Below are positions 1 to 54,226 of a stretch of DNA of 54,226 nucleotides, piece by piece (within the stretch, counting starts at the first letter, position 1; each line of letters starts with the position of its first letter). The stretch is from contig BQJD01000025.1 of the NCBI GenBank assembly GCA_021604525.1, positions 1 to 54,226 of the forward strand, in the 5' to 3' direction. The notes beneath the pieces are model-generated. The model saw nothing but the letters and a program-made list of their open reading frames with translations. It had not been told where the DNA came from and ran no database searches. This DNA comes from a marine bacterium B5-7 (GTDB taxonomy: Bacteria; Pseudomonadota; Gammaproteobacteria; Arenicellales; CAJQKF01). The position numbers and the translations under genes are program-made.

Positions 1-1
1 T

Positions 2-136
2 TCAGATGATGATGATTCAGATGATGATGATTCAGATGATGATGATTCAGATGATGATGATTCAGATGATGATGATTCAGATGATGATGATTCAGATGAT
101 GATGATTCAGATGATGATGATTCAGATGATGATGAT
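2..136 (+). repeat. 15-bp tandem repeat (minisatellite), nine perfect copies
   Basis: The unit TCAGATGATGATGAT is repeated nine times without any mismatch and is followed by four more GAT triplets (137-148). The array may extend left of the window. The unit is a multiple of three, so gain or loss of copies changes the length of the encoded acidic tail but not the reading frame. Confidence 0.97.
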
Positions 137-169
137 GATGATGATGATTGGAAACCGAGTCTCCAATGA
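2..169 (+). CDS. C-terminal end of an upstream protein, probably ScpB (partial, acidic tail)
   Basis: The frame starting at base 2 is open from the window edge to a TGA at 167-169 and encodes nine Ser-Asp-Asp-Asp-Asp units, four more Asp, then WKPSLQ. The stop overlaps the rluB ATG (ATGA at 166-169), so the two genes are translationally coupled. In many Gammaproteobacteria the gene directly before rluB is scpB (segregation and condensation protein B), and ScpB proteins often end in a variable acidic, disordered tail. The identification as ScpB rests on that neighbourhood alone, because no globular part is in the window. The frame itself is well supported by the overlap and by the absence of stops in the repeat. 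Confidence 0.6.
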   Translation, partial: SDDDDSDDDDSDDDDSDDDDSDDDDSDDDDSDDDDSDDDDSDDDDDDDDWKPSLQ

Positions 170-903
170 AACCGCAAGATCCGCAGGCGGAAAAAATTCA
201 CAAGGTATTGGCGCGATCCGGACTCGGTTCTCGCCGGGATGTGGAAAATCTGGTGCGTGAAGGGCGGGTCAAAGTGAACAGCCATGTGGCGAGCATCGGT
301 CAACGTGTCGACTCACGCGCGCGAATCCAGGTGGATGGCAAGGTGGTGAAGGTTCTCGGTGCATCCCAGGGGCGGGTTATCATGTACCACAAACCGGTAG
401 GTCGAATTTGTACCCGCGATGACCCGCAGGGTCGACCAACTGTTTTCGAGGAACTCCCACGCCTTCGTGGTTTGCGCTGGGTGTCGGTCGGGCGACTCGA
501 TTTCAATACCAGCGGGGTAATGCTGTTTACAACCGATGGTGAACTCGCCAATCGACTGGCACATCCATCATCAAGAATCGAGCGCGAGTATCTGTGTCGG
601 GTTCAGGGCAAAATATTATCTGAGATGCTCGATCGATTGCGCGCCGGGGTAACGTTGGACGAACGTCCGGCAAAATTCGAATCGGTTTCATACGAAGGCG
701 GAAAGGGCAGCAATCGATGGTATCGGGTTACGATCATGGAAGGTCGCTACCGCGAAGTACGACGGATGTGGTCGGCGGTGGGCGGACGGGTGAGTCGACT
801 GATTCGGGTTCGTTATGGACCAATTGTTTTGCCGAGACAACTTAAGCCCGGTGCAACCATGGATTTGGATAAAGACGTAGTGACGCGGCTTTACCAGAGT
901 TAA
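166..903 (+). CDS. rluB: 23S rRNA pseudouridine synthase RluB
   Basis: This is a pseudouridine synthase of the RsuA/RluB/E/F family, which isomerises a uridine of 23S rRNA (U2605 for E. coli RluB). The protein is 245 aa from the ATG at 166. An S4 RNA-binding domain lies at about residues 8-55 (EKIHKVLARSGLGSRRDVE). The catalytic domain has the family signature VGRLDFNTSGVMLFTTDGEL, with the nucleophilic Asp near residue 112. An in-frame ATG at 148 exists, but 166 is preferred because it forms an ATGA overlap with the preceding stop and starts just before the S4 domain. RluE/RluF lack this context, so RluB is the best call. The C-terminus is basic but short; long Lys/Pro tails seen in some RluB proteins are absent. 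Confidence 0.93.
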   Translation: MKPQDPQAEKIHKVLARSGLGSRRDVENLVREGRVKVNSHVASIGQRVDSRARIQVDGKVVKVLGASQGRVIMYHKPVGRICTRDDPQGRPTVFEELPRLRGLRWVSVGRLDFNTSGVMLFTTDGELANRLAHPSSRIEREYLCRVQGKILSEMLDRLRAGVTLDERPAKFESVSYEGGKGSNRWYRVTIMEGRYREVRRMWSAVGGRVSRLIRVRYGPIVLPRQLKPGATMDLDKDVVTRLYQS

Positions 904-950
904 GTCTGATCGGAAAACGGGCTGATTGAACCGCCTGTCCAGGCATCGTA

Positions 951-1730
951 TCAGTCTGCTTCGAGGACACCATCGCGGATTTTAACTATCGTCGGTGAGA
1001 AATCACTCGACCCATTTGAGATAAGGAACACGTAGCCGTCGGCAATATCATCTGGCGAGGGCAGGTCATGATCACTTGCTCCCGGGAACAAACGGCTCCT
1101 GAAAGCACCTTTCACCTCGCCAGGATCTACAGAAAATACCCGAATGGCCTGATTGGTTTCAAACTCATCGGCAAATGATCGGGCCATTGCATCGGCAGCG
1201 GCCCATGCGACGGCAGTCGCGCCCCAGTAAGAGCGACCTTTTCTGCCGGCGATACCTGAAGTAAATACAAGACGTGGATCTGTTGATGCGCGTAGCAATG
1301 GCACCAGGGTCCGGGTCAGTAGCCACGCACCGTTCACGCCGGCATTGATTACGCGCTGCCATATATCAATGGGATATAGCTCACCGGGAGACAGTGGAGC
1401 AGCAACTCCGGCAAGGTGCACGAACGCATCAAGCCGACCGAACGTCGCCTCAATCTGTAAGGCGAGGGCGTCACATCTGGTCGAATCGATGGTGGCGAGA
1501 TCTTCGGTAACCTGTACCGGTTCGGAAAGTCCTTCAGTGGTGATGGCGTCGTAGATCTCATCGAGTGCTTTTTGCCGGTTGTCGAGGAGCAGTATTTGCG
1601 CACCTTCACGCGCCGCTGCCAGTGCCACCGAGCTACCGATATCGCCACCGGCACCAGTTATTAAGATGACCTTTCCATCACAACGTCGTTGCTTCGGATC
1701 ATCGGCAGGTTTAAGTCGATATTGCTTCAC
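951..1730 (-). CDS. Short-chain dehydrogenase/reductase family protein, YciK-like, with replaced catalytic residues
   Basis: The 259-aa protein has a Rossmann fold with the nucleotide motif TGAGGDIG (residues 25-32). Its overall layout matches E. coli YciK, including an FTSGIAGRKGRSYWGA segment, which corresponds to FTSSVGRQGRANWGAYAASK in YciK. The SDR active site is Ser-Tyr-x3-Lys. Here Ser158 is kept, but the Tyr position is Thr172 and the Lys position is Trp176 (GATAVAWAAAD), and NAG is LAG. Oxidoreductase activity by the normal mechanism is therefore doubtful, although nucleotide binding looks intact. The gene points the same way as the bolA/yciI pair and lies 57 bp after bolA, so it may be their last cotranscribed member. 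The fold is certain; the function is unknown. Confidence 0.8.
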   Translation of the reverse strand: MKQYRLKPADDPKQRRCDGKVILITGAGGDIGSSVALAAAREGAQILLLDNRQKALDEIYDAITTEGLSEPVQVTEDLATIDSTRCDALALQIEATFGRLDAFVHLAGVAAPLSPGELYPIDIWQRVINAGVNGAWLLTRTLVPLLRASTDPRLVFTSGIAGRKGRSYWGATAVAWAAADAMARSFADEFETNQAIRVFSVDPGEVKGAFRSRLFPGASDHDLPSPDDIADGYVFLISNGSSDFSPTIVKIRDGVLEAD

Positions 1731-1787
1731 GATATTCCGAAAATAAATAGTCTGGACTTCAGGTGAGCTGTATGTTCCACGTCAGGC

Positions 1788-2057
1788 TCAGATCTCGTCC
1801 GGTGCATAGGCATGAATACTTAACGCATGGATGTCGGACCCCATCTCTTCAAACAAAGCCGCGAATATGATTCGATGTCGCGCTACTGCATTGAGGCCGA
1901 TAAACTTATCACTGACGATGGTCAAGTCATAATGGCTGCCGCCTGACTTCGCGCCGGCATGTCCGGCATGAAGGTGACTCTCGTCGATCAGTTCGATCGA
2001 CTCCGGCGCCAGTTCGGTTTCAAGGATTGTACGAATACGTGATAGACGATCACTCAC
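1788..2057 (-). CDS. bolA: BolA family protein
   Basis: An 89-aa BolA-fold protein. BolA proteins bind monothiol glutaredoxins and Fe-S clusters and, in E. coli, also influence cell shape and transcription. The BolA signature is visible as [22 protein letters not shown] followed by a helix to the end, with the conserved cluster-ligand His in the C-terminal part ([11 protein letters not shown]). The start is a GTG at 2057 that overlaps the TGA of the yciI-like gene upstream (GTGA), so translation is coupled. This sequence cannot distinguish BolA from the shorter IbaG type beyond its size, which fits a compact BolA. Confidence 0.88.
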
Positions 2058-2353
2058 GGGAATACCTGTTTGAATGGCTTGACCATGACATCCTGATAGA
2101 CTTCGGCCTTTACATAGGGGTCGTCATTTGCCCATTCCCTGGCAGCATCCAGCGAGTCGAAATTGGCTACTATCAGGCTGCCGGTAAAACCGGCATCGCC
2201 GGGGTCCTGGCTGTCAACAGCCGGAAATGGGCCGGCAATCAGTAGTCGGCCTTCGGCGTCGAGTACTTTCAGTCGACTCAGGTGGTCGGTTCGGGCCGCC
2301 AGTCTATCGGCAAGGCTATCCGGTCGGTCGGTTCCATAAATTACGTAGTACAT
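2054..2353 (-). CDS. YciI family protein
   Basis: A 99-aa ferredoxin-like-fold protein of the YciI family (PF03795). It begins [14 protein letters not shown] and carries the family His (His24, ARTDHL) and the downstream DDPY segment that corresponds to the conserved Asp-Pro-Phe/Tyr of YciI; these residues line the putative active site. The biochemical role of the family is unsettled. The ATG at 2353 is chosen over an in-frame ATG 63 bp upstream because AGAGGAGCG lies about 7 nt before it and because homologues begin at this Met. The stop overlaps the bolA GTG, so yciI and bolA form an operon. Confidence 0.85.
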
Positions 2354-2493
2354 GGTTCTCGCTCCTCTGCTTTGCTCGTGACAGTTCGAAGGAAATCCGC
2401 GAGTATACGGACCCACACGGCGACTGTCATCCGGGGTTAAAATGGGGCCTGTTTGTAATCATTAAAGTTTTCCTCACAGCGTTTTTATCCTAC

Positions 2494-3159
2494 ATGGTCT
2501 CAATCGAAAAAGAGAGAAAGGACAGTGTTCCGAGATACATTGTTGTTGAAGGGCCGATTGGTGTCGGTAAAACGACACTCACCCGCCGATTGGCGCGGTC
2601 TTTTGGTAGCGAATTGGTGCTCGAAATGCCTGCAGAGAATCCATTCTTGCAAAGGTTCTATAGTGCACCCAGGCAGTACGCCTTACCGACGCAACTTTAC
2701 TTCCTGTTCCAGAGGGTACGTCAACTCGAGCGTTTGAAACAGGATGATATGTTCAGGCCGGCGTGGATATCGGACTTTTTTTTGGAAAAGGATTTATTGT
2801 TTGCAGAGCTTAATCTGGATGATGATGAATTATCACTGTATCGACAGATTTATGAAAACCTGTCGCCTAAAGCACCATTGCCCGATCTCGTGGTTTTTCT
2901 GCAGGCTCCGGTGGGCGTGTTGATAGAGCGTATTCGTAAACGTGGAATTCATTTTGAACAACAGGTGACTTACGAATATCTCGAGCAGTTGGTAAATTCA
3001 TATGCCAGCTTCTTCCTGCGTTATCAGCGTGCACCACTGTTGATGGTCAATGCAGAGAAGATCAATTTTGCCGATAATGAGCAAGACTACAACCAGCTCC
3101 TGAACTACATTCGCAAGACACGTTCGGGGCGACAATTTTTCAATCCTATTGCCAGTTAA
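2494..3159 (+). CDS. Deoxynucleoside kinase (dAK/dGK-like)
   Basis: A 221-aa deoxynucleoside kinase that phosphorylates deoxyribonucleosides with ATP in nucleotide salvage. The P-loop GPIGVGKTT is at residues 20-28, followed by an ENPF segment, the ISDFFLEKD segment that corresponds to the substrate-binding (S/D)-(D/R)-Y/F region of bacterial dAK/dGK, and the Arg-rich lid RIRKRGIHFEQ. The C-terminal part (YEYLEQLVNSYASFFLRY) is also typical. The open frame continues about 270 bp upstream, but that part overlaps the yciI gene and has no family similarity. The ATG at 2494 fits the family N-terminus even though no clear ribosome binding site precedes it. In other Gammaproteobacteria such genes often sit between folK and panB; neither is here. 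Confidence 0.85.
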   Translation: MVSIEKERKDSVPRYIVVEGPIGVGKTTLTRRLARSFGSELVLEMPAENPFLQRFYSAPRQYALPTQLYFLFQRVRQLERLKQDDMFRPAWISDFFLEKDLLFAELNLDDDELSLYRQIYENLSPKAPLPDLVVFLQAPVGVLIERIRKRGIHFEQQVTYEYLEQLVNSYASFFLRYQRAPLLMVNAEKINFADNEQDYNQLLNYIRKTRSGRQFFNPIAS

Positions 3160-3211
3160 ACGACCGGCTGCATGATTTCGAATTTAACAAGTAATACTTG
3201 AGGAGACCTAC

Positions 3212-4156
3212 GTGCAATTAGAATCCGAGATTGCAGCGTTTGCTCGCATGTACGAATCCTTCGAGCCACTTGACGCGGATGCTGCCCGCGATCCGGCACG
3301 CTATCAGGAACGATATCGGCGATTGGCTGCGGCAATAGAAACCTCACCGCCTGATGGCGTTAGTCGTGAAGATGCGGTCGTAATATCGGCCGTGGGTGAA
3401 ATTCCTATTCGGATATATCGACGGTACGAGGTTGCTAATGCGCCATGCTGTTTGTTCTTTCATGGTGGCGGCTGGACACTGGGTGATATTGACACACACG
3501 ATGCCTGGGCCGCGGACCTTTGCGCGGATAGCGGTGCGACTGTAATCGCTACCGACTATCGACTGGCGCCTGATGCACGGTATCCCGCTGCTTTTGACGA
3601 CTGTTATGCCGTATTCAATGAAGTATCAGAAAATTCGGATCGTTATTCGATTAATCCGGAACGAATCGCAGTCTATGGCGATAGTGCAGGGGGTAATCTC
3701 GCCGCTGCCGTGAGTCTGAAGGCGCGTGATCTTGATAAGCCCGGAATTTGTGGGCAAGTATTGGTATATCCAGCACTACATTACGGTTCACCACTACCCT
3801 CATGGTTGGCCAATCGCGATGCACCCATATTGAGTCTTAAATCACTCGAAGCTTGTTGGGCTGGATACCTGGGCGGTGTTGAACCGGACGCTTATGCTGC
3901 TCCGCTGCTTGCTGACCGATTCGATAATTTACCATCTGCCTGGATAATTGCTGCTGAACATGATCCCTTGCATGATGATGGTTTGTTTTATGCAAAGGCA
4001 TTACGTGACGCTGGCGTATTTGTTGAACTGCTGGATTGTTCAGGCCTTGTCCATGGCTGTTTCAGAGTGCGACATGGTAGTGCCACTACCCGTGTTGCAT
4101 ATCAGTTCAGTGTATCGGCAGTCCGCAAGGCACTAAATATCGATATTGTCGAATAA
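3212..4156 (+). CDS. Alpha/beta hydrolase, hormone-sensitive-lipase type
   Basis: A 314-aa esterase/lipase of the HSL (type IV) family. The oxyanion-hole motif HGGGW is at residues 84-88 and the nucleophile elbow GDSAGGN around Ser158. The acid is in AAEHDPLHDDG and the base in GLVHGC near residue 285. The start is a GTG at 3212 with AGGAGA 6 nt upstream. Such enzymes cleave short-chain esters; the physiological substrate is not indicated. The gene stands alone, 52 bp behind the deoxynucleoside kinase and convergent with the LicD-like gene. Confidence 0.88.
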   Translation: MQLESEIAAFARMYESFEPLDADAARDPARYQERYRRLAAAIETSPPDGVSREDAVVISAVGEIPIRIYRRYEVANAPCCLFFHGGGWTLGDIDTHDAWAADLCADSGATVIATDYRLAPDARYPAAFDDCYAVFNEVSENSDRYSINPERIAVYGDSAGGNLAAAVSLKARDLDKPGICGQVLVYPALHYGSPLPSWLANRDAPILSLKSLEACWAGYLGGVEPDAYAAPLLADRFDNLPSAWIIAAEHDPLHDDGLFYAKALRDAGVFVELLDCSGLVHGCFRVRHGSATTRVAYQFSVSAVRKALNIDIVE

Positions 4157-4210
4157 CTCATATAGTTTCGCCGATAGTCTTTATGGTGGCCATATTTTGA
4201 AATACAGGTT

Positions 4211-4891
4211 CTAGACAATATTTTTTTTGATCCAACGGCCACCAACAAACACATGGTCCGGTTCAAGGTAACCACCCACATATTCGGACTCCAAATATCG
4301 ATCTATCATCCGGGGGGCACTCAATAATTTCCCTTCGAATGTTATCGTTTGTAGCGGAAAAAACCATTCCCACGGATATTGTGGTAGCTTACCGCCGATA
4401 GGAAACTTTCTTGTTATTTGCGCCTGTGGTAATTGGTGATACACCATTAAATCGATATACAGTCCGGTCATTTTGTCGACAAATTTTCCATCTACCCAGT
4501 AACATGGATCATCCTCCATACGAATTTCCTGCCACACGGGACTGATGCGTAGTACGTGATTCACTGTTTCATAAACAGGCATCCAGTCGCGGTTACAATC
4601 CAGAATATCTGTGCTGCCTTTTAGTTTTAGCAAGGCAGGCATATCTTCGTCCAGAATACCGATGTCTATATCATCATCATAGGGAATAAGTGATTCTGAT
4701 CGATTTGCGCCGATCAGCGTTCCTGCATCGAGCCAATAACTGATTCCAATTTGCGTAGTCAGATGGTGCCATTCGTTCAGGAGCTTTCGAAGCCCTGATA
4801 CAGCTTCCGCTGAACTCAGGTTTTTCTTATAGAACTCAGTCGCAACCCCTCGGGTACAGCAGGGATGGTCGGAAAATAGTATGGTCGTCAC
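4211..4891 (-). CDS. LicD family nucleotidyltransferase-fold protein
   Basis: A 226-aa LicD-family protein. Members transfer phosphocholine or related phospho-alcohols onto cell-surface glycans or anomerically activated sugars. The central motif WLDAGTLIGA followed by IPYDDDIDIGIL carries the acidic metal-binding cluster typical of LicD/fukutin-type transferases. The start is GTG at 4891. The gene is divergent from a CTP-dependent cytidylyltransferase only 111 bp away, which would supply the activated donor, so the two probably form one decoration module. Both appear richer in A+T than their neighbours, which would fit horizontal acquisition. The acceptor and the exact head group are not visible. 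Confidence 0.8.
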   Translation of the reverse strand: MTTILFSDHPCCTRGVATEFYKKNLSSAEAVSGLRKLLNEWHHLTTQIGISYWLDAGTLIGANRSESLIPYDDDIDIGILDEDMPALLKLKGSTDILDCNRDWMPVYETVNHVLRISPVWQEIRMEDDPCYWVDGKFVDKMTGLYIDLMVYHQLPQAQITRKFPIGGKLPQYPWEWFFPLQTITFEGKLLSAPRMIDRYLESEYVGGYLEPDHVFVGGRWIKKNIV

Positions 4892-4942
4892 ACTTTACAC
4901 TTTGATTCAGCAGCTTAACATGTACTCAAAATTTGAACACGC

Positions 4943-4948
4943 TATAAT
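4943..4948 (+). promoter_or_regulatory. Possible -10 box for the cytidylyltransferase gene
   Basis: A perfect TATAAT lies 54 nt before the ATG at 5003 in the AT-rich gap between the divergent licD-like and cytidylyltransferase genes. No good -35 hexamer is visible at 16-18 bp upstream (the best is TGTACT at 4921-4926), so this is only a candidate. Confidence 0.3.
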
Positions 4949-4985
4949 TATTTGCACTAATTATTTGGATAATAGGGAGATGTTC

Positions 4986-5006
4986 GTGGATCGAACAATA
5001 AAATGA
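4986..5006 (+). CDS. Possible leader minigene before the cytidylyltransferase
   Basis: A GTG at 4986 (in frame with an ATG at 4980) is preceded by AGGGAG at optimal spacing and opens a six-codon frame, (M)DRTIK, ending in TGA at 5004-5006. This stop overlaps the ATG of the next gene (ATGA). The ribosome binding site is well placed for the minigene but about 25 nt away from the ATG at 5003, which suggests that translation of the downstream gene is coupled to the minigene. It could equally be chance. Confidence 0.3.
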   Translation: MDRTIK

Positions 5007-5446
5007 CTTCCAGTACAGACAGTGGATCACTCAAGGAATACAGGACATGCATTGTAGACGGGGTATTCGATCTTTTCCATGTAGGTCATCTGAATATCCT
5101 GAAAAATGCGAAGCAACTTTTTTCGGTCAGTCTGGTTGGACTCAATACCGATGATTTTGTTGAGCAATATAAAGGAGCCAAGCCGGTGATTCCATTCAAT
5201 CAGCGGAAGGAAATACTCGAAAGTATTATTCATGTTGATGGTGTATTACCAATCAATGGCTATGATTGTTATACGCCTGCCTTTCTGGATCAAAATAGTA
5301 TTGACTATCTGGTTCATGGAAGGACGAATGATCCCATATTGTGTCAAATGTATGCAGAACTGAAAGATAACAAGATGTACTTCGAAATAGATGAAACACC
5401 TTCTATACACACGACGCAGCTTGTCGAAATTTGCAAGTATAGATAG
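5003..5446 (+). CDS. Cytidylyltransferase, phosphoethanolamine/glycerol-phosphate type
   Basis: A 147-aa nucleotidyltransferase of the class that makes CDP-ethanolamine, CDP-choline or CDP-glycerol from CTP and the phospho-alcohol. The CTP-binding signature VDGVFDLFHVGHLNIL (HxGH) is near residues 18-33, QYKGAKPVIPFNQRKEIL corresponds to the (R/K)YK and ER segments of the family, VHGRTND follows, and IHTTQLV stands for the C-terminal ISTT motif. The (V)HGxT and YKG segments look closer to eukaryote-like ethanolamine-phosphate cytidylyltransferase than to TagD. It is divergent from the LicD-like gene and probably provides its activated donor. Start ATG 5003. Confidence 0.82.
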   Translation: MTSSTDSGSLKEYRTCIVDGVFDLFHVGHLNILKNAKQLFSVSLVGLNTDDFVEQYKGAKPVIPFNQRKEILESIIHVDGVLPINGYDCYTPAFLDQNSIDYLVHGRTNDPILCQMYAELKDNKMYFEIDETPSIHTTQLVEICKYR

Positions 5447-5531
5447 GCCTGGATATGTCTATCAGATACTCAGACAGACTTTAGAATATCGCGAAGGACA
5501 GAACCGGGTGCCTGGCGTTTGCAATAATCCC

Positions 5532-7001
5532 TTATCGTTCGTAGGACTCCCGCCTTGATGATTCGCTTAATGGTATGAGGTACTCAAACGGATCGGGAAG
5601 TATTTTTACACGCGCATCATTAAGACTCGCTTCCCCCGCATAACTGACGGCAGATCGCAGGTGACCGCGTATGCGATGCAGGATATTCTGAACACTACCC
5701 TTGTAGGGAACCTGAATTTCCTGGCCTTCCGCAGGCGTTTCCAGTGCAGATGTAATTGCTTCGCCATCGTCGACATCGTATAAGGATTCAAGCACGGCTT
5801 CGGGTGAAGTCATGCCACGATAGATTTTCTTCTTTGTATGCGTGGCTGGATCTTCAATCACGCGTCCTGGTGCCTCATCGGTACCCGATAATGCACTACC
5901 CAGCATAACGGTTGACGCGCCACATATTAATGCCAGGAAAATATCCTTATCGTAGCGCACACCGCCGTCGGCAATGATGGGAACACTTTCACCTACAGCG
6001 GACCATGTTTCTCGAATTGCCTGTAACTGCGGAACACCGGCTGACGTTTCCAATCGGGTTCGACAACCGCGACCCGGGCCAACGCCCACCTTGATGGCAT
6101 CGACACCAAGACCTTTCATGAACATCGCACCTTCAGCAGTTGCAACATTGCCACAAGCGAGAGGGATAGCGCCGAATTTGCTACGCACCGCTTCAACAGC
6201 TTGTTGCATCACCATGGAATGACCATGGGCAATGTCGATAAAAAAACAGTCTGCACCGGCTTCTAGTAACGCAGCAGTTCTTTCAATGAAGTCGCCGCGT
6301 GCACCAATCGCGGCACCGACCAACAGATGCCCCTTGGTATCTTTGCTGGCGAAGGGGCGTTCACGAATGAAGCGCACATCCTTACTGGTAATAAGTCCGT
6401 GTATACGGTTTTCGGAGTCAACCAGAGGCAAACGTTCAATTCGTTTGTCGAAGAGAATTTGTTCGGCATCTTCAATGCTGATATCAGGCTTGTGTGTATG
6501 CAGTCGTTCAAGTGGCGTCATAAACTCTTCTACACGTCGCTGTTGATGATCTCCTTGCCATGGAATATCGCGACTGGATAAAAGACCCGCCAGTATTCCG
6601 CTACCGCCTTTGGTTTCAATCAGTATGCCGGTTATTTTATGTCGCTTTGCAAACTGCTCAGCTTCGGCTAACGTAGTACCCACAGGCAGGCAGTGTGGAT
6701 GTTCGATTACCGCACTGTAGCTGCGTTTAACCTCAGCCACTTCTTGTGCCTGACGTTCGATTGACTGAGCACGATGAATGACGCCGAGTCCACCGGTTAA
6801 TGCCATGGCTTCGGCCATGCGAGCTCCCGTTACACTATCCATGTTCGATGACACGATGGGCAGTTCAAGATCGAGAGTTTGTGTAAGTCGTGAATTCAAC
6901 GAGATATGTTGTCGTGACTCGGTCTTGCCGAGTTGCGGTCGCATCAGGAAATCGTCAAAAGTCATGCCGATCCAGCCAGGATCATTCTTGGTTTTGGACA
7001 T
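5532..7001 (-). CDS. IMP dehydrogenase / GMP reductase family protein with CBS domains
   Basis: A 489-aa TIM-barrel enzyme with an inserted CBS pair (about residues 95-215). The N-terminus GMTFDDFLMRPQLGK and the NMDSVTGARMAEAMALTGGLGVIHR segment are typical of GuaB. The active-site loop reads GVGPGRGCRTR, so the catalytic Cys is present but the usual GSICTTR is changed. After YRGM the flap lacks the RYFQ segment whose Arg-Tyr dyad does hydrolysis in IMP dehydrogenase, though EGQEIQVPYKG follows. This makes GMP reductase or an atypical dehydrogenase a real alternative. The Met at 7001 is chosen because it places the start about a dozen residues before TFDD as in E. coli; an open GTG lies at 7088. 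guaA is not nearby. Confidence 0.8.
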   Translation of the reverse strand: MSKTKNDPGWIGMTFDDFLMRPQLGKTESRQHISLNSRLTQTLDLELPIVSSNMDSVTGARMAEAMALTGGLGVIHRAQSIERQAQEVAEVKRSYSAVIEHPHCLPVGTTLAEAEQFAKRHKITGILIETKGGSGILAGLLSSRDIPWQGDHQQRRVEEFMTPLERLHTHKPDISIEDAEQILFDKRIERLPLVDSENRIHGLITSKDVRFIRERPFASKDTKGHLLVGAAIGARGDFIERTAALLEAGADCFFIDIAHGHSMVMQQAVEAVRSKFGAIPLACGNVATAEGAMFMKGLGVDAIKVGVGPGRGCRTRLETSAGVPQLQAIRETWSAVGESVPIIADGGVRYDKDIFLALICGASTVMLGSALSGTDEAPGRVIEDPATHTKKKIYRGMTSPEAVLESLYDVDDGEAITSALETPAEGQEIQVPYKGSVQNILHRIRGHLRSAVSYAGEASLNDARVKILPDPFEYLIPLSESSRRESYER

Positions 7002-7099
7002 TGAGTTTGAGAGTGAATCTGTGGGTTCGCACATGATCATAAACTGTGGTCCACTTCTGTCGCAACCATATCCGACATGAAGTTCCACTGATGGAGGGC

Positions 7100-7141
7100 G
7101 GACAAGTAACTGCTATCTGGATATTGCAGGTTAACTTGTCC
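7100..7141. other. Inverted repeat in the guaB-like / creatinase divergent region
   Basis: GGACAAGT (7100-7107) and ACTTGTCC (7134-7141) are perfectly complementary. The pairing continues through AACTGC against GCAGGTTA with two small bulges, leaving a loop of about 12 nt. It sits in the 279-bp gap between two divergent genes and could be an operator or a leader hairpin of the creatinase mRNA. Confidence 0.5.
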
Positions 7142-7280
7142 TCAGCTACTCTTCGTTTGCTGTCGATGGCGTCGACGCTCTTGGGTTATCCCGGATTATC
7201 TTGTTTCTTCCTGTACGCCGGGATTAACACCCGTACCACGCTATTTCCTATTTGTGGATGGGCTGATAAAGGAGAGCGAT

Positions 7281-8501
7281 ATGTCACTGGATAATCAACG
7301 TCCCGAATTCTTTCAAGTGGATAAAGGGGACAAGGCGCCACTGCCATTTTCAGGTAGCGAATACCAAAGACGACTCACTGCGCTTCGAGGCGTTATGGCC
7401 CAGCACGATGTGCCATGTGCGTTATTCACGTCGATGCACAATATCGCGTACTACAGCGGATTTTTGTATTGTAGTTTTGGTAGGCCGTTTGCTTGCATCG
7501 TAACGGAAAACCGTTGTGTAACTGTTTCTGCGAACATCGATGGTGCGCAACCCTGGCGTCGATCGATATCGGAGAACGTGGTCTATACCGATTGGCAGCG
7601 TGATAACTATTGGCGTGCCATACGGGATGTTATCGGTTCAGGTGGACGAGTTGGAATTGAGGCTGACCATCTTACACTTGCCGGGCGCGATGCTCTTGAT
7701 CACTATTTGAACACGCCGGAGATATTTGATATCGCCCCATTGGCGATGTCTCAACGAATGATCAAGTCGAGTGAAGAGATTGCATTAATTCGCGAAGGTG
7801 CTCGCATTGCGGATTTGGGCGGCGTCGCCATACGCAATGCCATACAACCAGGCGTTCGGGAAATTGATGTCGCCATTGCTGGACGAGATGCAATGGAACT
7901 TGAAATTGCTAACAGCTATCCTGATTCTGAGCTGCGTGATACGTGGGTCTGGTTTCAATCGGGACTTAATACAGACGGCGCGCATAACCCGGTTACGAGT
8001 CGAAAGCTTGCTATGGGTGACTTGCTTAGTTTAAACACGTTTCCAATGATCTCAGGTTACTACACAGCACTTGAGCGCACACTGCATCTTGGCGAACCCG
8101 ACGCCGCTACTTTGAAGATATGGGAAGCGAATGTTGAAGCACATGAACTTGGCTTATCACTGATTAAACCTGGTGCGAGATGTTCCGAGATTTGTGAAGG
8201 CGTAAACGAGTATTTTGCCAGCCGAAATTTGCTTCAATACCGTTCATTCGGTTACGGGCATTCCTTCGGAATTCTTTCGCACTACTATGGAAGGGAAGCG
8301 GGTCTTGAGCTTAGAGAGGATATCAACACCGTGCTTGAGCTCAACATGGTGGTATCAATGGAGCCGATGCTGACAATCCCTGAAGAGTCTGAAGGCGCGG
8401 GTGGTTATCGTGAACACGATATTTTGGTGATTACCGAACAAGGCGCAGAAAACATCACTCGTTTTCCCTATGGGCCTGCGCACAATATTATCAACGGATA
8501 A
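7281..8501 (+). CDS. creA: Creatinase (creatine amidinohydrolase)
   Basis: A 406-aa pita-bread-fold hydrolase that splits creatine into sarcosine and urea (EC 3.5.3.3), close to the 403-residue length of Pseudomonas putida creatinase. Long segments match what I recall of that enzyme: FLYCSFGRPFA, SANIDGAQPWRR, VYTDWQRDNYW, TDGAHNPVTSRK, GYYTALERTL, FGYGHSFGILSHYYGREAG and GAGGYREHDIL. The catalytic His of the HNPVT motif is at about residue 235. Metal ligands of the related aminopeptidases are absent, as in true creatinase. The start ATG 7281 has AAAGGAGAG 5 nt upstream. The sarcosine/dimethylglycine dehydrogenase-like gene 3 kb away would use its product. No urease or creatininase is in the window. 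Confidence 0.93.
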   Translation: MSLDNQRPEFFQVDKGDKAPLPFSGSEYQRRLTALRGVMAQHDVPCALFTSMHNIAYYSGFLYCSFGRPFACIVTENRCVTVSANIDGAQPWRRSISENVVYTDWQRDNYWRAIRDVIGSGGRVGIEADHLTLAGRDALDHYLNTPEIFDIAPLAMSQRMIKSSEEIALIREGARIADLGGVAIRNAIQPGVREIDVAIAGRDAMELEIANSYPDSELRDTWVWFQSGLNTDGAHNPVTSRKLAMGDLLSLNTFPMISGYYTALERTLHLGEPDAATLKIWEANVEAHELGLSLIKPGARCSEICEGVNEYFASRNLLQYRSFGYGHSFGILSHYYGREAGLELREDINTVLELNMVVSMEPMLTIPEESEGAGGYREHDILVITEQGAENITRFPYGPAHNIING

Positions 8502-8548
8502 CAATCTGTGCGCATTGTGATATCGATGGCGCGAGTTTACGCGTTTAA

Positions 8549-9898
8549 TCAGGAGTTCAAGTTATGGTGTTTCGAAATACCCTCATAGACGATATTCGAA
8601 ATACCTCGAATCACATCACCCCGTGATCGGATCCACGACGAGTAATTTTGTGCCCGTCCGCGTTTTTCAATAACGCCGATAACTGTATAGGGATAGCTGT
8701 TTCCATGCTTATCACGCACGACCAGAATTCCCATGTCGCCACACAAACGTGCTGTACTACCCGTTTTATTATAGACCCGCGTTCCCTTGGGAATAGCGTT
8801 TGCCCCGGTATATAAACGATCACGGCCAGGCAGTGACATCAGTCGTTTGATTTCACTGGAACCGGGGATTTCATCTTTCCACAGTGCATATAAAAATCGA
8901 CTGTAATCGTGAACCGATGCTTTGTTGCGATAAGTTTTCCCGCCACTTGGAATATATTCGACGATACGAACATTCTGGAAAATCGAGCCATAACTATTGC
9001 TGAGAATTCTTTGAACGGTAGCAGGTCCGCCGATGCGTTTTAATATCCAGTTGGTTGAATAGTTATTGGAGTGCTGGATCATACGCTCCATGTGATAACG
9101 ACTCTTACTACCGTAAGTAAGTTGTCCCAATTTCACCTTGTGAAAAAATGCCATAGCGAAGAAAGGTTTGACCAGACTGGCCGCCTGGAACTGGACATCT
9201 TCGTTTATATCGACAAGTTTCTCTCCGGTAGTGAAATCATACACAGACCAGGCTGTACGTTCATCGGATGCAATGACGCCCCGGGCACGAAGTTTTTTGA
9301 CGTGATTTTCAACTGCGACTTCGAGATTTGTCAGACTATCCTGACGAGCAGTTATACGTGGCGCCGATTTGGTAGCGGGTGATGCGTCAGGACTGGACGC
9401 AATAGACGTTTGCGAAGTAGGCGGAGAATTGGTAACCGGATTTTGAACTTTGTTTGAAACTTTGCTTGAGTCTTGAATTTGGGCAAGAGCTATCTGGCCA
9501 ATCGGCGTTACAGGCTTTGCTGTCGGTAAAGGCGGCGATGTTGTATTGCCGCGAACCGCTACGAGGTTCCAGTTGCGTGATTGGACTGGAGCTGCTGCCT
9601 CAAGTCCGCGAGAGCGAAGCAGGCGTGTATGCGTACGAGCTACTTTCCTGGCGCCATCACTGCTACCGTTGCGGTAATAAATCAGGCCATAGAGCCCTGG
9701 TTTCTGTACGATGACCAACTTGCTGGCAACTTGAGGGCCGAGAATGCCTGCTATTTTTTGCCGATATAACTCGACACTTGGTAGCTGTCGATGCCACAGA
9801 TAGGAAACGTCGTACCCCGCTGCCAGAGCGGGTGTGGGTAGCAAGTGGATTACCACAAACGCCACGAGAGCTATAGCCAGCCGCATTGTTCTTGTCAT
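8549..9898 (-). CDS. Exported class A beta-lactamase-like serine hydrolase
   Basis: A 449-aa secreted protein. Residues 1-27 form a Sec signal peptide ending in PTPALA-A. Residues 30-110 form a small domain of repeated beta/alpha character (LYRQKIAGILG, then GLYGLIYYRNG) that may bind a cell-wall ligand, somewhat like SPOR domains. A Ser/Pro/Thr-rich linker follows to about residue 180. The C-terminal domain is a penicillin-recognising serine hydrolase with SLVK (241-244), SNN (277-279) and KTG (378-380). The low-complexity linker and extra domain are unlike resistance enzymes and suggest a peptidoglycan-related role. The gene is convergent with creatinase and begins at ATG 9898. Confidence 0.82.
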   Translation of the reverse strand: MTRTMRLAIALVAFVVIHLLPTPALAAGYDVSYLWHRQLPSVELYRQKIAGILGPQVASKLVIVQKPGLYGLIYYRNGSSDGARKVARTHTRLLRSRGLEAAAPVQSRNWNLVAVRGNTTSPPLPTAKPVTPIGQIALAQIQDSSKVSNKVQNPVTNSPPTSQTSIASSPDASPATKSAPRITARQDSLTNLEVAVENHVKKLRARGVIASDERTAWSVYDFTTGEKLVDINEDVQFQAASLVKPFFAMAFFHKVKLGQLTYGSKSRYHMERMIQHSNNYSTNWILKRIGGPATVQRILSNSYGSIFQNVRIVEYIPSGGKTYRNKASVHDYSRFLYALWKDEIPGSSEIKRLMSLPGRDRLYTGANAIPKGTRVYNKTGSTARLCGDMGILVVRDKHGNSYPYTVIGVIEKRGRAQNYSSWIRSRGDVIRGISNIVYEGISKHHNLNS

Positions 9899-10131
9899 AT
9901 ATCCACCCCAAGGAAGCCGTCGAACACGCTAATTGCCTCGATATTTCATGAATTAAGGATTGCAACCTCCCAATCCAGATTAACTCAAGTCCGCTGCTGT
10001 AATCAAGTGTGCATGCAGTGGGCGGACAGGGATAAATCAATATAATGTCTCAAGAATCGCCGCTTAAATGGTTTGATTTGGGTAAGGCGAATCTGTAGAC
10101 GACAATATCAATAAAGAATAATCCGAAAAGA

Positions 10132-11373
10132 TTACAGCCAGTCTGTTTCCATGGGATAACTGGTTAATTGACGAATTCCGTCGCTGGTAACCAAAACCTG
10201 GTCTTCGAGTTTGACTGCATCCGGTCCACCATCTTCACCAACCAATGCTTCGACACACAGAACCATCCCTGCCTTTACTACCCCTTCAAATCCGTGTGCG
10301 TCGAGATCCTCAGGGTAATAAATTGATGGATATTCATCGCACAGTCCGACACCGTGCATGGCGACTCCGTAGCGTCCATTGACGTATTGATCGGGAAGAC
10401 GACGTAATTTCGAAGTCAGTTCGGCAAAGCTGATTCCCGGGGTGAGCAAGGATTTATTATGCTCGATTTGCTTGAAGGCTTCGGCATACAGTCTCTTTTG
10501 TGCATCCGAAGGGGCGGCGTCACAAATCCATGAGCGAGACATATCGCAACAATATCCGTATGGTCCCACCAGGTCGGTATCAAAGCTCACCATATCGCCT
10601 TTCTCTATCATACGCATGGAGCATTCCTGGAACCAGGGATTGGTGCGTGGACCAGACGCCAACAGGCGTGTCTCGATCCATTCGCCGCCACCGCTGATGT
10701 TACCTTTATGTAGTTCTGCCCAGAGCGCATTCTCGGTGATACCCGGTCGCATGGCCTCGTACATACTGGCAACTGCGCTTTCACACACCACAATGGACGA
10801 TTCCATCAATGCGATTTCACCCTCGGACTTTATCTCTCGGGCACATTCCATGATTTCAAAGCCATCCAGTACCTGATAGCCCAGACGCTCCATTTCCTGA
10901 ACACCCAATGGCGCCATGCGATCAATTGCAATTCGACGATTACCGCCGCTGGATTCACGAATGATACTGTCCATTTCCACCGCCCATAAATGACCTCGAT
11001 CGGCATAGCGAGGGCCGTTTAGCATATAGAAGAAACTACGTGCGGGTCGTGTTTCATCGACGGTTGGCAGTCCTTCACAAAGAAAGTTTTTGCCGCCATA
11101 GTCAAACAGAATCACCGGGCCATCAGCGGGTACATAAACGTAGCGAGCCTCATTGTGGCTGCACCAGATCTGCATGTTGGTCGCGTCAGTGGCGTAACGC
11201 GTATTGAGTTGGTCGAACAAAATAATGCCGGCGACATCACGTTCGGCTAACGTCTGGCGTACTCTACCCAATCGATAGAGTCGTACCCTGTCAAGATCGC
11301 AGGGCGGGTCAACAGGATCCATTGCGCCGTGTTGGCGGACACTACGGATTTCACCAGGCGATACTCTGTCCAT
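10132..11373 (-). CDS. dddP: DddP-like M24-family protein (putative DMSP lyase)
   Basis: A 413-aa M24-fold protein very like DddP, the enzyme that cleaves dimethylsulfoniopropionate to dimethyl sulfide and acrylate. Shared stretches include EWIETRLLASGPRTNPWFQE, SFDTDLVGPYG and HGVGLCDEYP. All residues I know to bind metal in DddP are present: Asp265, Asp267, Asp277, His340, Glu375 and Glu390. The Asp reported as catalytic base also has its counterpart, Asp346 in GLCDE. The gene is the last of an apparent operon, 46 bp behind the dimethylglycine dehydrogenase-like gene. That amine context leaves open another osmolyte as substrate. The start ATG 11373 has no strong ribosome binding site. Confidence 0.8.
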   Translation of the reverse strand: MDRVSPGEIRSVRQHGAMDPVDPPCDLDRVRLYRLGRVRQTLAERDVAGIILFDQLNTRYATDATNMQIWCSHNEARYVYVPADGPVILFDYGGKNFLCEGLPTVDETRPARSFFYMLNGPRYADRGHLWAVEMDSIIRESSGGNRRIAIDRMAPLGVQEMERLGYQVLDGFEIMECAREIKSEGEIALMESSIVVCESAVASMYEAMRPGITENALWAELHKGNISGGGEWIETRLLASGPRTNPWFQECSMRMIEKGDMVSFDTDLVGPYGYCCDMSRSWICDAAPSDAQKRLYAEAFKQIEHNKSLLTPGISFAELTSKLRRLPDQYVNGRYGVAMHGVGLCDEYPSIYYPEDLDAHGFEGVVKAGMVLCVEALVGEDGGPDAVKLEDQVLVTSDGIRQLTSYPMETDWL

Positions 11374-11419
11374 TGGCTTCTACTTGTTACAGACTATAAA
11401 GATGAGTGAACAAGGATGT

Positions 11420-13846
11420 TTAGCCACGCATGACTTCACCGTCTGGATCATAGAGCGGTGTGGTTTGAACACGTGCAGACCGTTTATCGCCAATAATCTC
11501 GATCTGGTAATCCCCGTTGGCGTCGAAAGCATCGGCTCGAACATAGCCCATGGCAACCGATTTACCGGTGTAATGGGCATAGCCACCCGAGGTCACCCAA
11601 CCGACTACTTCATTGTCACGCCAGACAGGTTCATCCGAGATGACATCGGCGTTGTCAGCGTCGACGGTGAACACAGTCAACAAATGCCTGGCTCCAGCGT
11701 CTCGTGCGATCAGTGCCGCATCGCGACCTATAAATTGACCCTTGTCCAATGCGACGAATCGCTCCAGTCCCGCTTCAAACGGCGTATAGATAGGTCGATA
11801 TTCACGTGCCCATGTACCCCAGTTTTTTTCAAGACGAAGACTGTTCAGCGCGCGTGAACCGAAGAACTTCAAGGGCATGTCCGATGCAGCATCAATCAGC
11901 AAATCGAACAGAGTGCACAGATATTCCGGGCGCACCCATATCTCGTAACCGAGGCTGCCAGTGAACGAAACTCGACCGACTCGTGCCGGGACCAGACCGA
12001 TCTGGAATTCATCGATTGCCATGAAGCGAAAAGATTCTTTTGACAAGTCACGATGAGTCACCCGTTGCAGCAGTTCCCGTGAACGTGGGCCAGCGAGTTG
12101 CAAACCACAGAAATCGAGACTGGCCGCACGCATTCGAACTCCGGAGTTCGGCATGTGCGATTCAAACCAGCGCATGTGGTATGCCTCGGCAGCACCCGAG
12201 CCGGCGATAAAGTATCGTTCGGGAGCCATTTTCGACACGGTGAAATCACCGATCAAGCCACCTGCCGGATTGAGCATGGGGGACAAGGCCATACGGCCAG
12301 TACCTGGCAGTTTGTTCGCCAACATGTAATCCAGCCATTCGGCAGCACCAGGTCCGTCGACTTCATAGTTGGCAAACCCGCTGATTTCGATCAGCGCGAC
12401 CTCTTCACGCACGGCGCGGCATTCTTCAGCTACAACCTTGAAGTCGTTGGAGCGACGAAATGAAAAGATATCGCGTGGCTCCTGTCCATCGGTGGCAAAC
12501 CACAGGGCGCTCTCGAGTCCGTAAACCTGACCGAATACCGCACCATGGCTTTTCAGACGATCATAAATCGGCGTGGTTTTTACAGGTCGAGCGGCTTCGA
12601 GTTCCTCGTTCGGATATCGAATCTGGAAACGACGGGAGTAATTTTCACGCACTTTTGCATGCGCATAGGCCATGGTCGCCCAGTCACCGAAACGCGACAC
12701 GTCCATTGCCCACACATCGAAACCTGGATCACCTTCAGTGATCCAATTGGCCAGGGCGAGTCCCACGCCACCACCTTGACTGAATCCAGCCATCACGCCT
12801 GCGGCAACCCAGTAGTTGCGTAGTCCTCGCACCGGTCCGATAAGCGGGTTGCCATCGGGAGCGAAGGTAAATGGCCCGTTTATAATTTGCTTGATTCCGG
12901 TTTTCTCGAACGCCGGAAAGTGCCGAAAACCGACTTCAAGTGACGGTGCGATTCGGTCTATGTCGGGTTCCAGAAGTTCTGTATCGAAATCCCACGGGGT
13001 GCTGTGTACTGACCATGGCTTGCCGGCTTTTTCGTATGTGCCCATGAGCATGCCCTGGCGTTCCTGACGCAGATAGAGCTCACCTTCGAAATCGATAACA
13101 TGAGGGATCTCCTTGCCGGTCGATGCATTGAAGTCGATAACTTCCTGCATGTCCTCGGTTAACAGATACATGTGCTCCATAGCCAGAACCGGCAATTCGA
13201 GTCCAACCATGCGACCAACTTCGCGCGCCCATAATCCACCGGCGTTAACAACATGCTCGGCGTGAATATCGCCGTTTGTCGTTATGACATTCCAGCTACC
13301 GTCAGTGCGCTGCGTAAGCGCGGTGACCCGGGTATGCCGTTTGATAGTGGCGCCATTTTTGCGTGCAGATTTTGCATAGGCATGTGTGACGCCTGATGGA
13401 TCAAGATGGCCTTCCATGGTGTCGTAGATGCCACCAACGAACTCATCCGGATTTAATAACGGCATTATGTCAGCAGCTTCGCGTGCGCTGATCAGCTCGG
13501 TATCCATGCCCAGATAACGTCCCCTGGCGTGTGCCATCTTGAGCCAGTCCATGCGTTCCTTGGTGCCGGCCAACATCACTCCGCCAGTTAGATGAAACCC
13601 ACAGGATTGACCGGATATCTCTTCGATCTCCTTATAGAGTTCAATGGTGTATTGCTGAAGCTTGGCGACATTGGGGTCACCGTTCAAGGTGTGGAAGCCC
13701 CCCGCCGCGTGCCAGGTCGAGCCGGAGGTTAACTCGGAACGTTCGAGTAACATCACGTCCTTAAATCCCGCCTTGGTCAAGTGGTACAAAACCGATACAC
13801 CTACAACGCCACCGCCGATCACGGCGACCTGGGTATGCTCACTCAT
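11420..13846 (-). CDS. Dimethylglycine/sarcosine dehydrogenase-like flavoprotein with GcvT domain
   Basis: An 808-aa two-part enzyme of the DMGDH/SarDH family, which oxidatively demethylates N-methylated glycines and passes the one-carbon unit to tetrahydrofolate. The N-terminal half is a DAO-type FAD domain (VAVIGGGVVGVSVLYHL, residues 7-23). It holds the GSTWHAAGG motif, whose His46 corresponds to the covalent FAD-binding His of DMGDH. An FAO-type middle domain follows, and from about residue 430 a GcvT fold (PLxD and GYE-type segments, C-terminal GYVRADAF). It lies 122 bp after the mttB-like gene and 46 bp before dddP, in one direction. The choice between sarcosine and dimethylglycine cannot be made from sequence; nearby creatinase favours sarcosine. 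Confidence 0.88.
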   Translation of the reverse strand: MSEHTQVAVIGGGVVGVSVLYHLTKAGFKDVMLLERSELTSGSTWHAAGGFHTLNGDPNVAKLQQYTIELYKEIEEISGQSCGFHLTGGVMLAGTKERMDWLKMAHARGRYLGMDTELISAREAADIMPLLNPDEFVGGIYDTMEGHLDPSGVTHAYAKSARKNGATIKRHTRVTALTQRTDGSWNVITTNGDIHAEHVVNAGGLWAREVGRMVGLELPVLAMEHMYLLTEDMQEVIDFNASTGKEIPHVIDFEGELYLRQERQGMLMGTYEKAGKPWSVHSTPWDFDTELLEPDIDRIAPSLEVGFRHFPAFEKTGIKQIINGPFTFAPDGNPLIGPVRGLRNYWVAAGVMAGFSQGGGVGLALANWITEGDPGFDVWAMDVSRFGDWATMAYAHAKVRENYSRRFQIRYPNEELEAARPVKTTPIYDRLKSHGAVFGQVYGLESALWFATDGQEPRDIFSFRRSNDFKVVAEECRAVREEVALIEISGFANYEVDGPGAAEWLDYMLANKLPGTGRMALSPMLNPAGGLIGDFTVSKMAPERYFIAGSGAAEAYHMRWFESHMPNSGVRMRAASLDFCGLQLAGPRSRELLQRVTHRDLSKESFRFMAIDEFQIGLVPARVGRVSFTGSLGYEIWVRPEYLCTLFDLLIDAASDMPLKFFGSRALNSLRLEKNWGTWAREYRPIYTPFEAGLERFVALDKGQFIGRDAALIARDAGARHLLTVFTVDADNADVISDEPVWRDNEVVGWVTSGGYAHYTGKSVAMGYVRADAFDANGDYQIEIIGDKRSARVQTTPLYDPDGEVMRG

Positions 13847-13968
13847 ATGGGTTTTCCTCTACCTGACAATATGTACTAAGGATGAATTCCAACGCGCAGT
13901 ATGCGGGTGATGCGTCCCGAAGCATTTGAATCATGCCGACTTATTTCGACTCAGAAACGAATCGCAAT

Positions 13969-15537
13969 TTAAAAATCGGTTTTCGCCCCACCTTCACGAC
14001 AGCGCCGGTCAACAAATTCGGTGAGTTCTTCACGAATAGCTTCGTCAATCGGTGGTGGAACATACTCATCAAGTAAACGTTTATATAGCGTGTTGGCTCG
14101 CTGTACTGCGTCTTTACCGCCGTCCAGTTGCCAGCTTTCGAAGTTTCGCCAATCGGAGAGAAAAGGACTATAGAAAGCTGTCTGATAACGCTCACGGGTA
14201 TGTTCGCAACCGAGGAAATGACCGTTCGGTCCGACTTCGGCGATGGCGTCGACCGCAAGATCTTCGTCGGTCGTACCGATGGGCTTTTGATAATAAATAA
14301 ATTGCTGAAGCATCTCGCAGTCGATAACCAGTTTTTCGAAGCTGGCCGTCAAGCCGCCTTCAAGCCAGCCAGCGCCATGCTTGACCATGTTTGCCTGGCC
14401 GGTAGTGACCCCCCATAAGGAAAACATGCTTTCCCATGTGGCCTGGGCATCAGGTGTGTTGCAGGCATTGGCGTTGGAGCCGCGCCAGGGTAAGTGATAT
14501 CGACGGGCGAGTTGGCCGCTGATCTGCATGGCGCGTACATACTCCGGCGTGCCAAATGCGGGTGCGCCGGACTTCATGTCAACGTTGGAGGTGAAGGCGC
14601 CGAAAACGCAGGGTGCACCGGGTCGAACCACCTGCAGTAATGCAATAGCCGATAACGCCTCGGCTGTTTGTTGTGCGAGCGCTCCGGCCAGGGTAACCGG
14701 CGCCATGGCTCCCGCCAGAGTAAAGGGCGCAACCACCACAGGCTGGCCACGTGCCGCCATACGCATAGCACCATCGAGCATTGGCCAGTCGTGTTTCAAT
14801 GGCGAAGACGAATTGATATTGGTATACATGCGTGCCGTGGAATCAAATTCCTCTACGCTCACACCGGCGGCAATCCGCACCATTTCCATGGCATCTTCAA
14901 TTCTTTCCGTACCGAGCGAGTACGCATGGGTTATTTTGTCGGTCAGTGTCAGCAGATCATAGAACGCGTGCAGATGACGAGTTGAAGCATGCAGATCCAC
15001 TGGCTCCACCGGATAGCCGGCGGAGAAATGCAGGCAGTTAAATGTTTGCGACAGTCTGAGGAGATTTTGATAATCAACACGATTGCCAACACGCCGTCCG
15101 CCATCGAGATCACTGACATTAGGCGGGCTTGCCACCGGGCCAAAGGTGAAATGTCGGCCTCCCCAGATAATTGATCGCGCCGGGTTTCTCGGCACCAGCT
15201 TGAATGAGGCGGGCGCCTTGGCTACTTGCTCCATAACGAATACGCGATCCATACGTACACATTCGGTTTTTTCATTGACGTCGCAACCGGCCTCTTTTAG
15301 CAGGGATCGGGCCTTGGGGTGAAGAAATGTAATACCGATTTCTTCGAGTATGCGCATGGCCGCGTTGTGAATCCGCTCCAGCCCGTCGCTATCAAGGGGT
15401 TCGATTGGCTGGTCAGTGTAGCTGGGCAGCGACCAGTCGAGTTGTTCCAGTGTGGCCAGTTGCCTGCGAGGTTCGCGAGTTCTGCGCCTTCTTGTTGACC
15501 CGTTGTGTGAGTCCTGCATGACACGCTCCGTATCCAC
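13969..15537 (-). CDS. MttB-family methyltransferase, non-pyrrolysine type
   Basis: A 522-aa TIM-barrel methyltransferase of the trimethylamine methyltransferase (MttB) superfamily. Members without pyrrolysine include MtgB, which demethylates glycine betaine to a corrinoid protein. The frame is uninterrupted, so there is no amber/pyrrolysine codon. Family segments include RILEEIGITFLHPKARSLL, PVASPPNVSDLDGGRR, QPVVVAPFTLAGAMAPVTLAG and GGLTASFEKLVIDCEML. The first about 30 residues are rich in Arg and probably flexible. It leads the apparent mttB-DMGDH-dddP operon, so a methylated amine giving dimethylglycine is the natural guess. No corrinoid protein or reactivase is in the window, leaving the methyl acceptor unknown. 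Confidence 0.87.
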   Translation of the reverse strand: MDTERVMQDSHNGSTRRRRTREPRRQLATLEQLDWSLPSYTDQPIEPLDSDGLERIHNAAMRILEEIGITFLHPKARSLLKEAGCDVNEKTECVRMDRVFVMEQVAKAPASFKLVPRNPARSIIWGGRHFTFGPVASPPNVSDLDGGRRVGNRVDYQNLLRLSQTFNCLHFSAGYPVEPVDLHASTRHLHAFYDLLTLTDKITHAYSLGTERIEDAMEMVRIAAGVSVEEFDSTARMYTNINSSSPLKHDWPMLDGAMRMAARGQPVVVAPFTLAGAMAPVTLAGALAQQTAEALSAIALLQVVRPGAPCVFGAFTSNVDMKSGAPAFGTPEYVRAMQISGQLARRYHLPWRGSNANACNTPDAQATWESMFSLWGVTTGQANMVKHGAGWLEGGLTASFEKLVIDCEMLQQFIYYQKPIGTTDEDLAVDAIAEVGPNGHFLGCEHTRERYQTAFYSPFLSDWRNFESWQLDGGKDAVQRANTLYKRLLDEYVPPPIDEAIREELTEFVDRRCREGGAKTDF

Positions 15538-15652
15538 TCAATTTTACCTGTTCCAAGCAGGATTCTACGGGAGGTATTGTGGTAACGGGGGTGTGTAACA
15601 GTCGAGATTGCGTCACGACTATTCCAAAAGCGAACCATCAGCGGCCAGCGTG

Positions 15653-15692
15653 CTGATACCCGGCATAGCGCATTTACAATGCCGAGTATCAG
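15653..15692. other. Strong imperfect hairpin between the aminotransferase and mttB-like genes
   Basis: CTGATACCCGGCAT (15653-15666) pairs with ATGCCGAGTATCAG (15679-15692), 13 of 14 positions, with a 12-nt loop. It lies in the 185-bp gap downstream of the aminotransferase stop and upstream of the mttB-like start, both on the minus strand. No T run follows on either strand, so it is not a classical intrinsic terminator; it could be an mRNA-end or regulatory structure. Confidence 0.6.
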
Positions 15693-15722
15693 GTGGTCAC
15701 TCGGTTAAATCGAGGGTTTGTG

Positions 15723-16925
15723 TCAGTCAGGGGAGTCCTGCAAAACATCTATCAGAGAATCGCAGAGTCGATCGATGTTATCTGGGGTGATACCTGCGAC
15801 ATTGATTCGTCCGGATCGGACGGCATACACGTGATGTCGTTCGCGTAATGCGTCGACCTGTTCCGGGGTAATGCCGGCAAAGCTGAACATACCCTTTTGA
15901 TGCTTGATAAAGCTGAAGTCGCGTTTAACACCACGCGCTGCCAAGCCGTTGGCGAATCCTTCTCGCATGGCAAAAATACGCTGTCGCATTTGCGCGAGCT
16001 CGTCTTCCCAATCCGAGCGGAGTGCAGAATCGGCCAGAATTTCAGCAACAATGGCGCCGCCATGGGAGGGCGGACTACTGTAATTGGCACGTATAGTTGT
16101 TTTGATATGGCTGAAAACGCGCGCTGCTTCATCGGCAGAATCACCGACATAGGTAACGGCACCGATACGCTCATTATATAGACCGAAATTTTTTGAATAG
16201 GATGAGCAAATAAATGCCGGTACACCTGATTCAAGCACTTTGCACAATCCCGCTCGATCCTCCGCCAGGCCATCACCAAATCCCTGGTAGGCAAAGTCGA
16301 ATAATGGTAGCCATCCGCGCTCCCTGGCTATTGATCCTATATCAGCCCAGGTGTCTGCATCCGGGTCGACACCACTCGGGTTGTGGCAACAGCCATGCAA
16401 CACCACTACATCGCCGGCAGGAATTGCTTTCAGTCCATCAAGGAAGGCATCGTGGTCTAACCCCTGTCGCACTGCATCGTAGTAAGCGTACTGGGCGGTT
16501 TTCAAGCCTGAGGCCTGGAAAATTGCCGTGTGGTTAGCCCAGGTTGGCGTTGATATCCAGATGGTCGCATCGGGATTTGCCTTTTTTAGAAAATCGCCCG
16601 TCACCCTGAGCGCGCCGGTACCGCCTGGCGCCTGTGCGGTAACAACCACGCCACGTCCAATCAGTGGATTATCGTTACCTAGAATCAGAGGCTGGGTGAG
16701 AGCGGGCAGGGCGGCATGGCCAGTAATCCCGAGATAGCTTTTGGTCGACTCACTTGCCAGTAGTTGCTCTTCCACTTTTTTTACCGAACGCATGATGGGT
16801 GTTACTCCGGCATCGTCCTTATACACACCCACACCCAAATTGATCTTGTCTGGGTCAGGATCTTTACGGAATGAATCGGTGAGTCCGAGGATCGGGTCGG
16901 CGGGAGCCATCTCTAAATTAAACAT
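15723..16925 (-). CDS. Aromatic/aspartate aminotransferase (class I, AspC/TyrB type)
   Basis: A 400-aa PLP enzyme of aminotransferase family I alpha, which exchanges amino groups between aspartate or aromatic amino acids and 2-oxoglutarate. The N-terminus MFNLEMAPADPILGLTDSFR and the segment INLGVGVYKDDAG are diagnostic of the AspC/TyrB group. CCHNPSGVD is the substrate/PLP loop, and SSYSKNFGLYNERIGA holds the PLP Lys. The Met at 16925 matches the AspC start; an open frame of 11 further codons has no similarity. The gene is on the same strand as the mttB operon, but a 185-bp gap with a hairpin separates them. AspC and TyrB cannot be told apart securely. Confidence 0.88.
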   Translation of the reverse strand: MFNLEMAPADPILGLTDSFRKDPDPDKINLGVGVYKDDAGVTPIMRSVKKVEEQLLASESTKSYLGITGHAALPALTQPLILGNDNPLIGRGVVVTAQAPGGTGALRVTGDFLKKANPDATIWISTPTWANHTAIFQASGLKTAQYAYYDAVRQGLDHDAFLDGLKAIPAGDVVVLHGCCHNPSGVDPDADTWADIGSIARERGWLPLFDFAYQGFGDGLAEDRAGLCKVLESGVPAFICSSYSKNFGLYNERIGAVTYVGDSADEAARVFSHIKTTIRANYSSPPSHGGAIVAEILADSALRSDWEDELAQMRQRIFAMREGFANGLAARGVKRDFSFIKHQKGMFSFAGITPEQVDALRERHHVYAVRSGRINVAGITPDNIDRLCDSLIDVLQDSPD

Positions 16926-17173
16926 AAGACACCAGAAGTAGTGTGGGCACGGCGGCATGCCGCGAAACGGATTTTTAAAAGGGCATTGAATATAGCCAGT
17001 TTATAAGGAGCTGCCAAGATCGGCGAATTTGACCTGATTAAAGGATACTCCGCCAACGGGAATTAATCTTGTTTCCGGGAGGAAATGTCCCATTCAACCG
17101 GCTGTGATGTCGATGATCTTCAATTGCAGCATATGGAGCAATTCCAGGATGGCTTACAACGTGGAAGTGTAGT

Positions 17174-18475
17174 TTAAGAAGGCTTGATCCGGTCCATGAT
17201 GCGCGCGGTGAGCACCTTGGCGAATACGGCAGGTCTATGTGCGAAGTGCATCGGCAAACGTTTCAACGGGGTGAGTGGAAACCGTTTATCGCCGTCGAGT
17301 ATGTGCTGCGATAACTCATAACCCATTTCTGTCGCCATGGCGATACCACGTCCCTGATATCCCATGGCAGTCAGAACTCCGGGTGCGAGTTGCATTAATC
17401 GTGGTCGCATGTCGGAAGTCACTGCAACATAGCCACCCCACGAGAATTCCCATGCCACGTTGCCAAGTTGTGGAAACAACTGTAGTGCTGCCGCTCGTGC
17501 TCGTGTTGCGGGATGATGATCCGGCGCGCTGAAAGCAGGGCCCTTGCAGCCGATCAGGAATCGACCATGACCATCAAGTTTGTAATAGTAAAACACACGT
17601 GCCGTTTCTGATACTGCGTGACGGTGGATAAGGATCGAGTGGCGAATGTTATCGGCTAACGGTTCAGTGGCGGCGATAACACTACTGACAGGAATAACCG
17701 CTTGCCGCAGTCCCGGCCAGGCATTATCGGTATACGCGTTGGTGGCGAATACCACTTGATCGCAATTTAACTGAACATTCGCAGCCGATACGCTCCAGCG
17801 ATTGTTTGATCGACGAACCGACGTGACCGCAGACCGTGTGTGTATGTGTGCGCCTGCTGTTATGGCAGCCGCTGCGAGACCGCGAGCATAGGCAAGCGGA
17901 TTGAGATTTCCACCGCGTCGATCGAGCATGCCGGCCTCATAGTTGCGAGTGCCTATCAACTCCGTCATCTCATCATGACCGAGATATTCCACCGGTGCGC
18001 CAAGAGCGCTCCATTGGCGTATCTTGTCATTAAGTATCTTGAAACCACCGGCACTGGGTGCTGCCTGAATATAGCCGGGTCGAACCGCATCGCATGCAAT
18101 CTCATGTTGATCGATAAGCGCAAAAACGCGGTCACAAGCACCTCCTGCGGCGTCAAGAACGCGCTCTGCTTTTGCGCTGCCGTAAAGCGTGCGAATTCTG
18201 TCCGGCGTGATGTACCAGCCTGGATTAACCTGGCCACCGTTGCGGCCCGAGGCGCCAAAACCGATACTGCCCGATTCAAGGACTCGAACTGATACTCCAC
18301 GACTTGCAAGATGTAACGCAGTAGATAACCCGGTAAACCCTGCGCCAATGACGATGACATCACACTCGGCTCCTTGATCACGGTGGCGTTCCAGTGCACC
18401 ACACTCGGGTCCGTCAGGGGCGGCTGCAGCCCACAGACCGGGTGGGTTGCCATCGGGTGATGTAGGTATGGGCAT
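17174..18475 (-). CDS. FAD-dependent amine oxidase, OrdL/PuuB-like
   Basis: A 433-aa DAO-family flavoprotein. The dinucleotide-binding motif is VIVIGAGFTGLSTALHLA near residues 40-57, with the downstream GASGRNGGQV typical of the gamma-glutamylputrescine oxidase (PuuB) / OrdL group. C-terminal GYQGRGIAMATEMGYELS closes the FAD site. Such enzymes oxidise secondary or primary amines or amino acids to imines with release of peroxide. The start ATG shares one base with the TGA of the upstream HAD phosphatase (TGATG at 18477-18473), so the pair is cotranscribed. Its position in the amine catabolic region fits; the substrate is not determined. Confidence 0.85.
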   Translation of the reverse strand: MPIPTSPDGNPPGLWAAAAPDGPECGALERHRDQGAECDVIVIGAGFTGLSTALHLASRGVSVRVLESGSIGFGASGRNGGQVNPGWYITPDRIRTLYGSAKAERVLDAAGGACDRVFALIDQHEIACDAVRPGYIQAAPSAGGFKILNDKIRQWSALGAPVEYLGHDEMTELIGTRNYEAGMLDRRGGNLNPLAYARGLAAAAITAGAHIHTRSAVTSVRRSNNRWSVSAANVQLNCDQVVFATNAYTDNAWPGLRQAVIPVSSVIAATEPLADNIRHSILIHRHAVSETARVFYYYKLDGHGRFLIGCKGPAFSAPDHHPATRARAAALQLFPQLGNVAWEFSWGGYVAVTSDMRPRLMQLAPGVLTAMGYQGRGIAMATEMGYELSQHILDGDKRFPLTPLKRLPMHFAHRPAVFAKVLTARIMDRIKPS

Positions 18476-19098
18476 CAGCTACTGCCTTTGTCCAGGTGTG
18501 TGGCGAGTTTTTCCAGGTCGCAAACATTCAGATCCGATTCCTCCGGCCATTGAAAACTGCCCTGACTATCGAAATGAATCGTCATGGTTCCGGCACTGCG
18601 CCCTGCCTGCAGGTCGAAAAGATAATCGCCGATCATAACGGTGTCATCCGGTGTCGATGACCAGAGTTCCATCAACAGGTTAATTCCTGCCGGATCCGGT
18701 TTGGGTGCACAACGTTCTCGCCCGATAATGAATGCATCCTCAAAAAACTCGCTAAGGCCTGCTGCCTGCAAGGTGATATGGGCAAGCGCTTCGCTGTTGC
18801 GTGTCAAAATTCCTATCCGGCGACCATCGAGTTGAAGACGTGAAAGCAATGATCTTGCACCCGGTTGGGCAATGGCGTTAGTGGCGAGAAGATGTTCTAT
18901 TTCATACAAATGGCGATGAAGTTTTTCCGCTTCTTCAGGAGACCGTGCTGCGATGGATTCAAGTATCGGTTGCCCGGGTGGCAATCCCAGTGCCATGCGC
19001 ATCTCTTCGAAATCATGCACGGCGTGAGTGAGGGTGCCGTCCATGTCGAAAATCCAGCAGGGACGCTGATTCAGTTGGGTCATGGCGGTTTGATTCAT
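18475..19098 (-). CDS. HAD-superfamily hydrolase (phosphoglycolate phosphatase-like)
   Basis: A 207-aa HAD phosphatase with motif I FDMDGTL (Asp nucleophile and acid/base), motif II ILTRNS, a Lys in CAPKPDP and motif IV GDYLFDLQAG. The helical cap after motif I is of the small C1 type. Candidate Met starts are at 19143, 19098 and 19083; none has a strong ribosome binding site, and 19098 leaves about 15 residues before motif I. It is translationally coupled to the downstream OrdL-like oxidase. The substrate is unknown; phosphoglycolate or a small phosphate ester is likely from family membership. Confidence 0.82.
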   Translation of the reverse strand: MNQTAMTQLNQRPCWIFDMDGTLTHAVHDFEEMRMALGLPPGQPILESIAARSPEEAEKLHRHLYEIEHLLATNAIAQPGARSLLSRLQLDGRRIGILTRNSEALAHITLQAAGLSEFFEDAFIIGRERCAPKPDPAGINLLMELWSSTPDDTVMIGDYLFDLQAGRSAGTMTIHFDSQGSFQWPEESDLNVCDLEKLATHLDKGSS

Positions 19099-19256
19099 GC
19101 TGGATAATCTGTTTGATAATGGTGGGTTTGTGGCTGGTTGCATGTCAGCGGTTGGTTCATTTTCAATGCAATTGATGCGTAAATTCTTTCATAGCGCTGG
19201 TACTATATCCAAATATTATTCACTACAACTCTTACCAGCATCGGAAATCGGAGCAA

Positions 19257-19742
19257 ATGATTATAAAGAAAAACACTGTCGTTGAATTCGACTATCGACT
19301 GAGCGACGGCGATGGGGAAGAAATCGAGAATACGGCTGATTCCAAACCGATGGCCTACCTGCACGGTCACAGCAACTTGCTTGGCGCGCTGGAGGAGGCC
19401 ATGGAAGGCCATACTGAAGGCGACGCGTTCTCGGTCGAGATATCGCCGGAGCGTGGATTCGGTTACCGGGAAGAAAGCAGAACACAGCGGGTGTCGATCA
19501 AACATCTGCGATGTGGCGGCAAACTGTTACCGGGCAAGATAGCTACCGTCAATACAGATCAGGGTGCTCGACAGGTGGTAGTATTGAAAGTTGGCCGTTT
19601 CAATGCGGATGTCGATTTAAATCATCCATTCGCCGGACTCACATTAGTATTCGACGTAAATATTGTGAGCATTCGCGACGCGAGCGAAGAGGAGATTGAA
19701 CATGGCCACGCACACGGACCCGGTGGTCATTCTCACGAATAA
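19257..19742 (+). CDS. slyD: FKBP-type peptidyl-prolyl isomerase, SlyD-like
   Basis: A 161-aa SlyD-type isomerase and chaperone. The FKBP half begins MIIKKNTVVEFDYRLSDGDG, and the chaperone IF domain is inserted after LLGALEEAMEGHTEGD (with FSVEISPERGFGYR). The second FKBP half is NHPFAGLTLVFDVNIVSIRDA. The C-terminus is His-rich (HGHAHGPGGHSHE), a metal-binding tail shorter than that of E. coli SlyD. The ATG at 19257 is the only sensible start. The gene stands alone, divergent from the HAD gene and convergent with gentisate dioxygenase. Confidence 0.92.
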   Translation: MIIKKNTVVEFDYRLSDGDGEEIENTADSKPMAYLHGHSNLLGALEEAMEGHTEGDAFSVEISPERGFGYREESRTQRVSIKHLRCGGKLLPGKIATVNTDQGARQVVVLKVGRFNADVDLNHPFAGLTLVFDVNIVSIRDASEEEIEHGHAHGPGGHSHE

Positions 19743-19804
19743 ACGATTCTGATTGCTTAAGTTGCAAACTACTCAAAGTGCGTTATGTAAAACCCTGACA
19801 AGTT

Positions 19805-20851
19805 CTACCTACCGCGTTGCTCACGCCATAAGCCGAGTTTCTCCTGGGCGACGCGGTCGGAGAAACTGAACAGCACAGCGTCCTCACTCGTTTCATGAGT
19901 AACCCACTGATGGCTCGGTACAACGAAAGTGTCCCTGGGTGACCAGGAGAACGATTCGCCGTTAATGATACTGACACCACTGCCTTCAACAACCGAGAAC
20001 ACTGTTGCGTCCGTACTTCGATAACGACGAGTCGAAAAACCTGATGGTAAAAGCTGCATAAAGGGCGCGATTGTAGGCATTGCATAGCCGCCATCATTAG
20101 GATTGATGTAACGCAGCTTGATGCCGTGACATGCATCCCACTCATCTTTTTGCTTTAACTTTTCAAGTGCTTCCCGCGTTCTTTCAAAAGGGTAGCTGAA
20201 GATTGGTGATACGATGGATTTGCTGTGGTAATCAACCGGTAACATGTTGGTGCCGTAACGGGCCAGCGAATCTCCATCGGGTTTGGTCAACGGTTGGGTT
20301 TCTTCCTGGTAGCGATCTGCAAAGGAGGTATCAAACAATGACACGATGGGAATGTCGAGTCCGTCCAGCCAGATCATCGGCTCATCCGATTTATTACCGT
20401 GATCGTGCCAGGCCCATGGCGGGGTGATAACAAAGTCGCCGACCTCCATGGTGGTCTTTTCACCATTTACCGTGGTGTGCCCCCCCGAGCCTTCGATAAC
20501 AAATCGAAGCGCTGACTGGCTGTGACGATGCGCCGGCGCAACTTCGTCAGGTAATACCAATTGCAGACCGGCATACAGCGAAGTGGTAATACAACTTAGG
20601 CCCCGCATGCCGGGATTTTCAAGAATCAGTACTCGTCGTTCGGCTTCTTTGGCTGTGATCAACTGACCGGATTCGAGCAGGTATTCTCGCGCTTTGGAAT
20701 ACGGCCACAAATGTGCCCGACAGCCGCTTTGAGGTTCAGCGGTGATGATGTTTGATAACACTTGCCAAAGTGGAGTGAAGTTGTCATCTGCAATGCGATC
20801 ATAAAATGCACTGCGTTCGTCGGTATTCTCAGGTGCATTCTCAAGTGACAT
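19805..20851 (-). CDS. Gentisate 1,2-dioxygenase
   Basis: A 348-aa bicupin ring-cleavage enzyme that opens gentisate to maleylpyruvate with Fe(II) and O2. The N-terminal cupin has the metal motif APAHRHSQSALRFVIEGSGG with the downstream PPWAWHDHGN. The C-terminal cupin (VFSVVEGSGVSIINGE) is degenerate, as usual for this family. The ATG at 20851 follows GGAGG at 8-nt spacing, and that ribosome binding site overlaps the end of the upstream 3-hydroxybenzoate 6-hydroxylase gene, 4 bp away, whose product is its substrate. Length agrees with the family. Maleylpyruvate isomerase and fumarylpyruvate hydrolase are not in the operon. Confidence 0.92.
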   Translation of the reverse strand: MSLENAPENTDERSAFYDRIADDNFTPLWQVLSNIITAEPQSGCRAHLWPYSKAREYLLESGQLITAKEAERRVLILENPGMRGLSCITTSLYAGLQLVLPDEVAPAHRHSQSALRFVIEGSGGHTTVNGEKTTMEVGDFVITPPWAWHDHGNKSDEPMIWLDGLDIPIVSLFDTSFADRYQEETQPLTKPDGDSLARYGTNMLPVDYHSKSIVSPIFSYPFERTREALEKLKQKDEWDACHGIKLRYINPNDGGYAMPTIAPFMQLLPSGFSTRRYRSTDATVFSVVEGSGVSIINGESFSWSPRDTFVVPSHQWVTHETSEDAVLFSFSDRVAQEKLGLWREQRGR

Positions 20852-20855
20852 GACA

Positions 20856-22073
20856 TTAACCTCCGAGGATGTCCATGCGGGATTGGGTAGTACTGTCCAC
20901 ACCGGTTCCACCGTAGAGCCAGGAAAGTCTCAGGTAATACTCATCGGCGGTGCGTTCGGACATGATGCTGTTGCGAACGCGGGCGGTAGCGCCAGACGGA
21001 TGATAAATGTATTCGCCAACCAGTCGGGACTCGAGCTGTATCCGTGTGGTGCGTGGCACCCGCTGATCGCAATAACTTTCCAGTGCGGGTTCAATATCCC
21101 CGTCGTGAGCTTCAATGTTGTGACTGAGCGATACCGCATCTTCAAGCGCCATGCAGGCGCCTTGAGCAAAATATTGCAACATGGGATGAGCAGCATCACC
21201 AAGCAAGGTAACGCGTCCGTCGTTCCAGCGGGTTATGGGTTCACGGTCGCATAGCACCCATAATTTCCAGTTATCGCCATGTTCGATAATTTTCCGGGCG
21301 CGCGGGTGGACATGCTCGAACCCACGCATGACTTCATCCTTGTCCACCGGTTTGCCCGCGACTGCCTCTGGTGCGTCATTATGATATGTCACTACCAGAT
21401 TGAATACTTTCCATCCCTTCAATGGATAGTGGACGATGTGACACTTCGGGCCCGCCCACAATGTCGCCGCATTCCAGCGTAAATCTTCAGGCATCTGTTC
21501 AGTGGGTATAACCGAACGATAGGTGGTGTGCCCTGATACTCGCGGCTCGCCATCACCAACCAGTTTGGCGCGAACAACAGAACGCAGGCCATCTGCACCG
21601 ATCAGCGCGCATCCTTCAATTGGTGATTCACCTTTAACGAGTACCGTGACTTTGTCATCATCCTGTTCATAGTCTTCGACCTGATGACGGGTTCGGAATT
21701 CGATCAAAGCATTGTCGCGGCAGGCATCGAGAAGGACATTATGAAGATCGGCGCGATGAACGACCGCATACGGATTCTTGAAGATCTGACGAAAGCGATC
21801 ATCAAGAGGAATATGGGTGATCTGCTCACCTGATAATGCGTCCATTAAACGTAGAGCGTCGATGAATACCGCCTTTGAACGCGCTTCGTCACCGACACCG
21901 AGGTAATCGAATGAATGAAAGGCATTGGGACCGATCTGTATGCCGGCACCGATTTCTCCTAGCCTTGAAGATTGTTCGAGGACGATACTTGGATAACCTT
22001 TGCGCGCGAGACCGAGTGCGACAGCGAGGCCGCCGATTCCGCCGCCGGCAACGATAAAGGGCGGGTTGGACAT
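20856..22073 (-). CDS. 3-hydroxybenzoate 6-monooxygenase
   Basis: A 405-aa class A flavin monooxygenase that converts 3-hydroxybenzoate to gentisate with NADH. The FAD motif IVAGGGIGGLAVALGLA is near the N-terminus, DG motif IGADGLRSVVR lies mid-protein, and the second FAD motif is TLLGDAAHPMLQYFAQGACMALEDA. SRLGEIGAGIQIGPNAF is characteristic of the 3HB6H/salicylate hydroxylase group, and coupling to gentisate dioxygenase (4-bp gap) selects 3-hydroxybenzoate 6-hydroxylation. The ATG at 22073 has GGAGGAAGT directly upstream. The operon is divergent from an EamA exporter. Confidence 0.88.
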   Translation of the reverse strand: MSNPPFIVAGGGIGGLAVALGLARKGYPSIVLEQSSRLGEIGAGIQIGPNAFHSFDYLGVGDEARSKAVFIDALRLMDALSGEQITHIPLDDRFRQIFKNPYAVVHRADLHNVLLDACRDNALIEFRTRHQVEDYEQDDDKVTVLVKGESPIEGCALIGADGLRSVVRAKLVGDGEPRVSGHTTYRSVIPTEQMPEDLRWNAATLWAGPKCHIVHYPLKGWKVFNLVVTYHNDAPEAVAGKPVDKDEVMRGFEHVHPRARKIIEHGDNWKLWVLCDREPITRWNDGRVTLLGDAAHPMLQYFAQGACMALEDAVSLSHNIEAHDGDIEPALESYCDQRVPRTTRIQLESRLVGEYIYHPSGATARVRNSIMSERTADEYYLRLSWLYGGTGVDSTTQSRMDILGG

Positions 22074-22428
22074 ACTTCCTCCTAATACACGGATATTTTT
22101 ACTACCTACCTGATCATTATTTGTCGACGACCTGAAAGCTGGCGACAGCTAATTCCGAGCATGCGCTCGATCACACCTGACACTAATTTTATGATACGCA
22201 TGGTAATCTTATCGTATTCGCTTCGCCCTTGCGCCCTGGATAATGACAATCGGCATGTCTCGTCGCGTCAGCCCCAAGGTCGACATTCAAGCGTCGAATA
22301 CTTATTGCAAACTGACCACACAGATATCCCACCACCGAATTGGGCTGGCTTACCGAGGCGTAAAATGTGAAACCTGTTTCATCCGTGTCAACTGCATGCC
22401 AACTTTTTGATCAGATGCGTACCTTGAA
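22074..22428. promoter_or_regulatory. 355-bp divergent intergenic region
   Basis: This gap separates the gentisate operon from the EamA transporter and must hold the promoters for both. I see no open frame of note, no tRNA-like fold and no obvious sigma-70 pair; the one conspicuous site is the 14-bp inverted repeat at 22368-22381. Confidence 0.5.
22368..22381. promoter_or_regulatory. Candidate operator, LacI-family-like inverted repeat
   Basis: TGAAACCTGTTTCA is a perfect inverted repeat in its six-base arms (TGAAAC/GTTTCA). It differs by one base from the common LacI-family operator form TGAAACCGGTTTCA. It lies 48 bp before the EamA start, and no regulator gene is nearby. Confidence 0.35.
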
Positions 22429-23319
22429 ATGATTGCCTTGCTTGATACAGAACCTGGGGCCAGAGCACGCGGCGTGTTGTACATGGTGGTGGCGGTAGCT
22501 TTCCTGGCGGCCATGGATACCTGCGCTAAATATCTTTCATCTGACTATCACGTCATGCAGATACTATGGGTTAGATACATTGGTCACTTTGTAATTGCCC
22601 TGGTAATTTTTGCACCGCGTATGGGCGTGGGTATGCTGACAAGTCGTCGTCCCGGACTACAGTGGGTGCGTTCCGGTTTGATGCTGGTCGCCAGCGGATT
22701 GAATTTTATTGCTTTGGGGTATTTACAGCTTGATCAGGTGGGTGCGTTGGCAATGACAGCACCGATATGGGTTGTAGTGCTGGCAGTGCCACTTTTAGGG
22801 GAGAGAATTACCGGTCATCGCTTGATTGCCATCATCGCAGGATTTACGGGTATCGTGCTGATCACCCGGCCAGGTTTTGGCGAGGTTCACTGGGCGATAT
22901 TCTTAAGTCTCGGTACGGCGGTGGCGTTGGCACTGTTCCAGATTACCACGCGCATGCTGGCGAATATTGATAATCATATCGTTACCCAGGTTTATACAAC
23001 GCTTGCCGGTGTCGTCATATTAACGCCCATGGTGCCTTTTTACTGGCAGACGCCACATGGCTGGGACTGGTTGATTATGCTGTGTATTGGTGGATTTGGT
23101 ATCCTCGGACACTACTGCCTTATATTCGCCCACCGATATGCACCGGCATCCGTGTTAGCGCCGTTTTTCTACGTGCAAATTGTCTGGATGACCGGGCTTG
23201 GTTTTTTGATTTTCAGCGACGTTCCGGATGTGTTTACATTGCTTGGTGCAGTGGTTGTCGTGCTGAGTGGTCTGTATATCTGGAAAATGGAAAGACGTAC
23301 AGCCAAAGCCACTCCATGA
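22429..23319 (+). CDS. EamA-family (DMT superfamily) transporter
   Basis: A 296-aa inner-membrane protein with two EamA repeats, about ten predicted transmembrane helices. The first begins GVLYMVVAVAFLAAMDTCAKYL; the repeats each end in a helix plus GE-type motif (LLGERITGHR; IFSDVPDVFTLLGA). Family members export amino acids, metabolites or purines, and the substrate cannot be inferred. It is divergent from the 3-hydroxybenzoate operon and 38 bp before the isomerase-like gene on the same strand. Confidence 0.87.
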   Translation: MIALLDTEPGARARGVLYMVVAVAFLAAMDTCAKYLSSDYHVMQILWVRYIGHFVIALVIFAPRMGVGMLTSRRPGLQWVRSGLMLVASGLNFIALGYLQLDQVGALAMTAPIWVVVLAVPLLGERITGHRLIAIIAGFTGIVLITRPGFGEVHWAIFLSLGTAVALALFQITTRMLANIDNHIVTQVYTTLAGVVILTPMVPFYWQTPHGWDWLIMLCIGGFGILGHYCLIFAHRYAPASVLAPFFYVQIVWMTGLGFLIFSDVPDVFTLLGAVVVVLSGLYIWKMERRTAKATP

Positions 23320-23357
23320 CTTGCGAATAACAACTAACTGGTATTAAACGAGGAAAC

Positions 23358-23960
23358 ATGAAAACCATCGACTACTATTTCTCCCTATTGTCTCCGTTTA
23401 CCTATCTTGCAGGCCTTGAGCTTGAATCGATTGCCCGCGACCATAATCTCGCCATTGCCTACAAGCCGATGAATATTGGCGAGGTATTCGGACAGACGGG
23501 GGCGGTGATGCCGAAGGACCGGCACTGGTCACGGCAGGAGTATCGCCTGCAGGAACTTCAACGTATCTCCGAAGCGCAGAATATGCCTATTAATCTCAAG
23601 CCCGCTCATTGGCCAACCGACGTAACGTTCGCATCGTCCGTGCTGATAGCTGCAGCAAATGCCGGTAAAGAAGTCGGACCGTTTGTTCATGCACTTCTTA
23701 AAGCGGTATGGAGCGATGAAAAGGATATCGGTGACATGTCTACAGTCATTGCCATTGCCAATGACTTCGATATTAATGTTGACGAGTTGTCTATTGATTC
23801 GCCTGACGCACCGACGGCATTCCAGGCTAATACCCGCGAGGCGATAGAATCCGGTGTATTTGGTTCGCCTTTTTACATCCTCGATGGTCAGCGATTCTGG
23901 GGCCAGGATCGGCTGCCATGGCTGCGGCGCACCGTTGAAACATCTTCGGACAGCAACTAG
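23358..23960 (+). CDS. 2-hydroxychromene-2-carboxylate isomerase-like (kappa-GST/DsbA fold) protein
   Basis: A 200-aa member of the HCCA isomerase family (thioredoxin fold with helical insert). The N-terminus DYYFSLLSPFTYLAG contains the Ser that replaces the thiol and binds glutathione in NahD-type enzymes. The C-terminal GVFGSPFYILDGQRFWGQDRLPWL is a strong family signature. The family catalyses glutathione-dependent isomerisation in naphthalene breakdown; here the nearest catabolic genes are for 3-hydroxybenzoate/gentisate, so a related isomerisation is conceivable. ATG 23358 follows ACGAGGAAAC. Confidence 0.83.
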   Translation: MKTIDYYFSLLSPFTYLAGLELESIARDHNLAIAYKPMNIGEVFGQTGAVMPKDRHWSRQEYRLQELQRISEAQNMPINLKPAHWPTDVTFASSVLIAAANAGKEVGPFVHALLKAVWSDEKDIGDMSTVIAIANDFDINVDELSIDSPDAPTAFQANTREAIESGVFGSPFYILDGQRFWGQDRLPWLRRTVETSSDSN

Positions 23961-24041
23961 ATCCCGTGATACATGGTCCAGATTGCCTGCAGTTGGATTA
24001 GCTGACGATTAAACTTCTGCGCCAACATTTTTTTAACCATA

Positions 24042-24329
24042 TCAATCCGTGTTGGGATCCAGATACAGATCGCGTTCCGGATGAGTAGCGATGAAGTGTT
24101 TGAGTACGTCACGATAACGCATTACCGCGGCAGTGTCGTGACGTTTACTGGCGTTTTCCAGGTCGTCCTGGATCATGCGTCGGATGCGTGGCACTCCATC
24201 GTCACAATGTACCAGGTATTGCGCCAGTTCCGCTGCTTGCATATCGGGTATATGTTCATGTTGAGCGATGGCTTCAACTTCGCCCGGATCAAGACCACAT
24301 AATTCGATGCAATCACTTAACGTCAACAT
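24042..24329 (-). CDS. Small conserved-looking hypothetical protein
   Basis: I do not recognise this 95-aa protein. It starts MLTLSDCIELCGLDPGEVEAI, is acidic and helical, and has a compact charged C-terminal half (RYRDVLKHFIATHPERDLYL). The ATG at 24329 has an excellent GGAGGTTTAAGG ribosome binding site, which supports a real gene over the longer frame that starts 60 bp upstream. No membrane segment or signal is present. It lies 156 bp behind the N-formylglutamate amidohydrolase gene on the same strand. Confidence 0.65.
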   Translation of the reverse strand: MLTLSDCIELCGLDPGEVEAIAQHEHIPDMQAAELAQYLVHCDDGVPRIRRMIQDDLENASKRHDTAAVMRYRDVLKHFIATHPERDLYLDPNTD

Positions 24330-24485
24330 CCTTAAACCTCCTGACTGTAACTTCCGAGCATTAAGCATGACACTTCTGTGAAGTGACAATGTTGATGCGG
24401 ATCACTCCAGGGACGGATTCCAGTCACATCGTGATCGGGATTCGGTATGGAATCCTTTAGGCTTTCCTGGTGTTCTGCTGGCAGA

Positions 24486-25289
24486 TTACAATAGCGAGGT
24501 TTGCCCCGGCGTCCAGTGAAGCAGAATTTGCACAATTCGCTGTAATACGCCAGCCAGTGATTCCGCAACCGCCGAGTCATAGGAGTTACTCTCGTCTTCA
24601 CGCATGTAGGCACTTTGTGCCAGCTCCATTTGCATGGCGTGGATATTTCTGGCTGGATCACCATAGTGACGGGTTATGAATCCGCCTACAAATCGGCCGT
24701 TTATAGCATAAGTGTAGTCGGAAGCTTCGATTTCCCGAACCACGCGATCTTGCAGATAGGCAGCGCAACTCTCACCTTTAGCAGTGCCGAAGTTCATGGC
24801 TGGCAGTTCGCCATCAAACAGTCTCGGCACCCGTGAACGGATGGAGTGACAATCGTAGACCACGGCAAACCCATGATTCTGGTATACCCGCTTGATCTCA
24901 GATGACAGAACGTCGTGATAAGGCTGCCAGTAGTGGCGAATTCGCCGTTCAGTTTCCTGGTCGTCCGGTTCTTCGCCGGGATGGTAAAGGGGATCGCCGC
25001 TAAAAGTGGTCTCCGGGCAAAGTCCAGTGCCGGATTGGCCGGGGTACATTGCAGCATCATCCGGCGGACGGTTCAGGTCAACCACATAGCGGCTGTAGTT
25101 CGCCTTAAGCACCGTACATCCGAGTTCCTCGGCAAAATCATAGAGTTTTGGAATGTGCCAGTCGGTATCTGGCAGTTTGGCTGCCTGAGGACTCAGGCGT
25201 GCTTCGAGACGCGGCGGCAGTTCGATACCTGAGTGGGGCATGCTCAGGATTACTGGTGAGCGTCCGCGGTTGAGTCGGTATATCTCCAT
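24486..25289 (-). CDS. N-formylglutamate amidohydrolase family protein
   Basis: A 267-aa zinc hydrolase of the HutG/FGase family, which releases glutamate from N-formylglutamate in histidine breakdown. Features are LSMPHSGIELPP near the N-terminus, a DTDWH motif (residues about 41-45), RYVVDLNRPPDD, and VVYDCHSIRSRVPRLFDGELP carrying the conserved His/Arg residues. The C-terminal NIHAMQMELAQSAYM is likewise typical. No other hut gene is present, so its role here is uncertain and the related amidase roles in the family remain possible. ATG 25289. Confidence 0.85.
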   Translation of the reverse strand: MEIYRLNRGRSPVILSMPHSGIELPPRLEARLSPQAAKLPDTDWHIPKLYDFAEELGCTVLKANYSRYVVDLNRPPDDAAMYPGQSGTGLCPETTFSGDPLYHPGEEPDDQETERRIRHYWQPYHDVLSSEIKRVYQNHGFAVVYDCHSIRSRVPRLFDGELPAMNFGTAKGESCAAYLQDRVVREIEASDYTYAINGRFVGGFITRHYGDPARNIHAMQMELAQSAYMREDESNSYDSAVAESLAGVLQRIVQILLHWTPGQTSLL

Positions 25290-25484
25290 GAGGTCTGTAA
25301 ATTTCCGGCAAGTCGTACGTTAATACTATTAATGTTGTTTGAATCGACCATTTTAAATGCACAATTGGAACGAAATATTTCCACCCTCGACGTTTGACTT
25401 GTCAGAACCGACCCGTACGGGGTCAGTATTACATCGTTCGAGGTGATTTAATGGTTGCTGGTTGATGTGTAATCAGTGCAGGTT

Positions 25485-26684
25485 CTAATCAAGCTCCACC
25501 GATAGCGCAAGCTGTGCATCTATGAATAACGGTGAGATATTCAGAGCTTCGGCAATATCGTAGATAATCTCGCGCTCTGCGGCATCATCGCGGGTGTCTG
25601 CTTTTAGCATCAGGCAGAGATCTCGCAGTACCTGCATCCGCTGGGACTCGCTCAGGTTCTCCCGCGCCAGACGTATTCGCTCTGGCAGATCACGCATGAT
25701 ACGGTCAAAATTGAGGTTGTCACCGATAGCACCTTTGCCGAAAAATTCTTCAAATACGGCTTCCTCTGCCGAACTGATCTCCTCGTTGGCGCGGGCAATC
25801 GCAAGGGCACCGGCAAACAGCAGACGACGCATGGTCTCGCCCGACTCGGTCTTGGCTTCGAGATAGCTGGGTTCCATAAGACCCATCACTGACTGTACTT
25901 TCAGTTCGAGCTCGTCGACACTGATGCCGTCCGGTTTCACAAACACCGAGTCATGATATAACTTCAAAGCCTTGACACGCACAGGACTGAATGGATGAGT
26001 GGAAAACCAGTCCTCCTGTGGTGCTCCTTGCCCTGGTTCCCCGCTGCTGATTGTCAGATCGTCGACCTGTCCTATGAATTCATCAAGATCAAAATGAATA
26101 ACGTCGTCGCCGAGGCCTGAAGCGAGTCGGAATAACGACCGGGAGACGCCAAAAAATTCATCAGCACAGTGCGCGCCAGCGCGATCGGCTGATATTTCGG
26201 CATAGCGCGACCAGGCAAATAGCTGTAGTGCCAGCCGCGGGCTGGGTCTGACCGCACCGCGCAGCAGATGACCGACCGGTATGTCGTGATGGTGATACAG
26301 ATGATGACCGAGCTCATGACCCATAACGAAACGTAATTCGCTTCCCTTGAACGATTCAAGCAAGCTCGATGACAGCATGATGAACAAACGGCCTTCTTCA
26401 GGTTTAATGCAGGCCGCGTTAAATTGCGGACTCGAGTACACATACAGTTCAAGGGGGATATCGATACCCAGTTTATCGATACAGTGGTCGCAGGTTCGAT
26501 GGACATCAGGCGCCATGGTACGGCTGAGCCGCACGGAAGTTGCCAGGAGATGGCGACGCACACCGCTCGGCCCCTTTTTTTCGAGGCGTTCGATTGCTTC
26601 GTTGACCCGTATCACATCGGGTTGTTTTAACAACATGTTAAATAAGTTTGTATCGTTGTTGGAACGGATGTCAGTGGCATTCAT
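25485..26684 (-). CDS. M48-family metallopeptidase with a C-terminal TerB-like domain
   Basis: A 399-aa cytoplasmic-looking protein without signal peptide. The zinc motif HELGH (about residues 123-127) is followed by an Asp/Glu-containing helix (EISADRAGAHCADEFF), the third-ligand region of M48 peptidases. From about residue 280 a second, helical domain reads FAGALAIARANEEISSAEEA, then LCLMLKADTRDDAAEREII, and looks like a TerB (tellurite-resistance B) domain. The ATG at 26684 is chosen; an in-frame GTG lies 12 bp upstream, and neither has a strong ribosome binding site. Function and substrate are unknown. Confidence 0.8.
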   Translation of the reverse strand: MNATDIRSNNDTNLFNMLLKQPDVIRVNEAIERLEKKGPSGVRRHLLATSVRLSRTMAPDVHRTCDHCIDKLGIDIPLELYVYSSPQFNAACIKPEEGRLFIMLSSSLLESFKGSELRFVMGHELGHHLYHHHDIPVGHLLRGAVRPSPRLALQLFAWSRYAEISADRAGAHCADEFFGVSRSLFRLASGLGDDVIHFDLDEFIGQVDDLTISSGEPGQGAPQEDWFSTHPFSPVRVKALKLYHDSVFVKPDGISVDELELKVQSVMGLMEPSYLEAKTESGETMRRLLFAGALAIARANEEISSAEEAVFEEFFGKGAIGDNLNFDRIMRDLPERIRLARENLSESQRMQVLRDLCLMLKADTRDDAAEREIIYDIAEALNISPLFIDAQLALSVELD

Positions 26685-26878
26685 GGCTGGAGGCACGCGA
26701 AATTGATGACTAAAACATTATTGTTCGGGTGAGTGTAGCAATAGGATAAAAACCAGTGAGAAACACGACGCGTTAAATACGCCGGTTCAATCCCATGAAA
26801 GCGCCCATTAAAACTGTTATAGCCGAACAAAATGATTACGCAGAATGGATCCTTGTGGTCAACCCGATCAATTTATCA

Positions 26879-27319
26879 TTACCTGACAACGATACAGGTG
26901 CATGGCGATAACTGATTTACCTTGTGGGAAACACTACCCATTAACATGCCGGCAAGTTCTCCCAGGCCGCGAGTGCCAATTACGACAAGATCTGCATCGA
27001 GCTCCTTGATCGTATGAATGATTCGTTTGGCTGGATCGCCGCTACCGATTTCCGTTGAGATTTTCTTGCAGCCCTTGCGTGTGGCGATGTCTTCGGCAGC
27101 CTTGATGACGCTACGTGCTGCACGATTGAGATCCGCCTGGGTGCCGCTGGTGAAAACCGATGCTGATCCGAGAGCAAGAACCTGATCTTTCATTGGCTTT
27201 TCGGTGACATGCAGAAGGTGCAGACCGCTCTCATATTTAGAGGCAATTTCGCATGCGAAGTTTAGCGCCTTTTTTGAATGGGTTGAGCCATCAACAGGTA
27301 CGACTACGGTATTAATCAT
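26879..27319 (-). CDS. Universal stress protein (UspA family)
   Basis: A 146-aa single-domain Usp. The N-terminus MINTVVVPVDGSTHSKKAL and the C-terminal ATP-binding pattern GTRGLGELAGMLMGSVS (G-2x-G-9x-GS) predict ATP binding and a dimer. Start ATG 27319 has TGGAGGTGG upstream. It lies 119 bp downstream of a lipoprotein gene on the same strand; cotranscription is possible. The role is probably in stress or starvation survival, by family membership only. Confidence 0.88.
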   Translation of the reverse strand: MINTVVVPVDGSTHSKKALNFACEIASKYESGLHLLHVTEKPMKDQVLALGSASVFTSGTQADLNRAARSVIKAAEDIATRKGCKKISTEIGSGDPAKRIIHTIKELDADLVVIGTRGLGELAGMLMGSVSHKVNQLSPCTCIVVR

Positions 27320-27438
27320 ATAACCACCTCCATAAAATTTATCCGTTTATTGGATGAGTCCAACATGACGGAATAACAACTTGCAGAACGCTTATCCCTA
27401 ACAGGGCATGAAGTCCTGACAATACCATTTACACGACA

Positions 27439-28062
27439 TTAACGCGGAGCGATATAGCCGAAGTTCGTCAGTTCCTTGATCACGATAGACGCCAGTTCAT
27501 CAACGACGTGTTCTGCTGATGACGGATTGAACGTACGCGTATTCCCGGTCCACAATAGCGCCTTGGTGGCAGCAGAGTAGACATTGGTTTCCAGAATAAC
27601 ATTGGTATTGGTGACCACGTATCCCGGCTGAAACATCATCCGGTAGGTAGGATAGTAATAATCGTAAAACCCAACTGGCGCATAGTTGTAGCTGGGTGGA
27701 ACGTAGCTTTGCTCTCTTGAAATATCAATCAGCCGGGTTGTCAGAATCGCATCGGCGGAGCTGGATTGGATAGCGGATTCAATGACACTTTTTTCATCTG
27801 TAATACGATCGTCCGGAATCATGCGGAAGCTGGTTTCTGCAGCCAGTCCGGCATTTGTCAGTTTCTCGGCGAAGGCGGTTTCGAAAAATCGACGACGATT
27901 CGGCACATTGGATAAACCTATCACCAGAAACTTCTCGAGCTTTGGCCCGCCGTATTGATCCTCGTGCCATGAGTTGATGATGCTCGTCGATGCGCAACCA
28001 CCGGCGAACAATACGAGTACCAACACGGATATAAGGGGCAAAAATCGGAATTTGTTTTTCAT
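27439..28062 (-). CDS. Putative lipoprotein (DUF4136-like)
   Basis: A 207-aa exported lipoprotein. Residues 1-22 are a lipoprotein signal peptide with lipobox FAGG-Cys near residue 23. The mature part resembles the DUF4136 type: a conserved KFLVIGLSNVPNRRRFFETAF stretch, then DAILTTRLIDI and a Tyr-rich patch (YYYPTYRMMF). The ATG at 28062 is selected because GAGGTGA precedes it and the signal peptide begins there (MKNKFRFLPL). The function is unknown; it would be anchored in the outer membrane unless the +2 residue Ala-Ser directs otherwise. Confidence 0.72.
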   Translation of the reverse strand: MKNKFRFLPLISVLVLVLFAGGCASTSIINSWHEDQYGGPKLEKFLVIGLSNVPNRRRFFETAFAEKLTNAGLAAETSFRMIPDDRITDEKSVIESAIQSSSADAILTTRLIDISREQSYVPPSYNYAPVGFYDYYYPTYRMMFQPGYVVTNTNVILETNVYSAATKALLWTGNTRTFNPSSAEHVVDELASIVIKELTNFGYIAPR

Positions 28063-28291
28063 GGCAATCACCTCGACAGCGGTACGATGAATCATGGCTT
28101 CATTATCGACAATTGTGTTCAATCAATCCACCGGTGTCGTTGTTGGTGACACCGATTCTGTGAAGGGCCAGGCGTATAATCAGACGAGCGGGCTTTAACC
28201 GATTGTTAAATTGCCAGTATCATCAGGAGCGGGTACAGTGCCGCGTCAAATTGTTTCAATAACTTTTAACCACAGTTCCCATGGAGGATTT

Positions 28292-28771
28292 ATGACCATC
28301 AAAGTTGGTGATCGCGTACCGGAAGCCACTCTATTTATTATGGTTGATGGCAAACCGAAGTCCTTTTCAACCAATGACATATTTTCCGGCAAAAAGGTGG
28401 TGGTATTCGCGCTTCCTGGTGCATTTACGCCCACCTGTTCTGCTGCTCATCTACCAGGATTCGTCGCCAAGGCAGACGAAATACTTGCTCGTGGCGTGGA
28501 TAGCATCGTCTGTCTTTCCGTAAATGATGCATATGTTATGGATGCCTGGGGAAAGCAGCAAAACGCAGAAAAGATCATGATGGTGTCTGATGGCAGCGCC
28601 GAATTCACCCGCGCAGCAGGACTCGATCTTGATCTGACCGATCGAGGCTTTGGCATGCGATCTGACCGTTATGCCATGATTGTCGATGATGGTGTGGTGA
28701 CATTGTTGAATCGCGAGGCACCAAGAAAGCTTGAAGTCAGCGATGCCGACAGTATCCTCGCGGCGCTGTAG
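28292..28771 (+). CDS. Peroxiredoxin, Prx5/hybrid type
   Basis: A 159-aa peroxiredoxin that reduces hydrogen peroxide and organic peroxides. The peroxidatic motif is PGAFTPTCSAAHLPGF with the Cys near residue 48. WGKQQNAEKI and the later DRYAMIVDDGVV with the conserved Arg fit the Prx5 group. The Met at 28292 has GGAGGATTT at best spacing; the 27 extra upstream codons are not family-like. Unlike the fusion type, no glutaredoxin domain is attached. It is convergent with arfB. Confidence 0.9.
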   Translation: MTIKVGDRVPEATLFIMVDGKPKSFSTNDIFSGKKVVVFALPGAFTPTCSAAHLPGFVAKADEILARGVDSIVCLSVNDAYVMDAWGKQQNAEKIMMVSDGSAEFTRAAGLDLDLTDRGFGMRSDRYAMIVDDGVVTLLNREAPRKLEVSDADSILAAL

Positions 28772-28786
28772 GCACCCGATTGAATG

Positions 28787-28804
28787 CGGAATCCCGGGAT
28801 TCCG
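28787..28804. terminator. Palindrome between convergent prx and arfB genes, possible bidirectional terminator
   Basis: CGGAATCCCGGGATTCCG is a perfect 18-bp palindrome. As RNA it can form GGAATC/GATTCC with a CCGG loop, followed on the plus strand by GACAGTTTTC. It lies 15 bp after the peroxiredoxin stop and 38 bp before the end of arfB, as expected for a shared terminator, though the T run is short. Confidence 0.45.
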
Positions 28805-28842
28805 ACAGTTTTCAGTCCCCCCGGGCTATGGCCCACTTTTAT

Positions 28843-29250
28843 CTAATCTTCGGGTGGCTTGCGTAATGACTTAAGACGACTTCTGCGGGTTTTGTCGTCC
28901 AGTCGTCGTTTCCGTGACGCAGCGGTGGGACGGGTCACTTTTCTCGGTTTGATCTCGGTTGTGGCACGCTCGATTAACTCATGCAGTCTTTTCACGGCGT
29001 CCTCGAGATTTTTCTCACGAGTTCTGTAGCGTCCCGCTTTGATAACGATGATGCCATCGCGGGAGATGCGTCGATCGGCAAATGCCAGCAACCGGGTTTG
29101 ATCACGCTGGCTCAAAGATGACTCCTTGATGTCGAAGCGAAGCTGGATCGCGGTTGCAACCTTGTTGACGTTTTGTCCACCGGGTCCACTGGCACGAATC
29201 GAGGTTACCTCAATCTCGTCATCTGCAATCGTTATCTTATGTTTAACCAT
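28843..29250 (-). CDS. arfB: Peptidyl-tRNA hydrolase ArfB (stalled-ribosome rescue factor)
   Basis: A 135-aa rescue factor (YaeJ). The GGQ catalytic motif appears in ASGPGGQNVNKVATAIQLRF at residues 21-40, and the C-terminal tail is strongly basic (RKRRLDDKTRRSRLKSL), which enters the mRNA tunnel of stalled ribosomes. Length matches E. coli ArfB (about 140 aa). Start ATG 29250. The gene is followed by RNase AM's end in the opposite-direction layout, both on the minus strand with a 42-bp gap. Confidence 0.93.
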   Translation of the reverse strand: MVKHKITIADDEIEVTSIRASGPGGQNVNKVATAIQLRFDIKESSLSQRDQTRLLAFADRRISRDGIIVIKAGRYRTREKNLEDAVKRLHELIERATTEIKPRKVTRPTAASRKRRLDDKTRRSRLKSLRKPPED

Positions 29251-29292
29251 ATAAGGTCGTCATCAAGTTGCTATCGACGCAATATTGAAGTG

Positions 29293-30156
29293 TTACCAGT
29301 CATGCCAAACCGGTACGCATTGCTTGGGCAGTGAGCCGTTGCAGCCCAGGTCCGCCCATGGCTGACATTCGCGATGAAAATCTGATCCACAGGAGGCAAG
29401 AAGCCCGCTCTCAGTGCTTAAAGAAGCTAATTGGTGGCTGACGTGGGTCTCCTGGCGTCCCGAGATTACTTCAATACCGCCCCCACCCATCTGTTTGAAA
29501 TCTTCCAGCAGCAACCGTAAACGGGTATGAGTCAGACGATATTTAAGTGGGTGAGCCAGAACCGCAACACCACCCGCTTTTTTGATCCAATCGATGATGG
29601 TTTCCATGCCCGGCCATAGACATTTGACATCTCCGGGTCGGCCGTCGCCGAGGTAGCGGGTGAATGCCTCGCGCATATCCCAAACCTGCCCGTTGCGAAC
29701 CATTTGTGTGGCAAAGTGCGGGCGACCGACAGGACGATCGCCGGCAAGGACCTCGACAGGTCCAAGCAGGTTGCCAAGCCCGAGTTTGCCGAGTCGCTCG
29801 GCAATTTGTCTTGCACGCTTGGCGCGATTACGACGTTGTTGAGCTTCGCCTTCGACTATCGAGTAACATTCAGGGTCGATATGAAGTCCGAGTACATGTA
29901 CACCAATTTTGCGCCAGAAAGTTGAAAATTCAATGCCCGGGATAATACGCATGTCGCCATGGTCGAGAGACTCGATCACCCGGTATGCTGACACCGTATC
30001 ATGGTCAGTAATCGACAGGCAGGTGACGCCTCTGCTTTTGGCACGCTCGATCAGTGTGGCAACATCAAGTTCGCCATCTGAGTGATTGCTGTGACAATGC
30101 AGGTCGTAGATGCCAACTGGATGGTCGAATCCATTATCAGATAAGTGAGTATTCAT
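29293..30156 (-). CDS. PHP-domain phosphoesterase, RNase AM (YciV/RnaM-like)
   Basis: A 287-aa PHP-superfamily metalloenzyme. The first metal motif HCHSNHSDGELD (residues 21-32) and the second, TDHDTVSAY (near 56), are intact; EGEAQQRRNRAKRARQIAERL and HPLKYRLTHTRLR further match YciV. Family members hydrolyse 5' ends of short RNAs and 3',5'-nucleoside bisphosphates, and mature the 5' ends of rRNAs. Distal SDFH (SCGSDFHRECQPW) holds the last metal ligand. The ATG is at 30156. Confidence 0.88.
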   Translation of the reverse strand: MNTHLSDNGFDHPVGIYDLHCHSNHSDGELDVATLIERAKSRGVTCLSITDHDTVSAYRVIESLDHGDMRIIPGIEFSTFWRKIGVHVLGLHIDPECYSIVEGEAQQRRNRAKRARQIAERLGKLGLGNLLGPVEVLAGDRPVGRPHFATQMVRNGQVWDMREAFTRYLGDGRPGDVKCLWPGMETIIDWIKKAGGVAVLAHPLKYRLTHTRLRLLLEDFKQMGGGGIEVISGRQETHVSHQLASLSTESGLLASCGSDFHRECQPWADLGCNGSLPKQCVPVWHDW

Positions 30157-30290
30157 AGCGTGATTATAAGTCGATCGTCACTACAACCTGCAGCGTATCT
30201 CGACGGGTTCGAGCAGGCATCGATATCGAACGCATTGATTTCTGCTACATCGACGGCCGATTCTCCGCATGGTTTTTCGAGTACAGGCTC

Positions 30291-31187
30291 ATGAGTATGA
30301 ATCGTACCGATTATATACATGGCGTCTTGCTGGTCATCCTCGGAGGGTCTTTTCTGTCTCTGGCCGGAGTATTGCTGCGTCATATTGAATCGGCAGATGG
30401 TTGGCAAATCCTCTTTTATCGTTCGGTTTCATTTTTCGTGACGCTGACTTTGATTGTGATTTTTCGCTATCGACGCGCCACGTGGGACGCATTTGTAAAA
30501 GTGGGTGCTCGCGGCATCGGGGTTGCCGTAGCGCTAGGCCTTGGCTCATGTTGTTATGTATTCGCTATGCTCAATACAACGGTCGCGAACGTAGTATTCA
30601 TTGTTGGCGCATCGCCCTTGGTCACGGCAGGTATAGCCCGGTTGGTGTTGAAGGAACAAATCACATCAACCAGCCTTGTGACCATGCTTTGTGCCCTTGG
30701 TGGAATCGGGTTGATGTTTTCCGATGGATTCATAAGTGGTGGAATGATCGGTAATGTCATGGCAATTGGTGTGATGCTGACTTTCACGATATTTCTGCTA
30801 CTGGTTCGCGACGGCCGCCGAATCGACATGATTCCGGCTACCTGTATGGCGGGGCTTGTGGCAGCAGCAATTGCGGCGGTGATGGCCGATACCCTGTTAA
30901 TCAGTAGTCACGACTTTCTTATCGCACTGACACTTGGCAGCGTCCAGTTCGGTGTCGGGTTTATTTTACTGACCATAGGTGCGCGTTATATTCCGGCGGC
31001 GGAAGTGGCACTGTTCTCGCTTAGCGAAGCGGTGCTGGCGCCAATCTGGGTCTGGATCGGGGTGAATGAAGTACCCAGTACTGTCAGTGCGACTGGTGCA
31101 GCGGTCGTACTGGTATCGGTGACGATATACTGCCTTTCGAGAATAGTTCATGATCGCCAGTCAAAGCGGGCTGGTGCTGTGCCCTAA
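30291..31187 (+). CDS. EamA-family (DMT) transporter
   Basis: A 298-aa inner-membrane protein of about ten helices with two EamA repeats. It begins with GVLLVILGGSFLSLAGVLLR and ends with the usual TGAAVVLVSVTIYCL. LVLKEQITS corresponds to the end-of-repeat motif of the first half, and WIGVNEVPS that of the second. It is divergent from RNase AM and precedes diaminopropionate ammonia-lyase by 122 bp on the same strand, which could mean it handles an amino compound. Substrate unknown. Confidence 0.86.
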   Translation: MSMNRTDYIHGVLLVILGGSFLSLAGVLLRHIESADGWQILFYRSVSFFVTLTLIVIFRYRRATWDAFVKVGARGIGVAVALGLGSCCYVFAMLNTTVANVVFIVGASPLVTAGIARLVLKEQITSTSLVTMLCALGGIGLMFSDGFISGGMIGNVMAIGVMLTFTIFLLLVRDGRRIDMIPATCMAGLVAAAIAAVMADTLLISSHDFLIALTLGSVQFGVGFILLTIGARYIPAAEVALFSLSEAVLAPIWVWIGVNEVPSTVSATGAAVVLVSVTIYCLSRIVHDRQSKRAGAVP

Positions 31188-31309
31188 GTGGCAAAATGAT
31201 CAATGCAACACTTGCAAATAATGCGACTGAAATTACGATGACAAACAATAATCAAAGATGTCAGCTTATCGCGCAAGCGCTCTACATAAAGTCACGTTAA
31301 GGATAATAG

Positions 31310-32503
31310 ATGCGAAATCTTAACCAGTACGTTCGAAGTCACATTCACCACTTCGCCAATCCCAATGCACGGCATGGACCCTGGCCAGAGCGATTGTCAA
31401 CGGTCATCAGTGCCGATTCGATCGGCGCAGCAGCACGGGAAATCAAGTCGTGGCCGGGTTATGGGCCGACGCCGTTACGTTCTCTCGACACACTGGCCTC
31501 GGAACTCGATATCGCAACGTTATGGTACAAGGATGAAGCACAGCGGTTTGCACTCGGCAGTTTCAAGGCGCTTGGCGGTGCCTATGCGGTTCTTTGCCTG
31601 CTGATGCGGGAAACCTCAATGAGTGCAGCGGAGATATCCACCCATAAGGCTCGTGATCAAGTCGCCGACATTACTGTAGTTACAGCAACCGACGGTAATC
31701 ACGGTCGGGCGGTTGCCTGGGGCGCACAACGATTCGGCTGTCGGGCGAGGATTTATATCCATGCCGAGGTCAGCGCTTATCGTGAACAGGCCATGGCAGA
31801 ACTCGGTGCTGAAGTCGTGCGTGTCGATGGCAACTACGATGAATCGGTTCGTCAGGCGGCACGCGATGCCAGGGACAATAACTGGTTCGTGGTCTCGGAT
31901 ACGTCATGGCCGGGATATACGGAGGTGCCGGCACAGGTAATGGCAGGTTATACGGTCATGGTCGGCGAATTATTCAATCAATGGCCGGACGGTCAATTAC
32001 CCACTCATGTGTTCGTTCAGGGCGGCGTCGGTGGCTTGGCGGCGGCGGTAATCGCCGCAATGTGGATTCATTACGGCAGCGATCGACCAATATTTATTGT
32101 AGTCGAACCGGCCGATGCTGATTGTCTATTGCAGAGCGCGACCGCCGGAGATTTGGTTAAGGTAGACATCACCCGGGAAACAATCATGGCTGGATTGTCA
32201 TGCGGTGAGGTGTCTCCCATTGCCTGGTCGATCATCGAGTTGGGCGCGGATCATTTCCTGTCGATCACCGACGATAATGTCACTCGGGCCATGGGAGATC
32301 TTGCGACGAAGCATTTTTCCGATGAGGCAATTGTTGGTGGTGAATCGGCGGTTGCCGGATTGTGTGGATTGATTCAGGTGGCGACTGATAAGGATCTGGC
32401 CGCAGCCATTGACCTTAACCCGACAAGCCGGGTTCTGGTTCTGGGTACCGAAGGTGCTACCGACCCCGATATTTATCGTCAGGCAACCGGTGTCGATCCG
32501 TAG
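31310..32503 (+). CDS. dpaL: Diaminopropionate ammonia-lyase
   Basis: A 397-aa PLP enzyme (YgeX/DpaL) that converts 2,3-diaminopropionate to pyruvate and two ammonia. The PLP Lys is in GSFKALGGAY (near residue 86). VTATDGNHGRAVAWGAQ is the phosphate/substrate-binding segment that separates DpaL from other fold II lyases, and VFVQGGVGGLAAAV is the Gly-rich cofactor loop. MAGLSCGEVSPIAW is another family hallmark. The ATG at 31310 follows AAGGATAAT. Size agrees with E. coli DpaL (398 aa). The upstream EamA gene is the likely partner; no other 2,3-diaminopropionate genes are visible. Confidence 0.92.
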   Translation: MRNLNQYVRSHIHHFANPNARHGPWPERLSTVISADSIGAAAREIKSWPGYGPTPLRSLDTLASELDIATLWYKDEAQRFALGSFKALGGAYAVLCLLMRETSMSAAEISTHKARDQVADITVVTATDGNHGRAVAWGAQRFGCRARIYIHAEVSAYREQAMAELGAEVVRVDGNYDESVRQAARDARDNNWFVVSDTSWPGYTEVPAQVMAGYTVMVGELFNQWPDGQLPTHVFVQGGVGGLAAAVIAAMWIHYGSDRPIFIVVEPADADCLLQSATAGDLVKVDITRETIMAGLSCGEVSPIAWSIIELGADHFLSITDDNVTRAMGDLATKHFSDEAIVGGESAVAGLCGLIQVATDKDLAAAIDLNPTSRVLVLGTEGATDPDIYRQATGVDP

Positions 32504-32511
32504 CCGGCATG

Positions 32512-32526
32512 GACTGAGGTTCAGTC
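32512..32526 (+). terminator. Weak hairpin after dpaL, possible terminator
   Basis: GACTGA and TCAGTC pair around a GGT loop 9 bp after the dpaL stop, in the short gap before the convergent PDZ gene. A proper T run is lacking. Confidence 0.25.
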
Positions 32527-32563
32527 AATGCATTTGCCTGCATGATTGAATCATCGAATGGGT

Positions 32564-33520
32564 CTAGTTGAAGGTTCGGTTCGATTGTTGCACGGTTCTC
32601 GCGATGAAGAACTCATTGCGGCCAACCGAGTCGAGTTTAATGTGTTTTGTTACGCCATTGCGTTTGAGGGTTATTGATATCTGCGTTCCGGCAGGCCCCG
32701 CTGTCCACACCGCATGGTACAGGTCGGCGAGAGAGTGAACCGGTTGGTCGTCGATTGCAGTGATAACATCTGTGAGCTGTACGTCGGCGAGTATTGCCGG
32801 ACCATCGGGATATAATCCAACAACGACCAGTGGACCATCATCGTCCTGTATCATCCAGCCGAGCCATGGTCTTGCCGGGGTGGATCGTCGTCCATGACGG
32901 TAGAGATGATCGACGTGATTGGTTATCAATTCGGTTGGTACGAACAGGTTGCCGTATACTTCAGAATCAGATTCGCCCGGCGATTGAGCGGGTATTCGTC
33001 CCGGTAATTGCAGCAGCAGAGAGCCAACGCCAATCAATTGGCCATCGTTACTGCAAAGCGCCGCGCCGCTCCATTCATCACAAGCTGGAACGGTGTAAAT
33101 GGCGTTCTCGATCAAGTATTCCCAGCGACCGGAGAATGCCCCCACAGCGGCAATTTGTGCGGCAATTGACGGTCCGTCGATCCGGTTGTAAATCATTATT
33201 GACGTGGTGTTTGATAATTCGTTTACGGTTGCCAACGGTACGCAGGTCGGCCCGAGCGGGTTATCGGGTTTAACTAGTGCGAGTCCGGATTCGGTATCTT
33301 CGGCGATAACGTGCGCCGCTGAGGTTTTACCATCGGCCGCGGTCATCCACAGGGTTTGTGCTTCGACACAGAGATAACTGATGGTCAGGGAAAGACCATC
33401 GGCACGAATTCGGGTGGCGATACCGCTACGCTCAGTTCCAAGCAACTCGGCGGTCATGGCATCATCAGGCACATGTGCCTCAAGTTTCATCAAGGCATCG
33501 GAGATATCTGTGCTGGGCAT
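32564..33520 (-). CDS. Trypsin-like/PDZ protein of DegP type, catalytically degenerate
   Basis: A 318-aa protein with a trypsin-like half and a C-terminal PDZ domain (about residues 215-300: RPWLGWMIQDDDGPLVVVGL, then DVITAIDDQPVHSLADL). No signal peptide or membrane anchor is seen. In HtrA enzymes the triad is His-Asp-Ser. Here the His segment (TNxHV) reads TISYLCV, the Asp of DLALL is Gly (TESGLALVKP), and the Ser motif GNSGG reads EWSGAA. Proteolysis by the usual mechanism is thus unlikely; a peptide-binding or scaffold role is inferred. It starts at ATG 33520, divergent from the DUF1289 gene. Confidence 0.75.
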   Translation of the reverse strand: MPSTDISDALMKLEAHVPDDAMTAELLGTERSGIATRIRADGLSLTISYLCVEAQTLWMTAADGKTSAAHVIAEDTESGLALVKPDNPLGPTCVPLATVNELSNTTSIMIYNRIDGPSIAAQIAAVGAFSGRWEYLIENAIYTVPACDEWSGAALCSNDGQLIGVGSLLLQLPGRIPAQSPGESDSEVYGNLFVPTELITNHVDHLYRHGRRSTPARPWLGWMIQDDDGPLVVVGLYPDGPAILADVQLTDVITAIDDQPVHSLADLYHAVWTAGPAGTQISITLKRNGVTKHIKLDSVGRNEFFIARTVQQSNRTFN

Positions 33521-33682
33521 TTACTCAGTTCTGGTCATTGGACTGCTGGTTATATCATCACTATCTGATCGCCGCACTGTGGTTATTTGCGTGTTCAATC
33601 GGATTGTCGGTCGCATGCCGGCAAATTCCAACAGTTTGATTGTGTTAGTACGTGCATTGTCGCTTGGTATTATGATTGAAAA

Positions 33683-33925
33683 ATGAAGAATATATCATTC
33701 ACGCATCCTCACGAAACATCGTCCGACTCATCAGTCAGGCCTCACGGTGAATTTCCAACTGTTGACGAGGATGCCTCGCCTTGCATTAATGCGTGTCAGT
33801 TGGACGGCGATGGCATCTGTATGGGCTGCTATCGATCAATTGACGAGATTCAGAAGTGGCCCTCAATGAGTCGGGAAAACCGCATCAAAGTGCTGCGCGA
33901 TATAGTTGCACGACAGCAGAATTAA
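33683..33925 (+). CDS. DUF1289 small Cys-rich protein
   Basis: An 80-aa protein. After a variable polar N-terminus of about 32 residues comes SPCINACQLDGDGICMGCYRSIDEI, the DUF1289 motif with four Cys in a CxxxC-x8-CxxC pattern that should bind a metal. WPSMSRENRIKVLRDI is the usual following helix. The function is unknown; such genes often sit beside unrelated housekeeping genes. It overlaps no neighbour: the stop at 33925 is 5 bp before the EamA start, so the two are probably cotranscribed. Confidence 0.83.
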   Translation: MKNISFTHPHETSSDSSVRPHGEFPTVDEDASPCINACQLDGDGICMGCYRSIDEIQKWPSMSRENRIKVLRDIVARQQN

Positions 33926-33930
33926 ATAAC

Positions 33931-34785
33931 ATGAATCGCACCGTAAAAGGTCTCGGCTGGATCATGTTGTCCGGCATTGTATTTGTAACTTTCCTGGTAA
34001 TTGTTCGACTGGTTGGTACGGGATTGCATTCTGCGCAGACAGCATTTATAAGGTACCTGATCAGCGTGTTGCTGTTGAGTCCATTTGTATATCGCCGTGG
34101 TCTGGTCGTATTTTATACCAACCGCCTAAAACGACACATTCTTCGGGCTGTCCTGCATTCAGTGGGTGTAATGTTGTGGTTTTATGCCATTACTACCATG
34201 CCGATAGCAGAAGCCACGGCCTTGAGTTATGCCACTCCGATCTTCGTAATTATTGGTGCGTCGCTGTTTCTCGGCGAACATCTTGGCGTCGCCACGAAGT
34301 TGGCCGTCGTTACCGCGTTTATTGGAGTGTTGATCATGCTGCGGCCGGGTCATGAATTGATCGGGTCAGGTGCTATTGCGCTACTGGTTGCGGCACCGCT
34401 GTTTGCCGCCTCGAAACTTTTGGTTAAAACGCTGGTACGTGAAGATTCCACATTAACGGTGGTCGTTTATCTCTCACTAGTGGCAACGATTACCATGTTG
34501 ATTCCGGCACTTCTGGTCTGGCGAACGCCGACAATTCAGGATCTGTTGTTGTTAACAGTGGCAGCCGTGTTGGCGACAATGAGCCACTACTGCCTGGCGA
34601 ATGGACTGAAACTGGTGGATGTCTCTGTTGCGCAGCCGGCAGAGTTTTTACGGTTGGTATGGTCAGCGCTATTCGGACTTGTATTGTTTAACGAAGTGCC
34701 TGACATTTATATTTTCGCCGGTGCGGCGCTGGTTGTGGCAAGTGTATCGATAGCCGCTCATCGTGAAGTAACCCGGGCATCGTGA
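33931..34785 (+). CDS. EamA-family (DMT) transporter
   Basis: A 284-aa inner-membrane protein with two EamA repeats of about ten helices. The first part is GLGWIMLSGIVFVTFLVIVRL, and EATALSYATPIFVIIGASLFLGEHLG is the strong end-of-repeat signature; the second repeat ends in LFNEVPDIYIFAGAALVVAS. The ATG at 33931, 5 bp after the DUF1289 stop, is preferred over a 25-codon longer frame inside that gene. Substrate unknown. It is the third EamA protein in the window. Confidence 0.87.
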   Translation: MNRTVKGLGWIMLSGIVFVTFLVIVRLVGTGLHSAQTAFIRYLISVLLLSPFVYRRGLVVFYTNRLKRHILRAVLHSVGVMLWFYAITTMPIAEATALSYATPIFVIIGASLFLGEHLGVATKLAVVTAFIGVLIMLRPGHELIGSGAIALLVAAPLFAASKLLVKTLVREDSTLTVVVYLSLVATITMLIPALLVWRTPTIQDLLLLTVAAVLATMSHYCLANGLKLVDVSVAQPAEFLRLVWSALFGLVLFNEVPDIYIFAGAALVVASVSIAAHREVTRAS

Positions 34786-34861
34786 TGCGGGTCGTGGTTA
34801 TTTCGCAAATACGTTTGTGCAGTCCGGTGACGTGTTTCCTGTCTGGATTACAGGACGTTTA

Positions 34862-35422
34862 ATGTCAATTGCCAGAAAATCCCGACCACGTAAGCAGGAA
34901 ATCAACTGCTTGCCACTTGAGCAACATCGTGGCCAACTCGTTATCGATGAGACTGACAAACGTATAGCCGAAGCCTCGGTGCGTTATGGTGTGGCTATGT
35001 CATCAATACCGGTTGAGTTCGATTTGACTGGGCAATGTGCCGGCATGTACCAGGTTCGTGGCCGACAAATGCGAATTCGTTACAACCCATGGATATTCCA
35101 GCGGCACTTTGAGGAAAATCTCATCAATACGGTTACCCATGAAGTGGCCCACTATGTGGTGGATATGGTCAATCGAGGCAGGCGAGTTCGTCCCCATGGC
35201 GACGAATGGCGTCAGGTCATGATGGATTTTAATGTGATTCCCGAAGTGAGACATCAATGCGACCTGAGTGGAATTCCTGTACGCCGTCAGCGTCGATTTG
35301 ACTATGAGTGTGATTGTCAGGAGCACGCGCTAAGCACCGTTCGCCACAATCGTGTGGTGGCGGGTCGGGTAGTTTATCGCTGTAAACAATGCGGTAGTGC
35401 ACTGCAATTGAAGCCGGCTTGA
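34862..35422 (+). CDS. SprT-like zinc metalloprotease-fold protein
   Basis: A 186-aa SprT family protein. HEVAHYVVDM carries the HExxH zinc site (residues about 95-104), followed by the downstream HGDEWRQVM His ligand. The C-terminal half is a zinc ribbon with YECDCQEH and YRCKQCGSAL. The ATG at 34862 is chosen over a start 45 bp upstream because the SprT N-terminus is basic and short. SprT relatives (Spartan) cleave DNA-protein crosslinks in eukaryotes; the bacterial role is not known. Confidence 0.85.
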   Translation: MSIARKSRPRKQEINCLPLEQHRGQLVIDETDKRIAEASVRYGVAMSSIPVEFDLTGQCAGMYQVRGRQMRIRYNPWIFQRHFEENLINTVTHEVAHYVVDMVNRGRRVRPHGDEWRQVMMDFNVIPEVRHQCDLSGIPVRRQRRFDYECDCQEHALSTVRHNRVVAGRVVYRCKQCGSALQLKPA

Positions 35423-35479
35423 ATCTCGTTAATGATTAATTGGCATGCAGATCCGTGGTGACTTTTCGGAAGCTCGATA

Positions 35480-36667
35480 TTGAATAATTCATCGATTTAT
35501 AAAACACATTGGTGGTCCGTGTCGGTTGTGTTTATTGCGGGTTGTCTTGGCGCTGCGCAAATTGGCAAAGTGGCTGCCGGATTAAGCGTGCTCATCTCGG
35601 AACTCGACCTGACGCTATTCCAGGGTGGCTTGGTGGTATCCGTCTTTACCCTTACAACCGCATTGACGGGTGTCGCATTTGGTATTGCCGGTGATCGCTT
35701 CGGTCATTTGCGACTTGCTGTCGCCGGTTTATCTATAAGTGCAGTGGGTGCATTTTGCGGTGCTACGTCGACAGCAATCGGCATACTCTTGGTGACACGA
35801 GTAATCGAGGGACTTGGCTTCACTATGGCGATTGTATGTTTACCGCCTCTTATAAGCAGTGCATCAAGCGATCGCGATCGGCCATTGACCATGGGCTTAT
35901 GGGGCGCCTTCATGCCAGCAGGCATGGGTATTGCCATGGTGGTTTCTCCATGGTTTCTGGATCATTCAGGTTGGCGCGGCCAGTGGAATTTTGTGGGATT
36001 GACATTGTTGGTCTGGGCAATGGTTCTTTTCATGAGTTGTCGCGAGAGTGGCGAAACACATTCGTCTCGTCGTATCCCGATGAAAGCCGTATCGGTATTG
36101 CGAGCCGGACCGTTGTTGCTTGGTGCGAGTTTCGGTTTTTATTCTGCACTTTATGTGCAACTGACAGCATTCTTTACAACGTTGCTGGTTAATCAGAAAA
36201 ATATTAGTCTGGATGTAGCTGCACGCTTCGGGGCACTGGTGGTCGTTGCCAATGTTATCGGTAATCTGGCAGCCGGCTGGCTGATTCGTCGCGGTCATAC
36301 GGCACCGCTATTGCTCAGTGTTGCCTTTGTAATCATGGGGTTCACTGGCGTTATGGTTTTTCTTTCGATAACACCGGTGTTCATGAAAGTGGCCGCCGGA
36401 ATATTATTTTCAGCATTCGGAGGAATGATTCCGGGAACACTTTTTATTATGGCGCCGGGTTTCGCTCACCACCCGGCGCAAATAGCGGCGCTATCGGGAT
36501 TGTTGCTTCAAGGTGCAGGCATAGGACAGACTCTCGGCCCCTTGTTTTTAACCTCCAGTATCGACTATTTTGGTGGCTGGGGTTTTGCCGGAATCAACAT
36601 GATCATCACCGCTATTGCCGGTGTTCTGATGGCAGTATTGCTTGCGCGTCTATGGCGCATAAGGTAA
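35480..36667 (+). CDS. MFS transporter
   Basis: A 395-aa inner-membrane major facilitator with twelve predicted helices. The motif A region between helices 2 and 3 reads GDRFGHLRLA; the start is a TTG at 35480 and the N-terminal helix begins at WWSVSVVFIAGCLG. It resembles MFS proteins of the cyanate/NarK-like type in length, but the substrate is not determinable. It stands 57 bp after the SprT gene and 161 bp before the TRAP permease pair. Confidence 0.84.
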   Translation: MNNSSIYKTHWWSVSVVFIAGCLGAAQIGKVAAGLSVLISELDLTLFQGGLVVSVFTLTTALTGVAFGIAGDRFGHLRLAVAGLSISAVGAFCGATSTAIGILLVTRVIEGLGFTMAIVCLPPLISSASSDRDRPLTMGLWGAFMPAGMGIAMVVSPWFLDHSGWRGQWNFVGLTLLVWAMVLFMSCRESGETHSSRRIPMKAVSVLRAGPLLLGASFGFYSALYVQLTAFFTTLLVNQKNISLDVAARFGALVVVANVIGNLAAGWLIRRGHTAPLLLSVAFVIMGFTGVMVFLSITPVFMKVAAGILFSAFGGMIPGTLFIMAPGFAHHPAQIAALSGLLLQGAGIGQTLGPLFLTSSIDYFGGWGFAGINMIITAIAGVLMAVLLARLWRIR

Positions 36668-36828
36668 AGATCACAGTCATCTCTGTAACGCGCTGTGCAA
36701 ATATTGTTGAATGGAGTGTTAAACTCTGGGTTCACAGCAGTGCCCAAGAATAAAATCAGATAATTATCAGGTTGTTGTATTGCTCTGCAATCATGAATCG
36801 TTATCAAGTATTGGTGAGGAAATAACTA

Positions 36829-37356
36829 TTGAGCAGCCACCAACACAACGTTGATATCCAGGCACGTGTTTCTTTTCTCGATCAAGTCTGTCGATTCCTG
36901 GCGGTTGTGGGTGCACTGGTGCTGGTGGCGCTTTCCATAATCACTGTTATCAGCGTAATTGGCCGTTATCTGTTCGGCACACCCGTAGATGGTGATTTCG
37001 AATTGGTTGAGATGGGTTGTGCCGTCGGCATTGCATTGTTTTTACCTTACTGTCAGCTTCGAAATGGCAATGTTATTGTCGACTTTGTAACTGCGCGTGC
37101 ACCTGTTTCGATGAAAAATGTACTCGATGCGTTTGGTTGCTTACTGATTTCCCTTGCCGGATTCGTACTTGCCTGGCGCCTTGCCCTCGGTGGCTATGAT
37201 CTGCAACGCTATAACGACCAAACCATGGTGTTACATATCAACACCTGGTATGCCTACGTTGTTATTGTGCCATCATTTGCCTTATTGGGTATTGTTGGCC
37301 TGGTAACCGCTGTACGCGCACTTAAAAATCAACTGCCACCGAATGAAGCGCTTTAA
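36829..37356 (+). CDS. TRAP transporter small permease (DctQ family)
   Basis: A 175-aa membrane protein with four helices, the usual DctQ size. It starts at TTG 36829 with GAGGA 8 nt upstream. Signature parts are AVVGALVLVALSIITVISVIGRYLFG, then FELVEMGCAVGIALFLPYCQ, and LPYCQLRNGNVIVDFVT. Its stop is 36 bp before the DctM gene. TRAP systems import carboxylates, ectoines and similar solutes with a periplasmic DctP protein, and no DctP gene is present in this part of the window. Confidence 0.88.
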   Translation: MSSHQHNVDIQARVSFLDQVCRFLAVVGALVLVALSIITVISVIGRYLFGTPVDGDFELVEMGCAVGIALFLPYCQLRNGNVIVDFVTARAPVSMKNVLDAFGCLLISLAGFVLAWRLALGGYDLQRYNDQTMVLHINTWYAYVVIVPSFALLGIVGLVTAVRALKNQLPPNEAL

Positions 37357-37392
37357 CAAATCGCGTGATTATCGAAGAGACTGCATAATTTC

Positions 37393-38712
37393 ATGGATAC
37401 AGGATCACTCGTAGGTACAGCTATCGGCTTGATGGTCGTGATGATCGCTATACGCGTACCGATCGCCATTGCCATGTTTATTTGTGGAGCAGGTGGTTAT
37501 GTTGCGCTAGCCGGATGGGTGCCGTTACTTGCATACTTGAAATCGGCGCCTTATGCGACATTGTCATCGTATTCATTGTCGGTAGTACCTTTGTTTTTAA
37601 TGATGGGTCATCTGGCAACCCGATCAGGACTTTCAAAAGCGTTATTTGCGGCGGCAAATGCGGCGCTTGGTAAGCGAAAGGGTGGACTGTCACTGGCTGC
37701 CATTGGTGGGTGCGGTATGTTCGGTGCGATCTGTGGTTCCTCTCTTGCTACTGCTGCGACCATGGGGCAGGTGGCATTGCCAGAGATGAAGAGGTACCAA
37801 TACTCGGATGCGCTGGCGACTGGTACCCTGGCAGCAGGCGGCACGCTTGGCATTCTGATACCGCCATCGGTGGTACTGGTCATCTACGCAATCATTACTG
37901 AGCAAAATGTTGCCAAGATGTTTCTCGCTGCATTTGTACCCGGCATCATGGCGATGTTTGGATACATGATTGCCATCTCTATATATGTACGGCTTTACCC
38001 GGATTCAGCCCCTGCGAGTGCACCCATGACGCGCGCCGAAAAACGCAGCGCCTATATCGGGTCATTACCGGCTGTTGCCATATTCGTACTGGTTATCGGC
38101 GGTATTTATGCTGGTGTATTCACGCCGACCGAAGCCGCCGCCTTTGGTGTGGTTGGCACAGGCATTATTGCCTTTGCCCACGGCATGCGGTTGAAGGGAC
38201 TCATCGACAGCATGAGTGGAACGGCTGTGTCTTCGGCGATGATCTTCATGATTTTGATCGGTGCCGACATGTTCAATGCATTTCTTGCACGCAGTCAGGT
38301 ACCACAAAGTCTTGCGGCATATATGGGTGGACTTGATCTTGCACCCATGCTGATACTGGTAGCGATCCTGTTGATGTATTTAATCCTCGGTTGCCTTATG
38401 GATTCACTGTCGATGATTTTATTAACCATTCCCATATTCTTTCCGATTATCATGGGATTGGATTTCGGCCTCAGTCCGGAAGATACTGCAATCTGGTTCG
38501 GGATCATTACGCTGATCGTTGTTGAGGTCGGGTTGATCACACCACCTATTGGCATGAATGTATTCGTCATTAATAAACTCGCCCAGGGCGTTCCCATGAG
38601 TGACACTTTTCATGGCGTGGTGCCATTTTTAATATCGGACATTATTCGCGTGGCGATTCTGTTGGTGTTCCCGATTTTGACACTCGGTTTGATGCGTTTA
38701 TTCTGGTCGTGA
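37393..38712 (+). CDS. TRAP transporter large permease (DctM family)
   Basis: A 439-aa membrane protein with about twelve helices. Typical motifs are PLFLMMGHLATRSGL, GGCGMFGAICGSSLATAATMG, the PPS turn in LGILIPPSVVLVIYAIIT, VFTPTEAAAFGVVGT, and EVGLITPPIGMNVFVIN near the end. It forms the Na+-dependent transport channel together with the preceding DctQ. A hydrolytic dioxygenase gene of the LigB type follows by 49 bp, so the import substrate may be connected with that enzyme; this is inference. Confidence 0.92.
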   Translation: MDTGSLVGTAIGLMVVMIAIRVPIAIAMFICGAGGYVALAGWVPLLAYLKSAPYATLSSYSLSVVPLFLMMGHLATRSGLSKALFAAANAALGKRKGGLSLAAIGGCGMFGAICGSSLATAATMGQVALPEMKRYQYSDALATGTLAAGGTLGILIPPSVVLVIYAIITEQNVAKMFLAAFVPGIMAMFGYMIAISIYVRLYPDSAPASAPMTRAEKRSAYIGSLPAVAIFVLVIGGIYAGVFTPTEAAAFGVVGTGIIAFAHGMRLKGLIDSMSGTAVSSAMIFMILIGADMFNAFLARSQVPQSLAAYMGGLDLAPMLILVAILLMYLILGCLMDSLSMILLTIPIFFPIIMGLDFGLSPEDTAIWFGIITLIVVEVGLITPPIGMNVFVINKLAQGVPMSDTFHGVVPFLISDIIRVAILLVFPILTLGLMRLFWS

Positions 38713-38761
38713 TCCACATCGTTGCAGATACATTTGTTTGGGAACTTGCAAGCATTCTCTG

Positions 38762-39589
38762 ATGAGTATCACCCAGAAGGAAGCTCCTGCAACCAGGCAA
38801 CCAGTTTTTTACATTCCCCATGGTGGCGGACCTTGCTTTTTCATGGACTGGCAGATCGGTCCGGCGGATAGCTGGGAGCGTCTTGGCGCCTGGTTAACTA
38901 ATTTCAGTACGGAACTGCCAGCACGCCCAGTTGGTATTCTTTTGATTTCGGCACACTGGGAAGAAGCTGAGTTAACCGTCCAGGGCGGTGCGCAACCGGA
39001 TCTCCTGTTTGATTACCATGGTTTTCCGGAGCATACCTATCAGCTTGAATACCCGGCCTGTGGTTCACCCGACATCGCACATGAATGTCATACTCTACTT
39101 CAACAACAGGGTATCGAATGCCAAGTATCAACTGATAGACCCTATGATCACGGCATGTTTGTACCGATGAAATTGATGTTCCCCGAAGCTGACATACCGG
39201 TCGTTCAACTGTCTCTACGCCAGGATCTTGATGCAGGTTTTCACATCCGTGCGGGCGCTGCGTTGGCATCGCTCAGGGATAAAGGTGTATTAGTGGTGGG
39301 TAGCGGCTTGAGCTATCACAACCTTCTGAACTTTATTCAGCAGCGGGATTCCCGGTCTTCACAATTATTCGATGACTGGTTGAATGCCCTCTGTGAACTG
39401 GATGTACCTGATCGACAAACGCAGCTTGAAGCATGGCAGACAGCGCCTGCGGCTCGTGCGGCCCATCCACGAGAAGAACATTTATTGCCATTGATGGTGG
39501 CGGCGGGTGCGGCCGGTAACGATTCCATGCATCGGGTATTTACCGACACGATCCATCGGCACCACATAAGCGCATTTCGTTTCGACTAG
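38762..39589 (+). CDS. LigB/DODA-type class III extradiol dioxygenase
   Basis: A 275-aa member of the LigB superfamily, close to bacterial 4,5-DOPA dioxygenase (YgiD) relatives. Metal ligand motifs are FYIPHGGGP, LLISAHWEE, RPYDHGMFVPM and the downstream AHPREEHLLPL. The ring-opening enzymes cleave catechol-type rings with Fe(II), while YgiD-type proteins use zinc. The ATG at 38762 is preferred to a TTG 24 bp upstream. It is followed by a glyoxalase-like gene after 15 bp and probably cotranscribed with the TRAP permeases. The natural substrate is unknown. Confidence 0.85.
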   Translation: MSITQKEAPATRQPVFYIPHGGGPCFFMDWQIGPADSWERLGAWLTNFSTELPARPVGILLISAHWEEAELTVQGGAQPDLLFDYHGFPEHTYQLEYPACGSPDIAHECHTLLQQQGIECQVSTDRPYDHGMFVPMKLMFPEADIPVVQLSLRQDLDAGFHIRAGAALASLRDKGVLVVGSGLSYHNLLNFIQQRDSRSSQLFDDWLNALCELDVPDRQTQLEAWQTAPAARAAHPREEHLLPLMVAAGAAGNDSMHRVFTDTIHRHHISAFRFD

Positions 39590-39604
39590 CACGGTGTATT
39601 GCTG

Positions 39605-40252
39605 ATGACATCGCCACGCTTTGAACTCGATCACCTGGTAGTAGCCGCAGCAAACCTCGATGATGGTGCCCGCTATATCGCCGAGCAACTTGGTGTCGAT
39701 ATTCCACCTGGTGGACGCCACGCAGCCATGGGGACACATAACCGTGTCATGCAACTGGGGTCAAATTGCTATCTGGAGGTCATTGCAGTTGACCCTGTTG
39801 CACCGCATCCGGGTCGGCCACGATGGTTTGATCTCGACAATCCTTACCTTCGTGCATGCCTCAATAACGCACCTCGACTCGTGACCTACGTGGTGCGTGG
39901 TGTGAATGGCGAATCTCTGACAGCAATCGATACCAATATGTATGGCGAGGTAATGCCAATGAGCCGTGATCAGCTACGCTGGCAAATCAGCATACCTGCT
40001 GATGGCAGGCTTCCCGGTGGTGGGTTGCTACCGACCCTGCTCAAGTGGCAGGGAGATCCACCCGTTGCGCAGATGTCTGATACTGGCTGTCGTCTCAAGA
40101 CTTTAAGGGTTTGTCATGACTCCCCCGACTGGCTGAAGTCACATTTGGACAGGTTGGGGGCAGGGTGCATCGTTGATGTGGTAGCCGCAGACGGTATGCC
40201 GCGAATCGAGGCGCATATTGATTCACCGATCGGTTCTGTTGTGCTTCGTTGA
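39605..40252 (+). CDS. Glyoxalase-like domain protein (VOC-type)
   Basis: A 215-aa protein of the glyoxalase-like family (PF13468 type). Family cues are FELDHLVVAAANLDDGARYI and RHAAMGTHNRVMQLGSNCYLEVIAV, followed by PRWFDLDNPYLRA. It may contain a His/Glu metal site in the first half (DHLVV, THN, YLEV). No enzymatic activity has been settled for the family. It is 15 bp behind the LigB-type dioxygenase on the same strand. ATG 39605; a TTG 6 bp upstream is possible. Confidence 0.78.
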   Translation: MTSPRFELDHLVVAAANLDDGARYIAEQLGVDIPPGGRHAAMGTHNRVMQLGSNCYLEVIAVDPVAPHPGRPRWFDLDNPYLRACLNNAPRLVTYVVRGVNGESLTAIDTNMYGEVMPMSRDQLRWQISIPADGRLPGGGLLPTLLKWQGDPPVAQMSDTGCRLKTLRVCHDSPDWLKSHLDRLGAGCIVDVVAADGMPRIEAHIDSPIGSVVLR

Positions 40253-40319
40253 ACGCCAGCCGTTAAGTCTAAAGAAATTTCAGGAATTAGCCTGTATGAC
40301 TGATTTCTGACAAATGCTG

Positions 40320-40691
40320 TCAGATTTCATCATTATCAAAGGTACGCTGCACCCGTCGTACCTGTCCGCGGATATCTACCAACAGCGCACTTAAGTCGTG
40401 AAGCATTTCCTCGGCCAATCCCAGTTTGCTTTCAATCGCCTGAGTTTCATTTAAGTTCGGTGTATCGATGGTCGGTGGCATATCGGCGCCGCCAATTATC
40501 CACAATAATGGGACGTCGAGAACGCCGGCGAGATGAGTCAGGCGGTTAGCACGCGGTGCGCTTTTACCGCTCTCCCAATTCAATATCGTTGATTTTTTAA
40601 CGCCAATGCGTGTAGCAAGTTGCGCGGATGATAAGCCTTTGGCTTTTCGTGCAGTGGCGATTCGTTCGCCAAGAAGGATTTTGTCGTGCAT
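40320..40691 (-). CDS. XRE-family transcriptional regulator
   Basis: A 123-aa Cro/CI-type regulator. The helix-turn-helix is at residues 9-63, with the recognition region GLSSAQLATRIGVKKSTILNWE SGK. The C-terminal 50 residues are helical and acidic and may dimerise. Start ATG 40691. It is divergently or head-on placed against the glyoxalase-like gene; it could regulate the TRAP/dioxygenase set or the TSUP gene, neither of which can be decided from sequence. Confidence 0.86.
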   Translation of the reverse strand: MHDKILLGERIATARKAKGLSSAQLATRIGVKKSTILNWESGKSAPRANRLTHLAGVLDVPLLWIIGGADMPPTIDTPNLNETQAIESKLGLAEEMLHDLSALLVDIRGQVRRVQRTFDNDEI

Positions 40692-40769
40692 TTGATATAG
40701 ATAAGACTAAAGCCCGCAGACGAAAACGCCAGAACCCGGGCTATGAAAGGAAAGGGCACCCATACCATC

Positions 40770-41519
40770 TCATAGAATGCCCAAACCTTCAAATAACAGC
40801 TTCACGCCCACTGCGAACAGGAAAAAATAGGCAATCTGGTAAAACAGCTTGGTATTGATTCGTTTTACCAGATAATGGCCAACTTTTACGCCGATAGGGG
40901 CAAGCGGCATAAGCGTCAGGGATAGCCACAGGTTGTCGGTAGTAAGCTGTCCGAGGTGATAGTAGGGAATCAATTTTACGTAATTCACCACCGCAAAAAA
41001 TATTCCCGCAGTGCCGGCAAACAGCAGCGGCTCGATGCGCTTGGGCAACAGGTATATGCTGAACGGCAAGCCACCGGCGTGAATACTGAAACTGATGAAA
41101 CCTGAGGCTGTACCCAGCAATGTGCCGCTCGCACGATTATGTTTTTGGCCTGCACCGGGTGGCCATTTGAGCCATGCATTCAGGCAGAAAACAAGTGAAA
41201 TTACGCCGATGATGATCCGCATGGCATCGTCATCCAGTAGATCGACCGTCAGGTAGCCGATCAAGATGCCTGCCATGGCCCCAGGCAGTAGAATCTTCAG
41301 GCTTAATGGGTCGTACATTCCTCGATAGGTCCAGACGACGAAGAGATCCATCACGCATAAAATGGGTAGCAGGATCGCTGCGGCCTGTGTAGGACTCATG
41401 ATGAATGTCATCAGCAGCACCGAAATGACGGCAATATTGCCACCAAATCCGCCTTTGGAAATGCCGAAGATCAATACTGCGGGAATACTGAATAAATAAA
41501 AGATCGGATCGCTGATCAT
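40770..41519 (-). CDS. TSUP-family (TauE/SafE) permease
   Basis: A 249-aa inner-membrane protein with seven to eight helices and two TSUP repeats. The first repeat has FGISKGGFGGNIAVISVLLM and LPILCVMDLFVVWTYRG; the second has GFISFSIHAGGLPFSIYLLP. Family members export sulfite, sulfoacetate and related organosulfur anions. Upstream of the fused ATP sulfurylase there is no sulfur gene nearby, so a link to sulfur is family-level only. ATG 41519. Confidence 0.85.
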   Translation of the reverse strand: MISDPIFYLFSIPAVLIFGISKGGFGGNIAVISVLLMTFIMSPTQAAAILLPILCVMDLFVVWTYRGMYDPLSLKILLPGAMAGILIGYLTVDLLDDDAMRIIIGVISLVFCLNAWLKWPPGAGQKHNRASGTLLGTASGFISFSIHAGGLPFSIYLLPKRIEPLLFAGTAGIFFAVVNYVKLIPYYHLGQLTTDNLWLSLTLMPLAPIGVKVGHYLVKRINTKLFYQIAYFFLFAVGVKLLFEGLGIL

Positions 41520-41611
41520 GATGTGGAATGGTTACAATCGACGTTGCGTGCCTGCCGGATGTAGTCTGAACCTGTACAATATTGTTCTGATTTCATAGTA
41601 CTGGAGTTTTT

Positions 41612-41977
41612 ATGTTCAAAGTAGTATCCAATGGCATCAACCGGATTGATATTGAATTCAGCGGCAAGCTTGACAGCAACGAAATGAGGGCCGCTTTGGA
41701 TGAACTGATCAGTCAATCGAAAGATATAACAAACGGTCGGATGCTATACCGGATTGGTGATTTTCGTTTTCCCACTCCAGGCGCAATCGGGGTAGAGCTG
41801 TCACGTTTTCCTGAATTACTAAAGCTCATCAGGAAATTCGACCGTGCAGCGGTGCTTGCGGGACAGGACTGGGTTAAAAAAGTTAGTGAACTGGAAGGCG
41901 CGCTGATTCCGGGGTTTGAAATAAAAGCGTTTGGGCTGGATGAGCAATCTGAGGCGGAAGAGTGGCTCAATAGTTAG
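41612..41977 (+). CDS. SpoIIAA-like STAS domain protein
   Basis: A 121-aa protein of the SpoIIAA-like (PF11964) STAS family, with beta-alpha pattern RIDIEFSGKLDSNEMRAALDEL, then RAAVLAGQDWVKKVSEL. Such proteins are found in bacteria as small cytoplasmic proteins without a clear role. The ATG is at 41612. Its TAG stop (41975-41977) is the first three bases of a repeat element, see the repeat feature at 41975. Confidence 0.8.
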   Translation: MFKVVSNGINRIDIEFSGKLDSNEMRAALDELISQSKDITNGRMLYRIGDFRFPTPGAIGVELSRFPELLKLIRKFDRAAVLAGQDWVKKVSELEGALIPGFEIKAFGLDEQSEAEEWLNS

Positions 41978-42119
41978 AACCCATCTCAATATGGCTGCAA
42001 CCCCCCCCCAATACGGTGTTAAATGCTCGCTCAAATGCTCATTTACACTTGTAAACTGCGCGTTTTCTCTCCCATTTGCCTTGTCTTGGCGGCCATCGCC
42101 CAGTTTGCGACAGGTTCTA
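41975..42119 (+). repeat. Copy 1 of a dispersed palindromic element with terminal inverted repeats
   Basis: 145 bp that match copy 2 (44738-44879) at about 82% of positions by hand alignment, with one 3-bp indel. The outer ends are inverted repeats: TAGAACCCATCTCAA at the left, and the complement of the right end gives TAGAACCTGTCGCAA (12 of 15). A run of nine C occurs at 42001-42009. No transposase is encoded, so it resembles a MITE or REP-type sequence. It occupies the gap between the STAS and ABM-domain genes. Confidence 0.88.
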
Positions 42120-42186
42120 GTCTCGAAGCCCAGACTGCCAACCTCCATCCCCTACAGGTCAACTTAACATTTAGGAGAGTTATCTC

Positions 42187-42483
42187 ATGAGTATTGCGCT
42201 CGTCGTCCACCTCGATATTGAACCGGAACATCTCAACGAATTCGTTGATATTGTTACCCGTCATGGTGACTATTCATTAAATAATGAGGAAGGTTGCCTG
42301 TCGTTCACGGTCATACAGAATGAAGAAGAAGCAAACAAGCTGATTCTGGTTGAATCTTATACCGACGACGCGGTCCTTGAATCACACTGGAGCTCCGAGC
42401 ATATGCAGGCTTATCGTGATAAAACCAACGGAATGATTCGTTCACGCGAACGGTATAAGGGAAAAATTCGTCTGCCGGCGTAG
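42187..42483 (+). CDS. ABM-domain monooxygenase-like protein
   Basis: A 98-aa dimeric alpha/beta-barrel (ABM, PF03992) protein like YgiN, which has been called a quinol monooxygenase. Signature parts are FVDIVTRHGDYSLNNEEGCLSF and LVESYTDDAVLESHWSSEHMQAY, in which the His of the ESHWSS segment is typical. Start ATG 42187 with AGGAGAG upstream. Copy 1 of the repeat ends 67 bp before the start. Role unknown. Confidence 0.86.
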   Translation: MSIALVVHLDIEPEHLNEFVDIVTRHGDYSLNNEEGCLSFTVIQNEEEANKLILVESYTDDAVLESHWSSEHMQAYRDKTNGMIRSRERYKGKIRLPA

Positions 42484-42521
42484 GTTCGTGCTTTTTGGGC
42501 TTGAGGTTAACTTGCGTGCTA

Positions 42522-43571
42522 TCAGTCTAATGTTTTAGCGATTGTATCGTTGGTTGCACTGAACCAGTGATCGGTACGATTGATAATTGCCACCAGTGAC
42601 AACATCACTGGCACTTCCACCAGTACCCCGACAACCGTTGCCAGGGCCGCTCCGGAATTCAGACCGAATAAAGATATGGCGACCGCAACTGCCAGCTCGA
42701 AAAAATTTGACGTTCCGATCAGGCACGCAGGTGCCGCAATGTTGTGAGGCAATCGCATTACCTTGGCAGCGCCATAGGCGATAGCAAAAATACCGTAAGT
42801 CTGGATTAATAACGGTATGGCAATAAGAATAATGGTTTGCGGTTGATGGAGAATCTTCTCCGCCTGAAATCCGAACAACAGGACTACAGTGGCAAGCAGA
42901 CCAATAACAGACCAGGGTTTTAGTACTTTGACGAACGCATCAATATGATGACCGTCATGGTTGACCTGCAGGCGATGCCGGGTGAAGGCGCCCGCGATAA
43001 GCGGCAGGATGACGTACAAGGCAACCGATATCAGTAATGTTTCCCATGGCACATCAATATCACTTACGCCAAGCAAGAACGCGGCAATCGGGGCAAATGC
43101 AAATATCATGATGATATCGTTAACCGATACCTGCACCAGCGTATAGTTGGGATCGCCTTTGGTCAGCTGGCTCCAGACAAAAACCATTGCAGTACATGGC
43201 GCAACACCGAGCAATATCATGCCCGCGATATATTCGGTGGCGGATTGCGAATCGACAATATCTGCAAAGATGATTTTAAAGAAGAGCCAACCTAATGCAG
43301 CCATAGTAAATGGCTTGATCAACCAGTTTACTACGAGTGTCAGCAGGAGGCCTTTGGGTTTTTTGCCAACATCCCTGATCGCTGAAAAATCTATCTGCAC
43401 CATCATGGGATAAATCATCACCCAGATGAATAGTGCCACCACCAGGTTGACGTGTGCATATTCCAGGCTGGCGATAATCTGGAAAATAGCTGGATAAAGG
43501 TTGCCAAGGACGACACCTGCGACGATACAAAGACCGATCCATAGTGTGAGATAGCGTTCGAATAACCCCAT
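42522..43571 (-). CDS. Arsenite efflux permease ACR3
   Basis: A 349-aa inner-membrane permease of the Acr3 type, which exports arsenite. It has ten helices, and the conserved Cys of the fourth helix is in [29 protein letters not shown] and [22 protein letters not shown] are also diagnostic. The start ATG overlaps the upstream ArsC-like stop by one base (TAATG), so both are one operon on the minus strand. There is no arsR in the window, so control is unclear. Confidence 0.94.
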
Positions 43572-43903
43572 TAATATCTCTCCCCAATATCTTTAAAAAT
43601 CCGGGCCAGTTGATTTGTACTTGCTTTTAACAAGGGTTGCGTGAGCAGTTCATGAATGCGGACTTGAATAATACCGACAACGTGATCGAATGCCTTGTCG
43701 ATGTCCGGATTTGTGCCCACAACCTGTGAAGGATCGGGCAAACCCCAATGCACTTTAAGGGCATTGCCAACCGGGTTGCTTCCAGCGCTCGCCTCGTCAG
43801 TAAAATCGCCAGCGATATGACGCGTAAACGCCTCGCTCAATATGTTGCGGCAGGTGTTATGAGAGCAATTAAATAACAACTTCAATGGCTGATCGCTAAT
43901 CAT
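43571..43903 (-). CDS. Shortened low-molecular-weight phosphatase/ArsC-like protein
   Basis: A 110-aa protein of the LMW-PTP/ArsC family. The P-loop CSHNTCRN (Cx5R) and [12 protein letters not shown] are intact, and the C-terminal [12 protein letters not shown] is also kept. About 50 residues usual between SAGSNPVG and the HWGLPDP segment are missing, and the join is in frame at about base 43765. The lost part normally carries the resolving Cys and a helix bundle. ATG 43903 or 43906 has AGGAT upstream; the longer frame starts with GTG at 43951. It is in an operon with acr3, whose role in arsenic resistance is clear; the enzyme may be inactive. Confidence 0.7.
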
Positions 43904-44204
43904 CATTATCCTGACAAATTCTATCAATTTCCGGGTAACAGGATATTTCACCAGGGAATCGTTACAAATAGCATATTGACCAGTCAGGTGGAGCGTCGAT
44001 ATTTGAATTTTTATTTATCCAGCGACTGACATTATATGGGGATTGTTGTGATATCGGTATGGTGCCGTTACAGCACTGCAGGCTTCCCCGTACATTCCCC
44101 ATGAGCAGGATTATCAGGCGTTGTGTGTAACGCTTTAATCATGATTCAGGTTATCTTGGTAAACTCATCTCCTGTTTAAGACTCGCAACGGAACCCCCAT
44201 ACAT

Positions 44205-44306
44205 ATGCCCGATAAAATTGATGTGCCGGAAAACGATTCTGGCCTTGAACTTGACCCACCTAACCAGCCAGAATACCGCCTCAATCCTGAGGAAGCATCT
44301 CTTTAA
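44205..44306 (+). CDS. Small ORF, 33 aa, coupled to the PGPGW gene
   Basis: The frame from ATG 44205 encodes an acidic, Pro-rich 33-aa peptide (MPDKIDVPENDSGLELDPPN to EEASL) that ends at TAA 44304-44306. It overlaps the next ATG by one base (TAATG). The overlap and the spacing suggest a real upstream gene, but the ribosome binding site is weak and I know no family for it. Confidence 0.4.
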   Translation: MPDKIDVPENDSGLELDPPNQPEYRLNPEEASL

Positions 44307-44740
44307 TGTCATTGTTTGAATTGTGGTCTGACCTGCCTTCGGCGATGGTAGGTTGGGTCAGCGTGTTGTCGATTTTTACCTTTCTCGCATCACTGATACT
44401 GATGCCGTTGATCGTAATTAAAATTCCCGTTGATTACTTCCAAAAAGAACGCCGTCACGAGGCCAAACTGCGTCGGGTACATCCATTGTCCTATCTGATA
44501 GTACGGATTCTGAAAAACGCTCTCGCGGTGTTGCTGATAGTTGGTGGATTTTTCATGCTGGTGTTACCGGGTCAAGGATTATTGACGATCTTGATCGGTG
44601 TGGGCGTCTCAGATTTCCCCGGCAAGTATCGGCTGGAACGCTGGATTGTCAATAGACCTGGTATTCTCACTGCTATTAACTGGATTCGTCGTAAAGCAAA
44701 AGTAGAGCCGCTAATACCACCAGCCGAGATAACCGACTAG
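44306..44740 (+). CDS. PGPGW-type transmembrane protein
   Basis: A 144-aa membrane protein with three to four helices. The motif LPGQGLLTILIGVGV is the PGPGW-type signature of a family of unknown function, followed by the conserved DFPGKYRLERWIV segment and a basic tail. Start ATG 44306 overlaps the preceding small ORF. Its TAG stop (44738-44740) is the first three bases of repeat copy 2. Confidence 0.82.
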   Translation: MSLFELWSDLPSAMVGWVSVLSIFTFLASLILMPLIVIKIPVDYFQKERRHEAKLRRVHPLSYLIVRILKNALAVLLIVGGFFMLVLPGQGLLTILIGVGVSDFPGKYRLERWIVNRPGILTAINWIRRKAKVEPLIPPAEITD

Positions 44741-44879
44741 AACCCGTCTCAAAATGGCTGCAACCCATCCATACGGTGTTAACTGCTCGCTCAAATACTC
44801 AATTATCCATGTGAACTGCGCGTTGTCTCTTTCAATTGCCTTGTCCTGGCAGCCTTCTCTCATTCTGAGACAGGTTTTG
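44738..44879 (+). repeat. Copy 2 of the dispersed palindromic element
   Basis: 142 bp, about 82% identical to copy 1 (41975-42119). The left end AACCCGTCTCAAAATGG pairs with the complement of the right end (AACCTGTCTCAGAATGA), 14 of 17 positions. It sits between the convergent PGPGW gene and ybfF, where its stem could also end transcription from both sides. No transposase. Confidence 0.88.
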
Positions 44880-44919
44880 GTTACGTGATGGGTGGGGGTC
44901 GTCCGCTATGCGGGGCTGA

Positions 44920-45699
44920 TCAGCCTTGCGAGTTAATCCCATGGCCAAATTCGTGAACGGCGTCTATTACCCGTTGCGGCTTTTCGGCATGCAGCCAATG
45001 GCCGGCTTCATCGATCGCTTCCATGTGGGCGTTGGGAAAATAGCGATCAATTTCACCTTGATACGCTTCGGTGACGTAATTCGATTGTCGGCCATATAGA
45101 AAAAGGCTCGGCTTTTCAAAACGCCGAACATCAAAATCCGGGAATCCAACTAGTGAACCCATACCTTCTGATAATCCACGAAGATTCACACGCCATTTAA
45201 AACCACCTTCGGCAGCTACCAGATTCTGCGACAGAAACATGCGCAAGCCCTTCTCGGCAATGTCGCGACTCAATACTCTATCAAGATCCTGGCGATTGTT
45301 GATTGTATCGAGATCGACCTTGAGCAACGTGTTAATCAAGGTTTCGTGAGAATGGTTATAGCTAATCGGGGCAATGTCCACAACAACCAGGCCGGCAACA
45401 CGTTCGGGGTACAACAGGGCGGCGGCCATGGCAGTCTTACCACCCATGCTGTGGCCAAGCAGAATAACTTCATCAAGTTCCAAGTCATTTCCAAGGGCGA
45501 TTATATCCGCCGCCATTGACTCATAGGATACATCGTCACTCCAGTCGGAGCGGCCATGGTTTCTGAGATCAACAGTAATTACGCGAAATGAAACCTTGAG
45601 CCTGGAAGCGATTCCACGCCAGTTGGTCATGGAGCCGAACAACCCGTGCAGGATAATCAGCGGCGGGCCGTGACCCTCGTCTTTATAGTTGAGATTCAC
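44920..45699 (-). CDS. Alpha/beta hydrolase, YbfF-like esterase
   Basis: A 259-aa single-domain hydrolase close to E. coli YbfF, an acyl-CoA/ester hydrolase. Features are ILHGLFGSMTNWRG (oxyanion), TVDLRNHGRSDWS, the nucleophile in LLGHSMGGKTAMAAAL, LFLYGRQSNYV near the acid, and His in DEAGHWLHAEKP. The start ATG 45699 is 18 bp after the lpd stop on the same strand, so it is probably the last gene of the pyruvate dehydrogenase operon. Confidence 0.87.
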   Translation of the reverse strand: MNLNYKDEGHGPPLIILHGLFGSMTNWRGIASRLKVSFRVITVDLRNHGRSDWSDDVSYESMAADIIALGNDLELDEVILLGHSMGGKTAMAAALLYPERVAGLVVVDIAPISYNHSHETLINTLLKVDLDTINNRQDLDRVLSRDIAEKGLRMFLSQNLVAAEGGFKWRVNLRGLSEGMGSLVGFPDFDVRRFEKPSLFLYGRQSNYVTEAYQGEIDRYFPNAHMEAIDEAGHWLHAEKPQRVIDAVHEFGHGINSQG

Positions 45700-45717
45700 G
45701 AGATGACTGATTTCAAT

Positions 45718-47493
45718 TTATTTTTTCTTCGGTATATACAGATCGGTGATTGTGCCCTCGAACGCTTCAGCAGAAAAACCAATGGTCTCAGACAATGTCG
45801 GGTGAGGGTGAATCGTCAGTGATATATCAGCGGCGTCGCAGCCTGTTTCAATCGCAAGTGCCGCTTCGGCAATCAGATCGCCAGCATTGGTGCCGACGAT
45901 ACCGGCGCCGATCAGTCGACCGCTATCTTCATCGAACAACAATTTGGTGATGCCTTCACTTCGACCAATACTCAGTGAGCGACCACTGGCAGCCCAGGGG
46001 AATATACCTTTGCCATAATTTATGTTCTGTTCCTTGGCCTCGCGCTCGGTCACTCCTACCCACGCGACCTCCGGATCGGTATACGCAACAGATGGAATCA
46101 CTCGTGCCTCGAAACCGCTTTTCATGCCGGCTACAACTTCAGCAGCAACCTTGCCTTCGTGAACCGCTTTGTGGGCAAGCATGGGTTGGCCGACGATGTC
46201 GCCGATGGCAAAGATATGCTCGACGTTGGTCTGCATGGTTTCAGTGGTGGCAATGAAGCCCTGATCGTCCACCGAGACGCCGGCCTTGCTGGCATCAATG
46301 GAATCACCGTTGGGTCGTCGTCCAACAGATACCAGAACCTGATCAAATGTATCACTGGCGGGTGCCTTGTCGCCTTCAAAGTAAACTTCAAGATTCTCTT
46401 TGCCAATCTTGATGGCGGTTACTTTCGTATTAAGAAAGATATTGTCGTAACGTTTATTGATTCGACTATGAAGTGGTTTGACGATATCGGCATCAGCGCC
46501 GGCAATCAGTGAATCGAGCATTTCAACGACGGTCACTTTGCTGCCTAACGCTTCGTACACGGTAGCCATTTCAAGACCGATGATACCGCCGCCGACTACC
46601 AGCAGTTTTTCAGGAATGTCCTTCAGATCCAACGCACCGGTGGAGTCCATGATGCGTGGATCATCGGGGAAGCTCTGAATCGATACTGGTCTGGAACCGG
46701 CAGCAATGATCGCTTTATCGAAACGAATAGCGATTTCACTGTCTTTACCGGTAACCAATACATGATGATCGTCGATGAATTTGCCGACGCCGGTCACCAC
46801 TTTGACCTCACGCTTTTTAGCAAGGGCGGCAAGTCCGCCGGTGAGCTTGCTGACGATACCCTGCTTCCACTTGGCCATGGCCTTGATATCGACCTTCGGC
46901 TTGCTGAATGTAACACCGCCTTCAGATGCCTCATCTGCCTCACTCAGTACCTTGGCCATGTGCAGCAATGCCTTGGATGGAATACAACCAACATTCAGAC
47001 AAACACCGCCGAGCGTGCCGAAACGCTCGACCAATACTGTGTCAACGCCGAGATCGGCTGCCCGAAATGCTGCAGTGTATCCACCGGGTCCCGAGCCGAG
47101 TACCAGCAACGCACAATTAAGGTCGGCTTTGCCGGCATGGGTCGATGTCGACATGTCGCTATCGTTTCCTTGCTTGCTCTTTATATCCGCATCTTTTGCA
47201 CTTCCTTGCGAGTCATCGTCATTGACTGATGAAGTCGTTTCATCGCTAGCATCAGCCGCTTCAATTCCGGCGATGACACTGCCTTCAGATACCCGATCGC
47301 CGACTGATACGTTCATCGACTTGATAACGCCCTTGACCGGTGAGGGGACGTCCATAGTGGCCTTGTCGGACTCAAGGGTAATTAACGGGTCTTCGGCCTC
47401 AACCGAATCACCCGGGCCGACGAGAATCTCAATGATCTCTATGTCTTCAAAATCGCCGATGTCCGGCACTTTGACCGTGGTCGTAATACTCAT
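45718..47493 (-). CDS. lpd: Dihydrolipoamide dehydrogenase with N-terminal lipoyl domain (E3)
   Basis: A 591-aa E3 that reoxidises lipoamide of the pyruvate dehydrogenase complex. The N-terminal lipoyl domain (residues 1-78) has the lipoylated Lys in ESDKATMDV. An acidic Asp/Ser/Asn-rich linker runs to about residue 120. The FAD domain starts at VLGSGPGGYTAAFRAADLG, with the redox disulfide in GGVCLNVGCIPSKAL. The C-terminal active-site His-Glu pair is in HPHPTLSETIG. An E3 with its own lipoyl domain is known from several beta- and gammaproteobacteria. It follows aceF by about 75 bp. Confidence 0.94.
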   Translation of the reverse strand: MSITTTVKVPDIGDFEDIEIIEILVGPGDSVEAEDPLITLESDKATMDVPSPVKGVIKSMNVSVGDRVSEGSVIAGIEAADASDETTSSVNDDDSQGSAKDADIKSKQGNDSDMSTSTHAGKADLNCALLVLGSGPGGYTAAFRAADLGVDTVLVERFGTLGGVCLNVGCIPSKALLHMAKVLSEADEASEGGVTFSKPKVDIKAMAKWKQGIVSKLTGGLAALAKKREVKVVTGVGKFIDDHHVLVTGKDSEIAIRFDKAIIAAGSRPVSIQSFPDDPRIMDSTGALDLKDIPEKLLVVGGGIIGLEMATVYEALGSKVTVVEMLDSLIAGADADIVKPLHSRINKRYDNIFLNTKVTAIKIGKENLEVYFEGDKAPASDTFDQVLVSVGRRPNGDSIDASKAGVSVDDQGFIATTETMQTNVEHIFAIGDIVGQPMLAHKAVHEGKVAAEVVAGMKSGFEARVIPSVAYTDPEVAWVGVTEREAKEQNINYGKGIFPWAASGRSLSIGRSEGITKLLFDEDSGRLIGAGIVGTNAGDLIAEAALAIETGCDAADISLTIHPHPTLSETIGFSAEAFEGTITDLYIPKKK

Positions 47494-47567
47494 TAGTCAA
47501 TCTCCTTGGGCGGCGACCACTGTCGGCCGTCGCGAAACCGATGCTTGCACCTTGCAGTTATCGGGAC

Positions 47568-49013
47568 TTACAGCAGAAGTCGCCGGGGATCTTTGAGTGC
47601 CTGGCAAAGATATGCGGTGAATCGTGCCGCCTCGGCGCCATCGATTACCCGATGATCGTAAGACAGGCTGATCGGCAGTATCAGACGTGGCACAAACTTT
47701 TTGCCATTGTAAACCGGTATCATACGGCTTCGCGTCAGGCCGAGAATGGCAACTTCCGGCGCATTGACAATCGGCGTGAACGAAGTGCCGCCGATACCGC
47801 CAAGACTCGAAATACTCATCGATCCGCCCTGCATTTCACCCGGCTTCAATTTACCATCGCGGGCTCTTGCGCTGACCTCGCTCATCTCGTCAGCCAATTC
47901 GAGAATCCCCTTGCTATCGACATCCCTGAACACAGGAACCACCAGACCACCCGGTGTATCGACGGCAATGCCTATGTGAAAGTATTTTTTATAGACAAGC
48001 CTCTGTCCATCCGGTGTCAGTGAAGAATTGAAGTTCGGAAATTCCTTTAGCGCAGTGGACAGCGCCTTCATGGCGAAGGCTAGTAGTGTAATTTTGGTAG
48101 ACGATTTGCGACGTGCAAGTTCCTCGTTTATTTCCTTGCGGAAGGCTTCAAGGTCGGTAATGTCCGATTCGTCGTTATGGGTAACGTGGGGTATGTTGAG
48201 CCAGGCCCGATGCAGATGTGCACCAGATATTTTTTTGATGCGTGAAAGATCTGTTACCTCAACTTCGCCGAATTTGCTGAAGTCGACTTCGGGCATTTGC
48301 GGAATGCCCACGCCTTCAACGGTACCATGCTGTGTGGCAGGTTCCGACAGACGAGCCTTGATGTATTCCTTGATGTCGCTTTTGAGTATTCGTCCCTTGG
48401 CGCCGCTGCCTCGAATCTGATTGAGATCTGCGCCAAGTTCACGGGCGAAGCGTCGAATACCCGGGCTTGCGTGAGGCAGGGCACCACCAGCTCGCTCTAC
48501 CGGTGGTGGCAAACTCGTTGGTGGCGACCGCCGGCTTGACCGTGATATGTCACGATTTCCATCGTCGCCAGACTTGAGTCTGGAAGCGTCATCGGTTGCT
48601 GGTTTATCTTCGCTCGATCCTTTATCTTCGTCTTTGTCGGCATCATCGACTTGTGCTTTATCCTCACCGGTTTCGTCGGTCCTGGATGAGTCGTCATTGC
48701 TGCTCACATCATTCGGTTTACGATCTTCATCACCGTCATCACCGCCGGATGGATCAGCATCGGACGAATCCTCGCCTGGTTTCATTCTTGCCACCAGGCT
48801 GCCTTCCGATACCTTATCGCCAACCTTGACGGTTACCTCGTCTATGGTGCCATCGGCAGGAGAAGGCACATCCATGGTGGCCTTGTCGGATTCAAGCGTA
48901 ATGAGCGGATCTTCGGCTTTAACCGTGTCACCGGATGAAACCAGTATTTCTATGATCTCGACGTTGTCAAAATCGCCGATGTCGGGAACCTTGATCTCGA
49001 TTGTGTCAGGCAT
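47568..49013 (-). CDS. aceF: Dihydrolipoamide acetyltransferase (E2)
   Basis: A 481-aa E2 with one lipoyl domain (residues 1-75, Lys in ESDKATMDVPSP). An unusually acidic, Ser-rich linker of about 90 residues follows, then a peripheral-subunit-binding domain (SPGIRRFARELGADLNQI) and the acetyltransferase core ending in SYDHRVIDGAEAARF with the catalytic His. Bacterial aceF products often have up to three lipoyl domains; here there is one. GGAGG precedes the ATG at 49013 by 7 nt, which rules out the TTG 6 bp upstream. aceE lies directly upstream. Confidence 0.94.
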   Translation of the reverse strand: MPDTIEIKVPDIGDFDNVEIIEILVSSGDTVKAEDPLITLESDKATMDVPSPADGTIDEVTVKVGDKVSEGSLVARMKPGEDSSDADPSGGDDGDEDRKPNDVSSNDDSSRTDETGEDKAQVDDADKDEDKGSSEDKPATDDASRLKSGDDGNRDISRSSRRSPPTSLPPPVERAGGALPHASPGIRRFARELGADLNQIRGSGAKGRILKSDIKEYIKARLSEPATQHGTVEGVGIPQMPEVDFSKFGEVEVTDLSRIKKISGAHLHRAWLNIPHVTHNDESDITDLEAFRKEINEELARRKSSTKITLLAFAMKALSTALKEFPNFNSSLTPDGQRLVYKKYFHIGIAVDTPGGLVVPVFRDVDSKGILELADEMSEVSARARDGKLKPGEMQGGSMSISSLGGIGGTSFTPIVNAPEVAILGLTRSRMIPVYNGKKFVPRLILPISLSYDHRVIDGAEAARFTAYLCQALKDPRRLLL

Positions 49014-49029
49014 GTTCAACCCTCCTTAG

Positions 49030-51699
49030 TTATACCGTTCGCGGGTTGGGCTTTTTGGGATCGACGCCGTATAGCTTGATGGCGTCTTTCACCTTGCTCA
49101 CAGCAATCAGATCTTCGTCAGCCAGGGACTTTAACGCTGCAACGGCGACGTAATGACGATCTACTTCGAAGAACCGCCTGAGTTCGGCACGCGTGTCGCT
49201 CCGTCCAAATCCGTCGGTGCCAAGAACGGTATAGCGTTGCGGGATGAACTGTCGAATTTGATCGGCGTGGGCACATATATAATCCGTAGCCGCGACAACC
49301 GGCGCATTGTCACCGGACAAACACTGAGTAACATAGGGTTGTCGCTGTTTACCGCCGGGATGAAGAAGGTTGTAGCGTTCGTTATCACGACCTTCACGGG
49401 CCAGTTCATTGAAGCTGGTTACGCTCCAGACATCGCTGTCAATATCGAAATCATCCTTAAGCAGTTTTGCGGCAGCCAGGACTTCGTTAAGAATGGTGCC
49501 TGAGCCGAGCATATGCACCAGCAGCCTCTTACTGCGACGCCGTGACTTGCTCAGGCGATGCATGCCTTTCAGTATGCCTTCCTCGGCACCATCGGGCATT
49601 GCTGGATGCACGTAGTTCTCGTTCATGCAGGTGATGTAGTAATAAACATTTTCCTGTTCCTTGTACATGCGTCGCATACCGTCTTGAATAATCACTGCCA
49701 GCTCGTAAGCATAAGCGGGATCGTAGGCGATGCAGTTGGGAATGGTGGCGGCGAGTACATGACTGTGACCGTCCTGATGCTGCAGACCTTCGCCGTTTAA
49801 GGTGGTTCGACCAGCGGTGCCGCCGATCAGGAAGCCGCGCGCCTGTATGTCTCCGGACGCCCAGGCCAGATCACCAACCCGTTGAAAGCCGAACATGGAA
49901 TAGAAAATAAAAAATGGCACCATCGGCAGATTATGATTACTGTAAGACGTCGCTGCGGCCATCCACGACGACATCGCACCGGCCTCATTGATCCCTTCCT
50001 GTAGCACCTGACCTTTTTTGTCTTCCCGGTAGAACATCAGGTGATCGTGATCTTCCGGCTCGTACAGTTGCCCTTTGGGAGAATAGATACCCAATTGCCG
50101 GAACATGCCTTCCATGCCGAAGGTGCGCGATTCATCCGGTACGATAGGCACGACCCGGCTGCCGATGTTTTTATCCCGTATCAGCGTGGTGAGAATTCGC
50201 ACGAATGCCATGGTGGTGGAAATTTCCCGCTCACCTGTTCCTTCAAGCTGCGATTTAAATGCAGTGAGTTCAGGCACCTTCAGCGATTCGGATTCAGTCA
50301 GGCGCGTTGGCAGGTAGCCGCCCAGTTCCTTGCGTCGTGCCTTCATGTAAACCATTTCCGGACTGTCTTCAGGAGGCCGGTAGTAGGGCGCGTCGACGAC
50401 CTCTTCGTCATTAAGCGGAATGTTGAAGCGATCGCGAAATGCCAGCAAGGAATCTTCCGCCATTTTCTTTTGTTGGTGGGTGATATTCTGACCTTCGCCG
50501 GATTCACCCATGCCATAGCCCTTCACGGTTTTGGCGAGAATGACGGTTGGTTGACCGGTATGAGCGATAGCCGCTGCATAAGCGGCAAAGACCTTGTGCG
50601 GATCGTGACCGCCGCGATTGAGTCGCCAGATATCCTCGTCTGTCATGTTCGAGACCATGGCTTTGAGTTCTGGATATTTACCGAAAAAGAAATCGCGGGT
50701 GTAGGCGCCACCGTGGGCTTTGAATGCCTGGTATTCGCCGTCGACCGCCTCCTCCATGCGCTTTTTCAGCAGGCCCTGGGTGTCGCGCATCAACAGGGGA
50801 TCCCAGTACGAGCCCCAGATGACCTTGATGACGTTCCAGCCTGCGCCGCGAAATTCGCCTTCGAGTTCCTGGATAATCTTGCCATTGCCACGCACCGGAC
50901 CGTCGAGACGTTGCAAATTGCAATTGACCACGAAGATCAGATTGTCGAGCTGTTCGCGGCCGGCCAAGGAAATAGCGCCCATGGACTCCGGCTCGTCCAT
51001 TTCGCCATCGCCCATGAATGCCCATACCTTGCGATTGGCTGTGTCGAGCATTTCGCGATGATGCAGGTACTTCATGAAACGCGCCTGATAAATCGCCTGG
51101 AGTGGACCAAGACCCATGCTGACCGTCGGGAATTGCCAGAATTTCGGCATGAGCCAGGGGTGGGGATACGACGACAAGCCCGGTTGTTCTACCTCCTGGC
51201 GAAAGCCTTCCATCTGCTCTTCGCTGATGCGTCCTTCAAGGTAAGCGCGGGCGTAAATACCCGGCGCGGAGTGACCCTGAAAGAAAATCATGTCGCCGCC
51301 GTGATTTTTATCCGGCGCATGCCAGAAATGATTGAATCCGACGTCGTATAACGTTGCCGAGGAGGCAAAACTCGCAATATGACCGCCTAGTTCGGATTTC
51401 ATGCGGTTGGCGCGAACCACCATGGCCAAGGCATTCCAGCGGATCAATGATCGAATCTGCCATTCGAGTGCCGGATCGCCGGGACTGCGTTTTTCAAGCG
51501 CCGCCGGAATGGTGTTCAGATAGGCGGTGGTGGCGCGATAGGGAATATGTGTGCCGGAGCGGCGTGCCTGTTCGATCAGATGTTCGATCAGGAAGTGGGC
51601 GCGTTCGGGACCTTCGCGCTCCAGTACGGCTTCAAGTGCCTCACTCCATTCCCGGGTCTCGAGCGGGTCGACATCGTTGTTATTGCGCGGCTCGTTCAT
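49030..51699 (-). CDS. aceE: Pyruvate dehydrogenase E1 component, homodimeric type
   Basis: An 889-aa E1 of the homodimeric gammaproteobacterial type that decarboxylates pyruvate with thiamine diphosphate and acetylates lipoyl E2. The ThDP-binding motif GDGEMDEPESMGAISLAG lies near residue 230, and DKNHGGDMIFFQGHSAPGIYARA and EGEFRGAGWNVIKVIWGSYWD are typical. The ATG at 51699 has GGAGATATT upstream; a longer frame starting 39 bp before is not conserved. It is the first gene of the aceE-aceF-lpd operon, with 16 bp to aceF. Confidence 0.95.
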   Translation of the reverse strand: MNEPRNNNDVDPLETREWSEALEAVLEREGPERAHFLIEHLIEQARRSGTHIPYRATTAYLNTIPAALEKRSPGDPALEWQIRSLIRWNALAMVVRANRMKSELGGHIASFASSATLYDVGFNHFWHAPDKNHGGDMIFFQGHSAPGIYARAYLEGRISEEQMEGFRQEVEQPGLSSYPHPWLMPKFWQFPTVSMGLGPLQAIYQARFMKYLHHREMLDTANRKVWAFMGDGEMDEPESMGAISLAGREQLDNLIFVVNCNLQRLDGPVRGNGKIIQELEGEFRGAGWNVIKVIWGSYWDPLLMRDTQGLLKKRMEEAVDGEYQAFKAHGGAYTRDFFFGKYPELKAMVSNMTDEDIWRLNRGGHDPHKVFAAYAAAIAHTGQPTVILAKTVKGYGMGESGEGQNITHQQKKMAEDSLLAFRDRFNIPLNDEEVVDAPYYRPPEDSPEMVYMKARRKELGGYLPTRLTESESLKVPELTAFKSQLEGTGEREISTTMAFVRILTTLIRDKNIGSRVVPIVPDESRTFGMEGMFRQLGIYSPKGQLYEPEDHDHLMFYREDKKGQVLQEGINEAGAMSSWMAAATSYSNHNLPMVPFFIFYSMFGFQRVGDLAWASGDIQARGFLIGGTAGRTTLNGEGLQHQDGHSHVLAATIPNCIAYDPAYAYELAVIIQDGMRRMYKEQENVYYYITCMNENYVHPAMPDGAEEGILKGMHRLSKSRRRSKRLLVHMLGSGTILNEVLAAAKLLKDDFDIDSDVWSVTSFNELAREGRDNERYNLLHPGGKQRQPYVTQCLSGDNAPVVAATDYICAHADQIRQFIPQRYTVLGTDGFGRSDTRAELRRFFEVDRHYVAVAALKSLADEDLIAVSKVKDAIKLYGVDPKKPNPRTV

Positions 51700-51792
51700 G
51701 TGCGAATATCTCCTGAATCTCGCTTTTGAATCCGCCACGGAACATGCTTGGCGGACTTTGGTTTTCGCCGCTAATGTGACACTATACGGCGC

Positions 51793-51812
51793 CCGCCAGC
51801 GGCGGATTTTTT
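51793..51812 (+). terminator. Terminator-like hairpin plus T run in the aceE/sulfurylase divergent gap
   Basis: CCGCC-AGC-GGCGG followed by ATTTTTT forms a short intrinsic-terminator-like structure on the plus strand. There is no plus-strand gene just upstream, so it may stop antisense transcription through aceE or act in a leader. Confidence 0.3.
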
Positions 51813-51973
51813 ATCGTTTGTACAATCTTAGCATGGAACAATCGACGCTCTGCGAGCGACGAATCGGCTAACCGCATAAGGTTGATATGGCAATGATTTC
51901 AGGCATGTTCAGGACAACCAATTGATGAGTAATTTGCGACAGCACAAGTCGGGTATCAGGGAGCTTAAGTAAC

Positions 51974-53689
51974 ATGAGCCAACTGCTTGCACCCCATGGA
52001 GGCACACTGGTTTCACGATTGGTGGATGACGAGCGTGCTGAAGCGCTGCGGCAAATTTCGCTCGAACTGCCGTCGTGGACACTTAACAGACGCCAACTAT
52101 GTGACCTTGAATGTCTGCTGAATGGGGCATTCTCACCGTTGAGGGGATATCACGATCGTAGTGCATACGAGTCGGTTCTGGATAATGCACGTCTACCCGG
52201 GGGCGAAGCATGGCCACTCCCGGTGGTGCTGGATGTCGATGCGGCGTTTGCCGAGAAAATCGAGATTGGTGCGATAGTGGCGTTGCGCGATGCTGAAGGC
52301 TTCATGCTGGCGGTGTTGACGGTCAACGACAAGTGGGAAGCCGACAAAGAACGTGAGGCAGAGGCTGTCTATGGCACCATCGATGGTGCGCATCCGGGGG
52401 TTGATCTGTTGCGTCGTGAGATCAATACGATTTATCTCGGTGGCTCGATCGAAGGTGTTCAACTACCCGGTCACTATGAATTCGGCAGCCTGTGGTTTTC
52501 TCCGGCAGAAATTCGTGCCCAATTCGAGCGCAGCGGCTGGAATCGTGTTCTGGCGTTTGAAACCTCACGCCCCATACACCGTGTACATCGCGATATTATC
52601 GTCAAGGCGGCGCGTGAACATGGCCTGCATATCCTGCTGCATCCGGTAGTCGGCGTCAGCAAGCCGGGTGATTTGCATGAACACGGCCGGATTCATTGCT
52701 ACCAAGCCGTGCTGAAACGATTCCCTGCGCACATGACGCAGCTTGCTTTATTACCACTGGCGATGCGCATGGCCGGTCCCCGCGAATCCCTGCTACATGG
52801 ATTAGTGCATCAAAATTTTGGCTGTAGCCACTTCCTGGTCGGGCCTGACGATGGTTCACCACCGGATGTTGAGCGTGGCGCGCGATTTTACGGCGAGTAT
52901 GAAGCGCAGGAGTATCTGGATCGTTGGCGAGATGAACTCGATATCGAACCGGTATTCGTCGAACGACATCGTTATCATCGCCAGCAACAGGCGTTCCTGT
53001 CGGCATCGCAGTCTAAAGATAATGGTGAAGAGGTGAGCGAAGGAGAGCTTCGTTCACGCATGATGCGCGGCGAGGAAATCCCCGAATGGGTCAGTTTCCC
53101 GGAAGTGCTCGAGTCATTGTCACGAGTTTATCCTGAACGTAATCGTCAGGGATTTACGCTATTTTTCACCGGCCTTTCCGGATCCGGCAAGTCCACCCTG
53201 GCACGAATCATATATGCCAAACTGGTAGAAGATGGTCGGCGTCCGGTGACCCTGCTGGACGGGGATATCGTCCGTCAGAACCTTTCCAGTGAGCTCGGCT
53301 TCTCACGCGCCCATCGCGATCTCAATATTCGTCGCATCGGTTACGTGGCCAATGAAATTACACGTAATGGCGGGGTGGCGATTTGTGCGCCTATCGCGCC
53401 TTATCGTGATACCCGTCGCGCCATACGCGGATTGATCGAGGAGAACGGTGCATTCATAGAAATTCATGTGTCGACACCGCTCGAGGTATGTGAGCAACGT
53501 GATCGCAAAGGTTTATACGCCAAAGCACGCAAAGGCATTATTCCTGAGTTCACCGGTGTAAGCGATCCTTACCACGTTCCCGAACATGCTGAACTGGTCA
53601 TCGATACCAGTGACATCTCACCAATGGAAGCAGTTCAGCAGGTATTGTTGTTTCTGTTGCAGGAAGGTTACATCGACTATCGAGACTAA
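51974..53689 (+). CDS. ATP sulfurylase-like / APS kinase fusion with altered sulfurylase motifs
   Basis: A 571-aa fusion. Residues 1-385 have the ATP sulfurylase fold, including the PUA-like N-domain (LECLLNGAFSPLRGYHDR) and a domain-III-like tail. The nucleotide/sulfate motif QxRNPxHRAH reads ETSRPIHRVH (196-205), and GRDHAG reads GPDDGS (290-295), so residues that bind ATP and sulfate are changed. Residues 390-571 are a canonical APS kinase: GLSGSGKST at 400-408, LDGDIVRQNL, FSRAHRDLNIRRIG, APYRDTRR and KGLYAKARKG. In sulfate activation the first half would make APS and the second PAPS. The ATG at 51974 follows GGGAGCTTAAGTAAC. Confidence 0.84.
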   Translation: MSQLLAPHGGTLVSRLVDDERAEALRQISLELPSWTLNRRQLCDLECLLNGAFSPLRGYHDRSAYESVLDNARLPGGEAWPLPVVLDVDAAFAEKIEIGAIVALRDAEGFMLAVLTVNDKWEADKEREAEAVYGTIDGAHPGVDLLRREINTIYLGGSIEGVQLPGHYEFGSLWFSPAEIRAQFERSGWNRVLAFETSRPIHRVHRDIIVKAAREHGLHILLHPVVGVSKPGDLHEHGRIHCYQAVLKRFPAHMTQLALLPLAMRMAGPRESLLHGLVHQNFGCSHFLVGPDDGSPPDVERGARFYGEYEAQEYLDRWRDELDIEPVFVERHRYHRQQQAFLSASQSKDNGEEVSEGELRSRMMRGEEIPEWVSFPEVLESLSRVYPERNRQGFTLFFTGLSGSGKSTLARIIYAKLVEDGRRPVTLLDGDIVRQNLSSELGFSRAHRDLNIRRIGYVANEITRNGGVAICAPIAPYRDTRRAIRGLIEENGAFIEIHVSTPLEVCEQRDRKGLYAKARKGIIPEFTGVSDPYHVPEHAELVIDTSDISPMEAVQQVLLFLLQEGYIDYRD

Positions 53690-53735
53690 TGTTCCACGAT
53701 GATACAGTGATCGATTCGGACACATCGACCTTTGA

Positions 53736-54226
53736 CTAAATATCGAAGATTGATGCGTTGACATTCAACTGAGTACTTCCATTACCGTCGACACCTTCAT
53801 TGATGAGATCAACATCGAGTTCTACTCGGAATGATCGCCCATCACATGGACCACTCGATCGGGTGGCGATGAGACTGTAGATCCTTGACTCCTGGTTATT
53901 GATGGGGTTGTCTCCGGTTATCCCATCGAAGTCGCTGATAATCCAGTTAACACCGCCGAGAGATTGGGTATCCCAGTCGCCAATCCCGTTCCCATACGGG
54001 CCGTCGACCTCCATGACAATGAGTGAGTCAGGTTTTGGACCGACTGAATCATCGAAGTCAAACACAGTCATGCTGCAGGAGACACAATCGAAAGTCAGTT
54101 CAATGGCATCCATCAGGTTACCGTCAGGTTGGGGCGCTGGTTCCAAATCGATCGCGCTCGCCGAGCCACAGTTAAACGATGGGCCTGATGGGCCCGTAGT
54201 CAGGGCGTGAGCTGGCAGGGCTACGG
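53736..54226 (-). CDS. Secreted protein of unknown function (partial, N-terminus outside the window)
   Basis: A minus-strand frame is open from 53736 to the window edge without an upstream stop. The far part reads VALPAHA then LTTGPSGPSFN, which looks like the end of a Sec signal peptide with cleavage after AHA, so the true start lies beyond 54226. The about 150-residue mature part is acidic and rich in Asn, Gly and Ser (VFDFDDSVG, DGPYGNGIGDW, ISDFDGITGDNP), with four Cys including one CVSC motif. I do not recognise it. It ends at TAA 53736-53738, convergent with the sulfurylase fusion. Confidence 0.7.
   Translation of the reverse strand, partial: VALPAHALTTGPSGPSFNCGSASAIDLEPAPQPDGNLMDAIELTFDCVSCSMTVFDFDDSVGPKPDSLIVMEVDGPYGNGIGDWDTQSLGGVNWIISDFDGITGDNPINNQESRIYSLIATRSSGPCDGRSFRVELDVDLINEGVDGNGSTQLNVNASIFDI

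Follow-up and report, generated by a model that had tools for sequence, protein, structure and literature searches.

The window, that is, the whole stretch of 54,226 nucleotides analysed here (contig BQJD01000025.1 of the marine bacterium B5-7, assembly GCA_021604525.1), carries near its right end a fusion gene of ATP sulfurylase and APS kinase (Table 1). The order of PUA-like, sulfurylase and kinase domains in its product is that of the NF004040 family (bifunctional sulfate adenylyltransferase/adenylylsulfate kinase), and the protein scored 762.6 bits against the cut-off of 669 for this model and 343.7 against 322.95 for the sopT model TIGR00339, while all three Pfam domains were far above cut-off. 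The divergent neighbour, which by its sequence we take to encode pyruvate dehydrogenase E1, is one of three divergent neighbours that also flank the fusion gene of L003, a close relative described below. A 436-aa ORF antisense to this neighbour (50041-51351, plus strand) is probably a mechanical shadow ORF. On the downstream side, a converging ORF (53736-54224, minus strand) is still open at the end of the window, and no Pfam match was obtained for 53739-54146 within it.

Table 1. Positions in the window of the fusion gene, its domains and motifs, and the neighbouring gene
Feature	Position	Strand	Remarks
Sulfurylase-APS kinase fusion gene	51974..53689	+	571 aa, ATG start, uninterrupted ORF; NCBIfam NF004040, 762.6 bits
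PUA-like domain, N-terminal, residues 6-163	51989..52462	+	PF14306 (PUA_2), E 5.1e-46
ATP sulfurylase catalytic and domain III region, residues 173-384, active-site residues gone	52490..53125	+	PF01747, E 6.3e-64
Altered RNP loop/HxxH ETSRPIHRVH (canonical QTRNPMHRAH), residues 196-205	52559..52588	+	
Altered GRD loop GPDDGS (canonical GRDHAG), residues 290-295	52841..52858	+	
Altered third motif SEGELR (canonical fusions SGTELR), residues 355-360, Arg retained	53036..53053	+	
APS kinase domain, residues 392-544, canonical	53147..53605	+	PF01583, E 6.9e-59
Kinase P-loop GLSGSGKS	53171..53194	+	
Divergent neighbour gene, outside the system	49030..51738	-	Same arrangement in L003

In an AlphaFold2 monomer model based on an 18-sequence alignment, the sulfurylase fold is complete (mean pLDDT 89.6). 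The solved chains nearest to the model were ATP sulfurylases, with the Penicillium enzyme 1i2d as the top full-length match (Z 54.7, 566 residues, rmsd 2.5, 43% identity), and 3cr8 was also matched (Z 40.4, 487 residues, rmsd 2.5).

Active-site residues of the two halves

The preliminary description of this DNA had pointed out two altered motifs in the sulfurylase half, and both were confirmed in the translation (Table 1). As it had stated, residues that bind ATP and sulfate are changed: the Gln, Arg and Asn of the RNP loop and the Arg and His of the GRD loop are replaced, the substituted residues being E196, S198, R199, P291 and D293. According to the available part of the report on the Sat of Allochromatium vinosum (PMC3779200), the sulfate of APS is bound by Gln199, Arg201 and the amide of Ala299, the alpha-phosphate is contacted by Thr200, Arg201 and Asn202, the ribose by Gly295, Arg296 and His298, and PPi by Asn202, His205, His208 and Arg365 of SGTxxR; the RNP and GRD loops are described in that part as strictly conserved across metabolic types. 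The equivalent residues of the window protein are Glu, Ser and Gly for sulfate, Thr, Ser and Arg for the alpha-phosphate, Gly, Pro and Asp for the ribose, and Arg, His, His and Arg for PPi. The contacts thus changed are Gln to Glu, Arg to Ser, Asn to Arg, Arg to Pro, His to Asp and Ala to Gly, and 6 of the 12 APS/PPi contacts are retained when Asp237 (Allochromatium numbering) of the GxxKxxD loop is counted. Judged from these replacements, binding of sulfate and phosphate should be lost, with part of the PPi site left. Some binding of phosphate or nucleotide may remain, since the HxxH motif, the Asp of GxxKxxD and the Arg of SGTxxR are all retained.

The APS kinase half is canonical, as had been described, with an intact P-loop and with 64 of the 65 canonical-invariant kinase positions identical. 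It is thus not degenerate, unlike the kinase half of fungal-type ATP sulfurylase with its allosteric pseudo-kinase. The window protein has very probably lost the sulfurylase step and performs only the APS kinase step.

Relatives of the fusion and constraint on its sulfurylase half

A search for relatives covered 369 genomes from the same class; a match at E up to 1e-60 was obtained in 73, and a contig scan with one protein as the query gave five loci. A tree was made of 75 fusion rows with the motif columns removed, including the APS kinase of Thiobacillus denitrificans and four named loci from the contig scan, and omitting L001 and L007; all trees were quick ones with SH-aLRT as the sole branch support. 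All eight scored active-site residues were kept in 41 rows and not in the remaining 34, referred to below as degenerate, of which L042 and L076 were not used beyond the tree, as each has a single changed residue.

The closest relatives found, L003 and L004, are located on other MAG contigs, from MAGs named Gammaproteobacteria; they are 78% identical to the window protein and read QTSRPIHRVH and GPDDGS. Because both carry the motif changes, Q196E excepted, these are real and shared and not the product of chance or reading error. Q196E was found in this genome alone, the Gln being retained in L003 and L004, and Asp293 in place of His is common to these three proteins only among the 75 rows. The three form a group (SH-aLRT 100) nested in a clade of 23 degenerate rows (SH-aLRT 95, and 99 in a kinase-only tree). 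A tree of the fusions had been proposed as a check of whether the altered motifs mark a clade, and ETSR or QTSR together with GPDDGS indeed marks this small one, while TSK/R with GP recurs across the 23-member clade.

The T. denitrificans APS kinase groups with L069, L071 and L072 (SH-aLRT 95), apart from the 23-member clade, and L066, L068 and L077 make up another degenerate group (SH-aLRT 90). In L069, L071 and L072, the GRDHAG loop is shortened or wholly replaced. The number of changes to the degenerate state depended on the tree: without the motif columns, four are needed with all 34 degenerate rows and three without the two one-residue rows; six are needed in the kinase-only tree; and a single change suffices for the counted degenerate rows when the motif columns are kept. 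Several independent losses were considered and not upheld, because a tree with all degenerate rows as one clade was not rejected and even scored higher (AU p 0.748). One genome (G082) contains two different degenerate fusions (L018 and L075) in addition to a canonical stand-alone Sat. Three degenerate fusions, L163 (G264), L014 (G088) and L016 (G317), are split by a frameshift or stop that is either a real break or an assembly error.

Constraint on the sulfurylase half was estimated from pairs of rows binned by the identity of their kinase halves; L005 and L073 are outside the canonical set in the conservation and selection analyses, and the fragment L014 yields no pairs. At 70-80% kinase identity (156 pairs of 22 degenerate rows and 359 pairs of 39 canonical rows), the identity of the catalytic lobe was 53.7% among degenerate versus 72.9% among canonical fusions, whereas that of the PUA domain was 54.1% versus 55.8%; the lobe gap was also seen in the 60-70, 80-90 and 90-100% bins. 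With a gap in the lobe and near equality in the PUA domain, constraint therefore fell mainly where catalysis had demanded it.

The canonical fusions have 111 invariant sulfurylase positions, of which 71 are retained by at least 80% of the 23-member clade and 12 by less than 20%. Arg198, Asn199 and Arg291 are kept in none of the 23 members, the Arg of SGTxxR in 0.22 and the His of the GRD loop in 0.83. The HxxH motif is kept in the window protein, as the preliminary description had noted, with both His present; the second His is found in only 0.43 of the clade. Replaced residues vary among the members (S/T/C/P/A at 198; D/K/H/R/E/Y at 292), and newly conserved sulfurylase positions number six. 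The APS/PPi contacts were kept at a mean of 0.55 in the clade versus 0.72 for other invariant sites, a difference short of significance (permutation p 0.076); in the nine other degenerate rows the values were 0.26 versus 0.61, which looks stronger. Nine dN/dS comparisons were made; no dS was obtained in three of them, and in three others it exceeded 2. In the sole usable pair, L003 versus L004, dN/dS was 0.045 in the lobe, 0.049 in the kinase half and 0.145 in the PUA domain. Since the lobe in this one pair is under purifying selection like that on the kinase, the sulfurylase half is, by this sequence-based measure, maintained and not rotting.

Other sulfurylases and putative sulfur-oxidation genes in the same genomes

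A search of the genome for another sat or cysDN, as had been suggested, detected a stand-alone Sat with the canonical motifs QTRNPMHRAH and GRDHAG (G000, contig C12), and no CysD match was obtained in this genome. The fusion is thus not the only sulfurylase gene of its genome; had it been so, the preliminary description would by its own terms have been refuted.

For comparison across genomes, another sulfurylase was defined as a stand-alone Sat (PF01747 outside the fusion) or a CysD above its cut-off. Counts of Sat/CysD, AprA, PF13469 and CysH cover 64 of the 73 class genomes with a match, to which G574 is added for DsrA; seven class genomes whose match was sulfurylase-only are excluded, and the scoring of the two that carry split fusions (G167 and G264) is limited to motifs and Sat. 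G280, which carries L076, is in neither the degenerate nor the canonical count and has no other Sat or CysD, and G231 was counted as degenerate through L074 and also carries L042. Three canonical genomes (G052, G260 and G367) carry a second canonical fusion, which was not counted as another sulfurylase.

Another sulfurylase was present in 26 of the 27 class genomes with a degenerate fusion (21 Sat, 5 CysD) and in 4 of the 36 with a canonical fusion (one Sat, three CysD); as to the split fusions, that of G264 is degenerate and that of G167 canonical, each accompanied by a Sat. Sampling the phylum more widely (398 genomes, of which 32 gave a match, including some that were already counted; in G563 the match was sulfurylase-only) added one degenerate-fusion genome, G574, with CysD and no second PF01747 match, and 27 canonical-fusion genomes, one of them with CysD; the fusions of G670 and G746 (L162) are canonical. 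When pooled, 28 of 29 degenerate-fusion genomes versus 6 of 64 canonical-fusion genomes have another sulfurylase (Fisher 7.7e-17, ignoring the tree), and by family, counted if any of its genomes has one, the numbers are 17 of 18 versus 6 of 23 (Fisher 1.7e-5, likewise ignoring the tree). A tree-aware test by independent pairs found one pair only and had no power. As a single origin of degenerate fusions is not rejected by the AU test, a small number of events may underlie the association.

The lone degenerate-fusion genome in which no other sulfurylase was found, G317, is a 410-contig assembly, and its fusion, interrupted by a stop, sits on a contig of 3.5 kb. The stand-alone Sats of degenerate-fusion genomes all read QTRNPxHxxH and GRDHAG (22/22). 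Within the stand-alone Sats L166-L185, six read HLAH and many HRSH, canonical fusions reading HRAH.

AprA was above cut-off in 17 of 27 degenerate versus none of 36 canonical class genomes, and DsrA in 18 of 28 (the 27 plus G574) versus 1 of 36. Sat and AprA occur together in 17 class genomes, including that of the window with AprBA on contig C20 and DsrA on contig C14, and DsrA is present in all 17. G088 has DsrA and Sat with AprA not above cut-off, and the remaining degenerate-fusion genomes have Sat or CysD without AprA, apart from G317 with none. Dsr, Apr and Sat thus accompany most of the degenerate fusions, whose hosts are probably sulfur oxidisers, provided that the Dsr and Apr reactions run in the oxidative direction.

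Probable fate of PAPS and role of the sulfurylase half

The one CysH-family protein of the window's genome scored 252 bits for the APS-type model TIGR02055 (cut-off 235) and 141 for the PAPS-type model TIGR02057 (cut-off 254); the cut-offs of the general CysH models NF002537 and TIGR00434 are likewise exceeded, and the protein has CC and CxxC cysteines, which are the mark of APS reductases. As this CysH is of the APS type, cysteine synthesis in this genome should not need PAPS. The reductase gene and, close to it, a presumably sulfite-reductase-like ORF are located at 1883-4696 of L107. In 14 of the 17 genomes with Sat and AprA no CysH-family match was found, so that PAPS is probably not needed for cysteine in these genomes; two others have weak matches only (22-27 bits).

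Sulfation would be a natural sink for PAPS. The window's genome has eight matches to the sulfotransferase family PF13469, four of which, among the matches listed, are on contigs C29 and C7; PF13469 is matched in 14 of the 17 genomes with Sat and AprA and gave no match in the other three. A sulfotransferase gene is the next gene after the fusion in G122 and lies 2.6 kb away in G334. These neighbours are Pfam-checked, because gene calls by longest ORF failed to report six canonical fusions and, in loci of high GC content, chose antisense frames. Near the window gene, downstream of which the window reaches only 0.5 kb, the polysaccharide/sulfotransferase panel gave no match. By this panel, whose queries came mainly from degenerate loci and which is hence biased to them, polysaccharide context was not borne out as a mark of degenerate fusions: at least one polysaccharide gene lay within 8 kb at 16 of 30 degenerate loci (window included) versus 11 of 20 canonical ones, and at least two at 13 of 30 versus 2 of 20, the canonical 20 being part of a larger set. 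The sulfotransferase tally of the panel was not used, its query L078 not being a sulfotransferase by the look of its sequence.

We estimate at roughly three in four the probability that the window protein is a dedicated APS kinase derived from a bifunctional PAPS synthetase, its sulfurylase half being dead and kept as scaffold or activator of the kinase, and its PAPS being used for sulfation. The suggestion, already raised in the preliminary description, that a working APS kinase is joined to a sulfurylase half without catalytic function is supported by the lost contacts and the canonical Sat in the genome. The ancestor would have been a bifunctional PAPS synthetase whose sulfurylase half died. 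APS would be made and used by other enzymes, namely the stand-alone Sat, AprBA and the APS-type reductase, and the kinase half would convert APS from this common pool into PAPS, most likely destined for sulfotransferases, while the sulfurylase half would keep its fold as oligomer scaffold and/or kinase activator. We conjecture that the loss may avoid a second, competing site of APS formation or cleavage where energy metabolism runs via APS; a second sulfurylase site could be redundant or short-circuit the APS pool.

Among known systems, the bifunctional Sat-CysC PAPS synthetases (NF004040; Aquifex aeolicus 2gks) share the architecture and family model of the window protein, and canonical fusions of this kind are the nearest relatives outside the degenerate rows. 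QTRNPxHRxH and GRDHA are intact in them, and neither a stand-alone Sat nor a CysD was found beside them in 58 of the 64 sampled genomes. Fungal ATP sulfurylase, such as that of Penicillium (1i2d), is also a fusion with one dead half, but there the dead half is the kinase, which senses PAPS. The comparison of the window protein to a fungal sulfurylase in reverse is therefore a fair analogy, though not a new one, having been published for T. denitrificans and Entamoeba histolytica.

The two-domain APS kinase of T. denitrificans (PDB 3cr8; Gay, Segel and Fisher 2009) is reported to be without sulfurylase activity, and its dead half is said to stabilise a hexamer. The window protein is 41-47% identical to its 493-residue chains, has the same domain order with a presumably inactive sulfurylase-like half, and combines, as in this type, a degenerate sulfurylase half with a canonical kinase half. 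Both proteins lose the RNP-loop Asn and the GRD Arg, but T. denitrificans has losses of its own (QARQPMHRAQ and GGEHQP) and, unlike the window protein, keeps the RNP-loop Arg and loses the second His. The two were placed apart in the quick tree that lacks the motif columns, and one clade of all degenerate rows, which would unite them, was not rejected (AU p 0.748).

A non-catalytic sulfurylase-like half on an APS kinase is also described for E. histolytica (PDB 23vk) in the available part of PMC13213808, where this half is only 14-23% identical to the solved homologues compared and, unlike that of the window protein, is without the substrate loop and has a shorter linker. Its deletion lowers kcat about 100-fold and two contact mutations lower it 21- to 60-fold, an effect exerted by domain contact, the sulfurylase pocket being narrowed. 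According to the same source, kcat/KM is largely unchanged by mutations of the dead half and the deletion may act via instability, so that the role of activator is not firm even in this organism.

It is possible, although rather unlikely, that the sulfurylase half is an allosteric sensor that binds a nucleotide, APS or PPi by way of the retained HxxH, GxxKxxD and adenosine-site residues and gates the kinase, as the mirror of fungal ATP sulfurylase. The window protein retains the two His of HxxH, Asp233, Arg360 and the greater part of the MRMAGPRE segment, and 71 of the 111 invariant positions are retained in at least 80% of the clade; the lobe is under strong purifying selection in one pair, and E. 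histolytica shows the falls in kcat given above (PMC13213808). On the other hand, neither the second His of HxxH nor the Arg of SGTxxR is kept clade-wide, no new conserved pocket motif was found in the clade, and the E. histolytica pocket is narrowed, devoid of the substrate loop and effective through domain contact. A further reading, in which sulfur oxidisers whose energy flux goes via APS have disarmed this half and use it to sense APS, PPi or adenylates, so that PAPS supply and with it surface sulfation are held back by the state of sulfur oxidation, is unlikely.

A still working, perhaps slow, ATP sulfurylase is very improbable: HxxH and most of the fold are kept and the curated cut-offs of NF004040 and TIGR00339 are exceeded, but the sulfate-binding Gln and Arg, the phosphate-binding Asn and the GRD Arg are lost, T. 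denitrificans with the same Asn and GRD Arg lost is reported as inactive, and a canonical Sat is already in the genome. That the half catalyses a new reaction with a different nucleotide or oxyanion, as the preliminary description had suggested, is hardly credible in spite of the complete fold of the AlphaFold2 model, nearest to solved ATP sulfurylases, and the recurrent TSK/R with GP in the clade, because constraint on the lobe is relaxed below that of canonical relatives with only six newly conserved positions, and the replaced residues at 198 and 292 vary inside the clade.

An APS kinase with a dead sulfurylase half is of a kind known since 2009 for one bacterium and seldom noticed, and the probable dedicated kinases of the window clade constitute a new subgroup. 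In the open-access literature, no paper was found on the spread of such proteins or on their link with Sat, AprA and DsrA. As the window protein passes the bifunctional model, such genes will be annotated as a second sulfurylase, very probably wrongly, and by NF004040 and TIGR00339 calls they may be miscounted as sulfurylases in genome surveys. In the degenerate fusions, dead enzyme halves that have canonical sisters and are tied to Sat, AprA and DsrA form a natural set with which one can test for what reason and by which route a fused enzyme gives up one of its two activities, and to what end the dead half persists. Should PAPS serve sulfation alone in these organisms, the fusion also points to sulfated surface polymers in sulfur-oxidising bacteria.
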